64,000 nt of DNA, from NCBI GenBank assembly GCA_020628095.1, contig JAHDFP010000011.1, forward strand, positions 1 to 64,000. Direction: 5' to 3'. Source of the stretch: Saprospiraceae bacterium. GTDB lineage: Bacteria; Bacteroidota; Bacteroidia; Chitinophagales; Saprospiraceae. Every line of letters starts with the position of its first letter. Position 1 is the first letter of the stretch. This document shows, one piece after another, positions 1 to 64,000 of the stretch. The notes beneath the pieces are model-generated. The model was not told the DNA's origin. It saw only the letters and a program-made list of their open reading frames with translations, and did not search any database. The position numbers were made by a program, and so were the translations under genes.

Positions 1-53
1 CCGCGACCCCCTGCGTGACAGGCAGGTATTCTAACCAACTGAACTACCAGACC
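1..53 (-). tRNA. tRNA-Asp (GTC), 3' part outside the window
   Basis: Read on the minus strand, the 5' end begins at 53 with acceptor arm GGTCTGG, followed by a D-arm of the usual GTTCAGTTGGTTAGAAT type and an anticodon stem-loop CCTGC-CTGTCAC-GCAGG. The loop carries anticodon GTC, so this is aspartate. The T-arm and 3' acceptor strand lie beyond position 1. A good promoter lies upstream at 120-150, so this may be the first gene of its transcript. Confidence 0.93.
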
Positions 54-119
54 GTATTTTAACTTTTAATGATCCTCATTGATTTAAACAACATTATGTT
101 TTCACCTTTGAGGCGCGGA

Positions 120-150
120 CAAAAATAGGTACTCTAATTAGAATTCACAA
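120..150 (-). promoter_or_regulatory. Promoter for tRNA-Asp
   Basis: On the minus strand there is TTG (148-150), a 20-bp spacer, and TATTTTTG (120-127). This matches the Bacteroidota sigma-A consensus TTG/TAnnTTTG in every position. A GC-rich stretch follows, as is common at stable-RNA start sites in this phylum. It lies about 67 bp upstream of the mature tRNA 5' end. Confidence 0.75.
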
Positions 151-485
151 TATTATTTCAGAAAAAAAGATCACAATTAGTGTGAAAGTTTGTCTTGGTC
201 ATTGAAAACATTGATGGTAAATGACTTTGTGCACTAAGTAATTCTGTGATATATGCGAATGAAAAGAGTGGAGTCTAGCGATGGTGGTCGATATATTAAA
301 ATTTGCAGATGTATTTTATATACTATATGAGGTATATGTAAGAGATCGAACTTCGTGATTATCAGACACTTATACGGGATAGAAGATGTCTTGGGCTTGT
401 CATTTTTTGTAATAAAGGCATAAGAATGTATAGACATCTATAACTTAGTAGAACCGATTTTAAGAAGGAAGTTAGATACGTATAC
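151..485. other. Long non-coding stretch before the first giant gene
   Basis: No gene on either strand is convincing here. It must hold the promoter and leader of the 486 gene, but I see no clean TTG/TAnnTTTG pair; the nearest box is a one-base-too-long TAAAATTTG near 295. A perfect 14-bp palindrome (TATAGA-CA-TCTATA, 429-442) lies 44 bp upstream of the start codon and could be an operator or a small hairpin. A purine-rich AAGAAGGAAG occurs shortly before the ATG. Confidence 0.4.
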
Positions 486-3400
486 ATGAGACCAAAAACC
501 TTTGCCCTGCCGAAGCAGATATTGCTGTTATTCTCGCTATTAATCCATTCTACCATACAGAGCGAAACGCCAATAGATAATTCTCTCAGACCTAATATAC
601 TGGTCGATTTTAATTCTTGTTCTGCATTCAATGATGGGGGCAACTTTAGTTATCAGGAATTTACGGGAATCGAAAGCAATTTTGAGCAATGTGGTCAGGT
701 ACAGCTTGCCCACCCTGGTCACGTCTACAGAGTCAGAAATACGCTCAATCCACACTCCTGTACGCCAGGTGTATATGGACGGGTAGGTATGTGCATAGAT
801 GCTCATGCAGGATGTACTTATCAGGCTGGGGATAATAAGTCCCTTAGATTTAATGTTCTTGTGACGCCTGGTCCTTCAGGGATTGGTACGTTAGATAGTA
901 TTTCGTTTTTCGGTAAAGCACCAGAGCTTTATGAATTATTCTTGGGTGAGACTGGAGTCAATAATTATCCGACACGGTACGGCCTGCGAGTCGTAGTAGA
1001 TGATAAAGAAATATACAGACGGGATAATATCGAAACTTCGAGAGATTGGAGTCTGGAATCTTTTCATTTTGGAGGTATAGCTGATTTCGAAATTAGAGAA
1101 GAGACCACATTTAGATTTGAAATACTGCCTTATTGTCCCATAGGTAATGGAGCACCCAATATCATCTGGGATATAGACGAACTAAGAATATACGCAGGGT
1201 GTAATAACTTGTATTCTGGAGTTATTTCTACCAGAGATGATAGGCAGGTTTGTTATACAGATGCAGCGTCTTGGACCAAGACTTTCGATGTGCAAAATCA
1301 GTTTGGGCCTTTTTCGGGTTGGATCGTGGCAGGGCCCAATGGTTTGATAGTAGAGACTTCGACAAGTCCTATAATTGATTTCGAAAATTATAGAAGAGGT
1401 ATTTTCGAAGTCTTCCACATCGCTTATGATGACACTCTGATGGGTCTTAACGCTGGGAATAATATAAATACACTCCAAGGGTGTTACGACTTGTCTGAGC
1501 CTATACGGATACAGGTTACTAATCTCAGGGGTGGCGATTTACGTACGACCACGAGTCAGACAACTATTAATGTATGCAACGATGATATAAGTGCGAATAG
1601 ATTAGCCGTTATCTTGACTTCTAATTCTGGTGACTTTGCAGAATTCTTTGTTCTGGATCGTAATAACCTTATCATAGATAACAATCAAGGACCTAATTTC
1701 AATTTCGAATCATATCCATCTGGCAGCTATAGTATAATTGCTGTGTCTCATGATGGAGATCTCACTAATAATGATCTAGGTTCTTCTTTATCTAATCTAG
1801 GAGGATGCTTTGCTTTGTCTAATGAAATTAGAATAGACAAGGAATTAGTAGATGGCGGTTCTATCTCCGTAGGTGGAGAAACGGATCTATCTTTTTGTGT
1901 GGGAGATGGACAATCTATTACGCCGAGACCATTGGGAATAATCGGTTCTAATTTTAGATGGGTCGTCACCGACCTTAACGGTGAGATACTCGATGTCTTA
2001 TCTAATGTTCCTATTTCTTTAAACCGATATTCAGAGCGGTTTTTAGAATTAAGATTAATTGCTTTCGGTAATGATGTACAAGGATTAGAGAGAAGAAACA
2101 GCCTTTCTGATATACAAGGTTGTTTTGATTTTTCCAATGTGGTTTCTATAGAACTTATGATAGCCGATAGTGGCGATATACTTTTTGCTAACGACGAGGA
2201 AACGACTGCACTTTGTGTAGATGATGGTATAGATGAGCAAGTCATGGTAAGTCTAGGTAATTCTTTCGGCGATAGCCAATGGGTTATATTGGATGAGAAT
2301 GGTCAGATTATGGCCATATCTACGGATAACATTTTCAATTTTGAAGGTGCAGGTCCAGGGACTTGTTACATAAGACATGTCAGTACAGAAGGTGCTGTGG
2401 AGAATCTACAAGTTGGTTCTAATATCGATGATTTAGAGGGATGTTATGATGTTTCCAATGAGTTGGTAGTTGAGAGGCTTGTGAGATTCGAATGTTTTGG
2501 CGGTTGCAATGTGGATGGCGGAGATCTTGTAATAGAAAGTGATAGATTCTGCCAAGGCGATGGACAAATTAATATTCTTATAGGAGCAGTAGAAAATTCT
2601 TCTGGTAATGTAAATCAATTTTTGATTACAGATGAGCAAGATAACATTGTTACCATTTTCCAACAGTTACCACTTAATATAACCAATTTTTCAACGGGCG
2701 ATTATAGATTATACCACATTTCATCTTTTGACGATGTGGCATTATTCGTTGGATCAAATCTTAATGATATAGATCATGATTGCTTTGATATTTCTGAGGC
2801 CGAGTCATTTTCTATTACTGATAACATCGGTGGAGAGGTCAGAGAAAGTAGAGGATTATCTACAGTAGAGGTTTGCGTCGGTGATGATGAGGAGGATGTT
2901 TTGACATTTTCTACGACAGGTAGCGGAAATAATTACCATTATGTCGTAACAGATGATCAAGGGCTGATTTTGGAAATATCAGAAAACGCAGACATTAATT
3001 TTAACGATGCACCAGCTGGAACTTGCCGAGTTTACGGTTTAGCTTTCGATGTGGATAATGGTTATTCTGGATCGGGCACGATATCAGAATTGAGAGAGGA
3101 TGATTGTATTTCTCTTTCTTCTAATTTCGTAGAGATCATCAGGGCGGACGAAGGAATTATATGTGGCGAAATTCCATGCGAAGTTCTCGCTGGGACTATT
3201 GAGCTAAATCAATCTTTTTTCTGTGTCGGCGATGGTAACGCTGATTTATTAGATGCGACGATAACAGGGGCTTCTGCTAACTGGATGCAACTTATTATTA
3301 CGGATGCAGACAGCAATATAATAGAGACCCCGATGTCATTGCCTATTGATCTGGAGGGTGCAGAAGAAGGCACATGCATCTTATGGAATCTGGTTGCGGA

Positions 3401-6347
3401 TAATCCTATATTATTATCTCCTGATATGCATATTAGTACCATTCAGGATTCCTGCTTTATGTTATCTCAGGGTGCCGCTTTCGAGAGAGTAAGTAATAAT
3501 GGTGGAGAGGTTGCTTTAGATAATGGAGAGACAAGAATAGAAATATGTGTGGGTGATACCATCGCGGATATATTGACTTTCAATACAACGGGAGCGGGAG
3601 CTAATTATCAATATATCATAACAGATGATAGCAATGTCATCCTCGAAAGACCTACCAATAATACTTTCAATTTTAATAATGCACCTTCAGGAATATGCAG
3701 GGTGTGGGGGGTTGCTCATAATAGCTTATTTACACTTAACCAAGGCGATACCCTAAGGGGCATATCAAGACCAAATGCGTGTTTTGATTATTCTGATAAT
3801 TTCATAGAAGTAGTCAGGTCAGAGGATGCGCCTATTTGTGGAGAAGAGTGCTTGGTTAGTGCTGGAATAATTAATGTGGCGGATGTTCTTTATTGTGTGG
3901 GGGATGGCGAATCTGACCTTGTAGAAGGTAATATTCTAGGAGCAGACGGGGACTTTACTCAGATATTAGTTACTGACGCGGATAGTATAATAGTTGCTTT
4001 ACCTGATTCTTTTCCTTTTGATGTAGAGGATGCGGGTGATGGGACGTGTATAGTATGGCATTTCGCATCTAGAGATACCGTTAGTATAGAACTAGGGGCT
4101 AATATATCAGATTTAGATTTTGAATGTTTCGACCTTTCTCAAGGAGCTATTATTACACGTATAGGAAATAATGGAGGTCGTGTAGCTTTACCTTCTGGAT
4201 TGGATACCATTACTGTATGTACTTCTGATACGATATCTGATTTACTAAGATTTAATACAACAGGCTTTGGTCAGAACTATAGATTTGTCATCACATCAGA
4301 ATCTAATGTCATTATCGGTGCACTGGGCAATGGCGTCAATGCTTTTGATTTTAGCCAAGTAGCACCTGGGGTGTGTCGCGTATGGGGTGTCGCTTATCTT
4401 AATGATATAGAGTTAATTGCAGGTGTCGCATTATCTGTTCCGCCTGATCCTAATAATTGTGTAGATATATCAGAGAATTTTATCGAGGTAACTAAAATAG
4501 ATTGTAGCATAGAAGAATGTATTGCGGAGGCAGGAGTTATTAGTTTGGATCAAGATCGTTTTTGTGTAGGTGATGGAGAACTTGATTTTGTGGTAGGAAC
4601 TATTACTGGTGAAGCTGGAAATGTCAGCCAATTAATAGTTACAGATTCTGATAGTCTTATAGTGGCATTACCGCCAGCATTCGGTTTTAATGTAGAGGAT
4701 GCGGGTGTAGGCCAGTGCATAGTCTGGCACTTGATTTCAGAAGAAAGTATATCTCTTATGGAAGGGATGCATATCGATTCTATAAGTAGTGATTGTTTTG
4801 ATATTTCTGAAGGTGCTTCATTTACAAGAGTCCAGAATAATGGAGGAGAAGTGACTTTGTCTAATGGAGATACAAGTATTGACTTTTGTGTAAGCGATGC
4901 ATTCACTGATTATCTGGTTATGACGACAACGGGTGTTGGAAGTATCTACAGTTATATTATAACAGACGAAAATGATGTCATATTAGAAATATCGGATAAT
5001 GACACCTTAGATTTTACTAATGCTCCAGTCGGTGTATGTCGCGTATGGGGTGTGGCCTATGAGCAGGCTGACGAATACGAGATAGGAGATACACTGGTAG
5101 AGTTGGATATAACAGGGAGATGTATAGATGTGTCCTCTAATTTTGTTACAGTCAATCGTGTGGACAGTGGTGATGCCTGCGATCTCTGCTTAGAGGCTGG
5201 CGATAATTGTACTGGCGATGAATTAGCATTCATCTTTAATGATACAGATGTATTTGTTGGTACTAATGTATGCATACCTCTTACGGTAGAAAATTTTGAT
5301 AGTGTTGCAGTATTGCAAGGAGGTATTATGTGGGACCCTAATCAATTGATGTTCACGGGTACGCAAGGTTATGCCTTACCTAGTATGAATCCTTTCAGTT
5401 CTTTTAATATAGATACTTTGGCAGGTAAGACTAGTTTCGTGTGGACAGATCTTAGTGGTGGTGCTGATCCTCAGAGCCTCAATGATGGTGAAGCGATATT
5501 TGAAATTTGTTTTGATGTTATTGGCAACTTAGGTGATAAGTCTATAATAATGGTAACAGATCTGCCGACTACACCTATTCAGGTTGCAGATGCGGATTCT
5601 CAGTTGATAGATTTTTGTACTAATGATGGATGTATTGCTATTATAGAAAGTACTAACGATGTGACATTCATAGCAGAAACGATCATTACTATGGACACGG
5701 AAGTATGCGCGGATATAACAGTGCAGAATTTTGTAGATATAGAATCGGTCCAGTTCACCTTGCAGTGGGATTCTACATTTATGTGCTTTGACACATTGAC
5801 TAATCTCAACCAAACGGCTGGTATATTTTCGAGTAGCTTTAATTCTAATGCGGCAGCGGATATATTAAGGTTTTCTTGGGAAGTGGGACAACCTACCTTG
5901 GCCGATAATACTGTCATATTCACAGTCTGCTATGATATAAAAGAAGGCAATTGTGATAGCACGAGTGTAATACAGTTTATAGATGATAATGTGGATATAG
6001 AAGTCGCCAATACAAGTAGCGAAGTGATTCCATTCGTCGTTGTATCAGGTTCGGTTACTTTAGAGTGTCAGGAAATAAATAGACCTCTGATAGGTGAGAG
6101 TTTGGACTTTGAGATTTATCCTAATCCAGTAAGAGAGGAGGTCCAAGTTAAAATCATGGAAACACCTGATGATAACAACGAAATCAACTTATATAATAGT
6201 TATGGTGAATTAGTTATCAGAAAATCTTTCAACCTCAATGATCCATTACAGGAAATTGCGGTACATGATTTGCCACAGGGCATATATTATGTCAAGCTCA
6301 AAAGTGGAGATCAAGAAATGACTAAGAAACTGTTGATTATTAAATAA
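486..6347 (+). CDS. Giant secreted repeat protein with two cohesin-like domains and a T9SS type A tail (1953 aa)
   Basis: Predicted surface or secreted protein exported by Sec and then the type IX secretion system. A signal peptide (about residues 1-26) is followed by a cysteine-rich N-terminal domain (about 37-243) shared with the next gene, including motifs FTGIESN and SCTPG. Twelve repeats of about 105-120 residues follow (245-1570), each with the pattern C-x-GD, then ITD, then GxCxxW, then CFDxS. Next come two immunoglobulin-like cohesin-type domains (about 1577-1718 and 1722-1860), and last a T9SS type A sorting domain (1872-1953) opening with FEIYPNP and ending in a basic KKLLIIK tail. 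The next gene is a paralogue 119 bp downstream, with the same first five residues. The biological role is unknown; an adhesin, sheath or matrix role is inference. The cohesin-like domains do not by themselves imply a cellulosome. Confidence 0.9.
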   Translation: MRPKTFALPKQILLLFSLLIHSTIQSETPIDNSLRPNILVDFNSCSAFNDGGNFSYQEFTGIESNFEQCGQVQLAHPGHVYRVRNTLNPHSCTPGVYGRVGMCIDAHAGCTYQAGDNKSLRFNVLVTPGPSGIGTLDSISFFGKAPELYELFLGETGVNNYPTRYGLRVVVDDKEIYRRDNIETSRDWSLESFHFGGIADFEIREETTFRFEILPYCPIGNGAPNIIWDIDELRIYAGCNNLYSGVISTRDDRQVCYTDAASWTKTFDVQNQFGPFSGWIVAGPNGLIVETSTSPIIDFENYRRGIFEVFHIAYDDTLMGLNAGNNINTLQGCYDLSEPIRIQVTNLRGGDLRTTTSQTTINVCNDDISANRLAVILTSNSGDFAEFFVLDRNNLIIDNNQGPNFNFESYPSGSYSIIAVSHDGDLTNNDLGSSLSNLGGCFALSNEIRIDKELVDGGSISVGGETDLSFCVGDGQSITPRPLGIIGSNFRWVVTDLNGEILDVLSNVPISLNRYSERFLELRLIAFGNDVQGLERRNSLSDIQGCFDFSNVVSIELMIADSGDILFANDEETTALCVDDGIDEQVMVSLGNSFGDSQWVILDENGQIMAISTDNIFNFEGAGPGTCYIRHVSTEGAVENLQVGSNIDDLEGCYDVSNELVVERLVRFECFGGCNVDGGDLVIESDRFCQGDGQINILIGAVENSSGNVNQFLITDEQDNIVTIFQQLPLNITNFSTGDYRLYHISSFDDVALFVGSNLNDIDHDCFDISEAESFSITDNIGGEVRESRGLSTVEVCVGDDEEDVLTFSTTGSGNNYHYVVTDDQGLILEISENADINFNDAPAGTCRVYGLAFDVDNGYSGSGTISELREDDCISLSSNFVEIIRADEGIICGEIPCEVLAGTIELNQSFFCVGDGNADLLDATITGASANWMQLIITDADSNIIETPMSLPIDLEGAEEGTCILWNLVADNPILLSPDMHISTIQDSCFMLSQGAAFERVSNNGGEVALDNGETRIEICVGDTIADILTFNTTGAGANYQYIITDDSNVILERPTNNTFNFNNAPSGICRVWGVAHNSLFTLNQGDTLRGISRPNACFDYSDNFIEVVRSEDAPICGEECLVSAGIINVADVLYCVGDGESDLVEGNILGADGDFTQILVTDADSIIVALPDSFPFDVEDAGDGTCIVWHFASRDTVSIELGANISDLDFECFDLSQGAIITRIGNNGGRVALPSGLDTITVCTSDTISDLLRFNTTGFGQNYRFVITSESNVIIGALGNGVNAFDFSQVAPGVCRVWGVAYLNDIELIAGVALSVPPDPNNCVDISENFIEVTKIDCSIEECIAEAGVISLDQDRFCVGDGELDFVVGTITGEAGNVSQLIVTDSDSLIVALPPAFGFNVEDAGVGQCIVWHLISEESISLMEGMHIDSISSDCFDISEGASFTRVQNNGGEVTLSNGDTSIDFCVSDAFTDYLVMTTTGVGSIYSYIITDENDVILEISDNDTLDFTNAPVGVCRVWGVAYEQADEYEIGDTLVELDITGRCIDVSSNFVTVNRVDSGDACDLCLEAGDNCTGDELAFIFNDTDVFVGTNVCIPLTVENFDSVAVLQGGIMWDPNQLMFTGTQGYALPSMNPFSSFNIDTLAGKTSFVWTDLSGGADPQSLNDGEAIFEICFDVIGNLGDKSIIMVTDLPTTPIQVADADSQLIDFCTNDGCIAIIESTNDVTFIAETIITMDTEVCADITVQNFVDIESVQFTLQWDSTFMCFDTLTNLNQTAGIFSSSFNSNAAADILRFSWEVGQPTLADNTVIFTVCYDIKEGNCDSTSVIQFIDDNVDIEVANTSSEVIPFVVVSGSVTLECQEINRPLIGESLDFEIYPNPVREEVQVKIMETPDDNNEINLYNSYGELVIRKSFNLNDPLQEIAVHDLPQGIYYVKLKSGDQEMTKKLLIIK
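1218..5195 (+). repeat. Twelve tandem protein-coding repeats, the last eight as four double units
   Basis: Each unit encodes a first Cys in a CVGDG-like motif, a VITD/IITD strand, a GxCRVWG or GxCIVWH strand, and a closing CFDIS motif. From about 2517 the units alternate between two types (A opening FCVGDG, B opening NNGGEV), giving four A+B super-units starting near 2517, 3190, 3859 and 4531. The period is 669-673 bp (223-224 codons). A small extra Cys pair (for example CGEIPC, CGEEC) is inserted only at every second junction, in front of the A units. Confidence 0.85.
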
Positions 6348-6363
6348 CCTTGAAAAACAATAG

Positions 6364-6399
6364 AATGAGCGCAATAACTCTTATTGGTGCGTTCTCATT
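6364..6399 (+). terminator. Imperfect hairpin after the first giant gene
   Basis: AATGAG (6364-6369) pairs with CTCATT (6394-6399), and an inner CGCA can pair with TGCG after a small bulge. There is no clear T-run, so termination may be partial and transcription could continue into the 6467 gene. Confidence 0.35.
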
Positions 6400-6466
6400 A
6401 TATAAAAGGGGTGATTAATAACTTAAAAATGAGAGACATAGTCTGACTTATATAACGTAGCAAATT

Positions 6467-9400
6467 ATGAGACCAAAGACCTTGATTAGATCGTTAGTTG
6501 TTGCATTGATATTAGGAATTATTCCATTTACCTCTAAGAGTGCAGTACTAGATCAAAATAACCCACAGATAAGAGTAAGTTTCGATGATTGCGTTTCCTT
6601 TATAGGAGGTTCGAATACAGATTATTCTGAATTTACGGGCATCGAAAGTAATTATCCTGATTGTAGTATGTTGACCTTAGCCGACCCTGGTTATGTGTAT
6701 AGAACCAATGACCTAGGTCATTCTTGCACGCCAGGTATCAACAATACGAATGGGATGTGCGTGGACGGAAGTCCCAATTGTTTTTACGATGCTGGTAATC
6801 TAAGGTCATTAAGATTTAATGTAACAGTGACACCTAATGCCTTTGGAGTAGGGTCGATAGATCAGTTATCTTTTTACGAGCAGGCACCTGAGCAATTTGT
6901 TTTTACCCATGGTGCGACAGGTGATAATAACTACCCGACTAGGTTAGCCATAAGAATATTAAGAGATGGTGTGGAGATACATCGTATTGATAATATAGAA
7001 ACCGCACGTGCTTGGACTCTCAGAGAGTTTGATTTGAATGGAGTACAAGAATTGACGGTAAGTCAAGAGACGACTTTTAATTTCGAATTCCTTGCTTACT
7101 GTCCAGTGGGTAATGGAGCAAATAGAATTATATGGGATATAGAAGAGCTGATTATAGAGGGAAATTGTAATCGACTATTCGCAGGGCAAATCAGCACTGA
7201 TGATAATACGCAGATATGCCATTCGGATAACTCTTCTACGATTATCATTCCTGAAGTAACTGGACAGTATGGTGAAGATTTTTCTTGGATAGTGGTCGAT
7301 CAAAACCAAAATATATTAGGTATAGCCAGAGCCAATAGGTTTGATTTTGGCAGGGCACCTAATGGACGATATACTATTTATCATATCGCTTTTGATAGTA
7401 CCTTAGAAGGATTGGAGATCGGAGGTAATTTGAGTCAGTTGACTGGATGTTTTGATTTATCTAATGGTATATCAGTTAGTAATGATGTATTGGCAGGTGG
7501 ATCGTTGGAGACAAGAGATTCTGGAAATACGGCATATATATGCAATGATGATCCAAACTTTAATAGAGTTATAGCTGACTTATCTGGGCAAGAAGGGTTG
7601 ATTACAGATTACGTTATCACGGATGAGAATGATTTGATAATTCAGACCAGTTCTGATTCCGACTTTGATTTCAGGAGCTTTCCAGAAGGTCGTTTTTTGA
7701 TCTACGCCATTACTCATAACGGAAGAATATCAAATTTGATAGCAGGATCATCATTAGATGAAGTCGCTGGTTGTTATGAGATATCTAATTCTATTACAGT
7801 AGAAAAAGAAATAATAGGAGTCGGACTCATTAGTATAGATGGTGATGTGCAGATAGACCTATGTGGATCGCAAAGTATGATGGTATCTCCAGAGGTCAAT
7901 GGACCAGTCGCAAATAATCCTTTATGGTTAGTCACAGATGCGATGGGTAATGTACTTATGACATCTAGTACTTTACCATTAGATGTGGCGCAATTCAACT
8001 TACTAGAAGTGCGTGTATATCTTTTGAGCTCGCTTACACAGATAGCTATCAATGATGGAGATAATATATCTGATCTGGAAGGATGCTTTTTGTTGTCCAA
8101 TTTTGTAGAAATAAGTAATGATGCGATCAATGGAGGAATCATAGATATAGATGGTCGTGACGAATTATCTCTTTGTCTCAATGATAATCCATCACCATTC
8201 GAAGTTAACTTACAAGATAATCAAGGAGATGATTTCAGTTGGGTGGTTACGACACCTGATGGCGAAATTCTTGACCTGAGTTCTTCCAATCAGTTTGATT
8301 TCTCAGATGTGCCTGCGGGCGTTTGTCTGATTTGGCACCTTAGTTATCTTAATGGCTTTCAGGGATTAGCAGTAGGCAATACACCAGATGATTTTTCTGG
8401 ATGCTATGATTTGTCCAATCCTGTCAGGGTCACTAGACAAGCGGTAGCTGCAGGTAATATTATCACCTCTACAGGATTAGATAGATTAGAAATATGTTCT
8501 GGAGACGGCTTATTAGATAGTGTCTTTGTAGAAGTCAATAACGAAAGTGCTCCTTTTTCTACATTGGTAGTAACAGACTCGACGGGTCATATATTAGAAG
8601 TATTGGATAGTAATGTCATTGATTTCGAAGATGTCGATGATGGTGTATGCTTAATATACAATGTAGCCTCTGATACCGATACGGTACTTACAGGAACTGA
8701 TCTTAATGTCAATCAACTGGACGGCTGCACGGAGATATCTAATGCGATTACAATCATTCGAAATAGAGTGCAAAGAGGAGCTATTGCCGCAAGTGACGGT
8801 AGCAATGTTATTACTATAACATCAGGTGACGCTTTGCCAGATTCTATCTTCGTATCTCAGTCAGGTAGCCTTGGTCAAAATTCTGCATGGCTTATTACAG
8901 ATAACGATTTGATTATTTTGGATTTGCCATTAGCACCACCATTTTCAATTGAGGGTATAGATCTGGATTCTTGTTTGGTGTGGCATCTTTCTTATGATAA
9001 CATAGATGGTTTGGCTATAGGAAATAGTGCCTCTCGATTATCTGGTTGCTATGCACTATCTAATTCTGTTAAGGTTATAAAAAACACAATCGATGGAGGA
9101 AATATTACGACCATCAGTGGTCAATCAGAAGCAGCTATTTGTTTAGGAGACCAAGAGTCTGATACGATAACTGTGTTACTTGCTGGTAATAGAGGATCAG
9201 AATTCAGATATGTACTCACTGACGATATGGATACGATCGTGTCGGTAAGTATGGATAGTATTTTCACATTCGCACAAGATGAGCCAGGTGTTTGCCATTT
9301 GTACCATATATCTTATTTGGCTGGACTGCAAGGATTAACAGAAGGCAGGACCATACAGGATTTGACTGGATCTTTTTCTTTGTCTAATCGTATTACTATT

Positions 9401-12400
9401 ACAAAATCTTCTGTAGGCGAAGGTACAATTACGGGTGTCGATGGACTAACTGAATATAATATATGCTCTGGTGATGGATTGGCGGATAGTTTAGGACTTA
9501 GCGTCACTGGCAATATAGGAACCAACAGTCAGTGGATAGTAACAGACTCTGATTTTGCAATATTAGAATTATCAGATGATGCACCAGCCGATTTTGAGGG
9601 AGTAGGTGCAGGTACTTGTTTTATATATCATATATCTTATTTGCCAGGTATAGTAGGGTTAGAAGCAGATGCAAGCGTTTTAGATTTGTCAGGCTGCTTT
9701 GCACTATCTAATCGAATTACTATCAATAGATCATTCGTGGATGGGGGCTCTTTAGAATTCGATAATGGCACTATTGCGGATACGATTATTGTAGGAGACC
9801 GGATAGCGGACTCTATAGACTTACAGCTAATGAATGCTGTAGGGGACAGCACGATCTGGTTAGTCACTGATACGGCTGGTGTGATATCAGATATACTGAC
9901 GGGTAACCCACCGTTCGATTTTAATGATGCGGATGTCGGGACATGTCTTATATGGAATCTAAGTTTTAATGGTAATGTAACTAATGTGGCGATAGGTAAC
10001 AGCGCCTCTCAGATAGAAGGTTGTTATGCCTTAAGTAATCCATTGACCTTAGTCAAAGAAATAATTGATGGAGGAACAATTTCTTCTAATAATTTAGATA
10101 TATGCTTATCGGATCTTTTACCTGATAGTGTAGACGTCATGCTGGCTGATGCTTCCGGGAGTAACTCGGCTTGGCTCATTACTGATGCGGATAGTACGAT
10201 ACTAGAATTGCCTACAGCTCCACCTTTTGATTTTAGTAGTACGGCAGGAGGAGTGTGTTTGATATGGCATCTTAGTTATGAAGACAATCTTACGGGTTTA
10301 TCATCGGGTAATGATATTGATATGCTGATGGGTTCTTTTGACTTGTCTAATGCTCTTACAGTTACGAGGAACGAAGTTATAGGAGGTAGGATCACTTTAG
10401 ATAGCGGTAGCCAAGATACTACTCTTATGGTGGGTATTGGGCTTATGGACTCCTTGGAGGTTATAGTAAGTGGAGTCAATGGTGCGGATACATCTGCATT
10501 TTTGATTACTGATCCTATGGGTAACATAATAGATATACAAGAGTTTGGTCCATTTACCTTTGAGAATGCGGGTGGCGGAGTATGTCAGATTTGGTTCTTG
10601 GCTTTTTTAGATGGTCTGACTGGACTATCCATAGGTAATAATGTGTCAGATCTTAATGGTTGCTATGGATTATCGCAGCGCCCTGTAACTGTTACTAGAG
10701 AAGGTCTCACAGGGGGAAATTTATTGACCTCAGATGGCTTAGATCAGGTTTCTTTTTGTGTTGGAAACGGAGAAGCTGACTTAGTTAATGTTGTATTGAC
10801 AGATTCTGTAGGACCTGTTAATACTTGGGTGATAACGGATACCTTTGGTATGATCTTGGATTTGCCGATGAAGCCACCTTTTGATTTTGATGCGACCCCT
10901 GTCGGAGCTTGCCAAATATGGAATCTAGCACATACGGCGGATATCATGGGGTTAGCCGTAGGTCAGAATGTGAGCGGATTGATGGGTAATTTTAATTTTT
11001 CTAATCCGATAACAGTATTCAGAAGCTCAGTAGATGGTGGCTCTTTAACCACTAATGATGGAAATATAATTGATACAATTCAAGTCAATGATAATTTCAG
11101 GGACTTAATCGGTGTCTCGTTAAGTTCTGCAAGTGGAGATAATCAAGAATATATCATTACAGATACTATAGGTAATATCCTTGAGATTAACGCCATAACC
11201 CCATTTGATCTCGAATCTTATGGCCCTGGCGTTTGTCAGATTTGGCACATCAGTTACGGAGATGGATTGACAGGGTTAGCTGTCGGTAATAATGTCTCAG
11301 GACTATCAGGATGTTTTGATTTCTCTAATGACATCACCATAGTCAAAGAGGAGCTTGTACTCGATGGTGGCATAATAAGTACTCAAGATAATACAACAAG
11401 ATGCGCGGGAGATGGAGAACCAGATATCATCAACGTTGCTATCGAGAATGCCTCTGGAGTTGACTTCAATTATGTTCTCACGGATACGTTTGACATTATA
11501 CAGAGTGTTATTCCAGTCATGTCTACTGTCAATTTGGAACAAGCCAATGGTGGCGTATTCAGATTGCGACACATAGCATATACTCCTGGACTTAGTGGAT
11601 TGAGCGCTGGTCTGAGTATAGATGATTTACAAGGCAATTTCGATTTTTCTAATGCCTTAACTATTGTTAATAATCGAGTAGATGGTGGCGCCTTAGATTT
11701 GTTAGGAGGATCTAGGGATACATTGATTATGGTGGGAGATGGATCGGACGATATTATACAAGTTAATTTAACTGGGGAGATCGGTGATACTTTGTATTGG
11801 TTAATTACGGATGATGCTGGGACGATATTGGAAATTCCCGATGCACCACCATTTAATCTAGAAAATGCAGGTAACGGAATCTGCCAAATATGGAACTTAA
11901 GTACTGCCGGGACTTTGTCTGGATTACAAGTCGGAAATAACGTCAACCAAATATCTGGTTGCACAGATTTGTCTAACCCGATTAATATTACCAGAATCGG
12001 AATTAGTGGTGGAATGATAGCTACACCAGCTGGATTAGATACGGCGAATATATGTTTCGTAGATATGGTTACTCCTCCTGCAGTGGATGTAGTCCTTACG
12101 GGTAATGGTGGACAAAATCAGGAATGGATTATTACGGATGAATTAGATACTATACTTCTGATCTCTTCTTCTGGTCCACCGTTTGATTTTTCCAATATTG
12201 GCTTAGGAAATTGTAATATATACCACATAGCTTACGAATCAGGCGTCAATGGACTTATGGAGGGATTGCATATCAATGGTATTACAGGAATGTTCAGTTT
12301 GTCTAATAGATTGTCTGTACTACGAAACGAAGCAGAGGCGGGTACAATTATGACCCGAGACTTAATGGATAGAGATACGGTTACTGTCAATGATGGTATG

Positions 12401-14713
12401 CCAGATACCATACAGATAATTAGGATGGGGTCATTATTGGGTGATCAGTCTCGATTTGTGCTAACTGATACATTTGGAGTTATCATGGATGTCCAGATGT
12501 CTAATGAATTTATTTTCGAAAACCAAGGAGGAGGCGTTTGTGAGATTAGATCGATAAGCTATAATGATGAGATATCTGGATTGACATTGGGAAGTAGACT
12601 TTCTGATTTGTTTGGTTGTTTTGATCTATCTGATCCTGTGACCATCGTACGCGATGGTATTAATGGTGGTAACCTCATAACGCAGGATAGCATGACTAAC
12701 GTGTTTGTATGCTCTAATGATGGGCGGAGTGACTTATTCGATGTTATATTAAGAGATACATCTGGGACTAACCATGTATATATTCTTGCTGATGCTAGCG
12801 GTATGATATTGGATGATCAGATTTTTGCACCATTTGATTTCGAATCATTAGTAGGTGGACTTGTAGAATTATATATCTATAACGTAGCTTACGAAGATGG
12901 GATTATGGGATTAGAAAGAGGTGGAAACATAGCTAATCTTACAGGCATTTTTGATCTGTCTAATCCGATTATAGTCACACGTGATTACAACCGTGCTGGA
13001 AATATATTTGGTAATGACAGACTTCAGTTTATTGATATCGTGATCGGAGAGGGTGTCACTGATACTATTTTTATAACCAATGACCAAATACCTATAGGAG
13101 ACTCATTGGCTTGGTTAATACTAAATACAGATGATGAGATAATTGATATTCCTGCAGCTGGACCTCCATTTACATTTGAAGATTCTAATGAGGATACTTG
13201 TGCTATCCGATTCCTTACATATTCTACTGGCCTGACTGGACTAGAGGTAGGCAATCACATAGATAGCTTACAAGGTTGCTTCAGTTTATCTAATAATGAT
13301 GTAAAGATTGCTAAGAAAAGATTGCTGGGTGGTAATTTGTCTCTTTCCAGCGGATTAGCTACAGATACGGTATGCGTAGGAGATGGTGTGGATGATATTA
13401 TTTCCTTTTCCGTTACAGGACAGTTGGGAGACGCTCAGGACTTTTTAGTAACTGATGATCAAGGAGTCATATTGCAAGTAACGGATAATGCACTTGTCAA
13501 CTTCGAAGGGTCAGGTCAGGGCGTATGTAGAATATATTCTATCAGTTATAGCGGTACAATTAATGGACTTTTGGCAGGACAAAATATTGCAAATATCAGT
13601 GGATGTTATGCACTGTCTAATGCCATTCCTATAACTCGAATAGGAGTCATCGGAGGATTGGTAGAAATCACTGGTGGTATTACTGATACGACACTATGTC
13701 TTAATGATAATCTTTCTGATTTTGTTTCTTTCCAGACAAATAGTACTTCGCAACAATATATCTATCTGATCACTGATACGCTCAATGTCATAGATACGAT
13801 ATTAACAACTAATAATTTTGATTTTGCCAATAGTGGAGAAGGAACATGCAGAGTCTATGGTATCTCGTACACTGGTAGTTTCACGGCTGTTATCGGAGAT
13901 ACAGTATTGGTAAGTGACTTGTCATCTCAGTGTGCCGATGCATCTGGGAACTTTGTAGAAGTACGTAAAACGATATGTCCAGGTATACCTGTCTTGAGTG
14001 AGATATCCTCCTTAGGTATGGTAGAGATAAAAAATATGGGATTAGATACTATAGATATAACGGGTTATAGGTTATGCTCTCAGCTGAGATATGCGGCTAT
14101 AGGTAATCTCACTCAGATCTGCGGAGGTTCTCTTCGGTTACCGCCAGACTCATTAGTGACCTTAGAGTTGTCATCGGAGATACTTGCTAATTTTGATTCC
14201 GCAGATGGCGAGATGGCTCTTTACTTGCCGACGGGCTCTTTTGATGACTTTAATAATATAGTGGATTATGTAGAGTGGGGTAGTGCTGGTCACGATCGTG
14301 CTGATGAGGCAGTTAGTGCGGGTATTTGGACTATGGGTGATTTCGTAGCCTCGTTCAGTAATCCTAATTCTTTGTTATACGATGGAGAAGGAGATAGAGC
14401 AACAGATTGGAGTGCGGGAACACCGAGTTCCTGTATTTCTAATTTACAAAATGAAGAATCTGAGGACTATGAGGTATACAGAATATTCCCTAATCCAGCC
14501 ACCGAGTTTCTTATCTTAGAATTGGAAGAAGAAAATGAACAACCTATCGAATTTCTCATTTTAGATAGTAGTGGGAAGACTGTTTTTAGCGAAAAAATAA
14601 AAGGTGGTAATTATATGAATATAAAACTACCTAGACTAGAGCCAGGTATCTATTATACCAGAATGCTCCTAGGGTATAAGGTCTACACAGATAAGTTTAT
14701 TCTGATGGAATAA
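6467..14713 (+). CDS. Giant secreted 21-repeat protein with lamin-tail-like domain and T9SS type A tail (2748 aa)
   Basis: Paralogue of the 486 gene, with the same MRPKT start, a signal peptide (about 1-25) and the same N-terminal domain (about 34-237). It then carries 21 tandem units of about 107 residues (240-2503) with the pattern GG-x-I, C-x-GDG, WxITD, ILxLPxxPPFDF, GxCxIWHLSY, GLxxGN, GCFDLSN. A lamin-tail-like domain follows (about 2505-2655, with VEIKNMGLDTIDITGYRLC). The protein ends in a T9SS type A sorting domain (about 2667-2748, starting YRIFPNP). It has no enzymatic motif. Similar repeat arrays are common in large secreted proteins of marine Bacteroidota, but I know of no function for the repeat. 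The size and architecture suggest a fibrous surface protein; that is inference. A strong terminator follows at 14739. Confidence 0.92.
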   Translation: MRPKTLIRSLVVALILGIIPFTSKSAVLDQNNPQIRVSFDDCVSFIGGSNTDYSEFTGIESNYPDCSMLTLADPGYVYRTNDLGHSCTPGINNTNGMCVDGSPNCFYDAGNLRSLRFNVTVTPNAFGVGSIDQLSFYEQAPEQFVFTHGATGDNNYPTRLAIRILRDGVEIHRIDNIETARAWTLREFDLNGVQELTVSQETTFNFEFLAYCPVGNGANRIIWDIEELIIEGNCNRLFAGQISTDDNTQICHSDNSSTIIIPEVTGQYGEDFSWIVVDQNQNILGIARANRFDFGRAPNGRYTIYHIAFDSTLEGLEIGGNLSQLTGCFDLSNGISVSNDVLAGGSLETRDSGNTAYICNDDPNFNRVIADLSGQEGLITDYVITDENDLIIQTSSDSDFDFRSFPEGRFLIYAITHNGRISNLIAGSSLDEVAGCYEISNSITVEKEIIGVGLISIDGDVQIDLCGSQSMMVSPEVNGPVANNPLWLVTDAMGNVLMTSSTLPLDVAQFNLLEVRVYLLSSLTQIAINDGDNISDLEGCFLLSNFVEISNDAINGGIIDIDGRDELSLCLNDNPSPFEVNLQDNQGDDFSWVVTTPDGEILDLSSSNQFDFSDVPAGVCLIWHLSYLNGFQGLAVGNTPDDFSGCYDLSNPVRVTRQAVAAGNIITSTGLDRLEICSGDGLLDSVFVEVNNESAPFSTLVVTDSTGHILEVLDSNVIDFEDVDDGVCLIYNVASDTDTVLTGTDLNVNQLDGCTEISNAITIIRNRVQRGAIAASDGSNVITITSGDALPDSIFVSQSGSLGQNSAWLITDNDLIILDLPLAPPFSIEGIDLDSCLVWHLSYDNIDGLAIGNSASRLSGCYALSNSVKVIKNTIDGGNITTISGQSEAAICLGDQESDTITVLLAGNRGSEFRYVLTDDMDTIVSVSMDSIFTFAQDEPGVCHLYHISYLAGLQGLTEGRTIQDLTGSFSLSNRITITKSSVGEGTITGVDGLTEYNICSGDGLADSLGLSVTGNIGTNSQWIVTDSDFAILELSDDAPADFEGVGAGTCFIYHISYLPGIVGLEADASVLDLSGCFALSNRITINRSFVDGGSLEFDNGTIADTIIVGDRIADSIDLQLMNAVGDSTIWLVTDTAGVISDILTGNPPFDFNDADVGTCLIWNLSFNGNVTNVAIGNSASQIEGCYALSNPLTLVKEIIDGGTISSNNLDICLSDLLPDSVDVMLADASGSNSAWLITDADSTILELPTAPPFDFSSTAGGVCLIWHLSYEDNLTGLSSGNDIDMLMGSFDLSNALTVTRNEVIGGRITLDSGSQDTTLMVGIGLMDSLEVIVSGVNGADTSAFLITDPMGNIIDIQEFGPFTFENAGGGVCQIWFLAFLDGLTGLSIGNNVSDLNGCYGLSQRPVTVTREGLTGGNLLTSDGLDQVSFCVGNGEADLVNVVLTDSVGPVNTWVITDTFGMILDLPMKPPFDFDATPVGACQIWNLAHTADIMGLAVGQNVSGLMGNFNFSNPITVFRSSVDGGSLTTNDGNIIDTIQVNDNFRDLIGVSLSSASGDNQEYIITDTIGNILEINAITPFDLESYGPGVCQIWHISYGDGLTGLAVGNNVSGLSGCFDFSNDITIVKEELVLDGGIISTQDNTTRCAGDGEPDIINVAIENASGVDFNYVLTDTFDIIQSVIPVMSTVNLEQANGGVFRLRHIAYTPGLSGLSAGLSIDDLQGNFDFSNALTIVNNRVDGGALDLLGGSRDTLIMVGDGSDDIIQVNLTGEIGDTLYWLITDDAGTILEIPDAPPFNLENAGNGICQIWNLSTAGTLSGLQVGNNVNQISGCTDLSNPINITRIGISGGMIATPAGLDTANICFVDMVTPPAVDVVLTGNGGQNQEWIITDELDTILLISSSGPPFDFSNIGLGNCNIYHIAYESGVNGLMEGLHINGITGMFSLSNRLSVLRNEAEAGTIMTRDLMDRDTVTVNDGMPDTIQIIRMGSLLGDQSRFVLTDTFGVIMDVQMSNEFIFENQGGGVCEIRSISYNDEISGLTLGSRLSDLFGCFDLSDPVTIVRDGINGGNLITQDSMTNVFVCSNDGRSDLFDVILRDTSGTNHVYILADASGMILDDQIFAPFDFESLVGGLVELYIYNVAYEDGIMGLERGGNIANLTGIFDLSNPIIVTRDYNRAGNIFGNDRLQFIDIVIGEGVTDTIFITNDQIPIGDSLAWLILNTDDEIIDIPAAGPPFTFEDSNEDTCAIRFLTYSTGLTGLEVGNHIDSLQGCFSLSNNDVKIAKKRLLGGNLSLSSGLATDTVCVGDGVDDIISFSVTGQLGDAQDFLVTDDQGVILQVTDNALVNFEGSGQGVCRIYSISYSGTINGLLAGQNIANISGCYALSNAIPITRIGVIGGLVEITGGITDTTLCLNDNLSDFVSFQTNSTSQQYIYLITDTLNVIDTILTTNNFDFANSGEGTCRVYGISYTGSFTAVIGDTVLVSDLSSQCADASGNFVEVRKTICPGIPVLSEISSLGMVEIKNMGLDTIDITGYRLCSQLRYAAIGNLTQICGGSLRLPPDSLVTLELSSEILANFDSADGEMALYLPTGSFDDFNNIVDYVEWGSAGHDRADEAVSAGIWTMGDFVASFSNPNSLLYDGEGDRATDWSAGTPSSCISNLQNEESEDYEVYRIFPNPATEFLILELEEENEQPIEFLILDSSGKTVFSEKIKGGNYMNIKLPRLEPGIYYTRMLLGYKVYTDKFILME
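7181..13976 (+). repeat. Array of 21 tandem units of about 107 codons
   Basis: Units are separated by a GG[N/S/T][I/L] turn and typically contain three cysteines: Cys-A in the CxGDG-like motif, Cys-B in GxCxIWH, and Cys-C in GCFDLSN. Units are diverged in sequence, so this is an old expansion rather than a recent slippage product. In units 9-19 Cys-A is missing from every odd unit, while Cys-C is missing from every even unit between 10 and 18. Confidence 0.88.
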
Positions 14714-14738
14714 TTCATTTTGTTAGTTAGATATTATT

Positions 14739-14775
14739 AAGGGGTGAAATTTTTTTTCACCCCTTTTTTTATTTT
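14739..14775 (+). terminator. Rho-independent terminator of the giant-gene pair
   Basis: Perfect stem AAGGGGTGAAA / TTTCACCCCTT (14739-14749 with 14755-14765), followed by a T-rich tail. It lies 26 bp after the stop of the 6467 gene. Confidence 0.88.
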
Positions 14776-14832
14776 TCGAGCAACGTTTTGCCTATTTCAC
14801 GCATATAATAAGTAATAAGTTGGTTTCCGTTG

Positions 14833-14866
14833 AGGTCTGATCATTTCTGTGGTCGGACCTTTTTTA
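14833..14866 (+). terminator. Second T-tailed hairpin; possible end of a small RNA
   Basis: AGGTCTGATCA (14833-14843) pairs along its whole length, with two G-U pairs, with TGGTCGGACCT (14850-14860), followed by six T. It stands about 60 bp beyond the first terminator, where no gene ends. It is either a back-up terminator or the end of a short transcript starting around 14780. Confidence 0.6.
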
Positions 14867-15010
14867 TGTTAATAATATGTTATAGCTTATCAAGACTATA
14901 ATCGGAAATAATTAAATTCGTCTACCCAATTAGAATCCGAATTTCCAGATACATCGGACTACAATTTCAATGTTGTATACGTACAGTCCATATTTTTTTA
15001 AAATTTAGTC

Positions 15011-15934
15011 ATGAATATTAAAATTCAAAATCTGACCAAGCTCTATGGTCCTCAAAAGGCGGTCGATAATATCTCGTTTGAGGTTAAGACTGGAGAGATA
15101 TTAGGGTTTTTAGGTCCCAATGGTGCTGGTAAATCCACCACCATGAAAATGATCACTCAATATCTAGAAGCCGATACAGGATCCATACTTGTCAATAACC
15201 AACCCATTGCGACACAAAGCATAAAAAAAAATATAGGTTACTTGCCGGAGCACAATTCCCTATACGAAGATATGCCAGTGATGGATTACTTAAAGTTCAT
15301 GGCACAACTGCAAGGTGTAGAAAAAACTATAGTGGACGATAGGATCAAAGAGATGGTTGTTGTCTGCGGACTTAATGATGAGAAGCATAAGAAGATAGGG
15401 GAATTATCTAAAGGTTATCGACAAAGGGTCGGGCTAGCTCAAGCTATGATCCATGATCCGGAGATATTGATATTGGATGAGCCGACGACGGGTTTGGATC
15501 CAAATCAGATCGTAGAGATCAGAGAACTAATAAAGAAGCTCGGCAACTCTAAGACGGTCATACTCAGCACTCATATCTTACCAGAAGTAGAAGCAACCTG
15601 CGACCGTATACTGATTATCAATAAAGGAAAAATTGTCGCTGATGGTACGGCGGATACACTCAGAAAGTCAGCGCAAGGAAGTCAGATACTCAATGTGCGC
15701 ATCATAGGATCGGATCAGGAAATGATAGTCAACCAACTCAAAGAATTGGCTTCCGTACAATCGGTAGAAATTGTAGATAGTGCAGAGGGCAGATTTGAGA
15801 TCCAGAGCAAAACAGAGATGCAATCTAACGAAAGTGTATTCCGCATGTGTGCTCAGAAAAACTTGGTGCTCATGGAAATGATACCGACAGAAACCAAATT
15901 AGAAGACATATTTAGAGACTTAACCCTTAACTGA
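15011..15934 (+). CDS. gldA: Gliding-associated ABC transporter ATP-binding subunit GldA
   Basis: ATPase of the GldAFG transporter, required for gliding in Flavobacterium and widespread in Bacteroidota. The 307-aa length fits the family. Walker A GPNGAGKST is at 35-43, the signature LSKGYRQ at 132-138, and Walker B LILDEP at 153-158, followed by the D-loop GLD and the STH switch histidine. The family-typical GYLPEHNSLY stretch at 76-85 separates GldA from generic ABC ATPases. The permease gene starts 5 bp downstream, so the genes are co-transcribed. The substrate of the transporter is unknown. Confidence 0.92.
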   Translation: MNIKIQNLTKLYGPQKAVDNISFEVKTGEILGFLGPNGAGKSTTMKMITQYLEADTGSILVNNQPIATQSIKKNIGYLPEHNSLYEDMPVMDYLKFMAQLQGVEKTIVDDRIKEMVVVCGLNDEKHKKIGELSKGYRQRVGLAQAMIHDPEILILDEPTTGLDPNQIVEIRELIKKLGNSKTVILSTHILPEVEATCDRILIINKGKIVADGTADTLRKSAQGSQILNVRIIGSDQEMIVNQLKELASVQSVEIVDSAEGRFEIQSKTEMQSNESVFRMCAQKNLVLMEMIPTETKLEDIFRDLTLN

Positions 15935-15939
15935 TAACT

Positions 15940-16656
15940 ATGAATGCAATATGGATAATTGCCAAAAAAGAATTATCTGGTTTTTTTAATTCTTTGGTGG
16001 CTTATATTTTGTTGATCGCCTTTCTTGGGTTTACAGGATTCTTTACTTGGCTCAATGGTAATGGGGATGTCTTTTTCCGGAAGCAAGCGGACTTGCGTGT
16101 CTTTTTTAGTATAGCGAGTTTGACTTTGTTTTTCTTTATTCCTGCGATTACTATGCGCTTGATAGCTGAAGAGAAAAAAACGGGTACCATAGAATTATTA
16201 CTGACCAAGGCAGTCACTAATCGAGAAGTTGTATTAGGTAAGTTTTTGGCGGCCTTACTTATGGTGCTTATTGCACTATTATTCACCATTCCTTATTATA
16301 TAACCGTTAGTAAACTTGGAAACTTTGATCATGGAGCGAGCCTCAGTGGTTATCTGGGTCTGGTGTTACTAAGCTCTGCGTATATAGGCATAGGGTTATT
16401 CGCTAGTAGTATCACTAATAATCAGATTGTATCTTTTCTTCTTGCGTTACTTTTAGGTATTTGCTTTCATTTTTTGTTTGGCATTATCGCGTCTATTAGT
16501 TCAGGTTGGATTGCAGAATTATTTAATACATTAAGTCTGACTAATCACTTTGATAGTATATCAAGAGGAGTTATTGATTCTAAGGATATCGTGTATTTTC
16601 TATCCGTTACATTCCTTGGTATTTTTCTTTCAGAATATATACTGAGTAAAAGATAA
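15940..16656 (+). CDS. gldF: Gliding-associated ABC transporter permease GldF
   Basis: Inner-membrane permease of 238 aa with six predicted membrane segments. It carries the GldF-typical RLIAEEKKTGTIELLLTKAV region at about residues 75-95 and a second conserved SSITNNQIVSF block. It sits 5 bp after gldA and 5 bp before gldG, the standard gldA-gldF-gldG order. It would form the membrane channel with GldG. Confidence 0.92.
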   Translation: MNAIWIIAKKELSGFFNSLVAYILLIAFLGFTGFFTWLNGNGDVFFRKQADLRVFFSIASLTLFFFIPAITMRLIAEEKKTGTIELLLTKAVTNREVVLGKFLAALLMVLIALLFTIPYYITVSKLGNFDHGASLSGYLGLVLLSSAYIGIGLFASSITNNQIVSFLLALLLGICFHFLFGIIASISSGWIAELFNTLSLTNHFDSISRGVIDSKDIVYFLSVTFLGIFLSEYILSKR

Positions 16657-16661
16657 GACCC

Positions 16662-18158
16662 ATGAAGAAGAATAGTATATCTATCATATTGATTGTGTTG
16701 ATTATTTTATTAATCAATTTTTTGTCCAAAGAATTTTTCTTTCGGATTGATACAACAGCTGACAAACTATATACACTCAGTAAAGCAAGTAAGAATATTC
16801 TCAACGAATTAGAAGAGCCTATAACGGTTACTGGATATTTTACAGAAGACTTACCTCCGCAGTATTCTAAAAATTTGGATGACTTCAAAGACTTACTGAT
16901 CGAGTATAACCGCCGATCAGGTGGAATGGTCAATTATGAGTTTATAGATCCTAATGCAGCGGAGACTGAGCAAGAAGCCGCACAGAATGGTATACAACCA
17001 TTACTGATTAATGTCCGTGATAAAGATCAGGTGATACAGAAGAAAGCCTTCATGGGGGCCATAGTCAAATCAGAACTTGGACAAGAAATTCTGCCTTTTA
17101 TCCAACCAGAAGGTCCGATGGAATATCAATTGACCACAGCCATCAAGAAGATTTCTGTATCAGACAAGCCGACTATCGGTATGGTGACTGGTCATGGAGA
17201 ACTAGCGACGCAAGAGATCGCAGAAATCTATCAGGAGCTAAGTGTCTTATACGATATAGAGACGGTGGACTTATCTAGTGGAGAGATACCCACAAGACTG
17301 AGGACAGTCTTGCTGGCAAGACCACAAGATTCTATTCCTATGGCGCATTTTGATGTTTTGGATAATTATCTTGCCAGTGGTGGTAACTTATGTATTGCGG
17401 TCAATGCTGTTATCGGCGATTTTCAGTCAGTCCAAGGGTCAGAGGCGAACACTATGATACCAGAGTGGCTAGAGGGCAAAGGTGTTAGACTTAACAAGGA
17501 CTTTGTCTTAGATGCGCAATGTGGTTCCATTAGTGTACAGCAGAAACAGAGTTTCTTTTCCTTTTCTTCTCAGGTACAGTTCCCGTATTTTCCTATGGTA
17601 GCCGAATACGAAGATCATCCGATCACCAAAGGCATAGATCAGGTTATGTTCCCATTCGCAAGTAGTATCGAAAATGTGGGTAGTAATACTATGATTCCTA
17701 TTGTCAAGTCTTCATCGAGTTCTGCTACACTGACGCCACCTATATTTTTTGATGTACAAAAAAAGTGGAGACAAAGTGATTTTCCAGAACCCGCAAAAAC
17801 GATCGGCGCGATTATAGAAGGCGATTTAGCAGGGACGGGAACATCAGGAAAAATGGTATTATTCTCTGATGCTGATTTCTTATCGTCACAAGGTCGAAAT
17901 AGTCGGACCAATGCAGATAATTTTAGTTTGATAGTCAATAGTGTAGATTGGTTATCAGATGATACGGGCCTGATAGATCTGAGAACCAAAGGTGTCGCCT
18001 CGCGACCGATAAAAGAATTAGAAGATTCTACAGTGTCCACTTATAAGTGGGTTAACTTTTTAATGCCACTTATTCTTGTGTTAGTATTAGGTATATATCG
18101 AAATCAAAGAAACAGAAACTTAAGAGTAAAACGTATGACAACACGTTACGAGGCCTAA
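16662..18158 (+). CDS. gldG: Gliding-associated ABC transporter substrate-binding protein GldG
   Basis: Protein of 498 aa with one N-terminal membrane anchor (about 5-22), a large periplasmic domain of the ABC_transp_aux type (motif IGMVTGHGE near residue 170), and one C-terminal membrane segment (about 467-485) followed by a basic tail. This topology is characteristic of GldG. It lies in the gldAFG operon and is followed 18 bp later by a DUF4340 gene, a frequent neighbour. Confidence 0.9.
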   Translation: MKKNSISIILIVLIILLINFLSKEFFFRIDTTADKLYTLSKASKNILNELEEPITVTGYFTEDLPPQYSKNLDDFKDLLIEYNRRSGGMVNYEFIDPNAAETEQEAAQNGIQPLLINVRDKDQVIQKKAFMGAIVKSELGQEILPFIQPEGPMEYQLTTAIKKISVSDKPTIGMVTGHGELATQEIAEIYQELSVLYDIETVDLSSGEIPTRLRTVLLARPQDSIPMAHFDVLDNYLASGGNLCIAVNAVIGDFQSVQGSEANTMIPEWLEGKGVRLNKDFVLDAQCGSISVQQKQSFFSFSSQVQFPYFPMVAEYEDHPITKGIDQVMFPFASSIENVGSNTMIPIVKSSSSSATLTPPIFFDVQKKWRQSDFPEPAKTIGAIIEGDLAGTGTSGKMVLFSDADFLSSQGRNSRTNADNFSLIVNSVDWLSDDTGLIDLRTKGVASRPIKELEDSTVSTYKWVNFLMPLILVLVLGIYRNQRNRNLRVKRMTTRYEA

Positions 18159-18176
18159 CTCTAAATCAGAAGCAGA

Positions 18177-19103
18177 ATGAATTTCAATAATAAAATATTA
18201 GCAATCGTTTTCTTTGCCTTGCTGGCATTATATGTCATGAGGAAAGTCCTTAATAAACCAGAAGTAAGAAGCATAAAAGACGTATTAGTTCAGGTAGATA
18301 CATCAGCCGTAGATAGACTTATAATCACAAATAAAAATGCTATTCCTATAGAGTTAGAACGAACCAATGTGGGATGGACGGCTACACAGAATAACATAAC
18401 TGTCAATGCGACGAATCAATCTATCAATGGATTATTGTCCAGTATAATAAGAATCGATCCATTGAGCCTCGTTTCTAAGAGTAAAGAAAAATGGAGCGAC
18501 TACGAAGTGGATGATATGACTGGACGAAAGGTGGAGATATTTTCTAACGGAAAGAAAATAGATGGCTTCTACGCTGGACGATTTAATTTCAACCAAAACA
18601 CTAGATCTGCTAAGACTTACTTGCGAAAAGCAGATGACGATGATGTCTATGCGGTAGATGGTTTTTTGAGTATGACATTTGATCGCCAGATAGATGACTT
18701 TAGGGATAAGAGACTTTTTGCGGGATTATCGGCGATAGAAATTAATGCGATTAATATTAAATCAGAATCCTTGTCTAATAGCATAATTAAATCAGGGAAC
18801 AATTGGACAGATGACAAGGGCAGTGTGTTAGATTCCGCGAGGGTTGCTAATTATATTAATTCCATTCCTACGAGACAATCTTCTGATATAGAGTTAGAGT
18901 TCGATGTTAGTTCTGCCTCACAATTAGGAGCAATCCAATTTAGCGATGTCAATAACAATGAGAAAGCAGTGCTTAGTATCTATCAGGACGAGGGGGAAAA
19001 ACCTTTTGTCTATCATAGTACACTCAATCCAGAATTGTATTTCAGATCGGATAGTACTGGTTTGTATAAAGGGCTGTGGTTGGATTTGATAGAGTTGTTC
19101 TAA
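18177..19103 (+). CDS. DUF4340 domain protein
   Basis: Protein of 308 aa with an N-terminal membrane segment (about 7-22) and an otherwise soluble, probably periplasmic, beta-rich body. The pattern (a short anchor, ELERTNVGW, then repeated RLFAG and DDKG-like turns) fits DUF4340, a family often encoded beside GldG-type transporters. It is the last gene of the gldAFG operon, which suggests that it works with that transporter. The exact function is not known. Confidence 0.8.
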   Translation: MNFNNKILAIVFFALLALYVMRKVLNKPEVRSIKDVLVQVDTSAVDRLIITNKNAIPIELERTNVGWTATQNNITVNATNQSINGLLSSIIRIDPLSLVSKSKEKWSDYEVDDMTGRKVEIFSNGKKIDGFYAGRFNFNQNTRSAKTYLRKADDDDVYAVDGFLSMTFDRQIDDFRDKRLFAGLSAIEINAINIKSESLSNSIIKSGNNWTDDKGSVLDSARVANYINSIPTRQSSDIELEFDVSSASQLGAIQFSDVNNNEKAVLSIYQDEGEKPFVYHSTLNPELYFRSDSTGLYKGLWLDLIELF

Positions 19104-19162
19104 TTTATCGGTCAGAGTGTCCCTTATCTTTTTAGCCAAAAACAAATCAAGAGGATAAGTCG

Positions 19163-19170
19163 TATATTTG
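19163..19170 (+). promoter_or_regulatory. Minus-7 box upstream of the helicase gene
   Basis: TATATTTG matches TAnnTTTG perfectly and is followed by a purine start region. I see no TTG at the usual distance. A start near 19177 would give a leader of about 120 nt, unusually long for this window. Cold-inducible RNA helicase genes often have long leaders, but no specific structure is evident. Confidence 0.5.
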
Positions 19171-19296
19171 CATTAGAATGAAACTACATCGACCTTAATT
19201 CCTATATAGGTTAAAAGAAAAATTGTTTTCCATCTCATCAAATTTTCTGCAATAATCGAGCTTGAGGTAGATCGTTACAAGAAGAGAAAATAAAAT

Positions 19297-20544
19297 ATGA
19301 AGTTCGAAACACTAGGTATTATTGAGCCTATTATGAAGGCGCTCAAGGAACTCAAGTATTATGAAGCTACAGATATTCAGGCTAAGTCTATTCCGCTTGT
19401 CCTCAATCGTAAGGACATCTTAGGATGTGCACAGACGGGTACGGGAAAGACAGCAGCTTTTGCTTTACCTATTATACAACTTATCTATAAAAAGGAAATT
19501 GTTCCTCGGCACGACGTGGCTCTGAGAGCGCTTATTGTCACACCCACAAGAGAGTTAGCCATACAGATAGATGACAACATCAAAGAATATGGAAAGTATA
19601 CTGGGTTAAAGCATGCCGTTATTTTTGGAGGGGTCAAACAACATCATCAAGTCAAACAACTGGAGAGAGGCGTGCATATTCTCGTAGCTACCCCGGGTCG
19701 TCTATTAGATCTTATCTCACAGGGATTATTATCTCTGGATGCAATCAAGTTATTTGTATTAGACGAGGCGGATCGGATGCTGGATATGGGTTTTATTAAT
19801 GATATAAAGAAATTACTGAAGCTCCTTCCTGATAGCAAGCAGTCCTTATTCTTTTCTGCTACCGTACCTCCTAATATCATGAAGCTAGCTAATACGATAC
19901 TCAAAAATCCGAGTAAAGTAGAAGCCGCACGGGTGTCATCTACGGCAGAGACAATACAGCAATATGTATACTATACCAATAGAACATCCAAGAAGGCACT
20001 GTTATACCACATCTTGCAAAATCCAGAAATAGACCAAGTCTTACTTTTCTCCAGAACAAAACACGGAGCAGATCGTATATGTCGAGATCTGAAAAAAAAG
20101 AAGATCAATGCCATGGCTATCCATGGCGATAAGGCACAGAACCAAAGACAAAAAGCTCTGAAGAATTTCAAAGAGAAAAAGATAAAGGTGCTGGTGGCGA
20201 CGGATATTGCCGCAAGAGGTATAGATATCAATAAGCTCAGGCATGTAATAAATTATGACATTCCTAACGAACCAGAAACTTATGTCCATAGAATAGGAAG
20301 ATCAGGTAGGGCAGGAGAAGAAGGCGTAGCGATATCACTCAGCGAACCAGAAGAGAATGCTTATGTGAAGGTCATAGAAAAATTAATTAAAAAGAAAATT
20401 TCTGTAGTCAATGATCATCCTCACCCACAGACTGACAAGCCCATGACAGCAGCAGAAAAAAAGGAGTGGAATAAAGAAAAGCAAAGAAGAAAGCAAGAAT
20501 TTTTTGCCAATAGGAAGAAGAATAGGATGGGTGCTCGACGATGA
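19297..20544 (+). CDS. DEAD-box ATP-dependent RNA helicase, RhlE type
   Basis: RNA helicase of 415 aa acting on structured RNA in ribosome assembly, decay or cold adaptation. All core motifs are present in order: the Q motif around DIQAKSIP, AQTGTGKT (I), PTRELA (Ia), TPGR (Ib), DEAD (II), SAT (III), ARGIDI (V) and HRIGRSGRAG (VI). The C-terminus (about 370-415) is a short, very basic tail rich in K and R, as in many Bacteroidota RhlE-like proteins. The gene ends tail-to-tail with uup, with 24 bp between them. Confidence 0.9.
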   Translation: MKFETLGIIEPIMKALKELKYYEATDIQAKSIPLVLNRKDILGCAQTGTGKTAAFALPIIQLIYKKEIVPRHDVALRALIVTPTRELAIQIDDNIKEYGKYTGLKHAVIFGGVKQHHQVKQLERGVHILVATPGRLLDLISQGLLSLDAIKLFVLDEADRMLDMGFINDIKKLLKLLPDSKQSLFFSATVPPNIMKLANTILKNPSKVEAARVSSTAETIQQYVYYTNRTSKKALLYHILQNPEIDQVLLFSRTKHGADRICRDLKKKKINAMAIHGDKAQNQRQKALKNFKEKKIKVLVATDIAARGIDINKLRHVINYDIPNEPETYVHRIGRSGRAGEEGVAISLSEPEENAYVKVIEKLIKKKISVVNDHPHPQTDKPMTAAEKKEWNKEKQRRKQEFFANRKKNRMGARR

Positions 20545-20568
20545 TTAAGTTGAGGAAGGTAAGACGTA

Positions 20569-22428
20569 TTAAGCGTACTCAGATAATTCTAACCACCTAT
20601 CCTCTTTAGTTGATAATTGTTGGTCAATTTCTCCTAGTTCTTTGGACAATTCTGATATTTGGTTGCCATCAAGACTGCTATCAAGGAAAGCGTTATTGAT
20701 TTCCTTTTTTCTCTTTTCTAAGTATTCCATATCCTTTTCAAGGGATTGTAATTCCATTTTTTCCTTATAAGATAGTTTCCTAGATTCTTGCTCTGATATT
20801 TGTAGAGAAGTCTCTTCGGTCTTTGTTTTTATTTTATTGTTGGATGATTTCTTTTTTAGTTCTCGATAGTCAGAGTAAGAGCCGTTATAGTCTTTTACGT
20901 TTCCATTACCTTCTAAGATAAACATGTGATCTATAATCTTATCCATAAAGAATCGATCATGAGACGTTACCATCAGACAGCCTTCGTAAGACATCAAGAA
21001 GTCCTCTAGTACATTGAGGGTAATGAGATCCAGGTCATTAGTCGGTTCATCTAGTATAAGAAAATTAGGATTCCCCATTAAGACACGAAGGAGATGCAAT
21101 CTTCTTTTTTCTCCTCCACTCAATTGTGATACATAGACTTGTTGCTGAGGTCGTGGGAAGAGAAATCTTTCTAAGAGAGATTCGGCAGTGAGTTTTTTTC
21201 CTTTTTTGAGCGGGATGTAATCCGCTATTTCTCTGATGCTGTCTATGACTCTGATGTCTTGGTTAAGGTCGCTAATATCCTGTCTATAATGACCAAATAC
21301 AACAGTATCGCCGACAACGACTTTCCCAGCATCGGGTCTGAGTTCTTTGGTCAGTAACTTGATAAATGTGGTCTTACCCACGCCATTAGGTCCTGATAGC
21401 CCGACCCGTTCTTTTTTCTTAAACTTATAAGAGAAGTTGGTGCATATATCTAACTCACCGAAAGACTTACTGATATTATGTGCCTCTAGTATCTTACTAC
21501 CCAGTCTTTCCATTTCGATATGCATCGCTATCGAATCTTCATTGACGTCTTGATGAGCTTTGGATTTTATTTCATAGAATTTATCTATACGAGATTTGGC
21601 TTTAGTTGTTCTGGCTTGCGGTGATCGGCGCATCCAATCCAGTTCTTTCTTATAAAGTTTTTTGGTTTTGATAAGATTGGATTTTTCATTTTGCAGTCTC
21701 TCACTTTTTTTCATGAGATAATCAGAGTAGCTTCCTTTATACCTATAAAGCTGCCCTCTATCTAGTTCCAATATATCTGTACATACACGCTCCAGAAAGT
21801 AACGATCATGTGTCACCATGAATAAAGTCAGATTTTGTCTGGATAGATATCCCTCCAGCCATTCTATCATATCTATGTCAAGATGGTTAGTGGGCTCATC
21901 AAGTATAACAAAGTCTGGTTCCTCGATAAGAATTTTGGCGAGGGCCAGCCTTTTCTTTTGACCACCAGATAAGGAACTACACTTCTGAGAGAAATCCTTG
22001 ATATTGAGTTTACCTAATATCTCTTTGATGCGCGACTCTATATCCCAGGCTTTGAGGTCTTCTACGACGGCGATGGTGTCTTGTATGAGTTGGTTATCGC
22101 CACTGACATTGGCTAGCTGAAGATTTTTTATAGCGGCAATTTTTTCGTTTGGACTATCGAGGGCCGCTTCGAGTACACTGGCGTTATTATCGAAATATGG
22201 TTCTTGTCTTAAATATCTAGTCTTAATCTCTTTACTCAGAATGAATTTGGAGTTTTCTCCTTCAATAGATTCTTCGCCAGCGATGACCTTAAGCAGCGTT
22301 GTCTTTCCAGTACCATTTTTAGCAACGAGTGCAATCTTTTGTCCTTTACCTATCGTCAGATTGATATTCTGAAAAAGGATTTTTTCTCCAAAGGATTTAC
22401 TAATATTTTCTAAAGTCAGATAATTCAA
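20569..22428 (-). CDS. uup: ABC-F family ATPase, Uup type
   Basis: Soluble tandem ATPase of 619 aa with no membrane domain, of the ABC-F group that acts on ribosomes. The first nucleotide-binding domain has Walker A AKNGTGKT (near residue 36), signature LSGGQ and LDEPTNHLD. The interdomain linker is basic (WMRRSPQARTTKAKSRIDKF). The second domain has GPNGVGKTT, LSGGE and LDEPTNDLD. The last 90 residues form a coiled coil, which assigns it to Uup rather than EttA. Translation appears to start at TTG: a stop codon lies two codons upstream, and the MNYL start matches the family's usual N-terminus. Confidence 0.9.
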   Translation of the reverse strand: MNYLTLENISKSFGEKILFQNINLTIGKGQKIALVAKNGTGKTTLLKVIAGEESIEGENSKFILSKEIKTRYLRQEPYFDNNASVLEAALDSPNEKIAAIKNLQLANVSGDNQLIQDTIAVVEDLKAWDIESRIKEILGKLNIKDFSQKCSSLSGGQKKRLALAKILIEEPDFVILDEPTNHLDIDMIEWLEGYLSRQNLTLFMVTHDRYFLERVCTDILELDRGQLYRYKGSYSDYLMKKSERLQNEKSNLIKTKKLYKKELDWMRRSPQARTTKAKSRIDKFYEIKSKAHQDVNEDSIAMHIEMERLGSKILEAHNISKSFGELDICTNFSYKFKKKERVGLSGPNGVGKTTFIKLLTKELRPDAGKVVVGDTVVFGHYRQDISDLNQDIRVIDSIREIADYIPLKKGKKLTAESLLERFLFPRPQQQVYVSQLSGGEKRRLHLLRVLMGNPNFLILDEPTNDLDLITLNVLEDFLMSYEGCLMVTSHDRFFMDKIIDHMFILEGNGNVKDYNGSYSDYRELKKKSSNNKIKTKTEETSLQISEQESRKLSYKEKMELQSLEKDMEYLEKRKKEINNAFLDSSLDGNQISELSKELGEIDQQLSTKEDRWLELSEYA

Positions 22429-22446
22429 TGCTCAGTATTAATACTT

Positions 22447-24285
22447 TTATTTAATATCTATTATGCCCCAGCCTCTTATTTGCCTTATAACCATTTGTCC
22501 ATCTTCTTTTTCGCTTCCGTTAATGTAATCGAATATCAATGAAGCAGATAGCTTTTCATTTTCATACTGGTATATAGGATTTTGCATATTCAGATCGCTA
22601 TAATTGATTTTAGTAGTACTGTGTTTTGACAGAGACTTGAGATAATTATTTAGATTAATTTCCGCAAGTTTTTTATTGCCATTATAGTAGAATATACTTT
22701 GTTCGGTTGGGTTAAAGATCAGTCTATTCTGACTTTCTGAGTTTGTCTTGGAACTATTAAATGGGACAAAAAATTTATTATTATCAATTTTGACTGCTTT
22801 CTTGTTATCATAACTCCATCTGAAGTATCGTACCCTATTGTTATAGATGTTGTCTCGTTTTGTCTTGAATAGATTAAGTCGTTCTTTAAGTAACTCTGTA
22901 TTATGATATCTGTGTAACGCATCAGTTAGGACTGTTGGGTCTTTTTCTTTTATGAGCGGCACTTCGTTATTGATCCAATTATTAATAAAGCTAAGATCGG
23001 ACCTCTTATCGAGAAATTTAATTTTATTATTGATCTCACGAGAGAAGTGTTTTATACTATCTATGCTAATAGAGTTATCTGCCGATATGGTGTCTGGGAA
23101 GGATTTCAACTCTTTGTCTACGAGCAATTTTTTATCTATTAATTGCTTTCGTAGATTTTTTTGCTGGCTAGAGAGCGTAGAGTTAAAAATGTTAAATGGC
23201 CCTAACAGTATGGGCAAAAGAGAAAATACGGAAAGGCTCATGGGGATCACCTTGAGGCTTCTTTTCTTAGATATAATAAAGTATACGGATACGCATAATA
23301 GCCATACGCCTAAGAGAGATACAATATATCTAAGCTCCGTAACACCGTACTCTGATACCCTTCTATATATGGCTACGAATATTAGAGCAATCGGTAGTAG
23401 TAGTATAGGGAAAAAGTATTTTTTAAAAAATGTCGTCAACCTGTTATCCGAGAACTTATAATTAAAGTAGTTAAGTAGATAGGCGAATATACCGACGACA
23501 CTAAACCATAATGACAGTTGTGATACCCAGCCCTTGGGTAGTTCCCAGCGAAAACCAATCTTACCTGCATAGGCATAGAGTATGATCATATACAAAAGGA
23601 CTAATGGGATCAATATGTATTGGGAGAAAATAAGGAATGCCTTGATCGGTTTTTTTATAGTATTATCATAAGTGACGGTCGGGAAGTTGCTAAGAAAATA
23701 TAGTGTCTGAAAAGTACCAATCAGGAAAATGAATAGTCTGGGATAGGCAAGACTATCTATCTCTATGCCAAATAACTTATCTAATGATACAAGAGCAATG
23801 GATAATCCTAAGAATAAGGAAAAAGCATAGAACGCCGCCTCTACCAAAGTCAGTAAGACATCTTTATTATATTCCCAAAAGTCTTCTTCTCCACCTTGAG
23901 AGATAAATGGGATATAGGCTATGAGTAGATGAAGAAATATTAGAATACAGCCGTACCATATCGGAAGTCTAAATAATGCCGTCGTATGTACCTCGTAACT
24001 TTCTGGTAGACACGTCAGATAGAATATGACTAGCGAGAGTAAAATAATGAATCTGCCAATCCATAGTTTTGTTTGTGACCAGTTATAAGAATAGTGACTA
24101 ATGCTCCAAGCAATATTAGACACTGCACCTATAATGGCAGTGAGTATTAGACTGATAATGTGTGAGGAGGGATGAGGCTTATCCAAAGAATACATAAGAA
24201 GAGATGTGGCAAGAATAGCTAAAATACTCGCCACAGGAAACCTCAAAAATGCTTGGATAAGATTGAAGTTTTTAATGTTTAACAA
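22447..24285 (-). CDS. DUF4153 multi-pass membrane protein
   Basis: Membrane protein of 612 aa with about ten to twelve hydrophobic segments in the first 380 residues and a soluble C-terminal domain (about 390-612). The EEDFWEYNKDVL motif near residue 130 is typical of DUF4153. It lies 18 bp upstream of uup in the same direction. The start is TTG at 24285; the next in-frame Met is residue 31, inside the first membrane helix. Function unknown. Confidence 0.8.
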   Translation of the reverse strand: MLNIKNFNLIQAFLRFPVASILAILATSLLMYSLDKPHPSSHIISLILTAIIGAVSNIAWSISHYSYNWSQTKLWIGRFIILLSLVIFYLTCLPESYEVHTTALFRLPIWYGCILIFLHLLIAYIPFISQGGEEDFWEYNKDVLLTLVEAAFYAFSLFLGLSIALVSLDKLFGIEIDSLAYPRLFIFLIGTFQTLYFLSNFPTVTYDNTIKKPIKAFLIFSQYILIPLVLLYMIILYAYAGKIGFRWELPKGWVSQLSLWFSVVGIFAYLLNYFNYKFSDNRLTTFFKKYFFPILLLPIALIFVAIYRRVSEYGVTELRYIVSLLGVWLLCVSVYFIISKKRSLKVIPMSLSVFSLLPILLGPFNIFNSTLSSQQKNLRKQLIDKKLLVDKELKSFPDTISADNSISIDSIKHFSREINNKIKFLDKRSDLSFINNWINNEVPLIKEKDPTVLTDALHRYHNTELLKERLNLFKTKRDNIYNNRVRYFRWSYDNKKAVKIDNNKFFVPFNSSKTNSESQNRLIFNPTEQSIFYYNGNKKLAEINLNNYLKSLSKHSTTKINYSDLNMQNPIYQYENEKLSASLIFDYINGSEKEDGQMVIRQIRGWGIIDIK

Positions 24286-24308
24286 GAACGTTCGTTTGTT
24301 TAGAATTC

Positions 24309-24316
24309 TAAATATA
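24309..24316 (-). promoter_or_regulatory. Possible minus-7 box for DUF4153-uup
   Basis: TATATTTA on the minus strand differs from TAnnTTTG only in the last base. The expected start, about 7-8 bp downstream, gives a leader of about 16 nt to the TTG start codon. No clear TTG box is seen. The interrupted palindrome at 24281-24300 lies right over the start region. Confidence 0.4.
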
Positions 24317-24369
24317 GACGAGATTTTGTTAATCCAGATTTTATTATTCCAGATAATTTAGATTCTTTT

Positions 24370-24402
24370 TTGGCATTCGCGAACAGTTAGTTTTTATTTT
24401 TG
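24370..24402 (+). promoter_or_regulatory. Promoter of the bestrophin-carbonic anhydrase operon
   Basis: TTG (24370-24372), a 22-bp spacer, then a perfect TATTTTTG (24395-24402), 29 bp before the start codon of the bestrophin gene. Confidence 0.7.
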
Positions 24403-24431
24403 TTCTTTTTTTAGGAAAAGATCGTGTTGAT

Positions 24432-25448
24432 ATGTATATACGTCGTAACATCAAATGGTCGATTGTACTTAGGTTTGCTTGGTCATATTTGCTGTTTTTT
24501 ATTTTTTGGTCAGGTCTGTTGACTTATGTTTATCATTATCTAGAGCATCAAGGGAAAGACGTAACCATTCCATTCCAACCCATATCCACTATAGGTATTG
24601 CCGTTGCTTTCTATATCGGTTTTAAGAATAATGCGTCTTATGATAGATTTTGGGAAGCAAGGAAAATATGGGGAGGCATAGTCAATTATAGTAGGACCTG
24701 GGCTAATCAGGTCATGTCTTACGTCACCAGACATCGTGCCAAAGAAAGTATATCTGATGATGATCTACACGAAATAAGAAGAAGACTTATCTACAGACAT
24801 GTAGCATATATCAACGCTCTTAGATTACAACTCAGACAACCTAATTCTTTTAGTCTCAAACATCCTAAGACTGTAAGGACAATCTTGGCTAAGGAATCAG
24901 GAGATGAATGGAAAAAAAGTGTCGGTAGTCTACTGGATAAAGAAGAGTATGATTTTCTTATTGATAGACGCAATACTGCTACACAATTAGTAAGAAAGCA
25001 AGGAGAAGAATTGCGTATCCTGATGGAAGAAAAAGGTCTCATAGAAGACTTTCGTCACATGGACATGATGAGTACGATGGAAGAGTTCTATAACCTCCAG
25101 GGAAAATGCGAACGAATAAAAAACACACCATTTCCAAGGCAGTATGCGTTCTTTAGTAAGGTGTTCACCTGGATATTTGTACTATTGCTTCCTCTAGGTA
25201 TGCTTAACGAATTCTCCAAGATGGGACATGACTTCTTATGGCTTAACATACCTTTTTGTGTGTTAATCTCGTGGATATTTATTACGATGGAACTTGTGGG
25301 AGATAATAGCGAAGACCCATTTGAGTCATTCGTCAATGATGTGCCGATGACGGCACTATGTCGTACTATAGAAATAGATCTCAGAGAAATGCTGGGCGAG
25401 ACGACACTACCTGATGGAATTAAACCCGTAAATGATATTTTATTATAA
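24432..25448 (+). CDS. Bestrophin family anion channel
   Basis: Inner-membrane protein of 338 aa of the bestrophin/UPF0187 family, pentameric channels that pass chloride and, in several cases, bicarbonate. Visible family marks are the N-terminal membrane helix, the conserved YIGFKNNASYDRFWEARKIW region (about 57-76), paired C-terminal membrane helices (about 238-285), and a late GDNSEDPFE motif (about 288-296), the acidic cluster of this family. The gene is followed 15 bp later by a beta-carbonic anhydrase under the same promoter. This suggests handling of bicarbonate, but ion selectivity cannot be read from the sequence. Confidence 0.9.
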   Translation: MYIRRNIKWSIVLRFAWSYLLFFIFWSGLLTYVYHYLEHQGKDVTIPFQPISTIGIAVAFYIGFKNNASYDRFWEARKIWGGIVNYSRTWANQVMSYVTRHRAKESISDDDLHEIRRRLIYRHVAYINALRLQLRQPNSFSLKHPKTVRTILAKESGDEWKKSVGSLLDKEEYDFLIDRRNTATQLVRKQGEELRILMEEKGLIEDFRHMDMMSTMEEFYNLQGKCERIKNTPFPRQYAFFSKVFTWIFVLLLPLGMLNEFSKMGHDFLWLNIPFCVLISWIFITMELVGDNSEDPFESFVNDVPMTALCRTIEIDLREMLGETTLPDGIKPVNDILL

Positions 25449-25463
25449 AAAAATGAATACTAA

Positions 25464-26045
25464 ATGAGCTCAAAGAAAAATTTAACCTCCGCTCAAGCCC
25501 TAAAAAGACTAAAGGCTGGAAATAAAAAATTTGTCAGTGACAAACTAGATGGCAAGCTACAAGATTCTTCTAGAAGGGCTAGTCTGACTAAAGGACAAAA
25601 CCCTTATGCTATTATCCTCAGCTGTGCGGATAGTCGAGTTGTTCCTGAGTTGGCATTTGATTCTGGATTAGGAGAAATCTTTGTAATACGTGTCGCTGGT
25701 AATGTTGCCTCTACGGATGCTATTGCTAGTATCGAGTATGCTGTTGCCCACCTAGGTGTTAACCTTATTGTAGTACTAGGACATGAAAGCTGTGGAGCTG
25801 TGACTGCTGCCATGGGTGGTGGTGATAATGGTTATAACCTCAACCACCTTCTCGCACATATTACACCAGCGGTAAGTGCTACTAAAGGAAGAAAAGTCAA
25901 CAACGTCGTAAAGACAAATGCAAAACTTACTGCTAAGGAATTAGTGTCAAGATCAGAAATCATCTCTAAGGCAACTAAGAAAAGAGAATTCAGAATCTTA
26001 CCAGCTTACTATAATCTGAAAAGTGGTGCCGTGGATTTTATTTAA
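25464..26045 (+). CDS. Beta-class carbonic anhydrase
   Basis: Zinc enzyme of 193 aa interconverting CO2 and bicarbonate. Zinc and catalytic residues are visible: C54, D56 and R58 in SCADSR, then H107 and C110 in GHESCGA. No export signal is seen, so it is probably cytoplasmic. Length and motif spacing fit the beta class. It forms a two-gene operon with the bestrophin channel and ends at a strong terminator. Confidence 0.93.
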   Translation: MSSKKNLTSAQALKRLKAGNKKFVSDKLDGKLQDSSRRASLTKGQNPYAIILSCADSRVVPELAFDSGLGEIFVIRVAGNVASTDAIASIEYAVAHLGVNLIVVLGHESCGAVTAAMGGGDNGYNLNHLLAHITPAVSATKGRKVNNVVKTNAKLTAKELVSRSEIISKATKKREFRILPAYYNLKSGAVDFI

Positions 26046-26072
26046 TAGAAATATTAAATATTTAGAATAAAT

Positions 26073-26106
26073 AAAATGGAGATACCATCTGGTATGTCCA
26101 TTTTTT
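26073..26106. terminator. Bidirectional rho-independent terminator
   Basis: AAAATGGAGATACCA (26073-26087) pairs, with one mismatch, with TGGTATGTCCATTTT, and T/A runs flank both sides. It serves the carbonic anhydrase gene on the plus strand and the TonB-dependent receptor gene on the minus strand. Confidence 0.85.
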
Positions 26107-26121
26107 GTTTTCCGATGGTGG

Positions 26122-28284
26122 TCAGTTAATGATTCTTTTATAGCTCAATATGGGAATCATCCCGAGTTGTTTTTCCAGTACGACCTCATCCAGATAGTTG
26201 TCATAGTAATAATAGGCATCGTTCTGTCGATTCGTTAGATTTTGGATGTCAAGAATCAGTTCGTTGTTGTCTTTCCAGGAGTATTTTAACTGAGCATCTA
26301 TTCTGTAATAATCCCTTAGATCGTATACGGTATCTCCGTATTGGGCAAGATCTAATTCCTTATAGTCATTAAATATATCTAAAGCGCCTCCTCGATAATG
26401 ACCAGTGATGCTGCCTGATAACTTATTCCATCGCTTGGTGAAAACTAGATTGGCTACATAGCCAAAATCGAATCTTGTCGGACTATTATCAGATTGAATC
26501 TGAAAATAACTTAGATTGCCATGTAGGTAAAGATTATTACCAAACGACTTATCCGCAGCTAGCTCAATACCATAACTGGTACTTTGTAGTTTTTCTTCAT
26601 ATTCTCCCGTAACGATAAAGTTATAACCGTTCATTACAGGATTGTATCGCCCTATGACGGGTAGATCAAAATAGGTCTGCACAAAAATATTAGTAGAAAA
26701 ATCAATAGAACCTCTATGCTTCCATATAAGTGAAGAACTAAAAGATTCGACTCTGGACACATTTTGTCCATTTTCTATTACCTCTCCATTATCTAGTTTG
26801 GTACCTCTGATAAGTGTACTAATTGTTTGTGACTTTAATGCTGTAGAAAAAATCCAAGTGTTAGAATTTTTGGATAGAATGGCTTGTATCCCCGGCTCAA
26901 CAAACAAACTTTTTTCCGAACCAGAATCATGTAATATACTCAGTTGTGGTCTAAATGTAAAATCAGAACGACCATATTTATAGAATAAATATGATACGGT
27001 CGGTTGGAAAATAAAGGTATTGCCCTTAAATGAAGAAACTGTATAGTCGAGGTCATCTATACTAAGGTGACTATTAACCGATAATTGCAATCTATCATCG
27101 CGGTATGTACCGTTATAACCAATTTTTGAGACAGAATAACTACTGCTGTCCCTCATCTCAGTTATCGGCGAATAAGAATCTCGATAATCAGAGCGATGTG
27201 AAAAGACAAGTGCATGTTCATAATGTTCTTTCTTATAATGTAGTCCTGACATTATTAGCTCCGCGTCATAGCTTATGTCAGAGAAGTCTTTTTCGGTTAG
27301 TCCATTTTCGATAGGTGATTTTTTATTTTGACTTTTTCCATAAGTTGTCGTTATACTCCAATGGTCGTCAATATCCAAATGAAGGAAAAGATCACCGAAT
27401 CTGATACTTTCGCCATCAAAACTAATGCCGAGATCGGATAGTAATCCTACTGTAGAATATCTTCCATGGGCTTTTATGCCGATGTCTGAGTTAGATAGTG
27501 ATTCTGCCATACCGACCTCCATACCCAGTAACCCTAATTTAAAAAAAGTATCTCCAGTAGAATCAAATTGGAAATCGAAAAGTCCAGATATTCCACTTTG
27601 CAAATGATTGCTGTAGGGTTGTCTATGAAAACTAAATTGTGAAATGGTCTCAAATGGTATAGACAATACACCACCAGAACTGGCACTGGCCTGATCTGAA
27701 AATGTTCCTGCATTGCTCAGGTGATTAGGATTGACAATAGAGGCGCCGTACATCGACCACTGTATAAGATCAGGAGAAAGACCGCGATAGACGATGGCAT
27801 TGGATTGGTCATTTTGGATCGAGGTACTGCTTGTACGATAAGCCAATCGTGAGGGATCTCCAAAATTAGCTGCTATAAGATCAGAATAACGATTGATTAC
27901 TAATGTGTTTCCGTACTTATTTTGCAATAGATCCTGTAGTGGATATATGGGAATAATAAAACCACAAAAAGGAAATTCTATGTCAGAAAGGTTATATTCA
28001 AAATTATATAATTTGTTTTCCATTAGAGCAATGGTATCAGTTAAAGTCTGGTAGCCAGCGTAGGGAATGCTTAGATCATATATACCTGGCTTTATAGAAT
28101 CTATAGAGAAGCTTCCATATATATCGGTTAAAGCCACATGTATAATTTGCTCATCCTGATATAATAGTACATGAGCACCTATAATGCCACTATTATCAGA
28201 GGCATCTTTAACCATACCTTTAATAGATTGTGCATACGCACTATTCAAGCAAAATAAGAAAAGCGATATTAACAATACCCTCAC
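26122..28284 (-). CDS. TonB-dependent outer-membrane receptor with carboxypeptidase-regulatory-like N-terminus
   Basis: Outer-membrane protein of 720 aa. It has a signal peptide (about 1-18, ending AYAQS), a carboxypeptidase-regulatory-like beta domain (about 20-95, motif GSFSIDSIKPGIYDLSI), a plug-like region (about 110-215) and a beta-barrel to the C-terminus with alternating aromatic strands. No SusC-type signature is seen and no SusD gene is adjacent. It starts with GTG at 28284, overlapping the stop codon of the upstream isomerase-like gene as GTGA, so the two are translationally coupled. The substrate is unknown. It is smaller than most SusC-like receptors. Confidence 0.8.
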   Translation of the reverse strand: MRVLLISLFLFCLNSAYAQSIKGMVKDASDNSGIIGAHVLLYQDEQIIHVALTDIYGSFSIDSIKPGIYDLSIPYAGYQTLTDTIALMENKLYNFEYNLSDIEFPFCGFIIPIYPLQDLLQNKYGNTLVINRYSDLIAANFGDPSRLAYRTSSTSIQNDQSNAIVYRGLSPDLIQWSMYGASIVNPNHLSNAGTFSDQASASSGGVLSIPFETISQFSFHRQPYSNHLQSGISGLFDFQFDSTGDTFFKLGLLGMEVGMAESLSNSDIGIKAHGRYSTVGLLSDLGISFDGESIRFGDLFLHLDIDDHWSITTTYGKSQNKKSPIENGLTEKDFSDISYDAELIMSGLHYKKEHYEHALVFSHRSDYRDSYSPITEMRDSSSYSVSKIGYNGTYRDDRLQLSVNSHLSIDDLDYTVSSFKGNTFIFQPTVSYLFYKYGRSDFTFRPQLSILHDSGSEKSLFVEPGIQAILSKNSNTWIFSTALKSQTISTLIRGTKLDNGEVIENGQNVSRVESFSSSLIWKHRGSIDFSTNIFVQTYFDLPVIGRYNPVMNGYNFIVTGEYEEKLQSTSYGIELAADKSFGNNLYLHGNLSYFQIQSDNSPTRFDFGYVANLVFTKRWNKLSGSITGHYRGGALDIFNDYKELDLAQYGDTVYDLRDYYRIDAQLKYSWKDNNELILDIQNLTNRQNDAYYYYDNYLDEVVLEKQLGMIPILSYKRIIN

Positions 28285-29333
28285 AATCCTAAGGCCTTAT
28301 TCACCATAGACTGATCCACATCACCACCTGCAAAGTCATCAAAAGTTTTTTCTGTGACATTTATAATATGGTCAGCGATAAATCTAGCCCCTTCTTCTGC
28401 TCCTTGCTGTGGAGACTTAATGCAACATTCCCACTCGAGTACTGCCCAGAGGTCGAGTCCATACTGAGATAACTTGGAGAATACTTTTTTGAAATCTACC
28501 TGCCCATCTCCTAGAGATCGGAAACGACCTGCACGATTGCCCCATGATTGGTAGCCTCCGTATACACCTTGTCGTCCATCTGGATTAAACTCGGCATCCT
28601 TGATGTGACAGGCTCTGATGCGCTCATGATAATGATCGATATATTCTATATAATCTAATCCCTGTAGTATGAAATGACTCGGATCGTATAGTAGACAAGC
28701 ACGCGGATGATTGTTGACACGCTCTAAGAACATCTCGTAAGTGACGCCATCATGGAGATCTTCTCCTGGATGGATTTCGTAACAAAGGTCCACTCCACAT
28801 TCGTCAAACTCATTGAGTATAGGCGTCCATCTTTTAGCTAATTCGTCAAAGGCTGTCTCTACGAGTCCAGCAGGTCTCTGTGGCCATGGGTAGACATAAG
28901 GCCAAGCTAATGCACCGGAGAAAGATGCATGACTTTTGAGACCTAAATTCTGAGAGGCTTTTGCTGCTAAACGTAGTTGGTTGATGGCCCACTTTTTTCT
29001 TTCGTCTGGTTTGCCATGTAATTCTGTGGGCGCAAAGGCATCAAACATTTCGTTATATGCGGGGTGGACGGCTACGAGCTGGCCTTGTAAGTGTGTCGAT
29101 AGTTCTGTTATCTGTAGACCATGTTCAGCTATTTTACCTTTGAGTTCGTCGCAGTAATCTTTACTCATCGCGGCCTCTTCGAGATTGATAAGGCGTCTTT
29201 CCCAGGTGGGGATTTGTATGCCTATATATCCGAGATCGGATACCCATTTAGATATAGAGTCTAAAGAATTGAAGGGGGCTTCGTCGCCCATAAATTGCGC
29301 GAGAAATATAGCAGGACCTTTTATAGTCTTCAT
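28281..29333 (-). CDS. Sugar phosphate isomerase/epimerase-like TIM-barrel protein
   Basis: Protein of 350 aa of the xylose-isomerase-like TIM-barrel superfamily (AP endonuclease 2 type). Metal-site residues are visible in CYEIHPGED (about 200-208), LLYDPSHF (about 234-241), ACHIKDAEF (about 262-270) and a late AVLEWEC (about 307-313). No signal peptide, so cytoplasmic. It probably isomerises or epimerises a sugar or polyol, but the substrate cannot be assigned. It is coupled to a TonB-dependent receptor gene by a 4-bp overlap, which suggests catabolism of whatever that receptor imports. Confidence 0.85.
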   Translation of the reverse strand: MKTIKGPAIFLAQFMGDEAPFNSLDSISKWVSDLGYIGIQIPTWERRLINLEEAAMSKDYCDELKGKIAEHGLQITELSTHLQGQLVAVHPAYNEMFDAFAPTELHGKPDERKKWAINQLRLAAKASQNLGLKSHASFSGALAWPYVYPWPQRPAGLVETAFDELAKRWTPILNEFDECGVDLCYEIHPGEDLHDGVTYEMFLERVNNHPRACLLYDPSHFILQGLDYIEYIDHYHERIRACHIKDAEFNPDGRQGVYGGYQSWGNRAGRFRSLGDGQVDFKKVFSKLSQYGLDLWAVLEWECCIKSPQQGAEEGARFIADHIINVTEKTFDDFAGGDVDQSMVNKALGL

Positions 29334-29349
29334 GGTTTTCGATTTTAGA

Positions 29350-29382
29350 GAAAGATAAGAAGACTGTATAAATAGAATGCAA
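29350..29382 (-). promoter_or_regulatory. Probable promoter of the isomerase-TonB receptor pair
   Basis: On the minus strand TTG (29380-29382), a 22-bp spacer and TATCTTTC (29350-29357), one mismatch to TAnnTTTG. The TTG is part of the T-tail of the preceding terminator. The start codon is about 17 bp downstream. Confidence 0.45.
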
Positions 29383-29415
29383 AAAACCAGTCATTTAATA
29401 TTCTAAATGACTGGT
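29380..29415 (-). terminator. Rho-independent terminator downstream of the aromatic operon
   Basis: Perfect 12-bp stem (ACCAGTCATTTA, 29404-29415 on the minus strand, with TAAATGACTGGT, 29386-29397) followed by T6. It lies 236 bp after the stop of the DUF5606 gene, so the operon transcript would carry a long 3' region. Confidence 0.85.
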
Positions 29416-29651
29416 CAGCTAGGATTGATCAACATACCTTACGGTATATTATCTTTTAATGATTTTGTACTTAGTCTAAAAGACAATAGTGTTGTTTCAA
29501 TTGTATTGTGGTGTCCGTTTTCTATATGATTGACCGTTGTCTTACTTTAAGATAGGCAGATATGGCCGTTACGTCCACTGACGGCGTACGTTTAATCGTT
29601 TGTTAACTTATATTATGGAACTTTTTAATTTTTCTTAACGAAAAAGGGGGC
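29416..29651 (-). other. Non-coding region between DUF5606 and its terminator, with several inverted repeats
   Basis: The whole gap 29334-29651 has no gene. On the minus strand this part can form AAGACAA (29537-29543) with TTGTCTT (29480-29486), a GCCGT/ACGGC hairpin near 29565-29585 and a small TACC/GGTA hairpin near 29436-29447, ending in the terminator at 29380. It could be a structured 3' UTR or a small RNA released from it. I see no TAnnTTTG box inside it. Confidence 0.3.
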
Positions 29652-30053
29652 TTATTCTTCCTCCGAGGAGATAAGTAGGTCTTTGGAGTAGAGAACATTA
29701 AACCATTTTATAACCTTTTTCATATCCTTTAAGGATACTTTATCCTCATCGTAATCTGGAAGTATCATTTCGAAATACTCCTCAATGACATGTTTCTCTG
29801 ACTTGACAGCTACGGGTGGGTTAGTCGGATACTTTTCTAACATGGTCTTGAATACTTCCTCTAGCGGTGAGGTATCTTGTAGAGTATAGATAGCAATAGA
29901 GCCAAGTGGAGTAAATTGATGTTTTCTCACGGAGTAAAACTTAGCTTTGCCAGGATGGTCTAGATTTTCAAGTACAAGACCATTATTCTTAGAAGCTATC
30001 AACTTAAATAATCCACCCTCTCCTGATACGGCTATATATGGTTCGATATTCAT
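29652..30053 (-). CDS. DUF5606 family protein
   Basis: Small soluble protein of 133 aa of a family found almost only in Bacteroidota. Recognisable marks are the N-terminal SGEGGLFKLIASKNNGLVLE strand pair, GSIAIYT in the middle, and the conserved LPDYDEDKVSLKDMKKVIKW near residues 93-112. Function unknown. It is the last gene of the tyrA - DAHP synthase operon (37 bp downstream of the latter) and would share its attenuation control. Confidence 0.85.
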   Translation of the reverse strand: MNIEPYIAVSGEGGLFKLIASKNNGLVLENLDHPGKAKFYSVRKHQFTPLGSIAIYTLQDTSPLEEVFKTMLEKYPTNPPVAVKSEKHVIEEYFEMILPDYDEDKVSLKDMKKVIKWFNVLYSKDLLISSEEE

Positions 30054-30090
30054 TTTTACAATTTAACTGTTATTATAGATGCCAAAGTTA

Positions 30091-31182
30091 CTATTCTGAA
30101 AACACCTTTTCTTGCTGATCGATGCTCTCTGCGTGTACCGCTTTTATATAACTAACGAGAAACTTTTCACTTATGGATAATTCTTTGGCCTGTACTTTTG
30201 ATTTTTCTATAATCTCGTTCCATCTTTTTGGTTGATAGATGGTCATATTGTTCTCCTTTTTGTATTGACCTATTTCTCTGGCGGCATTCATACGATTAGA
30301 GATAAGGTTTAGTATTTCTTCGTCTATATGATCTATGACCTCTCTTAGCTGATCTAATTTACTTTGCAGTCGCATGTTATCTTCATAATCATGCCTTAGT
30401 TTCATATCCGTGATCATCTCACCGAATACTTCTGGCGTAATCTGCTGCTTAGCATCACTCCAGGCCTTATCAGGATCTATATGGGATTCTATCATGAGAC
30501 CATCATAGTCGAGATCCATCGCTTTTTGACCTACCGCCTGTAGTATATCTCGTCGACCACATATATGACTGGGGTCGCATATCATAGGTATCTCTGGTAC
30601 ACGCCTCATAAATTCGATGGCGATTTGCCATTGCGGACGATTTCTATAAAATTTTTCGCCGAGATTAGAAAACCCGCGATGTATCGCGCCCAGTTCTTTG
30701 ACACCAGCTTTTTTCAGTCTTTCTATACCGCCTATCCATAGTGCGAGATCAGGATTGATAGGATTTTTGACTAGAACAGGGACGTCCACGCCCTTTAGAG
30801 CATCGGCGATCTCTTGCACGGCAAAAGGATTGACAGTAGTACGCGCGCCTATCCATAGCACATCTATATCAAATTCTAAACACAACTCCACGTGTTTAGC
30901 TTTCGCCACCTCGACTGTGACAGGAAACCCTGTCTCTTCTTTGACCTTTTGCATCCAGGGTAATCCTTTGACACCGACACCTTCGAATGATCCAGGACTC
31001 GTTCTAGGCTTCCAGATTCCTGCTCTATAGATATCCGATTTGCCTGTTTTTTTGAGTCGATGAGCAGTCTCTAGTACTTGCTCTTCCGTCTCCGCACTGC
31101 ATGGGCCTGCAATGACTATAGGTCTTTTTTCTTTGGTTAACCATGATAATGGTCTTACTTGAATTTCTCCTTGCGTTTCCAT
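30091..31182 (-). CDS. Bifunctional 3-deoxy-7-phosphoheptulonate synthase / chorismate mutase type II
   Basis: First committed enzyme of the shikimate pathway (phosphoenolpyruvate plus erythrose 4-phosphate to DAHP), fused to chorismate mutase (chorismate to prephenate). Residues about 15-260 form the DAHP synthase barrel with AGPCSAETEEQ, GIWKPRTSPGSFEG, HRGFSNLGE and CDPSHICGRR. Residues about 272-363 form an AroQ-type helical mutase (LRxxIDxIDxEILNLISNRM, then the IYQPKRW segment). The 363-aa length is standard for the Bacteroidota fusion. It is co-transcribed 25 bp downstream of tyrA, so the operon covers both entry to the pathway and the tyrosine branch. Confidence 0.93.
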   Translation of the reverse strand: METQGEIQVRPLSWLTKEKRPIVIAGPCSAETEEQVLETAHRLKKTGKSDIYRAGIWKPRTSPGSFEGVGVKGLPWMQKVKEETGFPVTVEVAKAKHVELCLEFDIDVLWIGARTTVNPFAVQEIADALKGVDVPVLVKNPINPDLALWIGGIERLKKAGVKELGAIHRGFSNLGEKFYRNRPQWQIAIEFMRRVPEIPMICDPSHICGRRDILQAVGQKAMDLDYDGLMIESHIDPDKAWSDAKQQITPEVFGEMITDMKLRHDYEDNMRLQSKLDQLREVIDHIDEEILNLISNRMNAAREIGQYKKENNMTIYQPKRWNEIIEKSKVQAKELSISEKFLVSYIKAVHAESIDQQEKVFSE

Positions 31183-31207
31183 GTTCTTATAATTAGTCTT
31201 CTATTTT

Positions 31208-32077
31208 TTAGCTTTTGATATTTTGTTTGATGCCTTTGAGTACACCAGATATTTTATTTGATTCTGATATGGCGGCATACATACCTGTCCAGTCCCTCTG
31301 GTCCACCAGTTCCTTATATTTTTTCATGTACTTGATATATACATCTATGGCTTCCGAGAGATAATCTGGGTTTTTTTCGAATATGGCAGTCCAAGTTGTC
31401 GGATTGCATTTAGCAAGTCGGGCGGTAGAGGCAAATCCCGTACTGGCTAGATTAAAAATTTGCTTGTCATCTTTTTCTATTTCTAACACCGTCTGACTAA
31501 GCGCAAAAGAGGTCACATGAGAAAGATGAGATACATAGGCCAGATGTTTGTCATGTTCTTCTGGATTAAGATAAAAAGTATTCATACCTAAAAACTCGAA
31601 TACCTTCAACGCTTTCTCTAGTGCTTCGGGCTCGCTTTTTTCTTTTTCGCAGATTATATTTTTCTTACCATGAAAGAGATTAAGAATGGCAGCCTCTGGC
31701 CCAGAGAACTCTGTACCAGCTAATGGATGTGCTGCGACAAATCGTTTTCTATTGGGATGATCTTTGACAGCGAGGCAGATGTCCGATTTAGTAGAGCCGA
31801 CATCTATGGCGACTTGGTTGTCGCTAAGATTATCAAGTATATGAGGTAATATTTTTTCTATGATGTTAACTGGGGTTGCGATAATCATGACCTCGGATTC
31901 TGCGAGCGCTTCTTCCATCGATATAACCTTTTCTACGAGCTTAAGCTCTACGGCTTTCTCACCATGAGAGGGATTCTTATCGACTCCATATACCTGTATA
32001 GTACCTAATGATCTATTGTTTAGTTCTTTGGCAATTGATCCACCTATAAGTCCAAGACCGACTATTGTAATTATCAT
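31208..32077 (-). CDS. tyrA: Prephenate dehydrogenase
   Basis: Tyrosine-branch enzyme of 289 aa: prephenate plus NAD(P)+ to 4-hydroxyphenylpyruvate. A Rossmann nucleotide-binding motif VGLGLIGGS is at 6-14. DVGSTKSDIC and the active-site AAHPLAGTEFSGP follow, then the helical dimerisation domain with YVSHLSHVTSFAL. No ACT domain is fused, so the enzyme itself lacks that allosteric module. It is the first gene of the operon. Its ATG lies 12 nt after the T-run of a terminator preceded by a Tyr-rich leader ORF, which indicates transcriptional attenuation. Confidence 0.94.
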   Translation of the reverse strand: MIITIVGLGLIGGSIAKELNNRSLGTIQVYGVDKNPSHGEKAVELKLVEKVISMEEALAESEVMIIATPVNIIEKILPHILDNLSDNQVAIDVGSTKSDICLAVKDHPNRKRFVAAHPLAGTEFSGPEAAILNLFHGKKNIICEKEKSEPEALEKALKVFEFLGMNTFYLNPEEHDKHLAYVSHLSHVTSFALSQTVLEIEKDDKQIFNLASTGFASTARLAKCNPTTWTAIFEKNPDYLSEAIDVYIKYMKKYKELVDQRDWTGMYAAISESNKISGVLKGIKQNIKS

Positions 32078-32088
32078 AACCTATATCT

Positions 32089-32118
32089 AAAAAAAAAGTC
32101 CGAAGAAATCCTCGGACT
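32089..32118 (-). terminator. Leader terminator (attenuator) in front of tyrA
   Basis: On the minus strand AGTCCGAGG (32110-32118) pairs over 9 bp (one G-U) with CTTCGGACT (32097-32105) around an ATTT tetraloop, followed by a run of nine T ending at 32089. It sits between the leader ORF and the tyrA start, where a plain end-of-operon terminator would block the operon unless relieved. It could also stop read-through from the upstream amidohydrolase genes. Confidence 0.88.
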
Positions 32119-32149
32119 AATATTTTCTTTTATTTAAAAAGCAATACAA

Positions 32150-32209
32150 TCAGAGGACAACTTCTGTAGTCCAATAACCATAATATGTATTGCAATAATT
32201 ATTTCGCAT
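32150..32209 (-). CDS. Putative Tyr/Trp-rich leader peptide of the tyrA operon (19 aa)
   Basis: Too short for ordinary gene finding. The ATG at 32209 opens a 19-codon ORF encoding MRNNYCNTYYGYWTTEVVL and closes with TGA at 32150-32152. Tyr codons are at positions 5, 9, 10 and 12, with Trp at 13. The ATG lies 7 nt after a near-perfect promoter box, so translation would start almost at the first base of the RNA. The segment GTCCTC just before the stop (32153-32158) can pair with GAGGAT inside the terminator (32108-32113), and TTGGACTA (32167-32174) can pair with TAGTCCGA (32112-32119). A ribosome at the stop codon would mask the first of these, while one stalled at the Tyr codons would leave it free. 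That logic fits classical ribosome-mediated attenuation. No expression evidence is available. Confidence 0.7.
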   Translation of the reverse strand: MRNNYCNTYYGYWTTEVVL

Positions 32210-32216
32210 CGAAGTA

Positions 32217-32247
32217 CAAACTTAAGGGGAATATATTACTCCATCAA
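32217..32247 (-). promoter_or_regulatory. Promoter of the leader-tyrA operon
   Basis: On the minus strand TTG (32245-32247), a 20-bp spacer and TAAGTTTG (32217-32224), a full match to TTG/TAnnTTTG. It lies 30 bp after the stop of the upstream amidohydrolase gene and directly in front of the leader ORF. Confidence 0.75.
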
Positions 32248-32276
32248 TAGGGTGAGTCATATAATTTAGTTTCACT

Positions 32277-33560
32277 CTATTCCTTGACCCCAGGGTCTCT
32301 TTGCAAGAATTCTTCGTAGAGCAAAGTATGTCTGCTTTCCAGAGGTACTTTCCACCCATCTATGAATAAATGTTTAATCTGAGTCTTCGTCTCGAATGGG
32401 TCACCATCTGAGACAAAAACATTGGCTACTTTTCCTCTTTCTATCGTGCCGTACTTGTCATCTATTCCAAAAATTTCTGCTGGAATAATGGTCACGGCCT
32501 TGAATGCTTCTCTCCATCCCATTCCATAAGCAGCGGCAAATCCAGCATTGTAAGGTAAGTTGCGCACATTCTCGGTTTCGTTAGTTCTGATCGCGACTTT
32601 CACGCCAGCTTTTTGCATTTTGCCTGCATTAGAATAAGCTGCGTCGAAATGGTCAGACGAGCGTCTCGGATTACTCAATATAGGTCCAGTGATAACGGGG
32701 ATATTGTATTTGGCCAAAGAGTCCGCAACCCTATATCCTTCTGCGACACCAGTGAAAATGGCCTTGACTTCATTTTCATTGACCCAGGCTATGGCGCTGA
32801 GTATATCAGATTTTTGATTTACCTCGATAAGTAGAGGTGCCTCTTTATTCACGATAGGAATAAGAGCATCTAATTGTGGGTTATATTTGGTCTGTCCTTT
32901 GGCGGCTAGTTGTGCCTGTAACTTGGCCTTATCCCAAAATTCTTTTAGTTTTTTCTTGGCTTTAGCTTCATCTTTTTTGATGTCCTCAGCAGATCGGCGA
33001 TCCCATCGACCTCTCTTGCCAGTACTTGGATAGTTAAATACCACTCCCTTAAATCCAGCATACATCTGCTCTGGTGTGTAGCCGTGCAGATTGATAAGTG
33101 CTGCCGTGCCAGGGAATCGACCTCCCGACGGAACAGCAAGGACGCTGGTGACTCCATTGACCCGAGTGACGGGTATATTAACTGAGTTAGGGTTAACCGC
33201 CGTGAGTGCTTGCATGTGAGGTGTGAATTCTCCTATTTCGTTATGGTCCTGTGTAAGAGATACAGCACCAATTTCTGCTAGTCCTAGTTTGGTACCGCTG
33301 TCGATCATTCCAGGATAGATCATAAGGCCTTTGCAATCCACTATCGTGGCGCCAGGATGGTCGATGGTCTCGGCAACTTCTTTGATTAGTCCATTTTCTA
33401 TAAGGACGTCGGCATCTATGAGTCCTTCGTAGACTGTCTCTACACGACCGTCTTTGAGTAGGAATATACCAGATTTTGATTTTTCTACCTGTTGCGATGT
33501 GAGCATCAAGGGTAAGACTAATAATAGAAGAACTTTATATATGGATTGACAATTTTTCAT
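32277..33560 (-). CDS. Exported amidohydrolase-fold protein lacking the usual metal ligands
   Basis: I place the start at ATG 33560, giving 427 aa, because a typical signal peptide follows (MKNCQSIYKVLLLLVLPLML, then SQQ); an upstream TTG would add six polar residues. The fold is imidazolonepropionase-like: ILLKDG, VLIENGLIKEV, MIYPGMIDSGTKLGL, and at the end GTIERGKVANVFVSDGDPF. In active enzymes PGMID is followed by HxH; here it is SGTKL, and the later acidic position reads TNETE. The protein is therefore probably not a metal hydrolase of the classical type. It is the third of three same-strand paralogues. Confidence 0.8.
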   Translation of the reverse strand: MKNCQSIYKVLLLLVLPLMLTSQQVEKSKSGIFLLKDGRVETVYEGLIDADVLIENGLIKEVAETIDHPGATIVDCKGLMIYPGMIDSGTKLGLAEIGAVSLTQDHNEIGEFTPHMQALTAVNPNSVNIPVTRVNGVTSVLAVPSGGRFPGTAALINLHGYTPEQMYAGFKGVVFNYPSTGKRGRWDRRSAEDIKKDEAKAKKKLKEFWDKAKLQAQLAAKGQTKYNPQLDALIPIVNKEAPLLIEVNQKSDILSAIAWVNENEVKAIFTGVAEGYRVADSLAKYNIPVITGPILSNPRRSSDHFDAAYSNAGKMQKAGVKVAIRTNETENVRNLPYNAGFAAAYGMGWREAFKAVTIIPAEIFGIDDKYGTIERGKVANVFVSDGDPFETKTQIKHLFIDGWKVPLESRHTLLYEEFLQRDPGVKE

Positions 33561-33596
33561 TTCTGCTAATTTTTTCAAAGAGTGATTAACTACTAA

Positions 33597-34958
33597 TTAC
33601 TTTCTGTAAGAGAGATTATAAAAATGAACATCCTGCAAGCAGCCGTCTGCATGATTATGACCGCACTTATGGAGTTCTTCTTCATAAAAAGCAGGAATAC
33701 TTTCTTCTGGATCTATATCGATCCGCATATCATTAGGATCACTATTAGTATCAAACCTCACCACGCCATCCACGATAGTATATTGATTGATGGCATAAAC
33801 AGACAAAGGGTGTTCTTTGAATATGGCAATATCTCCTTCTTTACCGACTTCTATAGAGCCTACTCTTTTATCTATACCCAGTTGGATGGCGGGATTGATC
33901 GTTATCAGTCTTAGTGCTTCGTTATCCGAGAGATCGCCATACTTTTGGGCTTTGGCCGCTTCGTGATACAGATGCCTTATAAGTTCTCTGGAGTCAGAGT
34001 TAATAGAGGTGACGACACCATTCTTAGTCAAGATGGCGGCGTTATATGCAGTAGAATAATAGACTTCGAACTTGTAAGCCCACCAATCAGAGAATACAGA
34101 AGCATAAGCGCCGAATTCTGCCAATTCTGGCGCAACCTTAAATCCTTCATTGACATGTTGGAATGTTATTTTATCAACTCCGTAGTCGCTTAGAACATTC
34201 ATCAGCATCAAGATTTCGTCAGCTCTATACGAGTGGCAGTGGATCATAATTTCGCCAGAAAGAATGCCAGCGATAGTCTCATGTCTTAGGTTATACTCAG
34301 GTGGCACTTTGGTTTTTCCTGATTTATAATCTTTCCATTGCTGCGTATAGGCTTTGGCATCTTCGAATGCATGTCTAAAGACTTGCTCCACACCCATACG
34401 CGTCGCGGGTACGATGCTATTACGCTCGCCATGTACACGCATCGGATTTTCTCCTAGGGCAAATTTGATGGTACGCATAGCGCCTTCCATTCGTAATTCG
34501 TCAGGGTCCATGACGCCCCATCTGTGTTTGATGGTTTCGCACTGACCACCGATAGCATTAGCTGATCCATGCATAGCATGAGATATGGTGACGCCACCTG
34601 CTAAGGCTCTGTAGATGTTGATGTCATAAGGATTGAGAGCGTCGCCGACCCACACTTCGGCAGTATTTGGGTTAGTAGCTTCATTGACTGCATCTATGGC
34701 GATATGAGAGTGCGCATCTATAATGCCGGGCATCACGTATAATCCTTTGGCATCTATGGTCTTGATATTACCCGCATCGAGTCCTTCTCCTATCTGTGAT
34801 ATCTTACCATTGCGGATGAGTACATCGGTATTCTCTTTGATGCCCTCTGTTATGGTGATTACTGTACCATTCTTGATTAAAATGTCACCCGTTTCTGCTT
34901 GCCCGAAAGTGTAGAGTGAGCATAAAACCAACGATGCTATGAATATTATTTTTTTCAT
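33597..34958 (-). CDS. Exported amidohydrolase (imidazolonepropionase-like) with HxH motif
   Basis: Start taken at ATG 34958 (453 aa), which begins a clean signal peptide MKKIIFIASLVLCSLYTFGQ; an upstream TTG would prefix 12 residues. Metal-site residues are present: HSH in PGIIDAHSHIA, a later His pair in MIHCHSYR, and Asp in SINSDSRELIRH. The C-terminal GSIEVGKEGDIAIFKEHPL returns to the small beta domain. Substrate unknown; periplasmic. It sits between two paralogues that lack these ligands and may be the only active member of the set. Confidence 0.82.
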   Translation of the reverse strand: MKKIIFIASLVLCSLYTFGQAETGDILIKNGTVITITEGIKENTDVLIRNGKISQIGEGLDAGNIKTIDAKGLYVMPGIIDAHSHIAIDAVNEATNPNTAEVWVGDALNPYDINIYRALAGGVTISHAMHGSANAIGGQCETIKHRWGVMDPDELRMEGAMRTIKFALGENPMRVHGERNSIVPATRMGVEQVFRHAFEDAKAYTQQWKDYKSGKTKVPPEYNLRHETIAGILSGEIMIHCHSYRADEILMLMNVLSDYGVDKITFQHVNEGFKVAPELAEFGAYASVFSDWWAYKFEVYYSTAYNAAILTKNGVVTSINSDSRELIRHLYHEAAKAQKYGDLSDNEALRLITINPAIQLGIDKRVGSIEVGKEGDIAIFKEHPLSVYAINQYTIVDGVVRFDTNSDPNDMRIDIDPEESIPAFYEEELHKCGHNHADGCLQDVHFYNLSYRK

Positions 34959-35030
34959 CTGTTTCAATAATTTATTACTCAGGAAGAGATTCAAAATAAT
35001 TTCTATTATGAAATAAACAAGATTGTCGTT

Positions 35031-36716
35031 CTATTCTGGAGAACTCTTTTTACTGCCAGATATTGGAAATGATCCAAATTCTGCAACACTGATATTACCC
35101 TCGAAAGAATCACCAGCAAAGTTGAGGTCAAAGTCTACGATGAGCTCCATACCATTATTAACTACTGTAAGTGTAAATAAGACATTGTCCTCGTTGAACT
35201 TAACATTTTCGGCTTCGTCTTTATCTCCTGGTTCGTCGTCTCCTTCTACTTCTATGACGCCAGCATCGGAGATAAAGATAGTTCCTGACTGCCCGTCACC
35301 TGGGATTTCTATATCATAGCTCCATGCACCCACCAATGATTTCGCTACTTCTCCAGCTTCACCCTCAGCGGCCTTTTCTTTGACTTCCATCTCATATTTG
35401 CTGCCTTCTACGAACATGTATTTGATCGCCGATTCTTTATCAAAATACGGCTGAGTAGAGATCATAATATTGGCCAGTTTTCCTTCTGATAATGTTCCTG
35501 TTACGTTGTCTATACCCAGTATTTTGGCTGGATTAGTCGTAAGTGCTGCAAGGGCTGCTTCTTGGGATAACCCTTGCTCGATCATTTTCAAGATGTTTTT
35601 CTTTACATTGGCTGGCTTAGCTCCCATCAGAGAAAAACCAAAAGGAATCCTTTCTTTTTCGAGCATCATGGCCTGAGACTTATACGACTTAAGGGTTTCT
35701 TTTTTTCTCTTCTCTAGAGCCTCTTTTTCTGGATTTTTCTCTTTTTCTTCTTTCTTATCATCAGATTTTGCTTTATCTGATTTTTTATCCTTCTTCTCTT
35801 CTTTAGGGAGACTAGTGGATAGAAGGATATGAGCACCAGACTGTTTTACTTTCTGCAAGGCTGGTGTGACATATTTGACATTCGTCAATACAAGATTATA
35901 ACCTAATTCTTTTTTTAGTTGAAGGGCTCTGAATATCTCTTTAGGCTTAGATGCTTTAGCGAAGAGTGACATCTCCTTATTTGTCAGAGGTATCAAGGCT
36001 TGCAAGGATTTGTCTTTTTTGGGTCTTTGCATTCCTTGGGTATTGGTCTTATACATTCTTCTATGATCTGATAACCCTTGGGCATTTTTATAAAGGTTGC
36101 GCCACTTAGCCATAACGCCTATGATCGTAGAAGGGTAGACGCCGCGACTACCAGAAAATTGCATATAGATAGATGCCTTTTCTTTCATAACTAAATCTTC
36201 GGCATCACCTCTAGATAGTGCGATTAATGCACCAGTTCCTGGTAACATTTTGCCTGATGGAGCCGTATGCGATATTGCAAACCCTGACTCTCGCATAGAT
36301 TTGATCGAAGATTCTTTTCCAGATACCATTTCGGCGGCTAATTTTTCTGGTGTAATGCCAGCGACATCATTAGGTGCAGCACCTGGAAATTTCACTTTAG
36401 GTCTATCTTCTTTACCTTCTGATTTAGCTATGCCTGTATGAGAAAGACCATCTATAAAAGCTGCATAAGCATAGGCAGAATCAGCCTCGATCACCTGAGC
36501 ATCTATCGGTGGGTCTATTTGTCTGGCTACTTTTTTTATAAGTCCATTTTCTATAAGGATATCACCGAGACCAAAACTGTCCGTAGGTGATTTGATAATA
36601 TGGACATCATTAATTAAGTAAGTGGACGTCACATCGGGTACTATATTATAGTCTATCTGCGCATGAGACACATATGCACAGCTTACTATTATCAGAATGA
36701 GCTTTATTTTTTTCAC
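35031..36716 (-). CDS. Exported amidohydrolase-like protein with charged insert and C-terminal beta domain, metal ligands lost
   Basis: 561 aa, GTG start at 36716, signal peptide about 1-19 (ending SHA). It has the amidohydrolase beta domain and barrel (DILIENGLIKKV, then AAFIDGLSHTGIA where HxH is expected) and the closing GTLSEGKLANIMIS. A Lys/Glu/Asp-rich insertion (about residues 300-350) is unusual, and an extra 110-residue C-terminal beta domain (LVGAWSYDIEIPG onward) resembles lipocalin-like repeats often attached to such proteins. First gene of the three-gene set. Probably non-catalytic or altered in mechanism. Confidence 0.75.
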   Translation of the reverse strand: MKKIKLILIIVSCAYVSHAQIDYNIVPDVTSTYLINDVHIIKSPTDSFGLGDILIENGLIKKVARQIDPPIDAQVIEADSAYAYAAFIDGLSHTGIAKSEGKEDRPKVKFPGAAPNDVAGITPEKLAAEMVSGKESSIKSMRESGFAISHTAPSGKMLPGTGALIALSRGDAEDLVMKEKASIYMQFSGSRGVYPSTIIGVMAKWRNLYKNAQGLSDHRRMYKTNTQGMQRPKKDKSLQALIPLTNKEMSLFAKASKPKEIFRALQLKKELGYNLVLTNVKYVTPALQKVKQSGAHILLSTSLPKEEKKDKKSDKAKSDDKKEEKEKNPEKEALEKRKKETLKSYKSQAMMLEKERIPFGFSLMGAKPANVKKNILKMIEQGLSQEAALAALTTNPAKILGIDNVTGTLSEGKLANIMISTQPYFDKESAIKYMFVEGSKYEMEVKEKAAEGEAGEVAKSLVGAWSYDIEIPGDGQSGTIFISDAGVIEVEGDDEPGDKDEAENVKFNEDNVLFTLTVVNNGMELIVDFDLNFAGDSFEGNISVAEFGSFPISGSKKSSPE

Positions 36717-36738
36717 AGATCGGAAATTCTAATTGCAC

Positions 36739-36746
36739 TAAATATA
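36739..36746 (-). promoter_or_regulatory. Possible minus-7 box of the amidohydrolase set
   Basis: TATATTTA on the minus strand, one mismatch to TAnnTTTG, 22 bp from the GTG start. No TTG at the expected distance. Confidence 0.35.
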
Positions 36747-36813
36747 ATCCAAAATGCGATTGTACCCTCTGTATTACACTAATTTAAAATATATGATGAT
36801 TTTTCTTAATTTG

Positions 36814-36821
36814 TATTTTTG
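36814..36821 (+). promoter_or_regulatory. Minus-7 box overlapping the 5' end of the 36828 gene
   Basis: Perfect TATTTTTG with its last base 7 nt before the ATG at 36828. Transcription would start about at the ATG, giving a leaderless or nearly leaderless mRNA. No clear TTG box upstream. Confidence 0.55.
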
Positions 36822-36827
36822 TACTTT

Positions 36828-38819
36828 ATGTCCAAGAAGAAAGCTCAGAAAAAGAATAAGAATATCTCCACACCGCAGGTAGTTGAGACAGACTCTGGCT
36901 ATAAGAGAGGTTATTCTAAGTATTTTCCAGCAATTATTTTCGCTATATCCTTTCTCCTTTATGCTAATACTTTGGGTCATAAGTATACGCAAGATGACGC
37001 CATCGTCATCACTGAGAACATGTATACACAGGATGGCATCCAGGGGATACCTGGAATATTGAGTAAGGATACTTTTTTTGGATTTTTTAAGGAGGAAGGA
37101 AAAGACAAATTAGTCAGTGGTGGACGCTATCGTCCTTTTACGTTAATGATGTTCGCCATAGAAAATCAGATTTTTGGTAACAAGCCATTAGTAGGTCATC
37201 TTATTAATATATTGTTATACGGGGCATTGGGTGTATTTATCTATAAGTTAATTGTGTTATTGCTTTGTGGTAATACAAGATCGCCAAAAGATAAGATTAG
37301 CATTCTTATAGCTTTTCTTATTTCGCTTATATATATAACGCATCCATTACACACAGAAGCGGTCGCTAATATCAAAGGAAGGGACGAAATCATGACAATG
37401 CTGGGTTCGGTTGTTGCCCTCTGGGCTGCTTTCCAGTATCACTATACCGCATCTAAAAAATATCTGATCTATTGCTTGATTTCCTTTTTTGTTGCTCTGA
37501 TGAGTAAGGAGAATGCGATTACTTTTTTGGCTATTGTGCCATTGAGCTTTTTGATGTTTTCTAAGAAGAAAAATATAACCCTAGGTCAAAGTATTAAATT
37601 AATCTGGCCATTCGCCGTCTCGGCAATAGTTTTCTTGGCTATCAGGTTTTCTGTATTAGGATTCGATTTTGGAGGGACGCCTAATGAACTTATGAATAAC
37701 CCCTTTCTTAAAATAGAAGGAAACCAATATGTAGATTTTACGGCCAGTGAGAAAATGGCAACGATAACATATACCCTCGGTAAGTATTTGTCCCTTTTGG
37801 TTTTGCCGCATCCGTTGTGTCATGATTATTATCCACGAGCTATTGAGATTATGCAGTTTGGAGATTGGAAGGTGTTATTAACTTTATTCTTGTATGCGGC
37901 GCTTGTGTTTCTTGCATTTTGGACCTACAAAAGAAATAAACTTATCAGCTTTGGTATTTTCTTTTATCTCATCACCTTATCTATCGTCTCTAATATAGTT
38001 TTTCCCATAGGTACTAATATGAGTGAACGATTTATGTTTATGCCTTCTTTGGGTTTTGCGATTATGATCGTTGGTTTGCTACATCATTTTATTTCTGATA
38101 AAAAGATTCTGATAGCTGTTGTCGCGCTGATGAGTATTGCCTTTTCAATAAAAACAGTTACGCGCAATCCTGTCTGGAAAGATGATTTTACACTATTTAC
38201 GACAGATGTAAAGACAAATCCAAGGTCTGCAAAATTACTGAATGCCGCAGGCGGAGCATTGTCCACCGAAGCAGCTAATCTAAAAGAAGGCACACAAAAA
38301 TCAGAATACCTCAATCAGGCAATTGAATATCTGAAACAAGCCGTAGAAATACATCCTGCCTATCGCAATGCTTATCTCTTATTGGCTAACTCTCATTTCT
38401 ATCAAAAGAAATACGAACCTTCCATTTCATATTATGAACAGGCACTTAAATATGATCCTAACTTTGGAGACGCCTCTAAAAATCTGGCGATCGTCTTACG
38501 TGAGGGTGGAAGGCATAAGGGACAGGTAGAAAATAACCTGCCTAAAGCAACTGAATGGCTGAAGAAATCTTACGCCATAGACCCGAATGATTATGAGACC
38601 TGTCGTCTACTCGGTATTACTTATGGTATCAAAGGTGAGCACCAGCAAGCCATTGAGTACTTTAATAAGGCCATCACGATTAATCCTGGGGTTGCAGAAA
38701 ATTACGTCAGCATGGGTACAGCGTATCAGCAGATCGGAGACAAAGAAAATGCGAGAATTTATTACGAAAAAGCGGTCGCTATCAATCCTAAAGCTCTTAA
38801 TAATCTAAGACGAGAATAA
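36828..38819 (+). CDS. TMTC-like membrane protein with C-terminal TPRs (GT-C fold)
   Basis: 663 aa from ATG 36828; a TTG nine bases earlier lies inside the promoter box and is rejected. A lysine-rich start is followed by about ten membrane segments (30-440). A GT-C-type first loop has acidic YTQDDAIVITEN, and the HPLHTEAVANIKGRDE motif near residue 180 is typical of TMTC/PMT-like proteins. Four or more tetratricopeptide repeats occupy about 470-663. Members are proposed O-mannosyltransferases, but bacterial substrates are unknown. The GTG of the next gene follows after one base. A second, diverged member of this family is encoded at 56726-58714. Confidence 0.75.
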   Translation: MSKKKAQKKNKNISTPQVVETDSGYKRGYSKYFPAIIFAISFLLYANTLGHKYTQDDAIVITENMYTQDGIQGIPGILSKDTFFGFFKEEGKDKLVSGGRYRPFTLMMFAIENQIFGNKPLVGHLINILLYGALGVFIYKLIVLLLCGNTRSPKDKISILIAFLISLIYITHPLHTEAVANIKGRDEIMTMLGSVVALWAAFQYHYTASKKYLIYCLISFFVALMSKENAITFLAIVPLSFLMFSKKKNITLGQSIKLIWPFAVSAIVFLAIRFSVLGFDFGGTPNELMNNPFLKIEGNQYVDFTASEKMATITYTLGKYLSLLVLPHPLCHDYYPRAIEIMQFGDWKVLLTLFLYAALVFLAFWTYKRNKLISFGIFFYLITLSIVSNIVFPIGTNMSERFMFMPSLGFAIMIVGLLHHFISDKKILIAVVALMSIAFSIKTVTRNPVWKDDFTLFTTDVKTNPRSAKLLNAAGGALSTEAANLKEGTQKSEYLNQAIEYLKQAVEIHPAYRNAYLLLANSHFYQKKYEPSISYYEQALKYDPNFGDASKNLAIVLREGGRHKGQVENNLPKATEWLKKSYAIDPNDYETCRLLGITYGIKGEHQQAIEYFNKAITINPGVAENYVSMGTAYQQIGDKENARIYYEKAVAINPKALNNLRRE

Positions 38820-38820
38820 A

Positions 38821-41757
38821 GTGAGAAAAGCCATATCAACATCCATTATATGCCTTATCTGTTTGATGCTCTGTGGGCAACAGAATAAGGACGAGACTAA
38901 CGCTTGGGTAATGTCTAAGCTAAATTCTATGACCTTGGAAGAAAAGATAGGTCAACTATTCATGATAAGGGCACATTCTGATCTGGGTGCGGATCATATC
39001 AAAAGTGTCGAAAGCCAAATAAAGAAATATAAAGTCGGAGGATTATGCTTTTTTCAGGGTACTCCTCAGAAGCAAGCAGAACTCACTAACAAATATCAAG
39101 CTCTTTCCGAGACTCCACTTATGGTGGCGATAGATGCAGAGACCGGATTAGGTATGAGACATAAGGCGGCAGCCATTACTTTTCCCGACCAATTGACTTT
39201 AGGAGCTATACGAGATAACACAAGCATCTATCAGATGGGGCGGATAATAGCGGAACACCTTAACCGTATCGGTGTACACGTCAATTTTGCGCCAGTCGTC
39301 GATGTCAACAATAATCCAGCTAATCCAGTCATCCATAATAGATCATTTGGTGAGGATATTTTTAATGTTGCGACTAAGTCTTTCGCCTATATGAAAGGAT
39401 TACAAGATGGTGGAATCATTGCTTGTGCTAAACACTTTCCTGGTCATGGCGATACAGATGTTGATTCTCATTATGATTTGCCTCTGATCTCTCATGATAG
39501 AGAACGTATAGACAGTATCGAGTTATTACCTTTTAGAGTATTGACACAGCTCGGAGTCAAAAGTATGATGACTGCTCACTTAGCGATACCTGTTTTGGAT
39601 GCCAGACCTAACAGACCTACTTCTTTATCTCAAGATGTGGTACAGAAACTTTTACAAGATGAGATGCACTTCGAGGGATTGATATTTACAGATGGTCTGG
39701 AAATGCACGGCGTTGCCAAACACTTCAAACCTGGCATCATGGAGGTGGAAGCGCTGATAGCAGGAAACGATATTATGTTGTTGCCTATAGATATAGACGC
39801 TGCATTCCAAGCTATAAAAGAAGCCATAAAAAATGGTCAGCTCACAAAAGAACAATTAGATGTAAAAGTGAAGAAAATACTTAGCGCTAAGTACAATTCT
39901 AAGTTGAATACATCACCAAGGATAACTTCTATTTCTGCCATACCTAAGGACGTCAACAAAAGCGAACATATTGCTTTCAAATCAAAGTTATATCAGCAAG
40001 CATTGACATTAGTAAAAGATCAAGAGGCACTTGTACCACTTAAGAACATAGGGAAAGATGATGTCGCGATAATAAGTCTAGGTGAGACTAAAGAATCTGA
40101 TCTACAAAAGTCAGCGAAGAAATTTGCAAGGTATACCTGCATCTCAACAAGTAAGGACATCTCGACTACTCAGAAGAGCGATATAATCAAAAAGATAAAT
40201 AAGTGCGAAATCGTCATCATCGGTCTATATGATATGTCTATTTCATCTAAGAAGAATTTTGGTATCACTAAGAGTATGTTCGATCTCATATACGATATCA
40301 ATTCTCAAAAAGAAGTCATATTGGTCAATTATGGCTCGCCTTATGCGCTGAAGTTTTTTGAAAAGATTCCGACGATCTTGCAAGCCTACGAAGATGATCC
40401 ATTGATGCAAGATGCGTCTTTACAAGCCATCATGGGTGTCAATCCTATCAATGGAGAGTTGCCCGTATCTGTGGACAGTATATTTTCTATCAAAAGTGGG
40501 CTGCATAGGAATGGATATTTTAGGTTAGGATATGCCGATCCTGAGATGCTCTTTGTGGACAAGGACACATTAAAAAAAATAGACACGATTGTATCTGAAA
40601 TGATACAGAGAAAAGCCGCACCAGGCTGTCAAGTTCTTGCAATAAAGGATGGTAAAATATTTTTTGAGAAGTCTTATGGTTATCATACTTATGATAAGAA
40701 AAGAAAGTCACAGCTTTCAGATATATATGATGTAGCCTCAGTGACTAAGACCTTGGCGACGACTATTTCTCTGATGAAACTATATGATGAGGGTAAGTTG
40801 GATTTGTATAAACCCCTAAAGAAATATTTGCCTCATCTGGATACTACTAACAAGGGGCCACTTATTGTGGAAGATATGCTGGCGCACCATTCTGGATTAC
40901 CAGGGTGGATTCCTTTCTATGAGGATACCATGGAGGAAGAATCGAAGCGACCCAAGAGAATACCTTCCTATTTTTCTGACACAAGAAAACCAACTCATAC
41001 GTTGAGGATAAATGATGAATTATGGATCAGAAATGATTGGCAGGATAGTATATACAACATGGTCTATAATTGTGATCTAAGAGATCGGAGGAATTACAGG
41101 TATAGTGATCTGTCCTTTTATCTATTCAAACAATTAATCGAGAGACAAACAGGAGATGCCTATAAAGATTATGTGAGTAAAGAATTCTATGAGCCTCTCA
41201 ATCTTAATTATACATTGTTCAATCCACTGAATAAGTTTTCTAAAGAAAGAATTCCGCCTACCGAAAAGGATGATTATTTCAGATTAGGCGAGGTCCATGG
41301 TTACGTGCATGATATGGGAGCTGCCATGCTAGGCGGTGTAAGTGGTCATGCGGGCTTATTTTCTAATGGGAAAGATCTCGCCGTGCTTATGCAGATGTTA
41401 CTGAACGGTGGACAATACGAGGGCAAAAAGTATTTGACACCTAAGACAATCCAAAAATTTACTACGAGATATTTCAGATCTACTAGGCGAGGATTGGGCT
41501 TTGATATGAAAGAATTAGACCCAGACAGATCATTAAATGTTGCTGAGGAGTGTTCCACCTTGACTTTTGGGCATCTAGGATTTACTGGTATATCTGTATT
41601 CGCTGATCCCAAATATGATTTCATATTTATATTTCTTTCTAACAGAACTTATCCTAGCATGGATAACAACAAATTTTCTAAATATAACTATCGCCCTCGT
41701 ATACAATCTGTATTTTACCGAGCGATGACTCACAATAATAATCCAGCACTTAACTAG
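38821..41757 (+). CDS. Glycoside hydrolase family 3 / serine beta-lactamase-like fusion
   Basis: 978 aa, GTG start, signal peptide about 1-20 ending in CGQQ, where Cys18 could be a lipobox cysteine. Residues about 35-370 form a GH3 barrel of the NagZ type: KHFPGHGDTDVDSH at 204-217 (His/Asp general acid-base pair) and nucleophile D291 in FTDGLEM. A middle GH3 C-terminal-like domain follows (about 390-560). Residues about 585-978 form a class C beta-lactamase/penicillin-binding fold with SVTK at 640-643, YSD at 761-763 and HLG at 918-920. The fusion is known in Bacteroidota and probably acts on peptidoglycan: N-acetylglucosaminidase plus a D-Ala-type peptidase or esterase. Confidence 0.9.
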   Translation: MRKAISTSIICLICLMLCGQQNKDETNAWVMSKLNSMTLEEKIGQLFMIRAHSDLGADHIKSVESQIKKYKVGGLCFFQGTPQKQAELTNKYQALSETPLMVAIDAETGLGMRHKAAAITFPDQLTLGAIRDNTSIYQMGRIIAEHLNRIGVHVNFAPVVDVNNNPANPVIHNRSFGEDIFNVATKSFAYMKGLQDGGIIACAKHFPGHGDTDVDSHYDLPLISHDRERIDSIELLPFRVLTQLGVKSMMTAHLAIPVLDARPNRPTSLSQDVVQKLLQDEMHFEGLIFTDGLEMHGVAKHFKPGIMEVEALIAGNDIMLLPIDIDAAFQAIKEAIKNGQLTKEQLDVKVKKILSAKYNSKLNTSPRITSISAIPKDVNKSEHIAFKSKLYQQALTLVKDQEALVPLKNIGKDDVAIISLGETKESDLQKSAKKFARYTCISTSKDISTTQKSDIIKKINKCEIVIIGLYDMSISSKKNFGITKSMFDLIYDINSQKEVILVNYGSPYALKFFEKIPTILQAYEDDPLMQDASLQAIMGVNPINGELPVSVDSIFSIKSGLHRNGYFRLGYADPEMLFVDKDTLKKIDTIVSEMIQRKAAPGCQVLAIKDGKIFFEKSYGYHTYDKKRKSQLSDIYDVASVTKTLATTISLMKLYDEGKLDLYKPLKKYLPHLDTTNKGPLIVEDMLAHHSGLPGWIPFYEDTMEEESKRPKRIPSYFSDTRKPTHTLRINDELWIRNDWQDSIYNMVYNCDLRDRRNYRYSDLSFYLFKQLIERQTGDAYKDYVSKEFYEPLNLNYTLFNPLNKFSKERIPPTEKDDYFRLGEVHGYVHDMGAAMLGGVSGHAGLFSNGKDLAVLMQMLLNGGQYEGKKYLTPKTIQKFTTRYFRSTRRGLGFDMKELDPDRSLNVAEECSTLTFGHLGFTGISVFADPKYDFIFIFLSNRTYPSMDNNKFSKYNYRPRIQSVFYRAMTHNNNPALN

Positions 41758-41775
41758 CGACTATTTATCTGAGAT

Positions 41776-42996
41776 ATGGTCAGACTGCTCTTAGATATAT
41801 CACGCCGTTATCTTATCGGTAAGAAATCGGCCAATATTATAAATATTATTACCGCTATCTCCGTATTCGGTATAGCTATAGGGACCGCAGCCTTGATTCT
41901 GATTCTTAGTGTATTCAATGGTTTTGAGTTATTGTTGACTTCTCTTTTTAATCCATTCAATCCTGATCTTAAAGTAGAAACGGTAGAAGGAAAATTCTTT
42001 AACATCAGCGATGAACAACTAGCCCAGATTTATTCTATCAATGGTGTGGAATCCGTGTCTAAGTCTATAGAAGAAATTGCATTATTCGATTATAAGGGAT
42101 CTCAGGAATTGGGTATTATCAAAGGGGTAGATGATGCTTTTGTCCAGGTAACTCAGATAGATACAGCTATTAATTTTGGTCGATTTTTAATAAAAAAAGA
42201 CAAAGTCAATTATGCCGTAGTAGAAGAGGGCATAAGAAACAAACTGGGTCTCAACATAGAGAATAAGAGTGTACCCGTCAAGGTCTACATGCCCTCCACT
42301 AAGAAAAAAATGTTCGGAGCCAAGGAGTTCGTGACAAAGAGTTTTTACCCTACGGGCATATTTTCTAAATCCAATGATGATAACAACCAATATATCATCA
42401 CCAATATAGCTCTCGTCCAATCTCTCATTGAAAAGAAGAATCTATACAGTGCCTTAGAAATAAAGCTAGGAAGTGGTGCCGATATAGAATCACTAAAACC
42501 TGAAATGCAAAATATTTTAGGGGATGGATTAATTATCAAAAACAGATTTGAACAAGACGAAGTCATCCTGAAGACTATGAAGGTGGAAAAGTGGATATTT
42601 TTCCTGATTACGGGACTCACCATTTTTTTGATAGTTGTCAATTTAGTGGCGGCCCTTTGGATGCTAGTATTGGATAAGAGAAGGGATATATCCATATTCA
42701 AATCCTTTGGCTTTACAAAGCGAGATATTAATAACATCTTTTTGTTTTTGGGCGTTTTTATCACCTTGATAGGAATAATCCTTGGCTTTTTGCTCGCATT
42801 ATTACTCTATTATATCCAAAAGGAATACGGACTTATTGGTCTATCGGATGGATTTATGATAGATGCTTACCCCGTACAACTGAGGTGGACAGATTTCATC
42901 ATTGTCACCTTGACGGTTCTTTTTATTGGTTTTTTGGCCTCTATTATACCTTCTAATAAGGCATCAAACCAAGAAATTACCTTGAGATCTACTTGA
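41776..42996 (+). CDS. FtsX/LolC-LolE-like ABC transporter permease
   Basis: 406 aa with the MacB/FtsX layout: one membrane segment near the N-terminus (about 18-45), a large periplasmic domain (about 50-270), then three membrane segments (about 278-300, 325-350, 372-395). The N-terminal ARRYL-like SRRYLIGKKSANIIN and the VLDKRRDISIFKSFGFTKRD coupling loop are characteristic of LolC/LolE, which release lipoproteins from the inner membrane. No ATPase gene is adjacent, as is usual in Bacteroidota. Last gene of the 36828 cluster, 18 bp after the GH3 fusion. Confidence 0.87.
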   Translation: MVRLLLDISRRYLIGKKSANIINIITAISVFGIAIGTAALILILSVFNGFELLLTSLFNPFNPDLKVETVEGKFFNISDEQLAQIYSINGVESVSKSIEEIALFDYKGSQELGIIKGVDDAFVQVTQIDTAINFGRFLIKKDKVNYAVVEEGIRNKLGLNIENKSVPVKVYMPSTKKKMFGAKEFVTKSFYPTGIFSKSNDDNNQYIITNIALVQSLIEKKNLYSALEIKLGSGADIESLKPEMQNILGDGLIIKNRFEQDEVILKTMKVEKWIFFLITGLTIFLIVVNLVAALWMLVLDKRRDISIFKSFGFTKRDINNIFLFLGVFITLIGIILGFLLALLLYYIQKEYGLIGLSDGFMIDAYPVQLRWTDFIIVTLTVLFIGFLASIIPSNKASNQEITLRST

Positions 42997-43122
42997 TTTT
43001 AGGCGGATAAGGATAATTTTTTTCTCAGATTACATTTCCTTACAAAAATTGGCAAGATATATGCTACTAATGTATTGTTCAGATTATTGGAGAGGAATCC
43101 TTAGTGATAAGATCTTCTTCAG

Positions 43123-43160
43123 GCCGGTTCGTAGGGGGAAAACTAGAACCGGCTTTTTTT
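43123..43160 (+). terminator. Strong T-tailed hairpin downstream of the LolC/E-like gene
   Basis: GCCGGTTC (43123-43130) pairs perfectly with GAACCGGC (43146-43153), 15-nt loop with a G5 run, seven T follow. It lies 127 bp after the stop codon, leaving room for a small RNA of 80-120 nt, or it is simply the operon terminator. Confidence 0.8.
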
Positions 43161-43267
43161 ATGTCTTCTGGTGACTTCTTTTAGATAAATCTAGCATTTC
43201 GTCTCGATTCTTTAGCTTTTCTTCATTATTTTCCGCAATCAATTAATATACAAGTAACATCCCTATA

Positions 43268-46200
43268 ATGCTAAGATTATCATTTGTTGTTTTTGCTCTA
43301 ATTATGTTTTCTAATCTATCTGGTCAGGAGAGGACTTGGCAAGATATGATGGGTGATCCCAATATCAGCTTTTTTGAGGTCCAGGCGGCTTTTAATGAGG
43401 CTTTTAGAGGAATCGCTAATGAAGATATTCCCAAAGGTGCAGGCTATAAGCCTTTCAAGAGATGGGAATATTTTATGGAAACAAGAGTGGACGAAAATGG
43501 ATTTTATAATCCATTGCAGACTCAGAGAGCATACGAAAAATACATCAAAGAGAATCCAGCTTCCAGAGAAAAAGGATTAACGAATCCTTGGACGATATTA
43601 GGACCGTCTAACCAACCTACGGGCAATAACGGTATCGGTCGTATTAATGTAATACAGGTCGATCCTAATAATGCGTCTACCATATATGTCGGTGCACCAG
43701 TAGGAGGAATATGGAAAAGTACTGATGACGGAACGACATGGTCCACGACTACTGATTTTCTTCCAAGTATTGGCGTGTCTGACATAGACTTTGATCCTAG
43801 TAATTCGAGTACTATATACATCGTGACTGGAGATAGAGATCATAATGACTCCAGCACTGATGGTATATATAAGAGCACCGATGCTGGAGCTACATGGAAC
43901 CCTACGGCATTCCAACCAGGAAATAACGGATTACCTAATTTCTACTTGATACATCAGTTGCTTATTCACCCAAGTAATGTTAATGTACAGATTGCTTCCA
44001 CTACCTCTGGCGTGTTCCGTACGACTGACGAGTGGGCAACTTGGACAGAAGTTTTGCCCGGAGACTGTCTGAGGCACATGGAGTTTAAGCCGGGAGACCC
44101 AAATGTCATTTATGGTACGACATCCACTAATTACTGCGGTGGCCTTAATGGCACTGCTACATTCTTCAGATCTATGAATAATGGTGTATCATGGTCTCAA
44201 ACCTCGTTACCAGGTGGAGGAAACTTAGATAGGATAGGTATAGGTGTCACTGCAGACAACACATCTGCTGTTTTTCTTCTCGGTGCTGTATCAAGTAGTG
44301 GCAATGACTTTGACAAATTATATAGATCTACTGATTCTGGGGCGAGTTTTACGGAAATAAACCCTAGTCACGAGCCATCTCTCGGCAGTCAGTCATGGTA
44401 TGACTGGTCATTTACGGTAGATCCTAATGACGAAGATGTCATGTACGCAGGAGGAGTACACATAGAAAGAACGACTAATGGTGGAGATACTTGGACGAGA
44501 GTAACTAATAATGGACCTAATAATGTCCATGTGGATCATCATTATGCAAAATTCTATGGATCATACTTATACGTAGGATCTGATGGAGGGATCTGGAGAA
44601 CGGACAATGGTGCATCATCTTGGGATGTGCTAAATGATGGATTAGCCATTACGCAGTATTATAGGATATCTAATGCAGAGTCTAATATAGATAGAGTATT
44701 AGCAGGCTCGCAGGATAATGGAACGCATCATCTGACTAATGGAAGTGGCGGTAACTGGATCTACGAATATGGCGGTGATGGTATGGATAATGCAATCGAC
44801 CCTAATGATCAGTCGCATCTGATAGCAAGTTATCAATATGGCTATTTTGTAAGATCATTCAATACAGGTGCTTCTTGGTCTACTATGATTAATCCTAATT
44901 CGACGGGCGTAAACGGAGCATGGGTTACCCCAGTAAAAATAGACGAGACGAATACTAATAACATCTATGTGGGTTATGACAGAATATGGAAGTCAACTAA
45001 TGATGGTGTCAACTGGACTAACCCATCTGGACAAGCATTGACACCATCTAATAGGAGATTAAGATACATAGATGTTGCTCCATCCAATAATAATGTGATC
45101 TACACCACGGATTATTTTGATATATGGAGATCAGGAGATGGAGGAACCTCATGGACAGCACTCAATGATCCGGGTAATTCTATAAGATGGATAGAAATAG
45201 ACGAGACGGACGAAAATAAAATATGGATTGTATCTGGCAATGACGTATTACAATCTACTAATGGTGGATCATCATGGACAGATATATCTGCTAATCTACC
45301 TAATATCCCAATGAACTCTATAGCTCTTGACTACGGCTCTAATGAAGCACTCTATGTAGGAACGGATGTAGGAGTTTATTATAAGGATGCGGCGTCACCT
45401 AATTGGTTTTTGTTTAATACGGATTTGCCAAATGTCGTAGTATTAGAAGTGGATATTCTGGAATCTCAGGATAAAGTGCGTGTTGCTACTTTTGGTAGAG
45501 GTGTATGGGAGGCAGACCTTGTATCCAGTAATGGTGGCTGTAGCATTGACGGGATGGTAGACTTAGGGATTGCAACTTGCGATCCTACTAATAATCTTTA
45601 TACAAGAAACATAGAGGTCTCATATACTAACCCTCCGACGACTGGTTCTCTTAATGTACAAGGACAATTATTCACGATTACATCAAGCCCTCAAGTGGTT
45701 GCCGTATTGCAGCCTGCTAATGGAGCTGTGGTCAACTGTATTGCTAAGTTTAGCGATAATTCTTCTTGTAATCTGACTATCAATGGATTGTATACTAATC
45801 CGACAGTAGGAACTTATTATAGAGATAGTGATGGAGACGGCTTTGGTAATCCTTCTGTGTCGGTATCTGATTGCTCAGCACCGACGGGATTCGTTGCAGA
45901 TAACACGGATTGCGATGATAATGATGCTAATAATTATCCAGGTAATGTAGAGGTCTGTGATGGTCAGGATAATGACTGTGATGGTATGGTGGACGAGGGC
46001 TGTAGTGGAAACACTTGCGACGGTCAGTTTCTTGTGATTAATAACATCACACAAAATACCTATCGAGCAGAGATAAATATTACATCTGACGCACTGGTCA
46101 ATAATGGACAATCTATACTATTTACAGCTGGTACAGATATAGATATTGTGGCTCCATTTGAGGTAGTTATTGGAACGGAATTCGAGGCACGGATAGAGCC

Positions 46201-46489
46201 TTGTATACCTCAGAGTATCAATAGACCAAATCACAATGAAGAAGAAGTCATGGAAAATCTATTGATAGAGTTTATTCAGGAAGTAGAGAATAATCAGACG
46301 GGTAACTCGGATGAACTTATGATATTTGATATATCAGGAGAAAAACTATTTAGTAAAGTTTCATTAGATGACTTCGTAAGTAATTACAAATCTGTTACTG
46401 AAAACTTAGAGGATGGATTTTATCTCATCAAGGCTCAACTAGAAGGTAGGGTCATTGAGCAAAAACTATTCATTATCAATAAGAAATAA
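43268..46489 (+). CDS. Secreted Asp-box (VPS10/sortilin-like) beta-propeller protein with MopE-type motif
   Basis: 1073 aa. Signal peptide about 1-19 (ending SGQ). Residues about 110-755 contain many Asp-box turns of the form S-T-[DN]-x-G-x-[ST]-W (STDDGTTW, TTNGGDTW, STNDGVNW, STNGGSSW), indicating one or two large beta-propellers like sortilin or xyloglucanase propellers. Residues about 860-915 hold DSDGDGFG and DCDDNDANNYPG followed by the CDGQDNDCDG motif of MopE-like metal-binding segments. The last 75 residues resemble a T9SS type A tail (DGFYLIKAQL, ending INKK) but lack the usual YPNP opening. No catalytic residues are identified; a surface or secreted role is likely. Confidence 0.8.
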   Translation: MLRLSFVVFALIMFSNLSGQERTWQDMMGDPNISFFEVQAAFNEAFRGIANEDIPKGAGYKPFKRWEYFMETRVDENGFYNPLQTQRAYEKYIKENPASREKGLTNPWTILGPSNQPTGNNGIGRINVIQVDPNNASTIYVGAPVGGIWKSTDDGTTWSTTTDFLPSIGVSDIDFDPSNSSTIYIVTGDRDHNDSSTDGIYKSTDAGATWNPTAFQPGNNGLPNFYLIHQLLIHPSNVNVQIASTTSGVFRTTDEWATWTEVLPGDCLRHMEFKPGDPNVIYGTTSTNYCGGLNGTATFFRSMNNGVSWSQTSLPGGGNLDRIGIGVTADNTSAVFLLGAVSSSGNDFDKLYRSTDSGASFTEINPSHEPSLGSQSWYDWSFTVDPNDEDVMYAGGVHIERTTNGGDTWTRVTNNGPNNVHVDHHYAKFYGSYLYVGSDGGIWRTDNGASSWDVLNDGLAITQYYRISNAESNIDRVLAGSQDNGTHHLTNGSGGNWIYEYGGDGMDNAIDPNDQSHLIASYQYGYFVRSFNTGASWSTMINPNSTGVNGAWVTPVKIDETNTNNIYVGYDRIWKSTNDGVNWTNPSGQALTPSNRRLRYIDVAPSNNNVIYTTDYFDIWRSGDGGTSWTALNDPGNSIRWIEIDETDENKIWIVSGNDVLQSTNGGSSWTDISANLPNIPMNSIALDYGSNEALYVGTDVGVYYKDAASPNWFLFNTDLPNVVVLEVDILESQDKVRVATFGRGVWEADLVSSNGGCSIDGMVDLGIATCDPTNNLYTRNIEVSYTNPPTTGSLNVQGQLFTITSSPQVVAVLQPANGAVVNCIAKFSDNSSCNLTINGLYTNPTVGTYYRDSDGDGFGNPSVSVSDCSAPTGFVADNTDCDDNDANNYPGNVEVCDGQDNDCDGMVDEGCSGNTCDGQFLVINNITQNTYRAEINITSDALVNNGQSILFTAGTDIDIVAPFEVVIGTEFEARIEPCIPQSINRPNHNEEEVMENLLIEFIQEVENNQTGNSDELMIFDISGEKLFSKVSLDDFVSNYKSVTENLEDGFYLIKAQLEGRVIEQKLFIINKK

Positions 46490-46497
46490 CTTTAGGA

Positions 46498-47772
46498 TCA
46501 GACTGCTAATTCTGGGATACTTCGGAATTCTTTGTATTTCAGTATTAGCAGTACTCCTGATACTAGTAGGAGTACTCCAGTAATTCTATAAGCCACAACG
46601 ATGTTGTTCTCTATCTGGAAATAGGCTAAAGAAAATATAGCTAAGAAAATTATACGAAGTACAACGTTGAATATAAAGAATATACTTCCTGCCCTTCCGA
46701 AAAAATGATTAGGTACTTTTCTGAATAAGAAGGTGATTCTGGATACACGAACTCCAGCATTGATAATACCGATGAGTAACATCATTGCGAAGAAAAAATA
46801 TACAGATTGCACATAAGACAGTGATACAAATATACTGGCCATAGCCATAGTCAATATGGTTATGAATAAAGGAATATTAACTTTTTTGAGTATGGTCGTA
46901 ATTGATAATCCCAAAATGATAGCTCCGAGAGAATAGGCCATCTTAGAATTTGCATATACATCGCCAGATTGTTGTAGCTGGTTGCTCACGTAACTGACTC
47001 CCAAATAAAAAGCCTCCAATAACATAGCTGTGAATACTATGAATGAAAGAATCCCAAACCAGAGAATGGATCGGTTTTTATCCAGATATCGCATTCCTGT
47101 TTTTATTCTATCCAGTACATTTCCAGTTTCTTTCTTACGGACTTTTACCGCTTCGTATGTTATAAATGAGATTATGCAGAATGATATGAAGTACGTAAAT
47201 GAGTCTAATAAGAATATCTTATGTATAGCCCAAGGGGTAATGTCAACTCCGATATTAATTTGAAAACCGAAGATTTTCAATATTCCTCCTTGTGTGCCTT
47301 CTAATAAGAGGGTAGCACCAGCTCCAGCCATAATCGTGGTACATTGTCCTATAACCTCAAGAACAGAGGTCATTTTATTATAATTTTTTGGTTCTGTTAT
47401 TTCTTGTATGAAAGCGTATAGGCAGGGATAATGTATGTTATAGTTAAGGAAGGTAATCACGAATACAGATCCGACCAGAGCCAATGGTAATCCATCCATG
47501 ATATGTCCTGCGAGAGCAAAACCTAAAATGATTGTACCTACAGTTGCCGTTATGGTTAGAAATATTTTTCGCCTGTCATATTTGTCAACTATAGTACCAG
47601 TTATAGGAACCCAAAACATGGATAACACATTGGTAAGCAGATAGACGATTCCGAATGTTGCTAAAGAGTTTTGTTGGGAGAAGAACCAAGGAATGGAAAT
47701 CATACTTATCCCCTGAGCCACGCCAGATATTGCATTAGCAATAAAGAGTAATGTGATGGCTTTTTTATTCAA
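46498..47772 (-). CDS. Major facilitator superfamily transporter
   Basis: Inner-membrane transporter of 424 aa with 12 predicted helices. The loop between helices 2 and 3 carries GTIVDKYDRRKIF, the MFS motif-A equivalent, and PITG precedes it. Resembles the MFS_3/enterobactin-exporter-like group, but the substrate cannot be assigned. Start is TTG directly after an in-frame stop; the next Met is residue 24 inside helix 1. Ends 8 bp from the convergent 43268 gene. Confidence 0.82.
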   Translation of the reverse strand: MNKKAITLLFIANAISGVAQGISMISIPWFFSQQNSLATFGIVYLLTNVLSMFWVPITGTIVDKYDRRKIFLTITATVGTIILGFALAGHIMDGLPLALVGSVFVITFLNYNIHYPCLYAFIQEITEPKNYNKMTSVLEVIGQCTTIMAGAGATLLLEGTQGGILKIFGFQINIGVDITPWAIHKIFLLDSFTYFISFCIISFITYEAVKVRKKETGNVLDRIKTGMRYLDKNRSILWFGILSFIVFTAMLLEAFYLGVSYVSNQLQQSGDVYANSKMAYSLGAIILGLSITTILKKVNIPLFITILTMAMASIFVSLSYVQSVYFFFAMMLLIGIINAGVRVSRITFLFRKVPNHFFGRAGSIFFIFNVVLRIIFLAIFSLAYFQIENNIVVAYRITGVLLLVSGVLLILKYKEFRSIPELAV

Positions 47773-47798
47773 TCATAATCTATTAGTGACAAGAGGGG

Positions 47799-48125
47799 TT
47801 ATTTACTATAATAATGGAGTACACGCATCTTTGTTTCGAAATAAGCATATTGCCCTCTCATTTCGCTATCAATTTTCTCAAGGAGTATGCGCATTTTGGA
47901 TAATTTATTTTGCTCAAATAGTGAATGCGACCCAAACCAAAATTGCATCGCATAAGAATTGCCTAAGTCCTTTTCGTGTGGCTCTATTTCATTAATCTGT
48001 ACAGCCTTAATGATCTCACCATCGACCAAAGTAGAGGATATATCTTTAGCTATACTAAGCCACCTAGAGATATAGTCAGGAGATATCTGAAAGGTAAGAT
48101 TATATAATATCTGATCGTCCGACAT
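47799..48125 (-). CDS. DUF4286 family protein
   Basis: Small soluble protein of 108 aa. The N-terminal ILYNLTFQISPDYISRWL matches the start of the DUF4286 family, which has a ferredoxin-like fold and is common in Bacteroidota. Function unknown. Its ATG shares one base with the stop codon of the upstream TPR gene (TGATG), so the two are coupled. Confidence 0.78.
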   Translation of the reverse strand: MSDDQILYNLTFQISPDYISRWLSIAKDISSTLVDGEIIKAVQINEIEPHEKDLGNSYAMQFWFGSHSLFEQNKLSKMRILLEKIDSEMRGQYAYFETKMRVLHYYSK

Positions 48126-49924
48126 CAGATGTTATCACCACGTAGAATTCTATATCTCTTACGTGCCTCCACTGCAAAGGTGCTGTTAGAGAATTCCACG
48201 AAAAGTTTTTCGTAGAGTTCCTTGGCTTTTTCTATGTCTTCTAGTTGATTTTCTTTTAGTTCTGCGGCTTTATATAGAGCGTTGTCGGCTCTGATTTCTT
48301 CTGGATAATCGGTATAGACCTTAGTGTATATATCATAAGCCTTGGTGTAATCTCTTTTCTTAAGGAACAGGTTGGCTTTTTCGTATAATACATCATCTTC
48401 CAGATCATGCTCTGGATATAGAGTGAGTATAGAATCTAGCTTTGAGAAAGAATCGTCATATCGATTCTGTACAGTCAGTAATTCGGCCTCAGAAAACATC
48501 TTTAGCGGAATATCAGTAGTATCCAGTCCCATGTTGTCCAGAATAAATATGGACAAGTCTATAGCATCATTAGAGATTAATCTGGAAGTAGCGGCTTTGA
48601 GTATGCTAAACTGTTCTTGAGCCCACTCAAAGTTTCCAGCATAATAGAATAACTTGGCATTCTTAAATCGTGCCACCTCACCTAGATATTCTTCTGTAAA
48701 GTCTTTTTCTACCTGAGAATATAATAATGTGGCTTCCCATATTTCACCTTTCATCAGGTTATAATCAGCCAGAGATAATTTAGCATTTGCTTTTACATAT
48801 TTGCTGATGGTACCGAGACTGATTAGGTTTTCTAGTACGCCGATAGATTTATCCAGATCGCCTTTATATAGTGCTAAGAAATCGGCATATTCTTTAACCA
48901 AGAACTCAGTCCTGGAATTGATACCAAATTCCTCTATAAAGGATTCATATTCTTTTTGAAGTGTGTCTAAGTCTGCCTCTTGATAATTAAAGTTGCTTGT
49001 TATTTTTTTTCTTTTGCTCTTGAGTATGGCTCTTTTGGAGTCGATGTATAGATCGCTGTTGAGACTTTTGTTTTTGGTCACATATTCATAAGCCTTGATC
49101 GCCGTCTTATAGTCCTTTGCATTATAGGCAATATCTCCTAGAGATTTGACACGGCTACCGTCTTCATTATTTTTTCTATCCAGTGCTCTGGCTTGTCTCA
49201 GCGCTTTGCCGAATTCTTTTTTCTCTATGTAGACCCACTCCATCAGTTCGGGATATACTACATTATCAGGGTCTTCCTGGATTTTGGTATAGAGTTGTTT
49301 TCTTAGTTCTTCTAGGTCGTCTTCGGTACTCAGACTTCGCTGGAGGTAAGTCTTATATCTTGATAATTGTTCTGGATTCTGGGTAGATGCTTTGATATAA
49401 TATTCTATCATCTTGGGCGTATCTCCTTTTCTCTTATAGAGATCGGCCAGATTATAAGCAAACAAGTTTTCGTTATTTATCAGTTTTCCACCTTTGACGT
49501 ACACCTCGATAGCCTGATCGTATCTTGTTAGTCGTACGAATGAATTAGATAACTTATTAATGATATTGATGTCAGGAGGTAGGTTTTCTATGGCCTGTTC
49601 GTATTGTTCGTCGGCTTCTTCTGGGCGGAATTGTCTCTCCAGTAAGTTTCCGTAGATTACGTACAGTTGCATGTACTTAGGATTCTTCTTGATTTGTTTT
49701 TTTACCTCTGCTTCTGCGGTTGCAAAATCTTCCATAGCACTGAGCGATTCTATATAGCGCTGAAAGTAATAATCGCTATTGCCGTTCTTATCAAAGAGTT
49801 TTTTGAATACTGAAGCGGCTTTTTCGTACTCTCCAGTCTGAAAGTACTGGTGGGCAAGTCTGGAGTCTTGTCCCATAGCGGCACTAAAAGAAAGCAGTAA
49901 TATGGATAAAAGAAGGATTCTCAT
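48125..49924 (-). CDS. Exported tetratricopeptide-repeat protein
   Basis: 599 aa with signal peptide about 1-18 (ending AMGQ) and TPR-type helical repeats over most of its length (for example AHQYFQTGEYEKAASVFKKL at about 24-43 and AYDIYTKVYTDYPEE near 540). Probably a periplasmic scaffold; similar proteins occur beside envelope genes in Bacteroidota. No catalytic motif. First gene of a TPR-DUF4286 pair, probably with the MFS gene behind it (26 bp gap). Confidence 0.8.
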   Translation of the reverse strand: MRILLLSILLLSFSAAMGQDSRLAHQYFQTGEYEKAASVFKKLFDKNGNSDYYFQRYIESLSAMEDFATAEAEVKKQIKKNPKYMQLYVIYGNLLERQFRPEEADEQYEQAIENLPPDINIINKLSNSFVRLTRYDQAIEVYVKGGKLINNENLFAYNLADLYKRKGDTPKMIEYYIKASTQNPEQLSRYKTYLQRSLSTEDDLEELRKQLYTKIQEDPDNVVYPELMEWVYIEKKEFGKALRQARALDRKNNEDGSRVKSLGDIAYNAKDYKTAIKAYEYVTKNKSLNSDLYIDSKRAILKSKRKKITSNFNYQEADLDTLQKEYESFIEEFGINSRTEFLVKEYADFLALYKGDLDKSIGVLENLISLGTISKYVKANAKLSLADYNLMKGEIWEATLLYSQVEKDFTEEYLGEVARFKNAKLFYYAGNFEWAQEQFSILKAATSRLISNDAIDLSIFILDNMGLDTTDIPLKMFSEAELLTVQNRYDDSFSKLDSILTLYPEHDLEDDVLYEKANLFLKKRDYTKAYDIYTKVYTDYPEEIRADNALYKAAELKENQLEDIEKAKELYEKLFVEFSNSTFAVEARKRYRILRGDNI

Positions 49925-49952
49925 TATTGTAGTGTATACGATAGTATAACGA

Positions 49953-49981
49953 TAAAAATAGAAATTAGATTTCTAAAACAA
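49953..49981 (-). promoter_or_regulatory. Promoter of the TPR-DUF4286 genes
   Basis: On the minus strand TTG (49979-49981), 18-bp spacer, TATTTTTA (49953-49960), one mismatch. The start codon is 28 bp downstream of the box. Confidence 0.5.
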
Positions 49982-50000
49982 TTCTTAAATAATAAGGGCC

Positions 50001-50036
50001 TATAAAAGGGAAAGGCTGCAACTATAAGTCGCAGCC
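50001..50036 (-). terminator. Terminator after the coiled-coil gene
   Basis: On the minus strand GGCTGCGACT pairs with AGTTGCAGCC (one G-U, TAT loop, 50014-50036), then TTTCCCTTTTA. It lies about 100 bp after the stop at 50139. Confidence 0.7.
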
Positions 50037-50138
50037 GTTCAGATTATTTTAAAAGCTAGTAAATCTTTATCCTCGGTTTCGACACAAATATAACAAGTTG
50101 TATCCAAAATAATGGCAAAACGTCAGTAATTAATGCCG

Positions 50139-50972
50139 TTAATTAGGCGAACTGGTGAGCTGTCGATACTTGTCGTTTATATCAAGAAATTTTGTTTTAT
50201 ATTCTTGCAACTGTTTCAGCAAGTTAGACTTTAATACCTCGTCACCGCGTCTTAGTTCTTCCAGTTTATTATATTCTGAATTGAACCCTTCGTGGGTCTT
50301 TTTTAGCTCCGCAAGCTCATGATGAGCCTTATAATGCATTTCTTCCCAGTACTTGACATCTGTCTCTAGCTTGGTATTTTTAGCCTTTAGTGCTCGCATC
50401 GTCCTTTGTATCATCTTGAGATCATTGAATTTCTCCTCTTGAGATTGATACTTTTCCTTATACTTTTTGCCATCTTCTAGAGCCTGAGCTAGTTTGGATT
50501 TAAGATTATTTATTTCTCGTTCTACCGACTCTTTCTCTGATCTCCACTTAGTGGCTCCTTCTAGGTCCGTTTTGTACTTTTCCTTAAGATTAGCAAGGTC
50601 TTTGGATAATTTATCATTGATTCGTTGCAGACCTTGATTTTCGTTTGTTTGGGATTTCAGTTTACTCTGCAACTCGTTAAGTTCAGCTTGTTTATCTTCT
50701 ATAGAATTTAGATAAGATTTCTTCTCATTTTGTAAATCCGCTTTTAGTACCTGAAACTCAGACTTCCATTTTTCGGTTTTGTCTTTCTGATTATCGTAAT
50801 TGGATTTTTCTTTTTTGACCTTTTTGAGTAGGGCCTTGTTTTCGTTTTCTAGCTTATTGATTTTTTCTTGCCAGTTTTCGTCCTTTCCTCTTATCAGTCT
50901 ATTGACCAGCCAACCTAGCACAAAAAAGATTAAACTGCCCAGCACTACTGTTAAGTAAGATAATGTCCACAT
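50139..50972 (-). CDS. Membrane-anchored coiled-coil protein
   Basis: 277 aa with one N-terminal membrane segment (about 5-24, GSLIFFVLGWLVNRLI) and then an almost continuous coiled coil (about 33-270) rich in K, E and Q with leucine heptads. The anchor and long rod suggest a spacer or scaffold at the inner membrane. No family recognised. Monocistronic: terminator downstream, and a separate TonB gene ends 130 bp upstream. Confidence 0.75.
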   Translation of the reverse strand: MWTLSYLTVVLGSLIFFVLGWLVNRLIRGKDENWQEKINKLENENKALLKKVKKEKSNYDNQKDKTEKWKSEFQVLKADLQNEKKSYLNSIEDKQAELNELQSKLKSQTNENQGLQRINDKLSKDLANLKEKYKTDLEGATKWRSEKESVEREINNLKSKLAQALEDGKKYKEKYQSQEEKFNDLKMIQRTMRALKAKNTKLETDVKYWEEMHYKAHHELAELKKTHEGFNSEYNKLEELRRGDEVLKSNLLKQLQEYKTKFLDINDKYRQLTSSPN

Positions 50973-51102
50973 CTGTATACTAAGATTTATTACTTAATTA
51001 ACGCAAAAAATGAAAGTTACGATTCTTCTATAATATAGACGTCGTAATATAACAATGTAACTGCTTGTGGACCGAAAAAAATAATGTTGTCGCCTCAGCG
51101 CT

Positions 51103-51978
51103 TTATTCTAATTTGAATTTTATTGGGATATTATATTTTACCTTAACCTGTTTCCCTTGTTGCATACCTGGTGTCCATAACCCTGCTTTCTCCTCCATCT
51201 TTTTCATGACATCCATTGCAGCATTGGATAGATTGCCGCCTACGGTATTTCTGACCTTGAGATCAGTCATTTTCCCTGATTTATCAATGACAAATTGTAC
51301 CACAACGGTGCCTTGTATATTATTCTCACGAGCGAGCGCTGGATATTTAAGGTTTTTCTGTACATAAGTGAGCATTTGTAATTCGGTACATTTCCGTTTT
51401 TCTTCTTTGTCATAGTTTTCATTATCACATCCTGGAAACACAGGCATGGACTCTGCGAATATGAGAATCTCATCATCATCTTCTCTTACTATGTTTTTGG
51501 GTGCTTCCTGCTTAGTGTTTAACATCATCGAATCTATATTATGATGAATAATATCGGATTGATCAGTGATAAGAGGTTGTTCTTCTGAAGGAATATCTAC
51601 TTCTACAGGTATAAAAATAGGTGGTTGTTTGATGGGTACTTTTGGTAGGTCTATTGGTTTATTTTCTGGTGGAGGTGGGATTATTTCTGGTTGCGGTAAT
51701 TCCCAATTGGATGGTGGAATAATAATCCCGTCATCTTCCATGACTTCAATATCATAAGTACTTACCTCTCGCTTTTGTACTTCTATATTAAAGCAGATTA
51801 TAACTAAAAAGAGCGAGATAGACATGCCTAACAGATAATGGGAGTTAGAAAATCCTATGTGATTCTTGGTTTTATAAAAAGATATTTTTCTCCATTTGAT
51901 GTAGATGGACAAAAGGAGAGTAATCAATAATAGGGCATAAAATAAATGAGACCAGGTGAGTGATAAGAATAGATTCAT
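51103..51978 (-). CDS. Energy transducer TonB, two-membrane-segment type
   Basis: Start placed at ATG 51978 (291 aa), just before the hydrophobic segment MNLFLSLTWSHLFYALLLI; an upstream TTG would add 16 polar residues. A second membrane segment is at about 50-67. A proline-rich stretch (about 90-125, PPPPENKPIDLP) spans the periplasm. The TonB C-terminal domain follows (about 205-291, YPALARENNIQGTVVVQFVI to IKFKLE). Preceded by MPVFPGCDNENYD and a second Cys in RKCTEL. Tandem paralogue of the next gene but with its own terminator between them. Confidence 0.85.
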   Translation of the reverse strand: MNLFLSLTWSHLFYALLLITLLLSIYIKWRKISFYKTKNHIGFSNSHYLLGMSISLFLVIICFNIEVQKREVSTYDIEVMEDDGIIIPPSNWELPQPEIIPPPPENKPIDLPKVPIKQPPIFIPVEVDIPSEEQPLITDQSDIIHHNIDSMMLNTKQEAPKNIVREDDDEILIFAESMPVFPGCDNENYDKEEKRKCTELQMLTYVQKNLKYPALARENNIQGTVVVQFVIDKSGKMTDLKVRNTVGGNLSNAAMDVMKKMEEKAGLWTPGMQQGKQVKVKYNIPIKFKLE

Positions 51979-52076
51979 GTTGTTCGTTTTATAGGGAAGA
52001 TGCTTAGAACATGAATCTTGGCGCAAGAAAAATGTCGGCAGGAGTTATAAGAACGAGATGCCTTTTGGAGAGGGTG

Positions 52077-52113
52077 AAAAAAAAAGAGCCAGTATTTTGG
52101 ATACTGACTCTTT
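52077..52113 (-). terminator. Terminator after the second tonB
   Basis: On the minus strand AAAGAGTCAGTAT pairs with ATACTGGCTCTTT (one G-U; 52083-52113), followed by a run of T, 20 bp after the stop at 52134. Confidence 0.88.
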
Positions 52114-52133
52114 GTATGTGGTTTGATAATTTT

Positions 52134-53054
52134 TTATTCTAATCGGAAATGCACAGGCATTGTAAAAAGTACCTTTACTGGTCTACCACGTTGCTTTCCA
52201 GGAGTCCACTTCTGAGGCATGTTATTCATACTCTCGACGACTTTCTTAGCCGCGTCACCACATCCCGCTCCTATATCACGGACAACGTTGACATCCTCTA
52301 TAGATCCATTTTGGCTCACAACGAACTGCACGTACACCTTACCATCTATACCGTTCTCTCTGGCTATTGCAGGATACTTAAGGTTCTTTTGTACATATTG
52401 TAACAACTTAGTTTCTGCACAGCTTTTTCTTTCTTCTTTAGTAGGCTCATCGTCGCAACCAGGAAATCTTGGCATTTCTTCCACAACCTTAAAGATTTCT
52501 GGCTCTTCTGGTGGTGGAGGTGGTGGTGGCGGCGGCGGAGGTGGTGCTTCTTCCTCTACGACAGGAGTCGGTTCTTCTATGACATCCTCCTCGTCTACGT
52601 CTTGATCTATAAATTCTGGTTCTTCCTCTTCCTCTATTTCTTCTTCCGGTACCTCTTCAATGACTGGAGGTGGCGGCGGTGGAGGTGGAGGTGGGGGTTC
52701 GGCGGTCCTTGGGGGTTCTATTTCGAGTTCTTCGTCTATTTCTAGCGATAATCCCGATATATCTACACCCTTATCAAAGGTCGTCCAACTGAAAGCAAAT
52801 AAAGTCGCTGCGAGCGAAAGTACAAGACCAAAAAGAAAAATAGGTCTTGATAACTTAAAAGTATTCACATCTGGATACTTATTACTTGCTTCTATCGGAG
52901 ACTTCCATTGGTGATCTGCATATTTCTCTGCAAAACTCTGCTTTGGTGTCTTGTTGAAGTTACCTCGTATAATGAAAATAACAGCAATCACCAAAACGAC
53001 CAACAAGGCTATCAGCCCTAATGCCATACTTCCCGTTAGCGTTATATCTCCCAT
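52134..53054 (-). CDS. Energy transducer TonB with long polyproline linkers
   Basis: 306 aa. Two membrane segments (about 10-29 and 72-91), then a periplasmic linker with two polyproline runs of ten or more Pro separated by an acidic Glu-rich block (about 118-185), which would form a stiff rod. The TonB C-terminal domain is at about 220-306 (YPAIARENGIDGKVYVQFVV to VHFRLE). It shares MPRFPGCDDEP and a following Cys with the 51103 gene. It provides energy to outer-membrane receptors such as the one at 26122. Overlaps the VanZ gene by 13 bp. Confidence 0.9.
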   Translation of the reverse strand: MGDITLTGSMALGLIALLVVLVIAVIFIIRGNFNKTPKQSFAEKYADHQWKSPIEASNKYPDVNTFKLSRPIFLFGLVLSLAATLFAFSWTTFDKGVDISGLSLEIDEELEIEPPRTAEPPPPPPPPPPPVIEEVPEEEIEEEEEPEFIDQDVDEEDVIEEPTPVVEEEAPPPPPPPPPPPPEEPEIFKVVEEMPRFPGCDDEPTKEERKSCAETKLLQYVQKNLKYPAIARENGIDGKVYVQFVVSQNGSIEDVNVVRDIGAGCGDAAKKVVESMNNMPQKWTPGKQRGRPVKVLFTMPVHFRLE

Positions 53055-53401
53055 GTTGTTTGATTTAAAATGTAAAATATAAGTGTGCCTATCAAAGCAC
53101 CAATAATATTAGCAATAATATCAAAATAATCAAAATGTCTGCCCAATTCCATCGCACCCTGTAGCAGTTCCATAGACCAGCCGTATGCGCTACAGAAAAG
53201 GATCGCTAATAGCCACGCTTTGGGTTGGTTACGTAATACTATGCATATAATAATGGACATGACAAAATAGAATATGAAATGTGCAATTTTATCATAATCC
53301 ATAAGTCCCTCAATACCAGAATCCTGAATGGGCAATAGTGAACCCAAGGTGACTATAATAGTCCAAAGGACTAATAAAAACTTTGCTTTCAAAGCATTCA
53401 C
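53042..53401 (-). CDS. VanZ family membrane protein
   Basis: Small inner-membrane protein of 119 aa with four predicted helices. YDKIAHFIFYFVMS (about 36-49) and the late ELGRHFDYFDIIANIIGALIG (split over 86-106) are VanZ-like marks. GTG start. In Bacteroidota this gene often sits next to gcvH, as here (42 bp). No reason to connect it with vancomycin resistance. Confidence 0.85.
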   Translation of the reverse strand: MNALKAKFLLVLWTIIVTLGSLLPIQDSGIEGLMDYDKIAHFIFYFVMSIIICIVLRNQPKAWLLAILFCSAYGWSMELLQGAMELGRHFDYFDIIANIIGALIGTLIFYILNQTTWEI

Positions 53402-53443
53402 AATTCTAAGATGTGTATAAGGGAGAGATTGGTGTGTATCGTG

Positions 53444-53836
53444 CTAAGAAATTAATTCTTTATATGCGGTAGCATCTAATAGATCTGAAATTTCTTCTGT
53501 ATTTTCTATTTCTAGTTTGATGATCCAGCCCTCACCATAGGGGTCCGAATTTACTAAATCAGGAGAATCTCCATCGTTTTCGTCCAGTTGTGGATTGAAT
53601 TCGATAATTTTTCCTGTTAAGGGTAAGAAAAGTTCTGAGGTGGTTTTGACTGCTTCTATCGTGCCGAATACTTCATCTTTCGAAAGAGATTCTCCGATAG
53701 TGTCTACTTCTACATAGACGATTTCGCCTAATTCGCTCTGGGCGAAATCCGTAATGCCTATGATGGCTATGTTGTCATCTTCTATTCTTACCCACTCGTG
53801 CTCCTTAGTATATTTTAAGTTTTCTTGGATATCCAT
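53444..53836 (-). CDS. gcvH: Glycine cleavage system H protein
   Basis: Lipoyl carrier of the glycine cleavage complex, 130 aa. Lipoylated lysine K64 is in GTIEAVKTTSELF. YTKEHEWVR at 9-17 and GITDFAQSELGEIVYVEV at 27-44 are family marks, and SDPYGEGWI near the end is usual. No other gcv genes in the window. Lies 12 bp downstream of the citrate synthase gene and upstream of VanZ. Confidence 0.95.
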   Translation of the reverse strand: MDIQENLKYTKEHEWVRIEDDNIAIIGITDFAQSELGEIVYVEVDTIGESLSKDEVFGTIEAVKTTSELFLPLTGKIIEFNPQLDENDGDSPDLVNSDPYGEGWIIKLEIENTEEISDLLDATAYKELIS

Positions 53837-53848
53837 AATATGACTAGA

Positions 53849-55159
53849 CTAACTATTATTGATTTGTTCTTTTATCCATAGACTATTGACGGATTTAGGT
53901 CTTTCGAGTGGTAGTCCAAGAGCTCTTGACCAGCACGAAGCGGCCATAACGCCTAAGGCTCTTGATACTCCGAATAGTACAGTGTAAAATGTATACTGAG
54001 TCAATCCATAATGCACTAAGATGGCACCAGAGTGCGCATCCACATTAGGCCAAGGATTTTTAACCTTTCCTAATGCGCCAAGTATCGGAGGCACAACCTC
54101 AAAGAGTTGCCATACAATCTTGACGAAATCATTATCAGGAATATATTCTTCTGCAAACAATCTCTGTGCTGTAAATCTTGGATCAGGTTGTCTTAGTACG
54201 GCATGTCCATATCCTGGGATGACTTTGCCAGACTTTAGTGTTTCGTTGATATAATCTTTGACTTGGTCATTCGTTGGTTTAGTTGTACCAAGCTCTTCTG
54301 TCATTTCTACGATCCATTTGATCACTTCCTGATTAGCCAAACCGTGCAATGGTCCTGCCAAAGATGACATCGCTCCACCGTAAGATAGATAAACATCCGC
54401 CAGTGTAGAATTAATAAGATGTGCCGTATGAGCAGAGGCATTACCACCCTCATGATCGGCATGTATGGTAAGATACAACCTCATAAGACTCTTAAAGTCT
54501 TCGCTGCCTATACCCAGCATGTGGGCAAAATTACCTGCCCAATCCAATGAGTTATCTGGCTCGATCTGCTTGCCATCGTGATATACTTTTCTGTATATAT
54601 ATGCTGCTAATCTTGGCAGCCTCGCGAGCAAATTCATCGAGTCCTCATAGGTGGCGTCCCAGTAATCAGCTTTAGACATGCCTTCGGCATATTTCTTAGC
54701 AAAAATGCTATCATATTGCAACGCATTGATACCCATTATAAACATGGACATCGGATGGGTGTCTTCTGGCAAACTGTCTAACATCTTAAATACAGAAGAT
54801 GGAATGTCAGCACGTTTTTCCCATTCATCGCTTAGCCAGTTGACTTCTTCCTGGGTAGGAATTTCGTCTACGAGCATAAGCCAAAAAAGTCCTTCTGGTA
54901 GTGGTTCTTTACCATCTGGGGCTCGCTTAGGTAATATTTCTTTCAGTTCTGGTATGGTATATCCTCGGAATCTGATGCCTTCATTGGCATCTAGGACGGA
55001 GGTTTCCCATAGCATGCTCTTTATTCCACGCATTCCGCCTATGATCTGCGCTATATTGACATCATCTACTACTTTCTGACCGTGTTCTTTTCTTAGTGCT
55101 TTAAGTTCTGTGCGTAGTTGAGAAGATTTATCAAAAAACTTTTTCTTTAATATATCCAT
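53849..55159 (-). CDS. Citrate (Si)-synthase, eukaryotic/mitochondrial type
   Basis: TCA-cycle enzyme condensing acetyl-CoA and oxaloacetate, 436 aa. Catalytic residues appear as His in GPLHGLANQE, His in GYGHAVLR and Asp in NVDAHSG. The motifs HADHEGGNASAHT, YYTVLFGVSRALGV (here FYTVLFG) and SRALGLPLERPKS are those of the mitochondrial-type family rather than of the GltA group of Gram-negative bacteria. An N-terminal extension (about 1-40) is present. The first gene of a citrate synthase-gcvH-VanZ-tonB run on the minus strand. Confidence 0.93.
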   Translation of the reverse strand: MDILKKKFFDKSSQLRTELKALRKEHGQKVVDDVNIAQIIGGMRGIKSMLWETSVLDANEGIRFRGYTIPELKEILPKRAPDGKEPLPEGLFWLMLVDEIPTQEEVNWLSDEWEKRADIPSSVFKMLDSLPEDTHPMSMFIMGINALQYDSIFAKKYAEGMSKADYWDATYEDSMNLLARLPRLAAYIYRKVYHDGKQIEPDNSLDWAGNFAHMLGIGSEDFKSLMRLYLTIHADHEGGNASAHTAHLINSTLADVYLSYGGAMSSLAGPLHGLANQEVIKWIVEMTEELGTTKPTNDQVKDYINETLKSGKVIPGYGHAVLRQPDPRFTAQRLFAEEYIPDNDFVKIVWQLFEVVPPILGALGKVKNPWPNVDAHSGAILVHYGLTQYTFYTVLFGVSRALGVMAASCWSRALGLPLERPKSVNSLWIKEQINNS

Positions 55160-55214
55160 GTGTTTGTAGAGGGGATTATAATTTGAATTTTAATAGTTAG
55201 GTTTTGTATAAGTT

Positions 55215-55616
55215 TTATTGGTTGGTGCTTTGAGGCTTCTTACCTGAAAATGATTTTACATCTTCTGACTTGATAATTCCATTTTCTAAGAGGCCTTTAC
55301 TTATTTTCTGATGATTGAGAAAGGCTTTCTTTTGTTCTTCGTCGAGTATGGCTAATACGCTTTTGTTATAGGTATTATCTGCTTCTTGGATTTTGACGTG
55401 GTCTATATTTTTCTTGAAGTTTCCTTTGCCATCCAGCATACTGTTGTATGCCTTTAGTTTGGTCTCCAATATGGGCTTTAATTGACCTTTCTGAGCGTCA
55501 TTAAGATTATAGAGTTTGGCCAGTTTGTTCACGGCTCGGTCTATATCGTAACCGTTTGATTGACCATAGATAGTCGAGGAAAATAAAGCAATAATTAGGA
55601 CTAATACGTATTTCAT
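55215..55616 (-). CDS. Small exported helical protein
   Basis: 133 aa with a signal peptide (about 1-18, ending IYGQ) and a helical body: LAKLYNLNDAQKGQLKPIL (33-51) and VLAILDEEQKKAFLNHQ (about 88-104) resemble the LTxxQ helices of Spy/CpxP-like periplasmic proteins. That similarity is weak and no function is assigned. 55 bp upstream of the citrate synthase gene on the same strand. Confidence 0.65.
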   Translation of the reverse strand: MKYVLVLIIALFSSTIYGQSNGYDIDRAVNKLAKLYNLNDAQKGQLKPILETKLKAYNSMLDGKGNFKKNIDHVKIQEADNTYNKSVLAILDEEQKKAFLNHQKISKGLLENGIIKSEDVKSFSGKKPQSTNQ

Positions 55617-55791
55617 ATTCTGAAAGATAAGCTGATATTATTAAGGATTAATAACGTCCGAAAATTACGACTTTTATCATTAATTTTCTTACTCCTATGA
55701 CACTGTCTTGTATTACATTACAGATAAGACATTATTCTGAGTATTTGGTTTTTAGACTTATTACTTTGTTGGATATTTATTCATTTAAGAT

Positions 55792-56373
55792 TTGATTCTA
55801 ATTCAAGAAATATTGGTTTCTGATGAGCTTATCAAGGAGCAATTTGCATGTGCTCTGGATAAGTGTCAGGGTGCATGCTGCGAGGAAGGTGATTATGGAG
55901 CACCGCTAGAAGAGCAAGAAGTGGACATCATTAAGGGTTTATTGTCTGAGATTCTGCCTTTTTTGGACGAAAAATCTAAGAAAGTCATCTCGGAAGAGGG
56001 ATATCATGTATATAACGAAGAAACCGATAACATAGAAACGACTTTAGTAGATGGTGGGCCGTGCGTCTTTATGGGTAGAGAAAAGAGTGGGATTAGCTAT
56101 TGTGCAATAGAAAAGGCCTATTATGCTGGAAAAATAGATTACAAAAAACCGATCAGTTGTCATCTATACCCGATACGTGTATCAAAAAACGAAACTATAG
56201 GCTTTGAGGCTCTTAATTATGATAGATGGGATATATGCAGTGCCGCCTGTACTAAAGGAAAAAAAGAAGGGATCAGAATATACGAGTTTGCCAAAGAAGC
56301 AATAATCCGTAAGTACGGTGTGGATTTCTACCAAGAACTAGACGCCGCAGCAAAAAATCTCAGCTCCGAATAA
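55792..56373 (+). CDS. DUF3109 family cysteine-cluster protein
   Basis: 193 aa of the DUF3109/YkgJ-like group, with probable zinc or iron-sulfur binding cysteines: CALDKCQGACCEEGD (21-35), C in GGPCVF, C in GISYCAIEKAYY, SCHLYPIRV and the late DICSAACTKG. Start is TTG at 55792; the resulting MILIQEILVSDELI matches the usual start of this family and no ATG is available nearby. Convergent with tatA. Exact role unknown. Confidence 0.85.
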   Translation: MILIQEILVSDELIKEQFACALDKCQGACCEEGDYGAPLEEQEVDIIKGLLSEILPFLDEKSKKVISEEGYHVYNEETDNIETTLVDGGPCVFMGREKSGISYCAIEKAYYAGKIDYKKPISCHLYPIRVSKNETIGFEALNYDRWDICSAACTKGKKEGIRIYEFAKEAIIRKYGVDFYQELDAAAKNLSSE

Positions 56374-56383
56374 TTATATCTTT

Positions 56384-56590
56384 TTACTCTTTTGGCTCTT
56401 TGAGGCTTTCTCTGACTTCTGTTTCTATATTGGCCTTAGCATTATTAAATTCTCTGATGCCACGTCCTAAACCTTTCATAAGTTCTGGTAATTTTTTACC
56501 ACCAAATAATAAGAGAACCACAAAAGCGACAAGCAAAAGTTCTGTACCACCGAGACTTCCGAATAACAGATTGATAGATAAGGTCATCAT
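56384..56590 (-). CDS. tatA: Twin-arginine translocase subunit TatA/TatE
   Basis: 68 aa, one membrane helix (about 13-30) followed by the [20 protein letters not shown] amphipathic helix (29-48), the diagnostic TatA/E pattern, and a short acidic tail. Two consecutive Met codons; either could be used. No tatC in the window. Its own promoter lies just upstream. Confidence 0.93.
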
Positions 56591-56602
56591 TACGATTTGT
56601 TA

Positions 56603-56629
56603 CAAATGTAAGACATATATAATAACCAA
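56603..56629 (-). promoter_or_regulatory. Promoter of tatA
   Basis: On the minus strand TTG (56627-56629), a short 16-bp spacer and a perfect TACATTTG (56603-56610), 12 bp before the first ATG. The leader would be only a few bases. Confidence 0.55.
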
Positions 56630-56725
56630 ATGGTTTAATATAGTAATACTACAAAACGTATTAGGATCACTTTTAATATAAGAGTCAGCAGTTAAAAATA
56701 TAGTTTAAAATAGAGGTATAATGAG

Positions 56726-58714
56726 CTATTGAGTCATCGCACTTATACGCTGATGTGCCGCCTTATAGTCTTCATTAGAGGGTTCCATTTGAAAGGCTTT
56801 CGTAATTTCTACTTTAGCAACGGGTATATTTTTTAACTCTTCATAGGCTAATGCTTTGATGTAGTGCGCTTTAGCAGTGGCTTTGGTTTTGCTTAGGTAC
56901 GTATCCACATCATTTATACTTTTTTGGTACTGACCATCGGATAAGTATATGCCCGCTCTATTAAGGTAATTATCGAGATTTTTGGGGAAACGCTCTATGG
57001 CTTGATTGAATTTTTCGATCGCTGTCTTGTAGTCTTGTATGGAAAAATAATAAGCGCCTATATTGCTCAGGGCTTCTTGATGATTAGGGTTGATGCTTAG
57101 GCATTTTTCGTAGTCATTTCTGGCTTCTTGTTTCCGATTGAGTTGTAGTAGTGCATTGGCTCTATTATTATACAAGTCGGCATCTTCTTTCTCCAGCGTC
57201 AGAGCTCGGTTATATGCCTCTAATGCTTTATTACCGTCACCTTTTTTTCTCAATATGTTTCCATGTAATAAGTGTAGGAGGTATTCGTCATCATAAGTTT
57301 TAAGGGATTCTGTGACGTCTGATAACGCAGCATCTATTCTGCCGGTATCATAATAATATTCGCCACGGGCCTTCAGAGCGAAATGACTTTTGGGGTATAG
57401 CTGTAGGACATTATTCCATAAGGTCCCTCCATTAGTCCATGTTTTAGTCTGTTGATACGATCTATAGGCGCATATCACCAGCCAAAGTGAAGCAATTCCT
57501 ATTAAGAGAGGCTTCGACTTCTCATATCTATTAGTCAAATGTCCTAATCCAAATAATAACAATATAATGAGTCCGTGATAAGAAAGATAGGTATACCGAT
57601 CACTCACTGCCGATGGCCCAACCTGAACAAATTGTAAGGTCAATAGAAGATTGACAATAAAAAATCCAATACCCAGTAGGACAAGCTTGTTCTTTCGGAA
57701 ATAATAACCACCAAGACCTAAACCGATCAATACAAGCCATGGACATATCGTCATGAATAAGGGCAGGTTGCCCGATCCTGGATAGGGGTGATATGCTCCC
57801 GTTGCCGTGGGCAAGAAGAACTTATATATATAATAACAGATACCGTAAGATCCAAATGTTATTTTCTCAAATAAGGAGAACTTGTCAAGATCGCCTACAG
57901 CGACGTCCCCTTGAATACTCAAAGTGATTAAACCAAAAATGACTGATAGGACAAATAGGGGTGCTTTGGACAAAAGGCCTTTTACATTAAGTCGACCTTC
58001 CTTCCATATATCTATAAGAACCAAGACGACAGGAAAAGTAACCGCAGATGGCTTAGACAAAAGTGACAATACGAAAAAGATATAGACCCAAACCATTCTG
58101 CTTTTGCCATCCGACTTTCCTTTGAGGTAATAATTAAGTCCAAGTAAATAAAACATAACGAAGAGCACATCCTTTCTTTCAGATATCCATGCCACTGACT
58201 CTACGTGCATCGGATGTATCGCAAATATGGTGGCACCTAATAAGGCTAACCAAGTCTTTTTCTTTCCCAACAGAAGATGAAAAAATACAAAGGACAAATA
58301 GACGTTCGCCAGATGAATCAAAAGATTTAACCAATGATATGATGCTGCACCTTCTCCAAAGAAGGAATTATTTACCATCAGGCTGATCATGGTCAGTGGA
58401 TGATAATTGCTAGCCAAGCCATCTGGGTACTCAGGATGTATACCAGCTAAAAAGGCTGTTTTTATATTGTCGAAATTAAGAGCTCTATAGGCACTATTCG
58501 TCACATAATCTGGGTCATCCCAATTGACAAAACCTAGATCTTTAATTGGTAGAAATACAAGAGCTGTAAGGACTAATAGGAGAGGGATTAAAATTTTTGC
58601 ATTGAAATTAGATTTGGACTTATTAATGGCGGTTTTCTGAGAAGAATCCTTGATTGGTCCTTTGTTGAGACTCTTTTTGATTTTTTTCTTTCCCGTTTTG
58701 TTCTTTTTAGCCAT
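56726..58714 (-). CDS. TMTC-like membrane protein with C-terminal TPRs
   Basis: 662 aa. Lysine-rich cytoplasmic start (1-40), about ten to twelve membrane segments (42-430) and six or so TPR units (about 445-655). GT-C marks are FVNWDDPDYVTN (about 69-80, the acidic pair in the first loop), HPMHVESVAWISERKDVLF (about 168-186) and LSKPSAVTFPVVLVLIDIW. This is the classic TMTC-like set, clearer than in the 36828 protein. Likely a lipid-linked-sugar-dependent glycosyltransferase of the inner membrane; the acceptor is unknown. Single gene; 245 bp of non-coding sequence upstream. Confidence 0.82.
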   Translation of the reverse strand: MAKKNKTGKKKIKKSLNKGPIKDSSQKTAINKSKSNFNAKILIPLLLVLTALVFLPIKDLGFVNWDDPDYVTNSAYRALNFDNIKTAFLAGIHPEYPDGLASNYHPLTMISLMVNNSFFGEGAASYHWLNLLIHLANVYLSFVFFHLLLGKKKTWLALLGATIFAIHPMHVESVAWISERKDVLFVMFYLLGLNYYLKGKSDGKSRMVWVYIFFVLSLLSKPSAVTFPVVLVLIDIWKEGRLNVKGLLSKAPLFVLSVIFGLITLSIQGDVAVGDLDKFSLFEKITFGSYGICYYIYKFFLPTATGAYHPYPGSGNLPLFMTICPWLVLIGLGLGGYYFRKNKLVLLGIGFFIVNLLLTLQFVQVGPSAVSDRYTYLSYHGLIILLLFGLGHLTNRYEKSKPLLIGIASLWLVICAYRSYQQTKTWTNGGTLWNNVLQLYPKSHFALKARGEYYYDTGRIDAALSDVTESLKTYDDEYLLHLLHGNILRKKGDGNKALEAYNRALTLEKEDADLYNNRANALLQLNRKQEARNDYEKCLSINPNHQEALSNIGAYYFSIQDYKTAIEKFNQAIERFPKNLDNYLNRAGIYLSDGQYQKSINDVDTYLSKTKATAKAHYIKALAYEELKNIPVAKVEITKAFQMEPSNEDYKAAHQRISAMTQ

Positions 58715-58909
58715 TGGTCCAAGTTCTTGATCCGTATACTATTAGAACTATAATCCAAGATTATTCCAACTTGGAACTGTAGATGGATTCTGGATATAAG
58801 TGCAAGCTATACTACAATATGGAATTTGCCACAACACAGAAATTATATTTGACATATCAACAAATGATAAAATCAGCAAATATTGCCTTGTGTTTCCTGA
58901 ATAATTAAT

Positions 58910-58954
58910 TAGTTGACAAGTCAATATTAGTATAGCGTATGTCATTGACAACTA
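58910..58954 (-). terminator. Possible terminator after comM
   Basis: On the minus strand TAGTTG-TCAAT (58944-58954) can pair with ATTGA...CAACTA (58910-58925), leaving a 5-nt bulge, followed by an AT-rich tail without a true T-run. 5 bp after the comM stop codon. Confidence 0.35.
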
Positions 58955-58959
58955 GGCGA

Positions 58960-60516
58960 CTATCCTGCCCATCCCTCTCTGTCCAAACTCCTGTATTGAA
59001 TGGCCTCGGCGAGGTGTTCTATTTTGATGTCAGGTGAAGCGGATAGGTCAGCTGCGGTACGTGCCACTTTAAGGATTCTGTCATAGGCGCGTGCGGATAA
59101 TTGCAATTTGCTCATTGCGGTCTTTAGTAGTGTTTGTCCAGCTTTATTGATACTACATATCTCTCGGACCATACGACTAGGCATCTGGGCATTAGCGTGG
59201 ATGTTCTTATAGTCTTTAAATCTTTCCGTTTGTATGGTTCTGGCCTCTATAACTCTAGTTCTGATGTCTTCACTGGAGATGTCTGCAGGTTTGAATTCTG
59301 CCAATTCGTCATAAGATACAGGTGTAACCTCTACATGTAAATCGATTCTATCGAGTAATGGACCAGATATTTTGGCCAAATATTTTTTGACGATGCCAGG
59401 TCCGCAGACGCAATCTTTGGTGGGGTGATTATAGAAGCCGCAAGGACAGGGATTCATCGAGGCTATGAGCATGAAACTGGCAGGATAGTCCACTGATATT
59501 CTTGCTCTAGATATAGTCACTTTTCTTTCTTCCATCGGCTGTCTCAGGACTTCTAGTACAGCTCTTTTGAATTCTGGCAATTCATCTAAGAAGAGTACAC
59601 CATTATGTGCCAGAGATATTTCGCCAGGGTTAGGATTAGATCCTCCTCCTACTAAGGCGACATCACTGATAGTATGATGCGGCGCACGGAATGGTCTCGT
59701 CGTGACTAAAGACGCTTCGGCACCAAGCATCCCTGAGACGGAGTGTATTTTAGTCGTTTCTAAGGCTTCGTATAAGTCTAACGGAGGAAGTATAGATGGT
59801 AATCTCCTTGCTAGCATTGTCTTACCCGCACCTGGAGGGCCTATAAGTATTGCGTTATGTCCTCCAGCCGCAGCGATCTCAAGAGATCGCTTAATATTTT
59901 CTTGCCCCTTGACATCCGAAAAATCGACCTGATAGTCGTTGATAGTGTCATTAAAGCTTTCTCTCGTGTTGTAGTCGTATGGTGGAAAAGTATTATTCTC
60001 CGATACGATCGATATGGCGTCGAGAAGGGTCTTAGCGCCATATACTTTGAGGTCATTGACTATTGCAGCTTCTCTCGCGTTCTGGGCAGGTACAATCAGA
60101 CCGTCCAATTTCTCTTCTCTTGCTTTGATAGCTATTGGGAGTGCGCCTTTTATAGGTCTCAATGACCCATCTAATGCTAACTCACCCATTATCATAAATC
60201 GACTAAGCCTTTCTGATTCTATTTGCTTGGTTGCTGCAAGGACACCTAGTGCGATGGGCAGATCATAGGCAGATCCTTCTTTTCTTATATCTGCAGGGGC
60301 TAGATTAATAACCAGTTTGAGACGTGGCATTTTGAATCCTACATTCTTAGTCGCGGCCTCTATTCTTTGGAACCCCTCTGTGACCGCTTTGTCTGGCAAA
60401 CCTACGATAAAGAACATCTGCTTACCAGCTGCTACAGTACCTCCAGCATTCACTTCTACAGTTATTTTTTGGGCTTCTACGCCTTGTACAGCTGCCGCAT
60501 TAGTTTTTACAAGCAT
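58960..60516 (-). CDS. comM: YifB/ComM family Mg-chelatase-like AAA+ ATPase
   Basis: 518 aa. In proteobacteria ComM is a helicase that promotes branch migration during natural transformation. N-terminal Lon-protease-like domain (about 1-175), AAA+ core with Walker A GPPGAGKT (near 220), Walker B LFLDELPEF, sensor SMNPCPCGF, and the C-terminal ISGPLLDRIDLHVEV and RAYDRILKVARTAADL segments. Four conserved Cys in CPCGFYNHPTKDCVCG suggest a metal-binding hook. Full-length and intact. Divergent from folB. Confidence 0.92.
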   Translation of the reverse strand: MLVKTNAAAVQGVEAQKITVEVNAGGTVAAGKQMFFIVGLPDKAVTEGFQRIEAATKNVGFKMPRLKLVINLAPADIRKEGSAYDLPIALGVLAATKQIESERLSRFMIMGELALDGSLRPIKGALPIAIKAREEKLDGLIVPAQNAREAAIVNDLKVYGAKTLLDAISIVSENNTFPPYDYNTRESFNDTINDYQVDFSDVKGQENIKRSLEIAAAGGHNAILIGPPGAGKTMLARRLPSILPPLDLYEALETTKIHSVSGMLGAEASLVTTRPFRAPHHTISDVALVGGGSNPNPGEISLAHNGVLFLDELPEFKRAVLEVLRQPMEERKVTISRARISVDYPASFMLIASMNPCPCGFYNHPTKDCVCGPGIVKKYLAKISGPLLDRIDLHVEVTPVSYDELAEFKPADISSEDIRTRVIEARTIQTERFKDYKNIHANAQMPSRMVREICSINKAGQTLLKTAMSKLQLSARAYDRILKVARTAADLSASPDIKIEHLAEAIQYRSLDREGWAG

Positions 60517-60541
60517 CAGAATTCTTAATAATCTAATTTGA

Positions 60542-60573
60542 CGAAATTATTGTTGAATTCTTCATAACTACAA
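60542..60573 (-). promoter_or_regulatory. Probable promoter of comM
   Basis: On the minus strand TTG (60571-60573), 21-bp spacer and TAATTTCG (60542-60549), one mismatch. Overlaps the folB promoter on the other strand almost completely. Confidence 0.4.
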
Positions 60574-60584
60574 TTATATTTTTG
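60553..60584 (+). promoter_or_regulatory. Promoter of folB
   Basis: TTG (60553-60555), 21-bp spacer and a perfect TATTTTTG (60577-60584). Start near 60592 gives a leader of about 47 nt. Confidence 0.7.
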
Positions 60585-60638
60585 GAAGGTAAAATATCTT
60601 AAGGGCAGTAAGCGAGTTACATTATATAAAATCGAAAT

Positions 60639-60986
60639 ATGAAAACTTTAGTATCCATAGAGGGATTGAAATTTAGAGCATTCCATGGTTTTTACGATGA
60701 GGAACGAAAAAAAGGAAACGATTTCATTTGTGATGTGCAGGTAGAAATCAAAAATTTTAATTCGGCCGATGATAACATATACGATACCGTTAACTATGAG
60801 TCTATCTACGATATAGTCAAAGACGAAATGAGTAAGACTAAGAAACTTATAGAAACTGTGGCATACCACATATTAGAGCGTGTAAGAAAACTGGACAATG
60901 TAACGGGGGCTTCCGTCAGGTTAAGTAAGCTCAATCCTCCGATCAATGGAATAGTAGACAGAGCGGTAGTAGAAATGAAGATCTAA
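60639..60986 (+). CDS. folB: Dihydroneopterin aldolase
   Basis: Folate biosynthesis enzyme of 115 aa converting dihydroneopterin to 6-hydroxymethyl-dihydropterin and glycolaldehyde. FRAFHGFYDEERKKGNDF at 12-29 holds the conserved Glu. TVNYESIYDIVKDEM follows, then LIETVAYHILERV with the substrate-binding Glu, and KLNPPI near the end supplies the catalytic Lys. Length is standard. Single gene. Confidence 0.93.
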   Translation: MKTLVSIEGLKFRAFHGFYDEERKKGNDFICDVQVEIKNFNSADDNIYDTVNYESIYDIVKDEMSKTKKLIETVAYHILERVRKLDNVTGASVRLSKLNPPINGIVDRAVVEMKI

Positions 60987-60990
60987 GTCA

Positions 60991-61653
60991 TTAGAGTATG
61001 TTATCTTCCTTACTACACAGGTACATAATATCGGATATATGTGTATAGATGACAATCGCCACTATTACCGATGGTAATAGTATATAAGGAAACATGGTTA
61101 CAGCTCTATTAGGTTGGTCAAACGCAAATAGCTGAAAAGGGGATTCTATAGACAAACTCGCATTGATCAGGATAAAAGTGACCAAGGCTAAACTAACCGC
61201 ATTCCATAATAGCATTATTCTTTTATTGGCTTTCCCTTTTCTCAATAGAAGGTACATGATCAGTGCGGTTATGCCTGCTAGAATGTCATAGTTACGACCC
61301 TCAAAAGTCATCAATTGTGGAACAAGAGCATCTTTGTAAATAAAGAATAAGATAAGCTCGACTGGGATTCGTACACTATGTAGTAGCGTCGATATTTTGA
61401 TATTTCTATTCTTAATAAACCATTTTCTTCGGTCGCCTGTCAGGCCATAAATGATCAGAGCAAGGGTAGGAGCAATAATAAGAGTAACAGGTGGCGGAAA
61501 CCTTAGATTATCATAATAGAATCCAGTGTAGGCTAAGAAAGATTGTAAGACGGTCCATATCAATATAAGACCTATTAGTTTGGTGGGTTTCCCATTGGCT
61601 AGGTAGAATAGAATGACAGTCGCAACGACTGTTGCCATAAATAAGAACTCCAT
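60991..61653 (-). CDS. Multi-pass membrane protein of unknown function
   Basis: 220 aa from ATG 61653, with seven predicted helices. A GTG at 61692 would add 13 residues, but it lies inside a 15-bp hairpin stem (61678-61712), so I prefer the ATG. No recognised motif; FYYDNLRFPPP and GRNYDILAG are exposed loops. Ends 4 bp from the folB stop (convergent). Confidence 0.7.
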   Translation of the reverse strand: MEFLFMATVVATVILFYLANGKPTKLIGLILIWTVLQSFLAYTGFYYDNLRFPPPVTLIIAPTLALIIYGLTGDRRKWFIKNRNIKISTLLHSVRIPVELILFFIYKDALVPQLMTFEGRNYDILAGITALIMYLLLRKGKANKRIMLLWNAVSLALVTFILINASLSIESPFQLFAFDQPNRAVTMFPYILLPSVIVAIVIYTHISDIMYLCSKEDNIL

Positions 61654-61677
61654 TATGTTATCATTGATTAAGTAGGT

Positions 61678-61712
61678 AAGCACAAATATCACATCTAGTG
61701 ATATTTGTGCTT
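61678..61712. terminator. Perfect 15-bp inverted repeat between two minus-strand genes
   Basis: AAGCACAAATATCAC (61678-61692) and GTGATATTTGTGCTT (61698-61712) with a 5-nt loop. No T-run on either side, so it may be a weak terminator, an RNA-processing site or an end-stabilising hairpin for the 61722 gene. Confidence 0.5.
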
Positions 61713-61721
61713 ATAGATAGA

Positions 61722-62090
61722 TTATCCCATAGGATAAAAGAATTGTTCTGATACGATTTTTCCGTTTTCTACTCTGAATACACACACTTCTTCATTGACA
61801 CTTCTTTCCTGGCCTTTCATTGTAATGTCCATTTTCATGGTTGCTGTGAAATGATCACCTGCCACGATGGGCCCTTCCACTTCCATGCCATGAAAAGTTT
61901 CGACCATACTATTCCAGCTTTCACCTTTTGCTTTGATCGCTTCCATGCCCTCTACTCTTTCAGGAAAACCTTGTACACCTTCCATCTCTATACTTACCGC
62001 ATTGTCAGCGAATAACTCCGCTTGTGCTTTGTCCCACTGTCCAGTAGTGCAGTATTCTTTCCATTTGTTTGCAACTTCTTGTGTTGTCAT
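61722..62090 (-). CDS. NTF2/SnoaL-like small domain protein
   Basis: 122 aa, cone-shaped alpha+beta barrel family. NKWKEYCTTGQWDKAQAELFADNAVSIEMEG (split 8-38), GMEAIKAKGESW, and ENGKIVSEQFFYP at the end are the typical elements. Members include isomerases, but also proteins that only bind small molecules; no function is assigned here. Soluble, single gene. Confidence 0.8.
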   Translation of the reverse strand: MTTQEVANKWKEYCTTGQWDKAQAELFADNAVSIEMEGVQGFPERVEGMEAIKAKGESWNSMVETFHGMEVEGPIVAGDHFTATMKMDITMKGQERSVNEEVCVFRVENGKIVSEQFFYPMG

Positions 62091-62204
62091 TTTGTCAATT
62101 TTTTTAGTTAATGTTTTTAAATACTTTGAAAATTATAATCAAGTCATCAATAATAGAACCAAAGACTTAAAGTCCAAAGTTCATTTCGATAAAACTAATT
62201 TTAG

Positions 62205-62645
62205 TTAAGACCAAGTGTCTAATATTCCTCCCATGATTGCGAAACAGATTACCCAGAACCCAACATTTATAAGGATGTTTTTGGCAGTTGATTTTTGGAA
62301 TAATCCTAGGCATATTATTATAGGAACTACGAATCCTAGACAAAGTATAGCACCATGCAAAGCTCCATGTCCGAATGTATGGAAGCTAGCAAAGACTAGT
62401 TCTCCTGCTTGGTTGACATCTTTATGAGTCAACTCTATAACCATTTTCATAAAAAATGAGACTACCACGGATAAAAGCAAGGCACTGCCATATATAAGAC
62501 CTTCGTTACGTCCTTTCATATCATCCGCAGTATATCCGAGAGATGATAACCATGCTTTACCGAATACAGGACCATAGTATATAGCACCTATGATATTAGG
62601 AACAAGAGCAGCGACGATGATAGAGATGTAGTTAATTTCTGGCAT
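62205..62645 (-). CDS. DUF1761 family membrane protein
   Basis: 146 aa with four predicted helices. Begins NYISIIVAALVPNIIGAIYYGPVFGKAWL in outline (about 4-32), the standard DUF1761 start, and has the usual LHGAILCLGFVVPI third segment. Function unknown. The upstream region holds four 20-bp spaced direct repeats, next to a LytTR regulator gene, so it is a candidate target of that regulator. Confidence 0.85.
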   Translation of the reverse strand: MPEINYISIIVAALVPNIIGAIYYGPVFGKAWLSSLGYTADDMKGRNEGLIYGSALLLSVVVSFFMKMVIELTHKDVNQAGELVFASFHTFGHGALHGAILCLGFVVPIIICLGLFQKSTAKNILINVGFWVICFAIMGGILDTWS

Positions 62646-62722
62646 TTTGATTTCTTTTTGTTTGAATTAATAATGACCGCAACTTAGAATGTAATTTGGA
62701 ATTAATGATCGAAATGATGGAA

Positions 62723-62790
62723 ACGGGATGATTTAGGGCTATATGGGAAAATTATATTCCGAATGGGAAAACTCTGGGACAGATGGGAAG
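62723..62790 (-). repeat. Four direct repeats at exact 20-bp period, possible LytTR operator
   Basis: Plus-strand starts at 62723 (ACGGGATG), 62743 (ATGGGAAA), 62763 (ATGGGAAA) and 62783 (ATGGGAAG). Spacing is 20 bp each time, two helical turns. The array lies between the LytTR gene (stop at 62793) and the DUF1761 start (62645). LytTR proteins are known to bind pairs of short direct repeats about two turns apart. Confidence 0.6.
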
Positions 62791-62792
62791 CC

Positions 62793-63632
62793 TTAACTTA
62801 CAAGGAGGTTGCGATCCAATGAGCGAGATACCGGAATTTCTTTATCGCTCTCGCTCATTCTTAGATAAAGCGATCTTGCATTACCAGATATGAGCTGGAT
62901 ATGATGTTTATTAATAAGATAAGACCTATGACATCTTATAATAGAGGCATCATCCATTAGCTCTTCTACTTTTTTGAGGCTTATTCTAAGCAATTTCTCC
63001 TCTACGCTTTCATCATTTTTCAGATATAAATGACAGTAATTGCTCTGAGCATGGGCATATAAGAAGTTTGACAAACTAAAATTTAATAAACCGTCCTTAG
63101 CTGTATCGGACTGGAGAGTGATTTTTTTTTCGATAGTTTGAACTTGACCAGTCTTCAACTGATCTAATTGGTAAGCTTCGGCCGAGTTTTTCTTAGAGGC
63201 ACTTCTTTCTGAGATGTAGGTGATAATCATGATGGGTAAGGCGCCGACAGCTGTGGTAAAGTAAATAAACATCCAAAAGCTGTATTGCGGCGAAAATGAC
63301 TTTCCGATAATCGAATTAAGGAGATAATTCAATACTGAGATAATCAATATTAAGCCGCTGCATACTGCGATATGATTTTTGATCTGCCAGTTTTCTATAT
63401 CGTATAATCCTGTGAGAAATTTGGGTAATAAGATGAACATGATAAAAAGCCCACAAAAAGCATTAAAACCAAAAGCCAAGAGGAAAAGTGACTTGCCCTC
63501 TTGTATCGTGGAGAGACCAAATGGTTGGAAAATAAGCAAGATCAGAAAACACAAAAATCCTATCCCCACGCATAGTGATAATCTTAGTTTTAAGTCTTCG
63601 ATAAAAGGATAAGGTTTGTCGAGCCAGCTCAT
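62793..63632 (-). CDS. Membrane-bound LytTR-family transcription regulator
   Basis: 279 aa. Four membrane helices (about 17-38, 48-70, 85-105, 118-138) followed by a linker and a C-terminal LytTR DNA-binding domain (about 175-279) with FLYAHAQSNYCHLYL, the KKVEELMD helix and the family-typical RCHRSYLINKHHIQLISG. There is no receiver domain, so it may sense a membrane signal directly or work with the kinase fragment encoded 37 bp upstream. Confidence 0.88.
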   Translation of the reverse strand: MSWLDKPYPFIEDLKLRLSLCVGIGFLCFLILLIFQPFGLSTIQEGKSLFLLAFGFNAFCGLFIMFILLPKFLTGLYDIENWQIKNHIAVCSGLILIISVLNYLLNSIIGKSFSPQYSFWMFIYFTTAVGALPIMIITYISERSASKKNSAEAYQLDQLKTGQVQTIEKKITLQSDTAKDGLLNFSLSNFLYAHAQSNYCHLYLKNDESVEEKLLRISLKKVEELMDDASIIRCHRSYLINKHHIQLISGNARSLYLRMSESDKEIPVSRSLDRNLLVS

Positions 63633-63669
63633 GGAAATCTAAAAATAGATTATTATCTCGACATCGTAA

Positions 63670-64000
63670 TCAGCGACTATACTTAAGTAATAATTCCTGC
63701 AGTTGATTAGGGTTATAGGGCTTGGATAAGAAGTCTGAGAAACCCACCTGCTTGGCCTTTTCTCTATCTTCTGCAAAGCTGTTGGCGGTAAGGGCTATAA
63801 TGGGTATAGTATTGTTAATTGTATTTCTTATCTGTGTGGTGGCCTGATATCCATCCATGGTGGGCATCTGGATATCCATCAGCACCAGATCAAATTCCGA
63901 TGAAGCCATAAGATCAATGGCCTCTTGACCATTCTGCGCAATCTTATATTCAATTTTCCATTTGTTTAATAGATTTTTGAGATACATCTGATTTAGCAGA
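63670..64000 (-). CDS. C-terminal receiver domain of a hybrid histidine kinase (partial)
   Basis: The reading frame stays open to the window edge: the codons before the first Met give LLNQ, the usual N-terminal NQ region of hybrid-kinase receiver domains, so the ATG at 63987 is internal. The phospho-acceptor Asp is in LVLMDIQMP, with the Thr of IIALTAN and the Lys of FLSKPYNP in place. The domain ends the protein after LLLKYSR. The kinase part lies outside the window. The gene is 37 bp upstream of the LytTR gene and probably co-transcribed. Confidence 0.85.
   Translation of the reverse strand, partial: LLNQMYLKNLLNKWKIEYKIAQNGQEAIDLMASSEFDLVLMDIQMPTMDGYQATTQIRNTINNTIPIIALTANSFAEDREKAKQVGFSDFLSKPYNPNQLQELLLKYSR

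Follow-up and report, generated by a model that had tools for sequence, protein, structure and literature searches.

We analysed a 64,000-nucleotide stretch of DNA from a Saprospiraceae bacterium (the window), in which tyrA and a gene for DAHP synthase fused to chorismate mutase lie in tandem on the minus strand. An earlier note on this DNA had proposed that the sequence just ahead of tyrA encodes a complete ribosome-mediated attenuator. The following features were computed at the locus.

32245-32247, minus strand: −33 element TTG, read from the window letters; the TTG-N20-box arrangement is exact in five of five genus loci.
32217-32224, minus strand: −7 box TAAGTTTG, of the Bacteroidota sigma-A type TAnnTTTG, read from the window letters and from the spacing in the genus loci.
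32150-32209, minus strand: leader ORF MRNNYCNTYYGYWTTEVVL including its stop, 19 codons, with the ATG at 32209 and the TGA at 32152-32150.
32167-32174, minus strand: second complement of the terminator arm, UUGGACUA, which pairs with 32119-32112 over 8 bp and overlaps the Trp codon.
32147-32158, minus strand: antiterminator 5′ strand GUCCUC-U-GAUUG, which runs across the leader stop codon (pairing and folding).
32108-32119, minus strand: antiterminator 3′ strand UAGUC-C-GAGGAU, which overlaps the terminator 5′ arm (pairing and folding).
32097-32118, minus strand: terminator hairpin AGTCCGAGG-ATTT-CTTCGGACT, 9 bp with one G-U pair and a tetraloop, −12.9 kcal/mol.
32089-32097, minus strand: T9 tract, the first T of which closes the hairpin stem.
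31208-32077, minus strand: tyrA, prephenate dehydrogenase (PDH_N and PDH_C by Pfam), with the ATG at 32077.
30091-31182, minus strand: DAHP synthase fused to chorismate mutase (by Pfam).

The promoter-like TTG-N20-TAAGTTTG, the leader ATG 7 nt past the box, the 19-codon ORF and the 9-bp tetraloop hairpin followed by T9 had all been described before and were found in the window letters, and Pfam confirmed the identities given to the two downstream genes; tyrA, which had been placed 12 nt after the T tract, begins after a gap of 11 nt. The leader peptide has tyrosine at positions 5, 9, 10 and 12, tryptophan at position 13 and no phenylalanine. An amidohydrolase gene lies upstream on the same strand and ends at 32277, approximately 160 nt before the hairpin. 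Given that the sigma-A box occupies −12 to −5 (PMC9723704), transcription would start at approximately 32212, which would leave a 5′ untranslated region of about 3 nt and only about 94 nt, mostly ORF, between the predicted start and the hairpin.

A caveat raised at the outset was that TAT is a frequent triplet in AT-rich DNA. This is fair for the ORF alone because the probability of at least five Tyr/Trp among 18 residues, given local triplets, is 4.7e-3. One ORF with a terminator passed the Tyr/Trp threshold in the window and none did in 40 Markov windows, a null that is lenient because each simulated window held 1.2 terminators compared with 8 in the real one. As a control, the leader scanner found a leader on the sense strand in 16 of 20 stretches and on the antisense strand in 1 of 20, and in a larger set in 26 of 40 and 1 of 40, respectively. 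Three of the four leaderless stretches among the 20 are DAHP synthase loci without tyrA (G008, G001 and G011). Under a looser Phe/Tyr/Trp threshold, a second candidate appeared in the window at 14744-14815 on the plus strand, where a Phe-rich short ORF is followed by a hairpin with a T run; it is probably a chance match because it lies after the end of a 2748-aa gene and before an ABC-transporter-like gene. The case for the attenuator is carried by conservation and not by the chance statistic for an ORF plus a terminator.

To examine conservation, we searched 60 genomes for tyrA and obtained a match at E <= 1e-20 in 26. Five genomes of the genus have tyrA directly ahead of the DAHP synthase gene with no earlier operon gene: G000 (the window's own genome), G003 (with a partial tyrA match, limited to residues 4-158 of 289), G005, G006 and G013. 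The attenuator reading would have been undermined by relatives with the same tyrA promoter and no Tyr-rich ORF or no terminator; the promoter, the near-leaderless start, Tyr and Trp codons and a terminator right before tyrA were present at all five loci. The gap between box and start is 7, 8, 9, 8 and 8 nt in G000, G006, G005, G013 and G003, respectively, so that the near-leaderless start noted in the window is conserved at 7-9 nt. G003 starts with GTG and its box is degenerate (TATGCTTA). The leader peptides are MRNNYCNTYYGYWTTEVVL (G000), MNNTKTYFTWSYFYYERNGL (G006), MNKTFTTYYTWSYFYLKNGL (G005), MNKTYTIYHTWSYSYFWKQNGL (G013) and MKTNTTVYTYWSSYWACSGF (G003), and aside from their aromatic positions they diverge. 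An alignment had been suggested as a check; it shows Tyr codons kept at five of five loci, but compensatory change in the two pairings can be judged only weakly from five sequences. The last sense codons are GGACTC in G006, G005 and G013, the complement of which is the GAGTCC of the terminator arm. In G003 they are GGGTTC and the pairing with the arm is kept through G-U, and in the window they are GTCCTC, with a partner further up the terminator arm.

The leader also follows tyrA in its absences. DAHP synthase gave 12 matches in 10 of the 14 genus genomes, and a leader was present at seven of seven of these loci with tyrA and at none of the five without it. Five of the seven have the leader directly before tyrA, and the other two (G004 and G010) have it before an aminotransferase-tyrA-DAHP synthase operon. 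No leader was found at the five tyrA-less loci, namely those of G008 and G001, two in G011 (one of which is only 36% identical) and the second copy in G010; leader-scan candidates at G001 and G011 were rejected as the end of the upstream gene (G001 on examination, G011 by likeness). G008 keeps the gene order of the window, with two amidohydrolase-like neighbours that are 68% and 76% identical and a DAHP synthase that is 75% identical, and its 144-nt gap before the DAHP synthase gene (L043 7847-7991), where tyrA is absent, contains neither leader nor terminator. Neither tyrA nor DAHP synthase was matched in G002, G007, G009 and G012, absences that say little because these genomes are 53-87% complete.

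We then considered the RNA pairings that could compete with the terminator. The pairing of 32158-32153 with 32113-32108 proposed in the earlier note exists, but its 6 bp proved too short: it continues past one mismatch as 32151-32147 × 32119-32115, so that the antiterminator extends to 11 bp and crosses the stop codon. This duplex is the best between the ORF end or linker and the terminator arm in the window (−12.5 kcal/mol; p = 0.03 in a comparison with 200 shuffled sequences), and none of 30 swapped partners equalled it. Antiterminator and linker hairpin together make a 20-bp fold of −15.0 kcal/mol, compared with −12.9 kcal/mol for the terminator. Duplexes reached p <= 0.05 in four of the five tyrA leaders and in 32 of 59 attenuators of all kinds (mean z −2.16); with an earlier, narrower pairing region the counts were 1 of 5 and 13 of 59, and the region was widened after this first result because the strand often extends past the stop codon. 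The best duplex of G003 lies away from the ORF end (p = 0.085). Perfect runs at the ORF end, with G-U allowed, measured 6-10 bp at all five loci, as counted without a chance estimate. The other pairing that had been pointed out, 32174-32167 × 32119-32112, is present over 8 bp. A second run of this kind, approximately 24 nt upstream of the last base of the stop codon and overlapping a Trp codon, occurs in the window (8 bp), G013 (7 bp) and G003 (10 bp), and none was found at that distance in G005 or G006. The idea that the 8-bp pairing is a peculiarity of the window was rejected, given the runs at the same distance in G003 and G013.

To relate these pairings to translation, we used a folding model in which the footprint of the ribosome extends 12 nt past the first base of the A-site codon. 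In the window, the modelled probability that the 5′ arm of the terminator is held upstream in the antiterminator was 0.86 with the A site at any of codons 3-14 and 0.00 with it at the stop codon, and 0 of 30 shuffles were as good. The model thus reproduced the proposal that a ribosome stalled for Tyr-tRNA frees the antiterminator and one at the stop codon masks it. The equilibrium probability of the terminator in the model was 0.61 at Tyr9, 0.01 at Tyr10, 0.09 at Tyr12, 0.56 at Trp13 and 0.97 at the stop codon; with a stall at Tyr5 the terminator wins at equilibrium (0.93). Across 86 attenuators, for which only the last six cognate codons were used, the antiterminator probability was 0.69 at cognate stalls compared with 0.17 at the stop codon, and this measure fell in the top tenth of 30 shuffles for 60 of the 86. 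For G003 the stall test was not significant (0.27 of shuffles as good). The equilibrium measure was weaker (top tenth in 46 of 86 overall and in two of the five tyrA leaders), and the terminator at stalls compared with the stop codon had the wrong sign in G013 (0.93 versus 0.87) and G003 (0.80 versus 0.71), so for these two the attenuator reading depends on the antiterminator being the first to form. In the pairing and folding sets, the L002 and L004 leaders were taken from an in-frame ATG that lies ahead of their presumed real start. For an untranslated leader, the modelled antiterminator probability was 0.85 in the window, which predicts read-through, 0.72 in G013, 0.43 in G005, 0.41 in G003 and 0.06 in G006.

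From these features we infer a transcription start, translation, stalling, termination and a response to tyrosine that would be linked as follows. Transcription would start about 3 nt upstream of the leader AUG. A shortage of charged tRNA-Tyr would stall the ribosome at Tyr 9, 10 or 12, and a shortage of charged tRNA-Trp would stall it at Trp 13. The strand around the leader stop codon would then be free to pair with the 5′ arm of the terminator once this has been made, and with the antiterminator formed RNA polymerase would continue into tyrA. With ample Tyr-tRNA, the ribosome would reach the stop codon and cover this strand, the terminator would form and transcription would end at approximately 32089. 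Conservation and the folding model lend good in silico support to the reading of the locus as an attenuator. We consider it probable (about 0.88) that a compact ribosome-mediated attenuator makes transcription of tyrA and the DAHP synthase-chorismate mutase gene depend on the supply of charged tRNA-Tyr and, secondarily, of tRNA-Trp.

An alternative that we regard as unlikely, and that fares best among those weighed, is that the leader senses general aromatic supply, chiefly Trp or Phe. The operon encodes the first enzyme of the entire aromatic pathway, and the Corynebacterium glutamicum leader aroR, which contains Phe-Tyr-Phe, answers Phe and not Tyr (Neshat et al. 2014, as described in PMC11802643). 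A Trp codon is present in five of the five tyrA leaders, compared with 16 of 44 operon leaders, and the second complement overlaps it in three of the five. Against this alternative, the window leader has four Tyr codons to one Trp and none for Phe, and the lowest modelled terminator probabilities fall at Tyr10 and Tyr12 and not at Trp13. The codon content of the leaders, which follows the genes behind them, counts in favour of the tyrosine reading. The fraction F/(F+Y) is 0 in G000, 0.33 in G006, 0.33 in G005, 0.20 in G013 and 0.25 in G003, and in the 44 operon leaders its mean is 0.57, with the lowest value (0.17) in G010, the operon of which shows no pheA. The two groups differ in this fraction (Fisher p = 1.5e-3; MWU p = 2.7e-4), in tests that count kindred genomes as independent and were selected once the leaders were known. 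The 44 exclude L027 and L155 (uncertain starts), both L062 leaders (shown apart), the second L162 leader, L170 and L171 (the peptides of which equal those of L153 and L150) and L061 (the tyrA leader of G005). G005 also has two leaders of a separate pheA, each with five Phe and one Tyr codons; its tyrA leader has two Phe and four Tyr codons.

The number of Phe codons in the tyrA leaders can be set beside the presence of pheA. There is no Phe codon in G000, a 98.7% complete genome in which pheA gave no match with PF00800 and a relative's PheA as queries, one in G003 (pheA not found, 79% complete), one in G013 (pheA in pieces) and two each in G005 and G006 (pheA found). G004, with four Phe codons and no pheA found, is a counter-example to the presence of pheA as the sole driver of Phe codons; the G004 leader precedes an aminotransferase gene. 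In G013, pheA lies in several pieces with stops (L064, L065, L184, L186 and L187), which reflect either a decaying gene or assembly errors. A search of G000 with PF01634 likewise gave no hisG match, whereas tyrA, trpE and ilvD are present, and judged from its gene content the organism is perhaps an auxotroph; the hisG search may miss some genes, as just 10 of 36 relatives gave a match.

We consider it very improbable that the hairpin does no more than end transcription of the amidohydrolase gene upstream and that the short ORF arose by chance in AT-rich DNA. The hairpin does lie behind that gene on the same strand, and a Tyr/Trp content of this kind is not very rare, as calculated above. However, the genes upstream of the unit vary: an amidohydrolase gene is found in G000 and, by eye, in G003, and other genes are found in G006 and G013, that of G013 on the opposite strand. 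The upstream gene of G005 (MscL-like, named by eye) already has its own hairpin and T run. The unit stays before tyrA in these three genomes, and it is missing from G008, which has kept the amidohydrolase gene but not tyrA. A promoter-like site also separates the upstream gene from the leader ORF at five of five loci.

It is just as improbable, in our estimate, that the peptide itself is functional and the terminator constitutive. Leader peptides can act in trans, as described for peTrpL (PMC7298713), but the divergence of the five peptides outside their aromatic positions and the complementarity of the ORF end to the terminator arm argue against this explanation. Least probable of all is another kind of leader RNA, that is, a T-box, riboswitch or protein-bound leader: such leaders also use competing terminators, and tyrosine genes elsewhere are under T-boxes (PMC1262725), but we rejected a T-box or riboswitch as no Rfam family of either kind matched at gathering thresholds in the window and no Rfam family at all did so in 20 relative loci, and the short, mostly coding distance from the predicted start to the hairpin speaks against the whole group. 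The Rfam Trp_leader model (RF00513) scored 22.4 bits against the window, compared with a gathering threshold of 41. The sole Rfam match in the window at gathering thresholds is a tRNA cut by the window edge (1-53, minus strand).

The tyrosine attenuator proposed here has counterparts in relatives. Trp and branched-chain attenuators are textbook examples of regulation, as are leader-peptide attenuators generally. We found pheA in 127 genomes and scanned upstream of it in all 26 genomes of the class, all six of the order or family (G055 appears in both L059 and L140) and 37 of 95 others. A Phe/Tyr leader with a terminator precedes pheA in 22 of the 26 class-level genomes, and such a unit does so in four of the six order or family genomes (L059/L140, L162, L165 and L166) and in one of the 37 genomes of other classes (9 plus 28, the latter 28 with 1.5 kb upstream only); antisense controls gave 1 of 40 and 0 of 30. 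Between the terminator and tyrA, ORFs sized for pheA and an aminotransferase number two in 11 of the 16 leader-bearing stretches among the 20 scanned above, one in four and none in G005; their identities were examined at L042, L044 and L047. Trp-rich leaders, mostly with WWW, were found before trpE at 14 of 22 loci (antisense 0), His-rich leaders before hisG at 7 of 10 (antisense 0) and Ile/Leu/Val-rich leaders before ilvD at 8 of 14 (antisense 1). The window's own genome has a Trp leader, MIKSLNNNWWWHLRSSHREEM, before trpE (L078) and an Ile/Val leader, MIKRSYIISSIISVIIITT, before ilvD (L108). Two complete units of leader ORF and terminator, placed in tandem before a single operon or gene and each with its own cognate codons, were observed at L051, L052, L053, L055, L062 and L162 (aromatic) and also at L067 (trp) and L105 (ilv). 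Two gates in series could sharpen the response.

The near-leaderless start of the tyrA leaders can be compared with that of other leaders. Leaderless mRNAs are reported at 5.5% in PMC9723704. With a gap of 4 nt between a box-like site and the AUG, the trp leaders of G000, G005, G011, G012 and G013 would be strictly leaderless; four of the five failed the two-element promoter test. Among the leaders upstream of pheA, 10 of 27 have a two-element promoter, with a gap of 17-24 nt in nine and of 4 nt in one. Because the other leaders mostly have gaps of 17-24 nt, the short 5′ untranslated region looks like a trait of the lineage and not a requirement. The control for near-leaderless starts is weak, with a strict promoter in 15 of 495 control ORFs, many of the gaps of which probably contain a leader. 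Translation initiation in Bacteroidota differs from the Shine-Dalgarno mode (PMC9723704), so the timely loading of a ribosome on a leader with almost no 5′ untranslated region becomes a testable question.

A broader reading is, in our estimate, less likely than not. The locus may be the first tyrosine-specific ribosome-mediated attenuator and part of an ancient network of attenuators for Phe/Tyr, Trp, His and Ile/Val within a single Bacteroidota class. In the genus, the leader AUG would have shifted to or almost to the first base of the transcript, and the ribosome would load on the emerging 5′ end, keep pace with RNA polymerase without a pause hairpin and mask the antiterminator directly; some relatives would have two serial gates. 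How Bacteroidota regulate their amino-acid genes has received little study, and the gene losses and split operons of this single genus provide a natural series in which leader codons can be set against the genes they control.

Prior literature places the proposal as follows. According to PMC1262725, histidine, threonine and phenylalanine operons have known attenuators and tyrosine operons are under T-boxes. No tyrosine-responsive ribosome-mediated attenuator was found among the literature matches listed. For another Bacteroidota species, Flavobacterium psychrophilum, one sentence of PMC9723704 mentions strong signs of attenuation by leader peptides ahead of amino-acid operons; the words tyrosine, tryptophan and aromatic do not occur in the main text of that paper, and its attenuation list is in the supplement.

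Several known systems resemble the one proposed here. The Sinorhizobium meliloti trpL leader ORF likewise lies at the extreme 5′ end of its RNA (PMC7298713), but that case concerns tryptophan and belongs to the Alphaproteobacteria. The aroR leader of C. glutamicum, ahead of aroF, is also an aromatic leader peptide before a DAHP synthase gene, whereas the window leader has four Tyr and no Phe codons and tyrA is its first gene. The source on aroR also names E. coli trpL and pheL as leader-peptide attenuators (PMC11802643). On the sequence and modelling evidence given here, what would be new is what we call a tyrosine-tuned version of the classical leader-peptide attenuator, and if true it would fill a gap. 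Regulation of the same kind has reportedly been predicted in Bacteroidetes/Chlorobi by comparative genomics, by Vitreschak et al. in 2004, whose abstract is said to include no tyrosine attenuator, and by Lopatovskaya et al. in 2010. Classical attenuators typically have a 1:2 protector or pause hairpin inside the leader. E. coli trpL and pheL share with the window leader the cognate codons in a short ORF, the terminator before the first gene and an antiterminator set by the position of the ribosome. The window leader differs from them in its Tyr codons, its tyrA target, its near-leaderless start and its phylum, and in that its predicted antiterminator strand lies at the stop codon of the leader and no obvious protector hairpin is seen.
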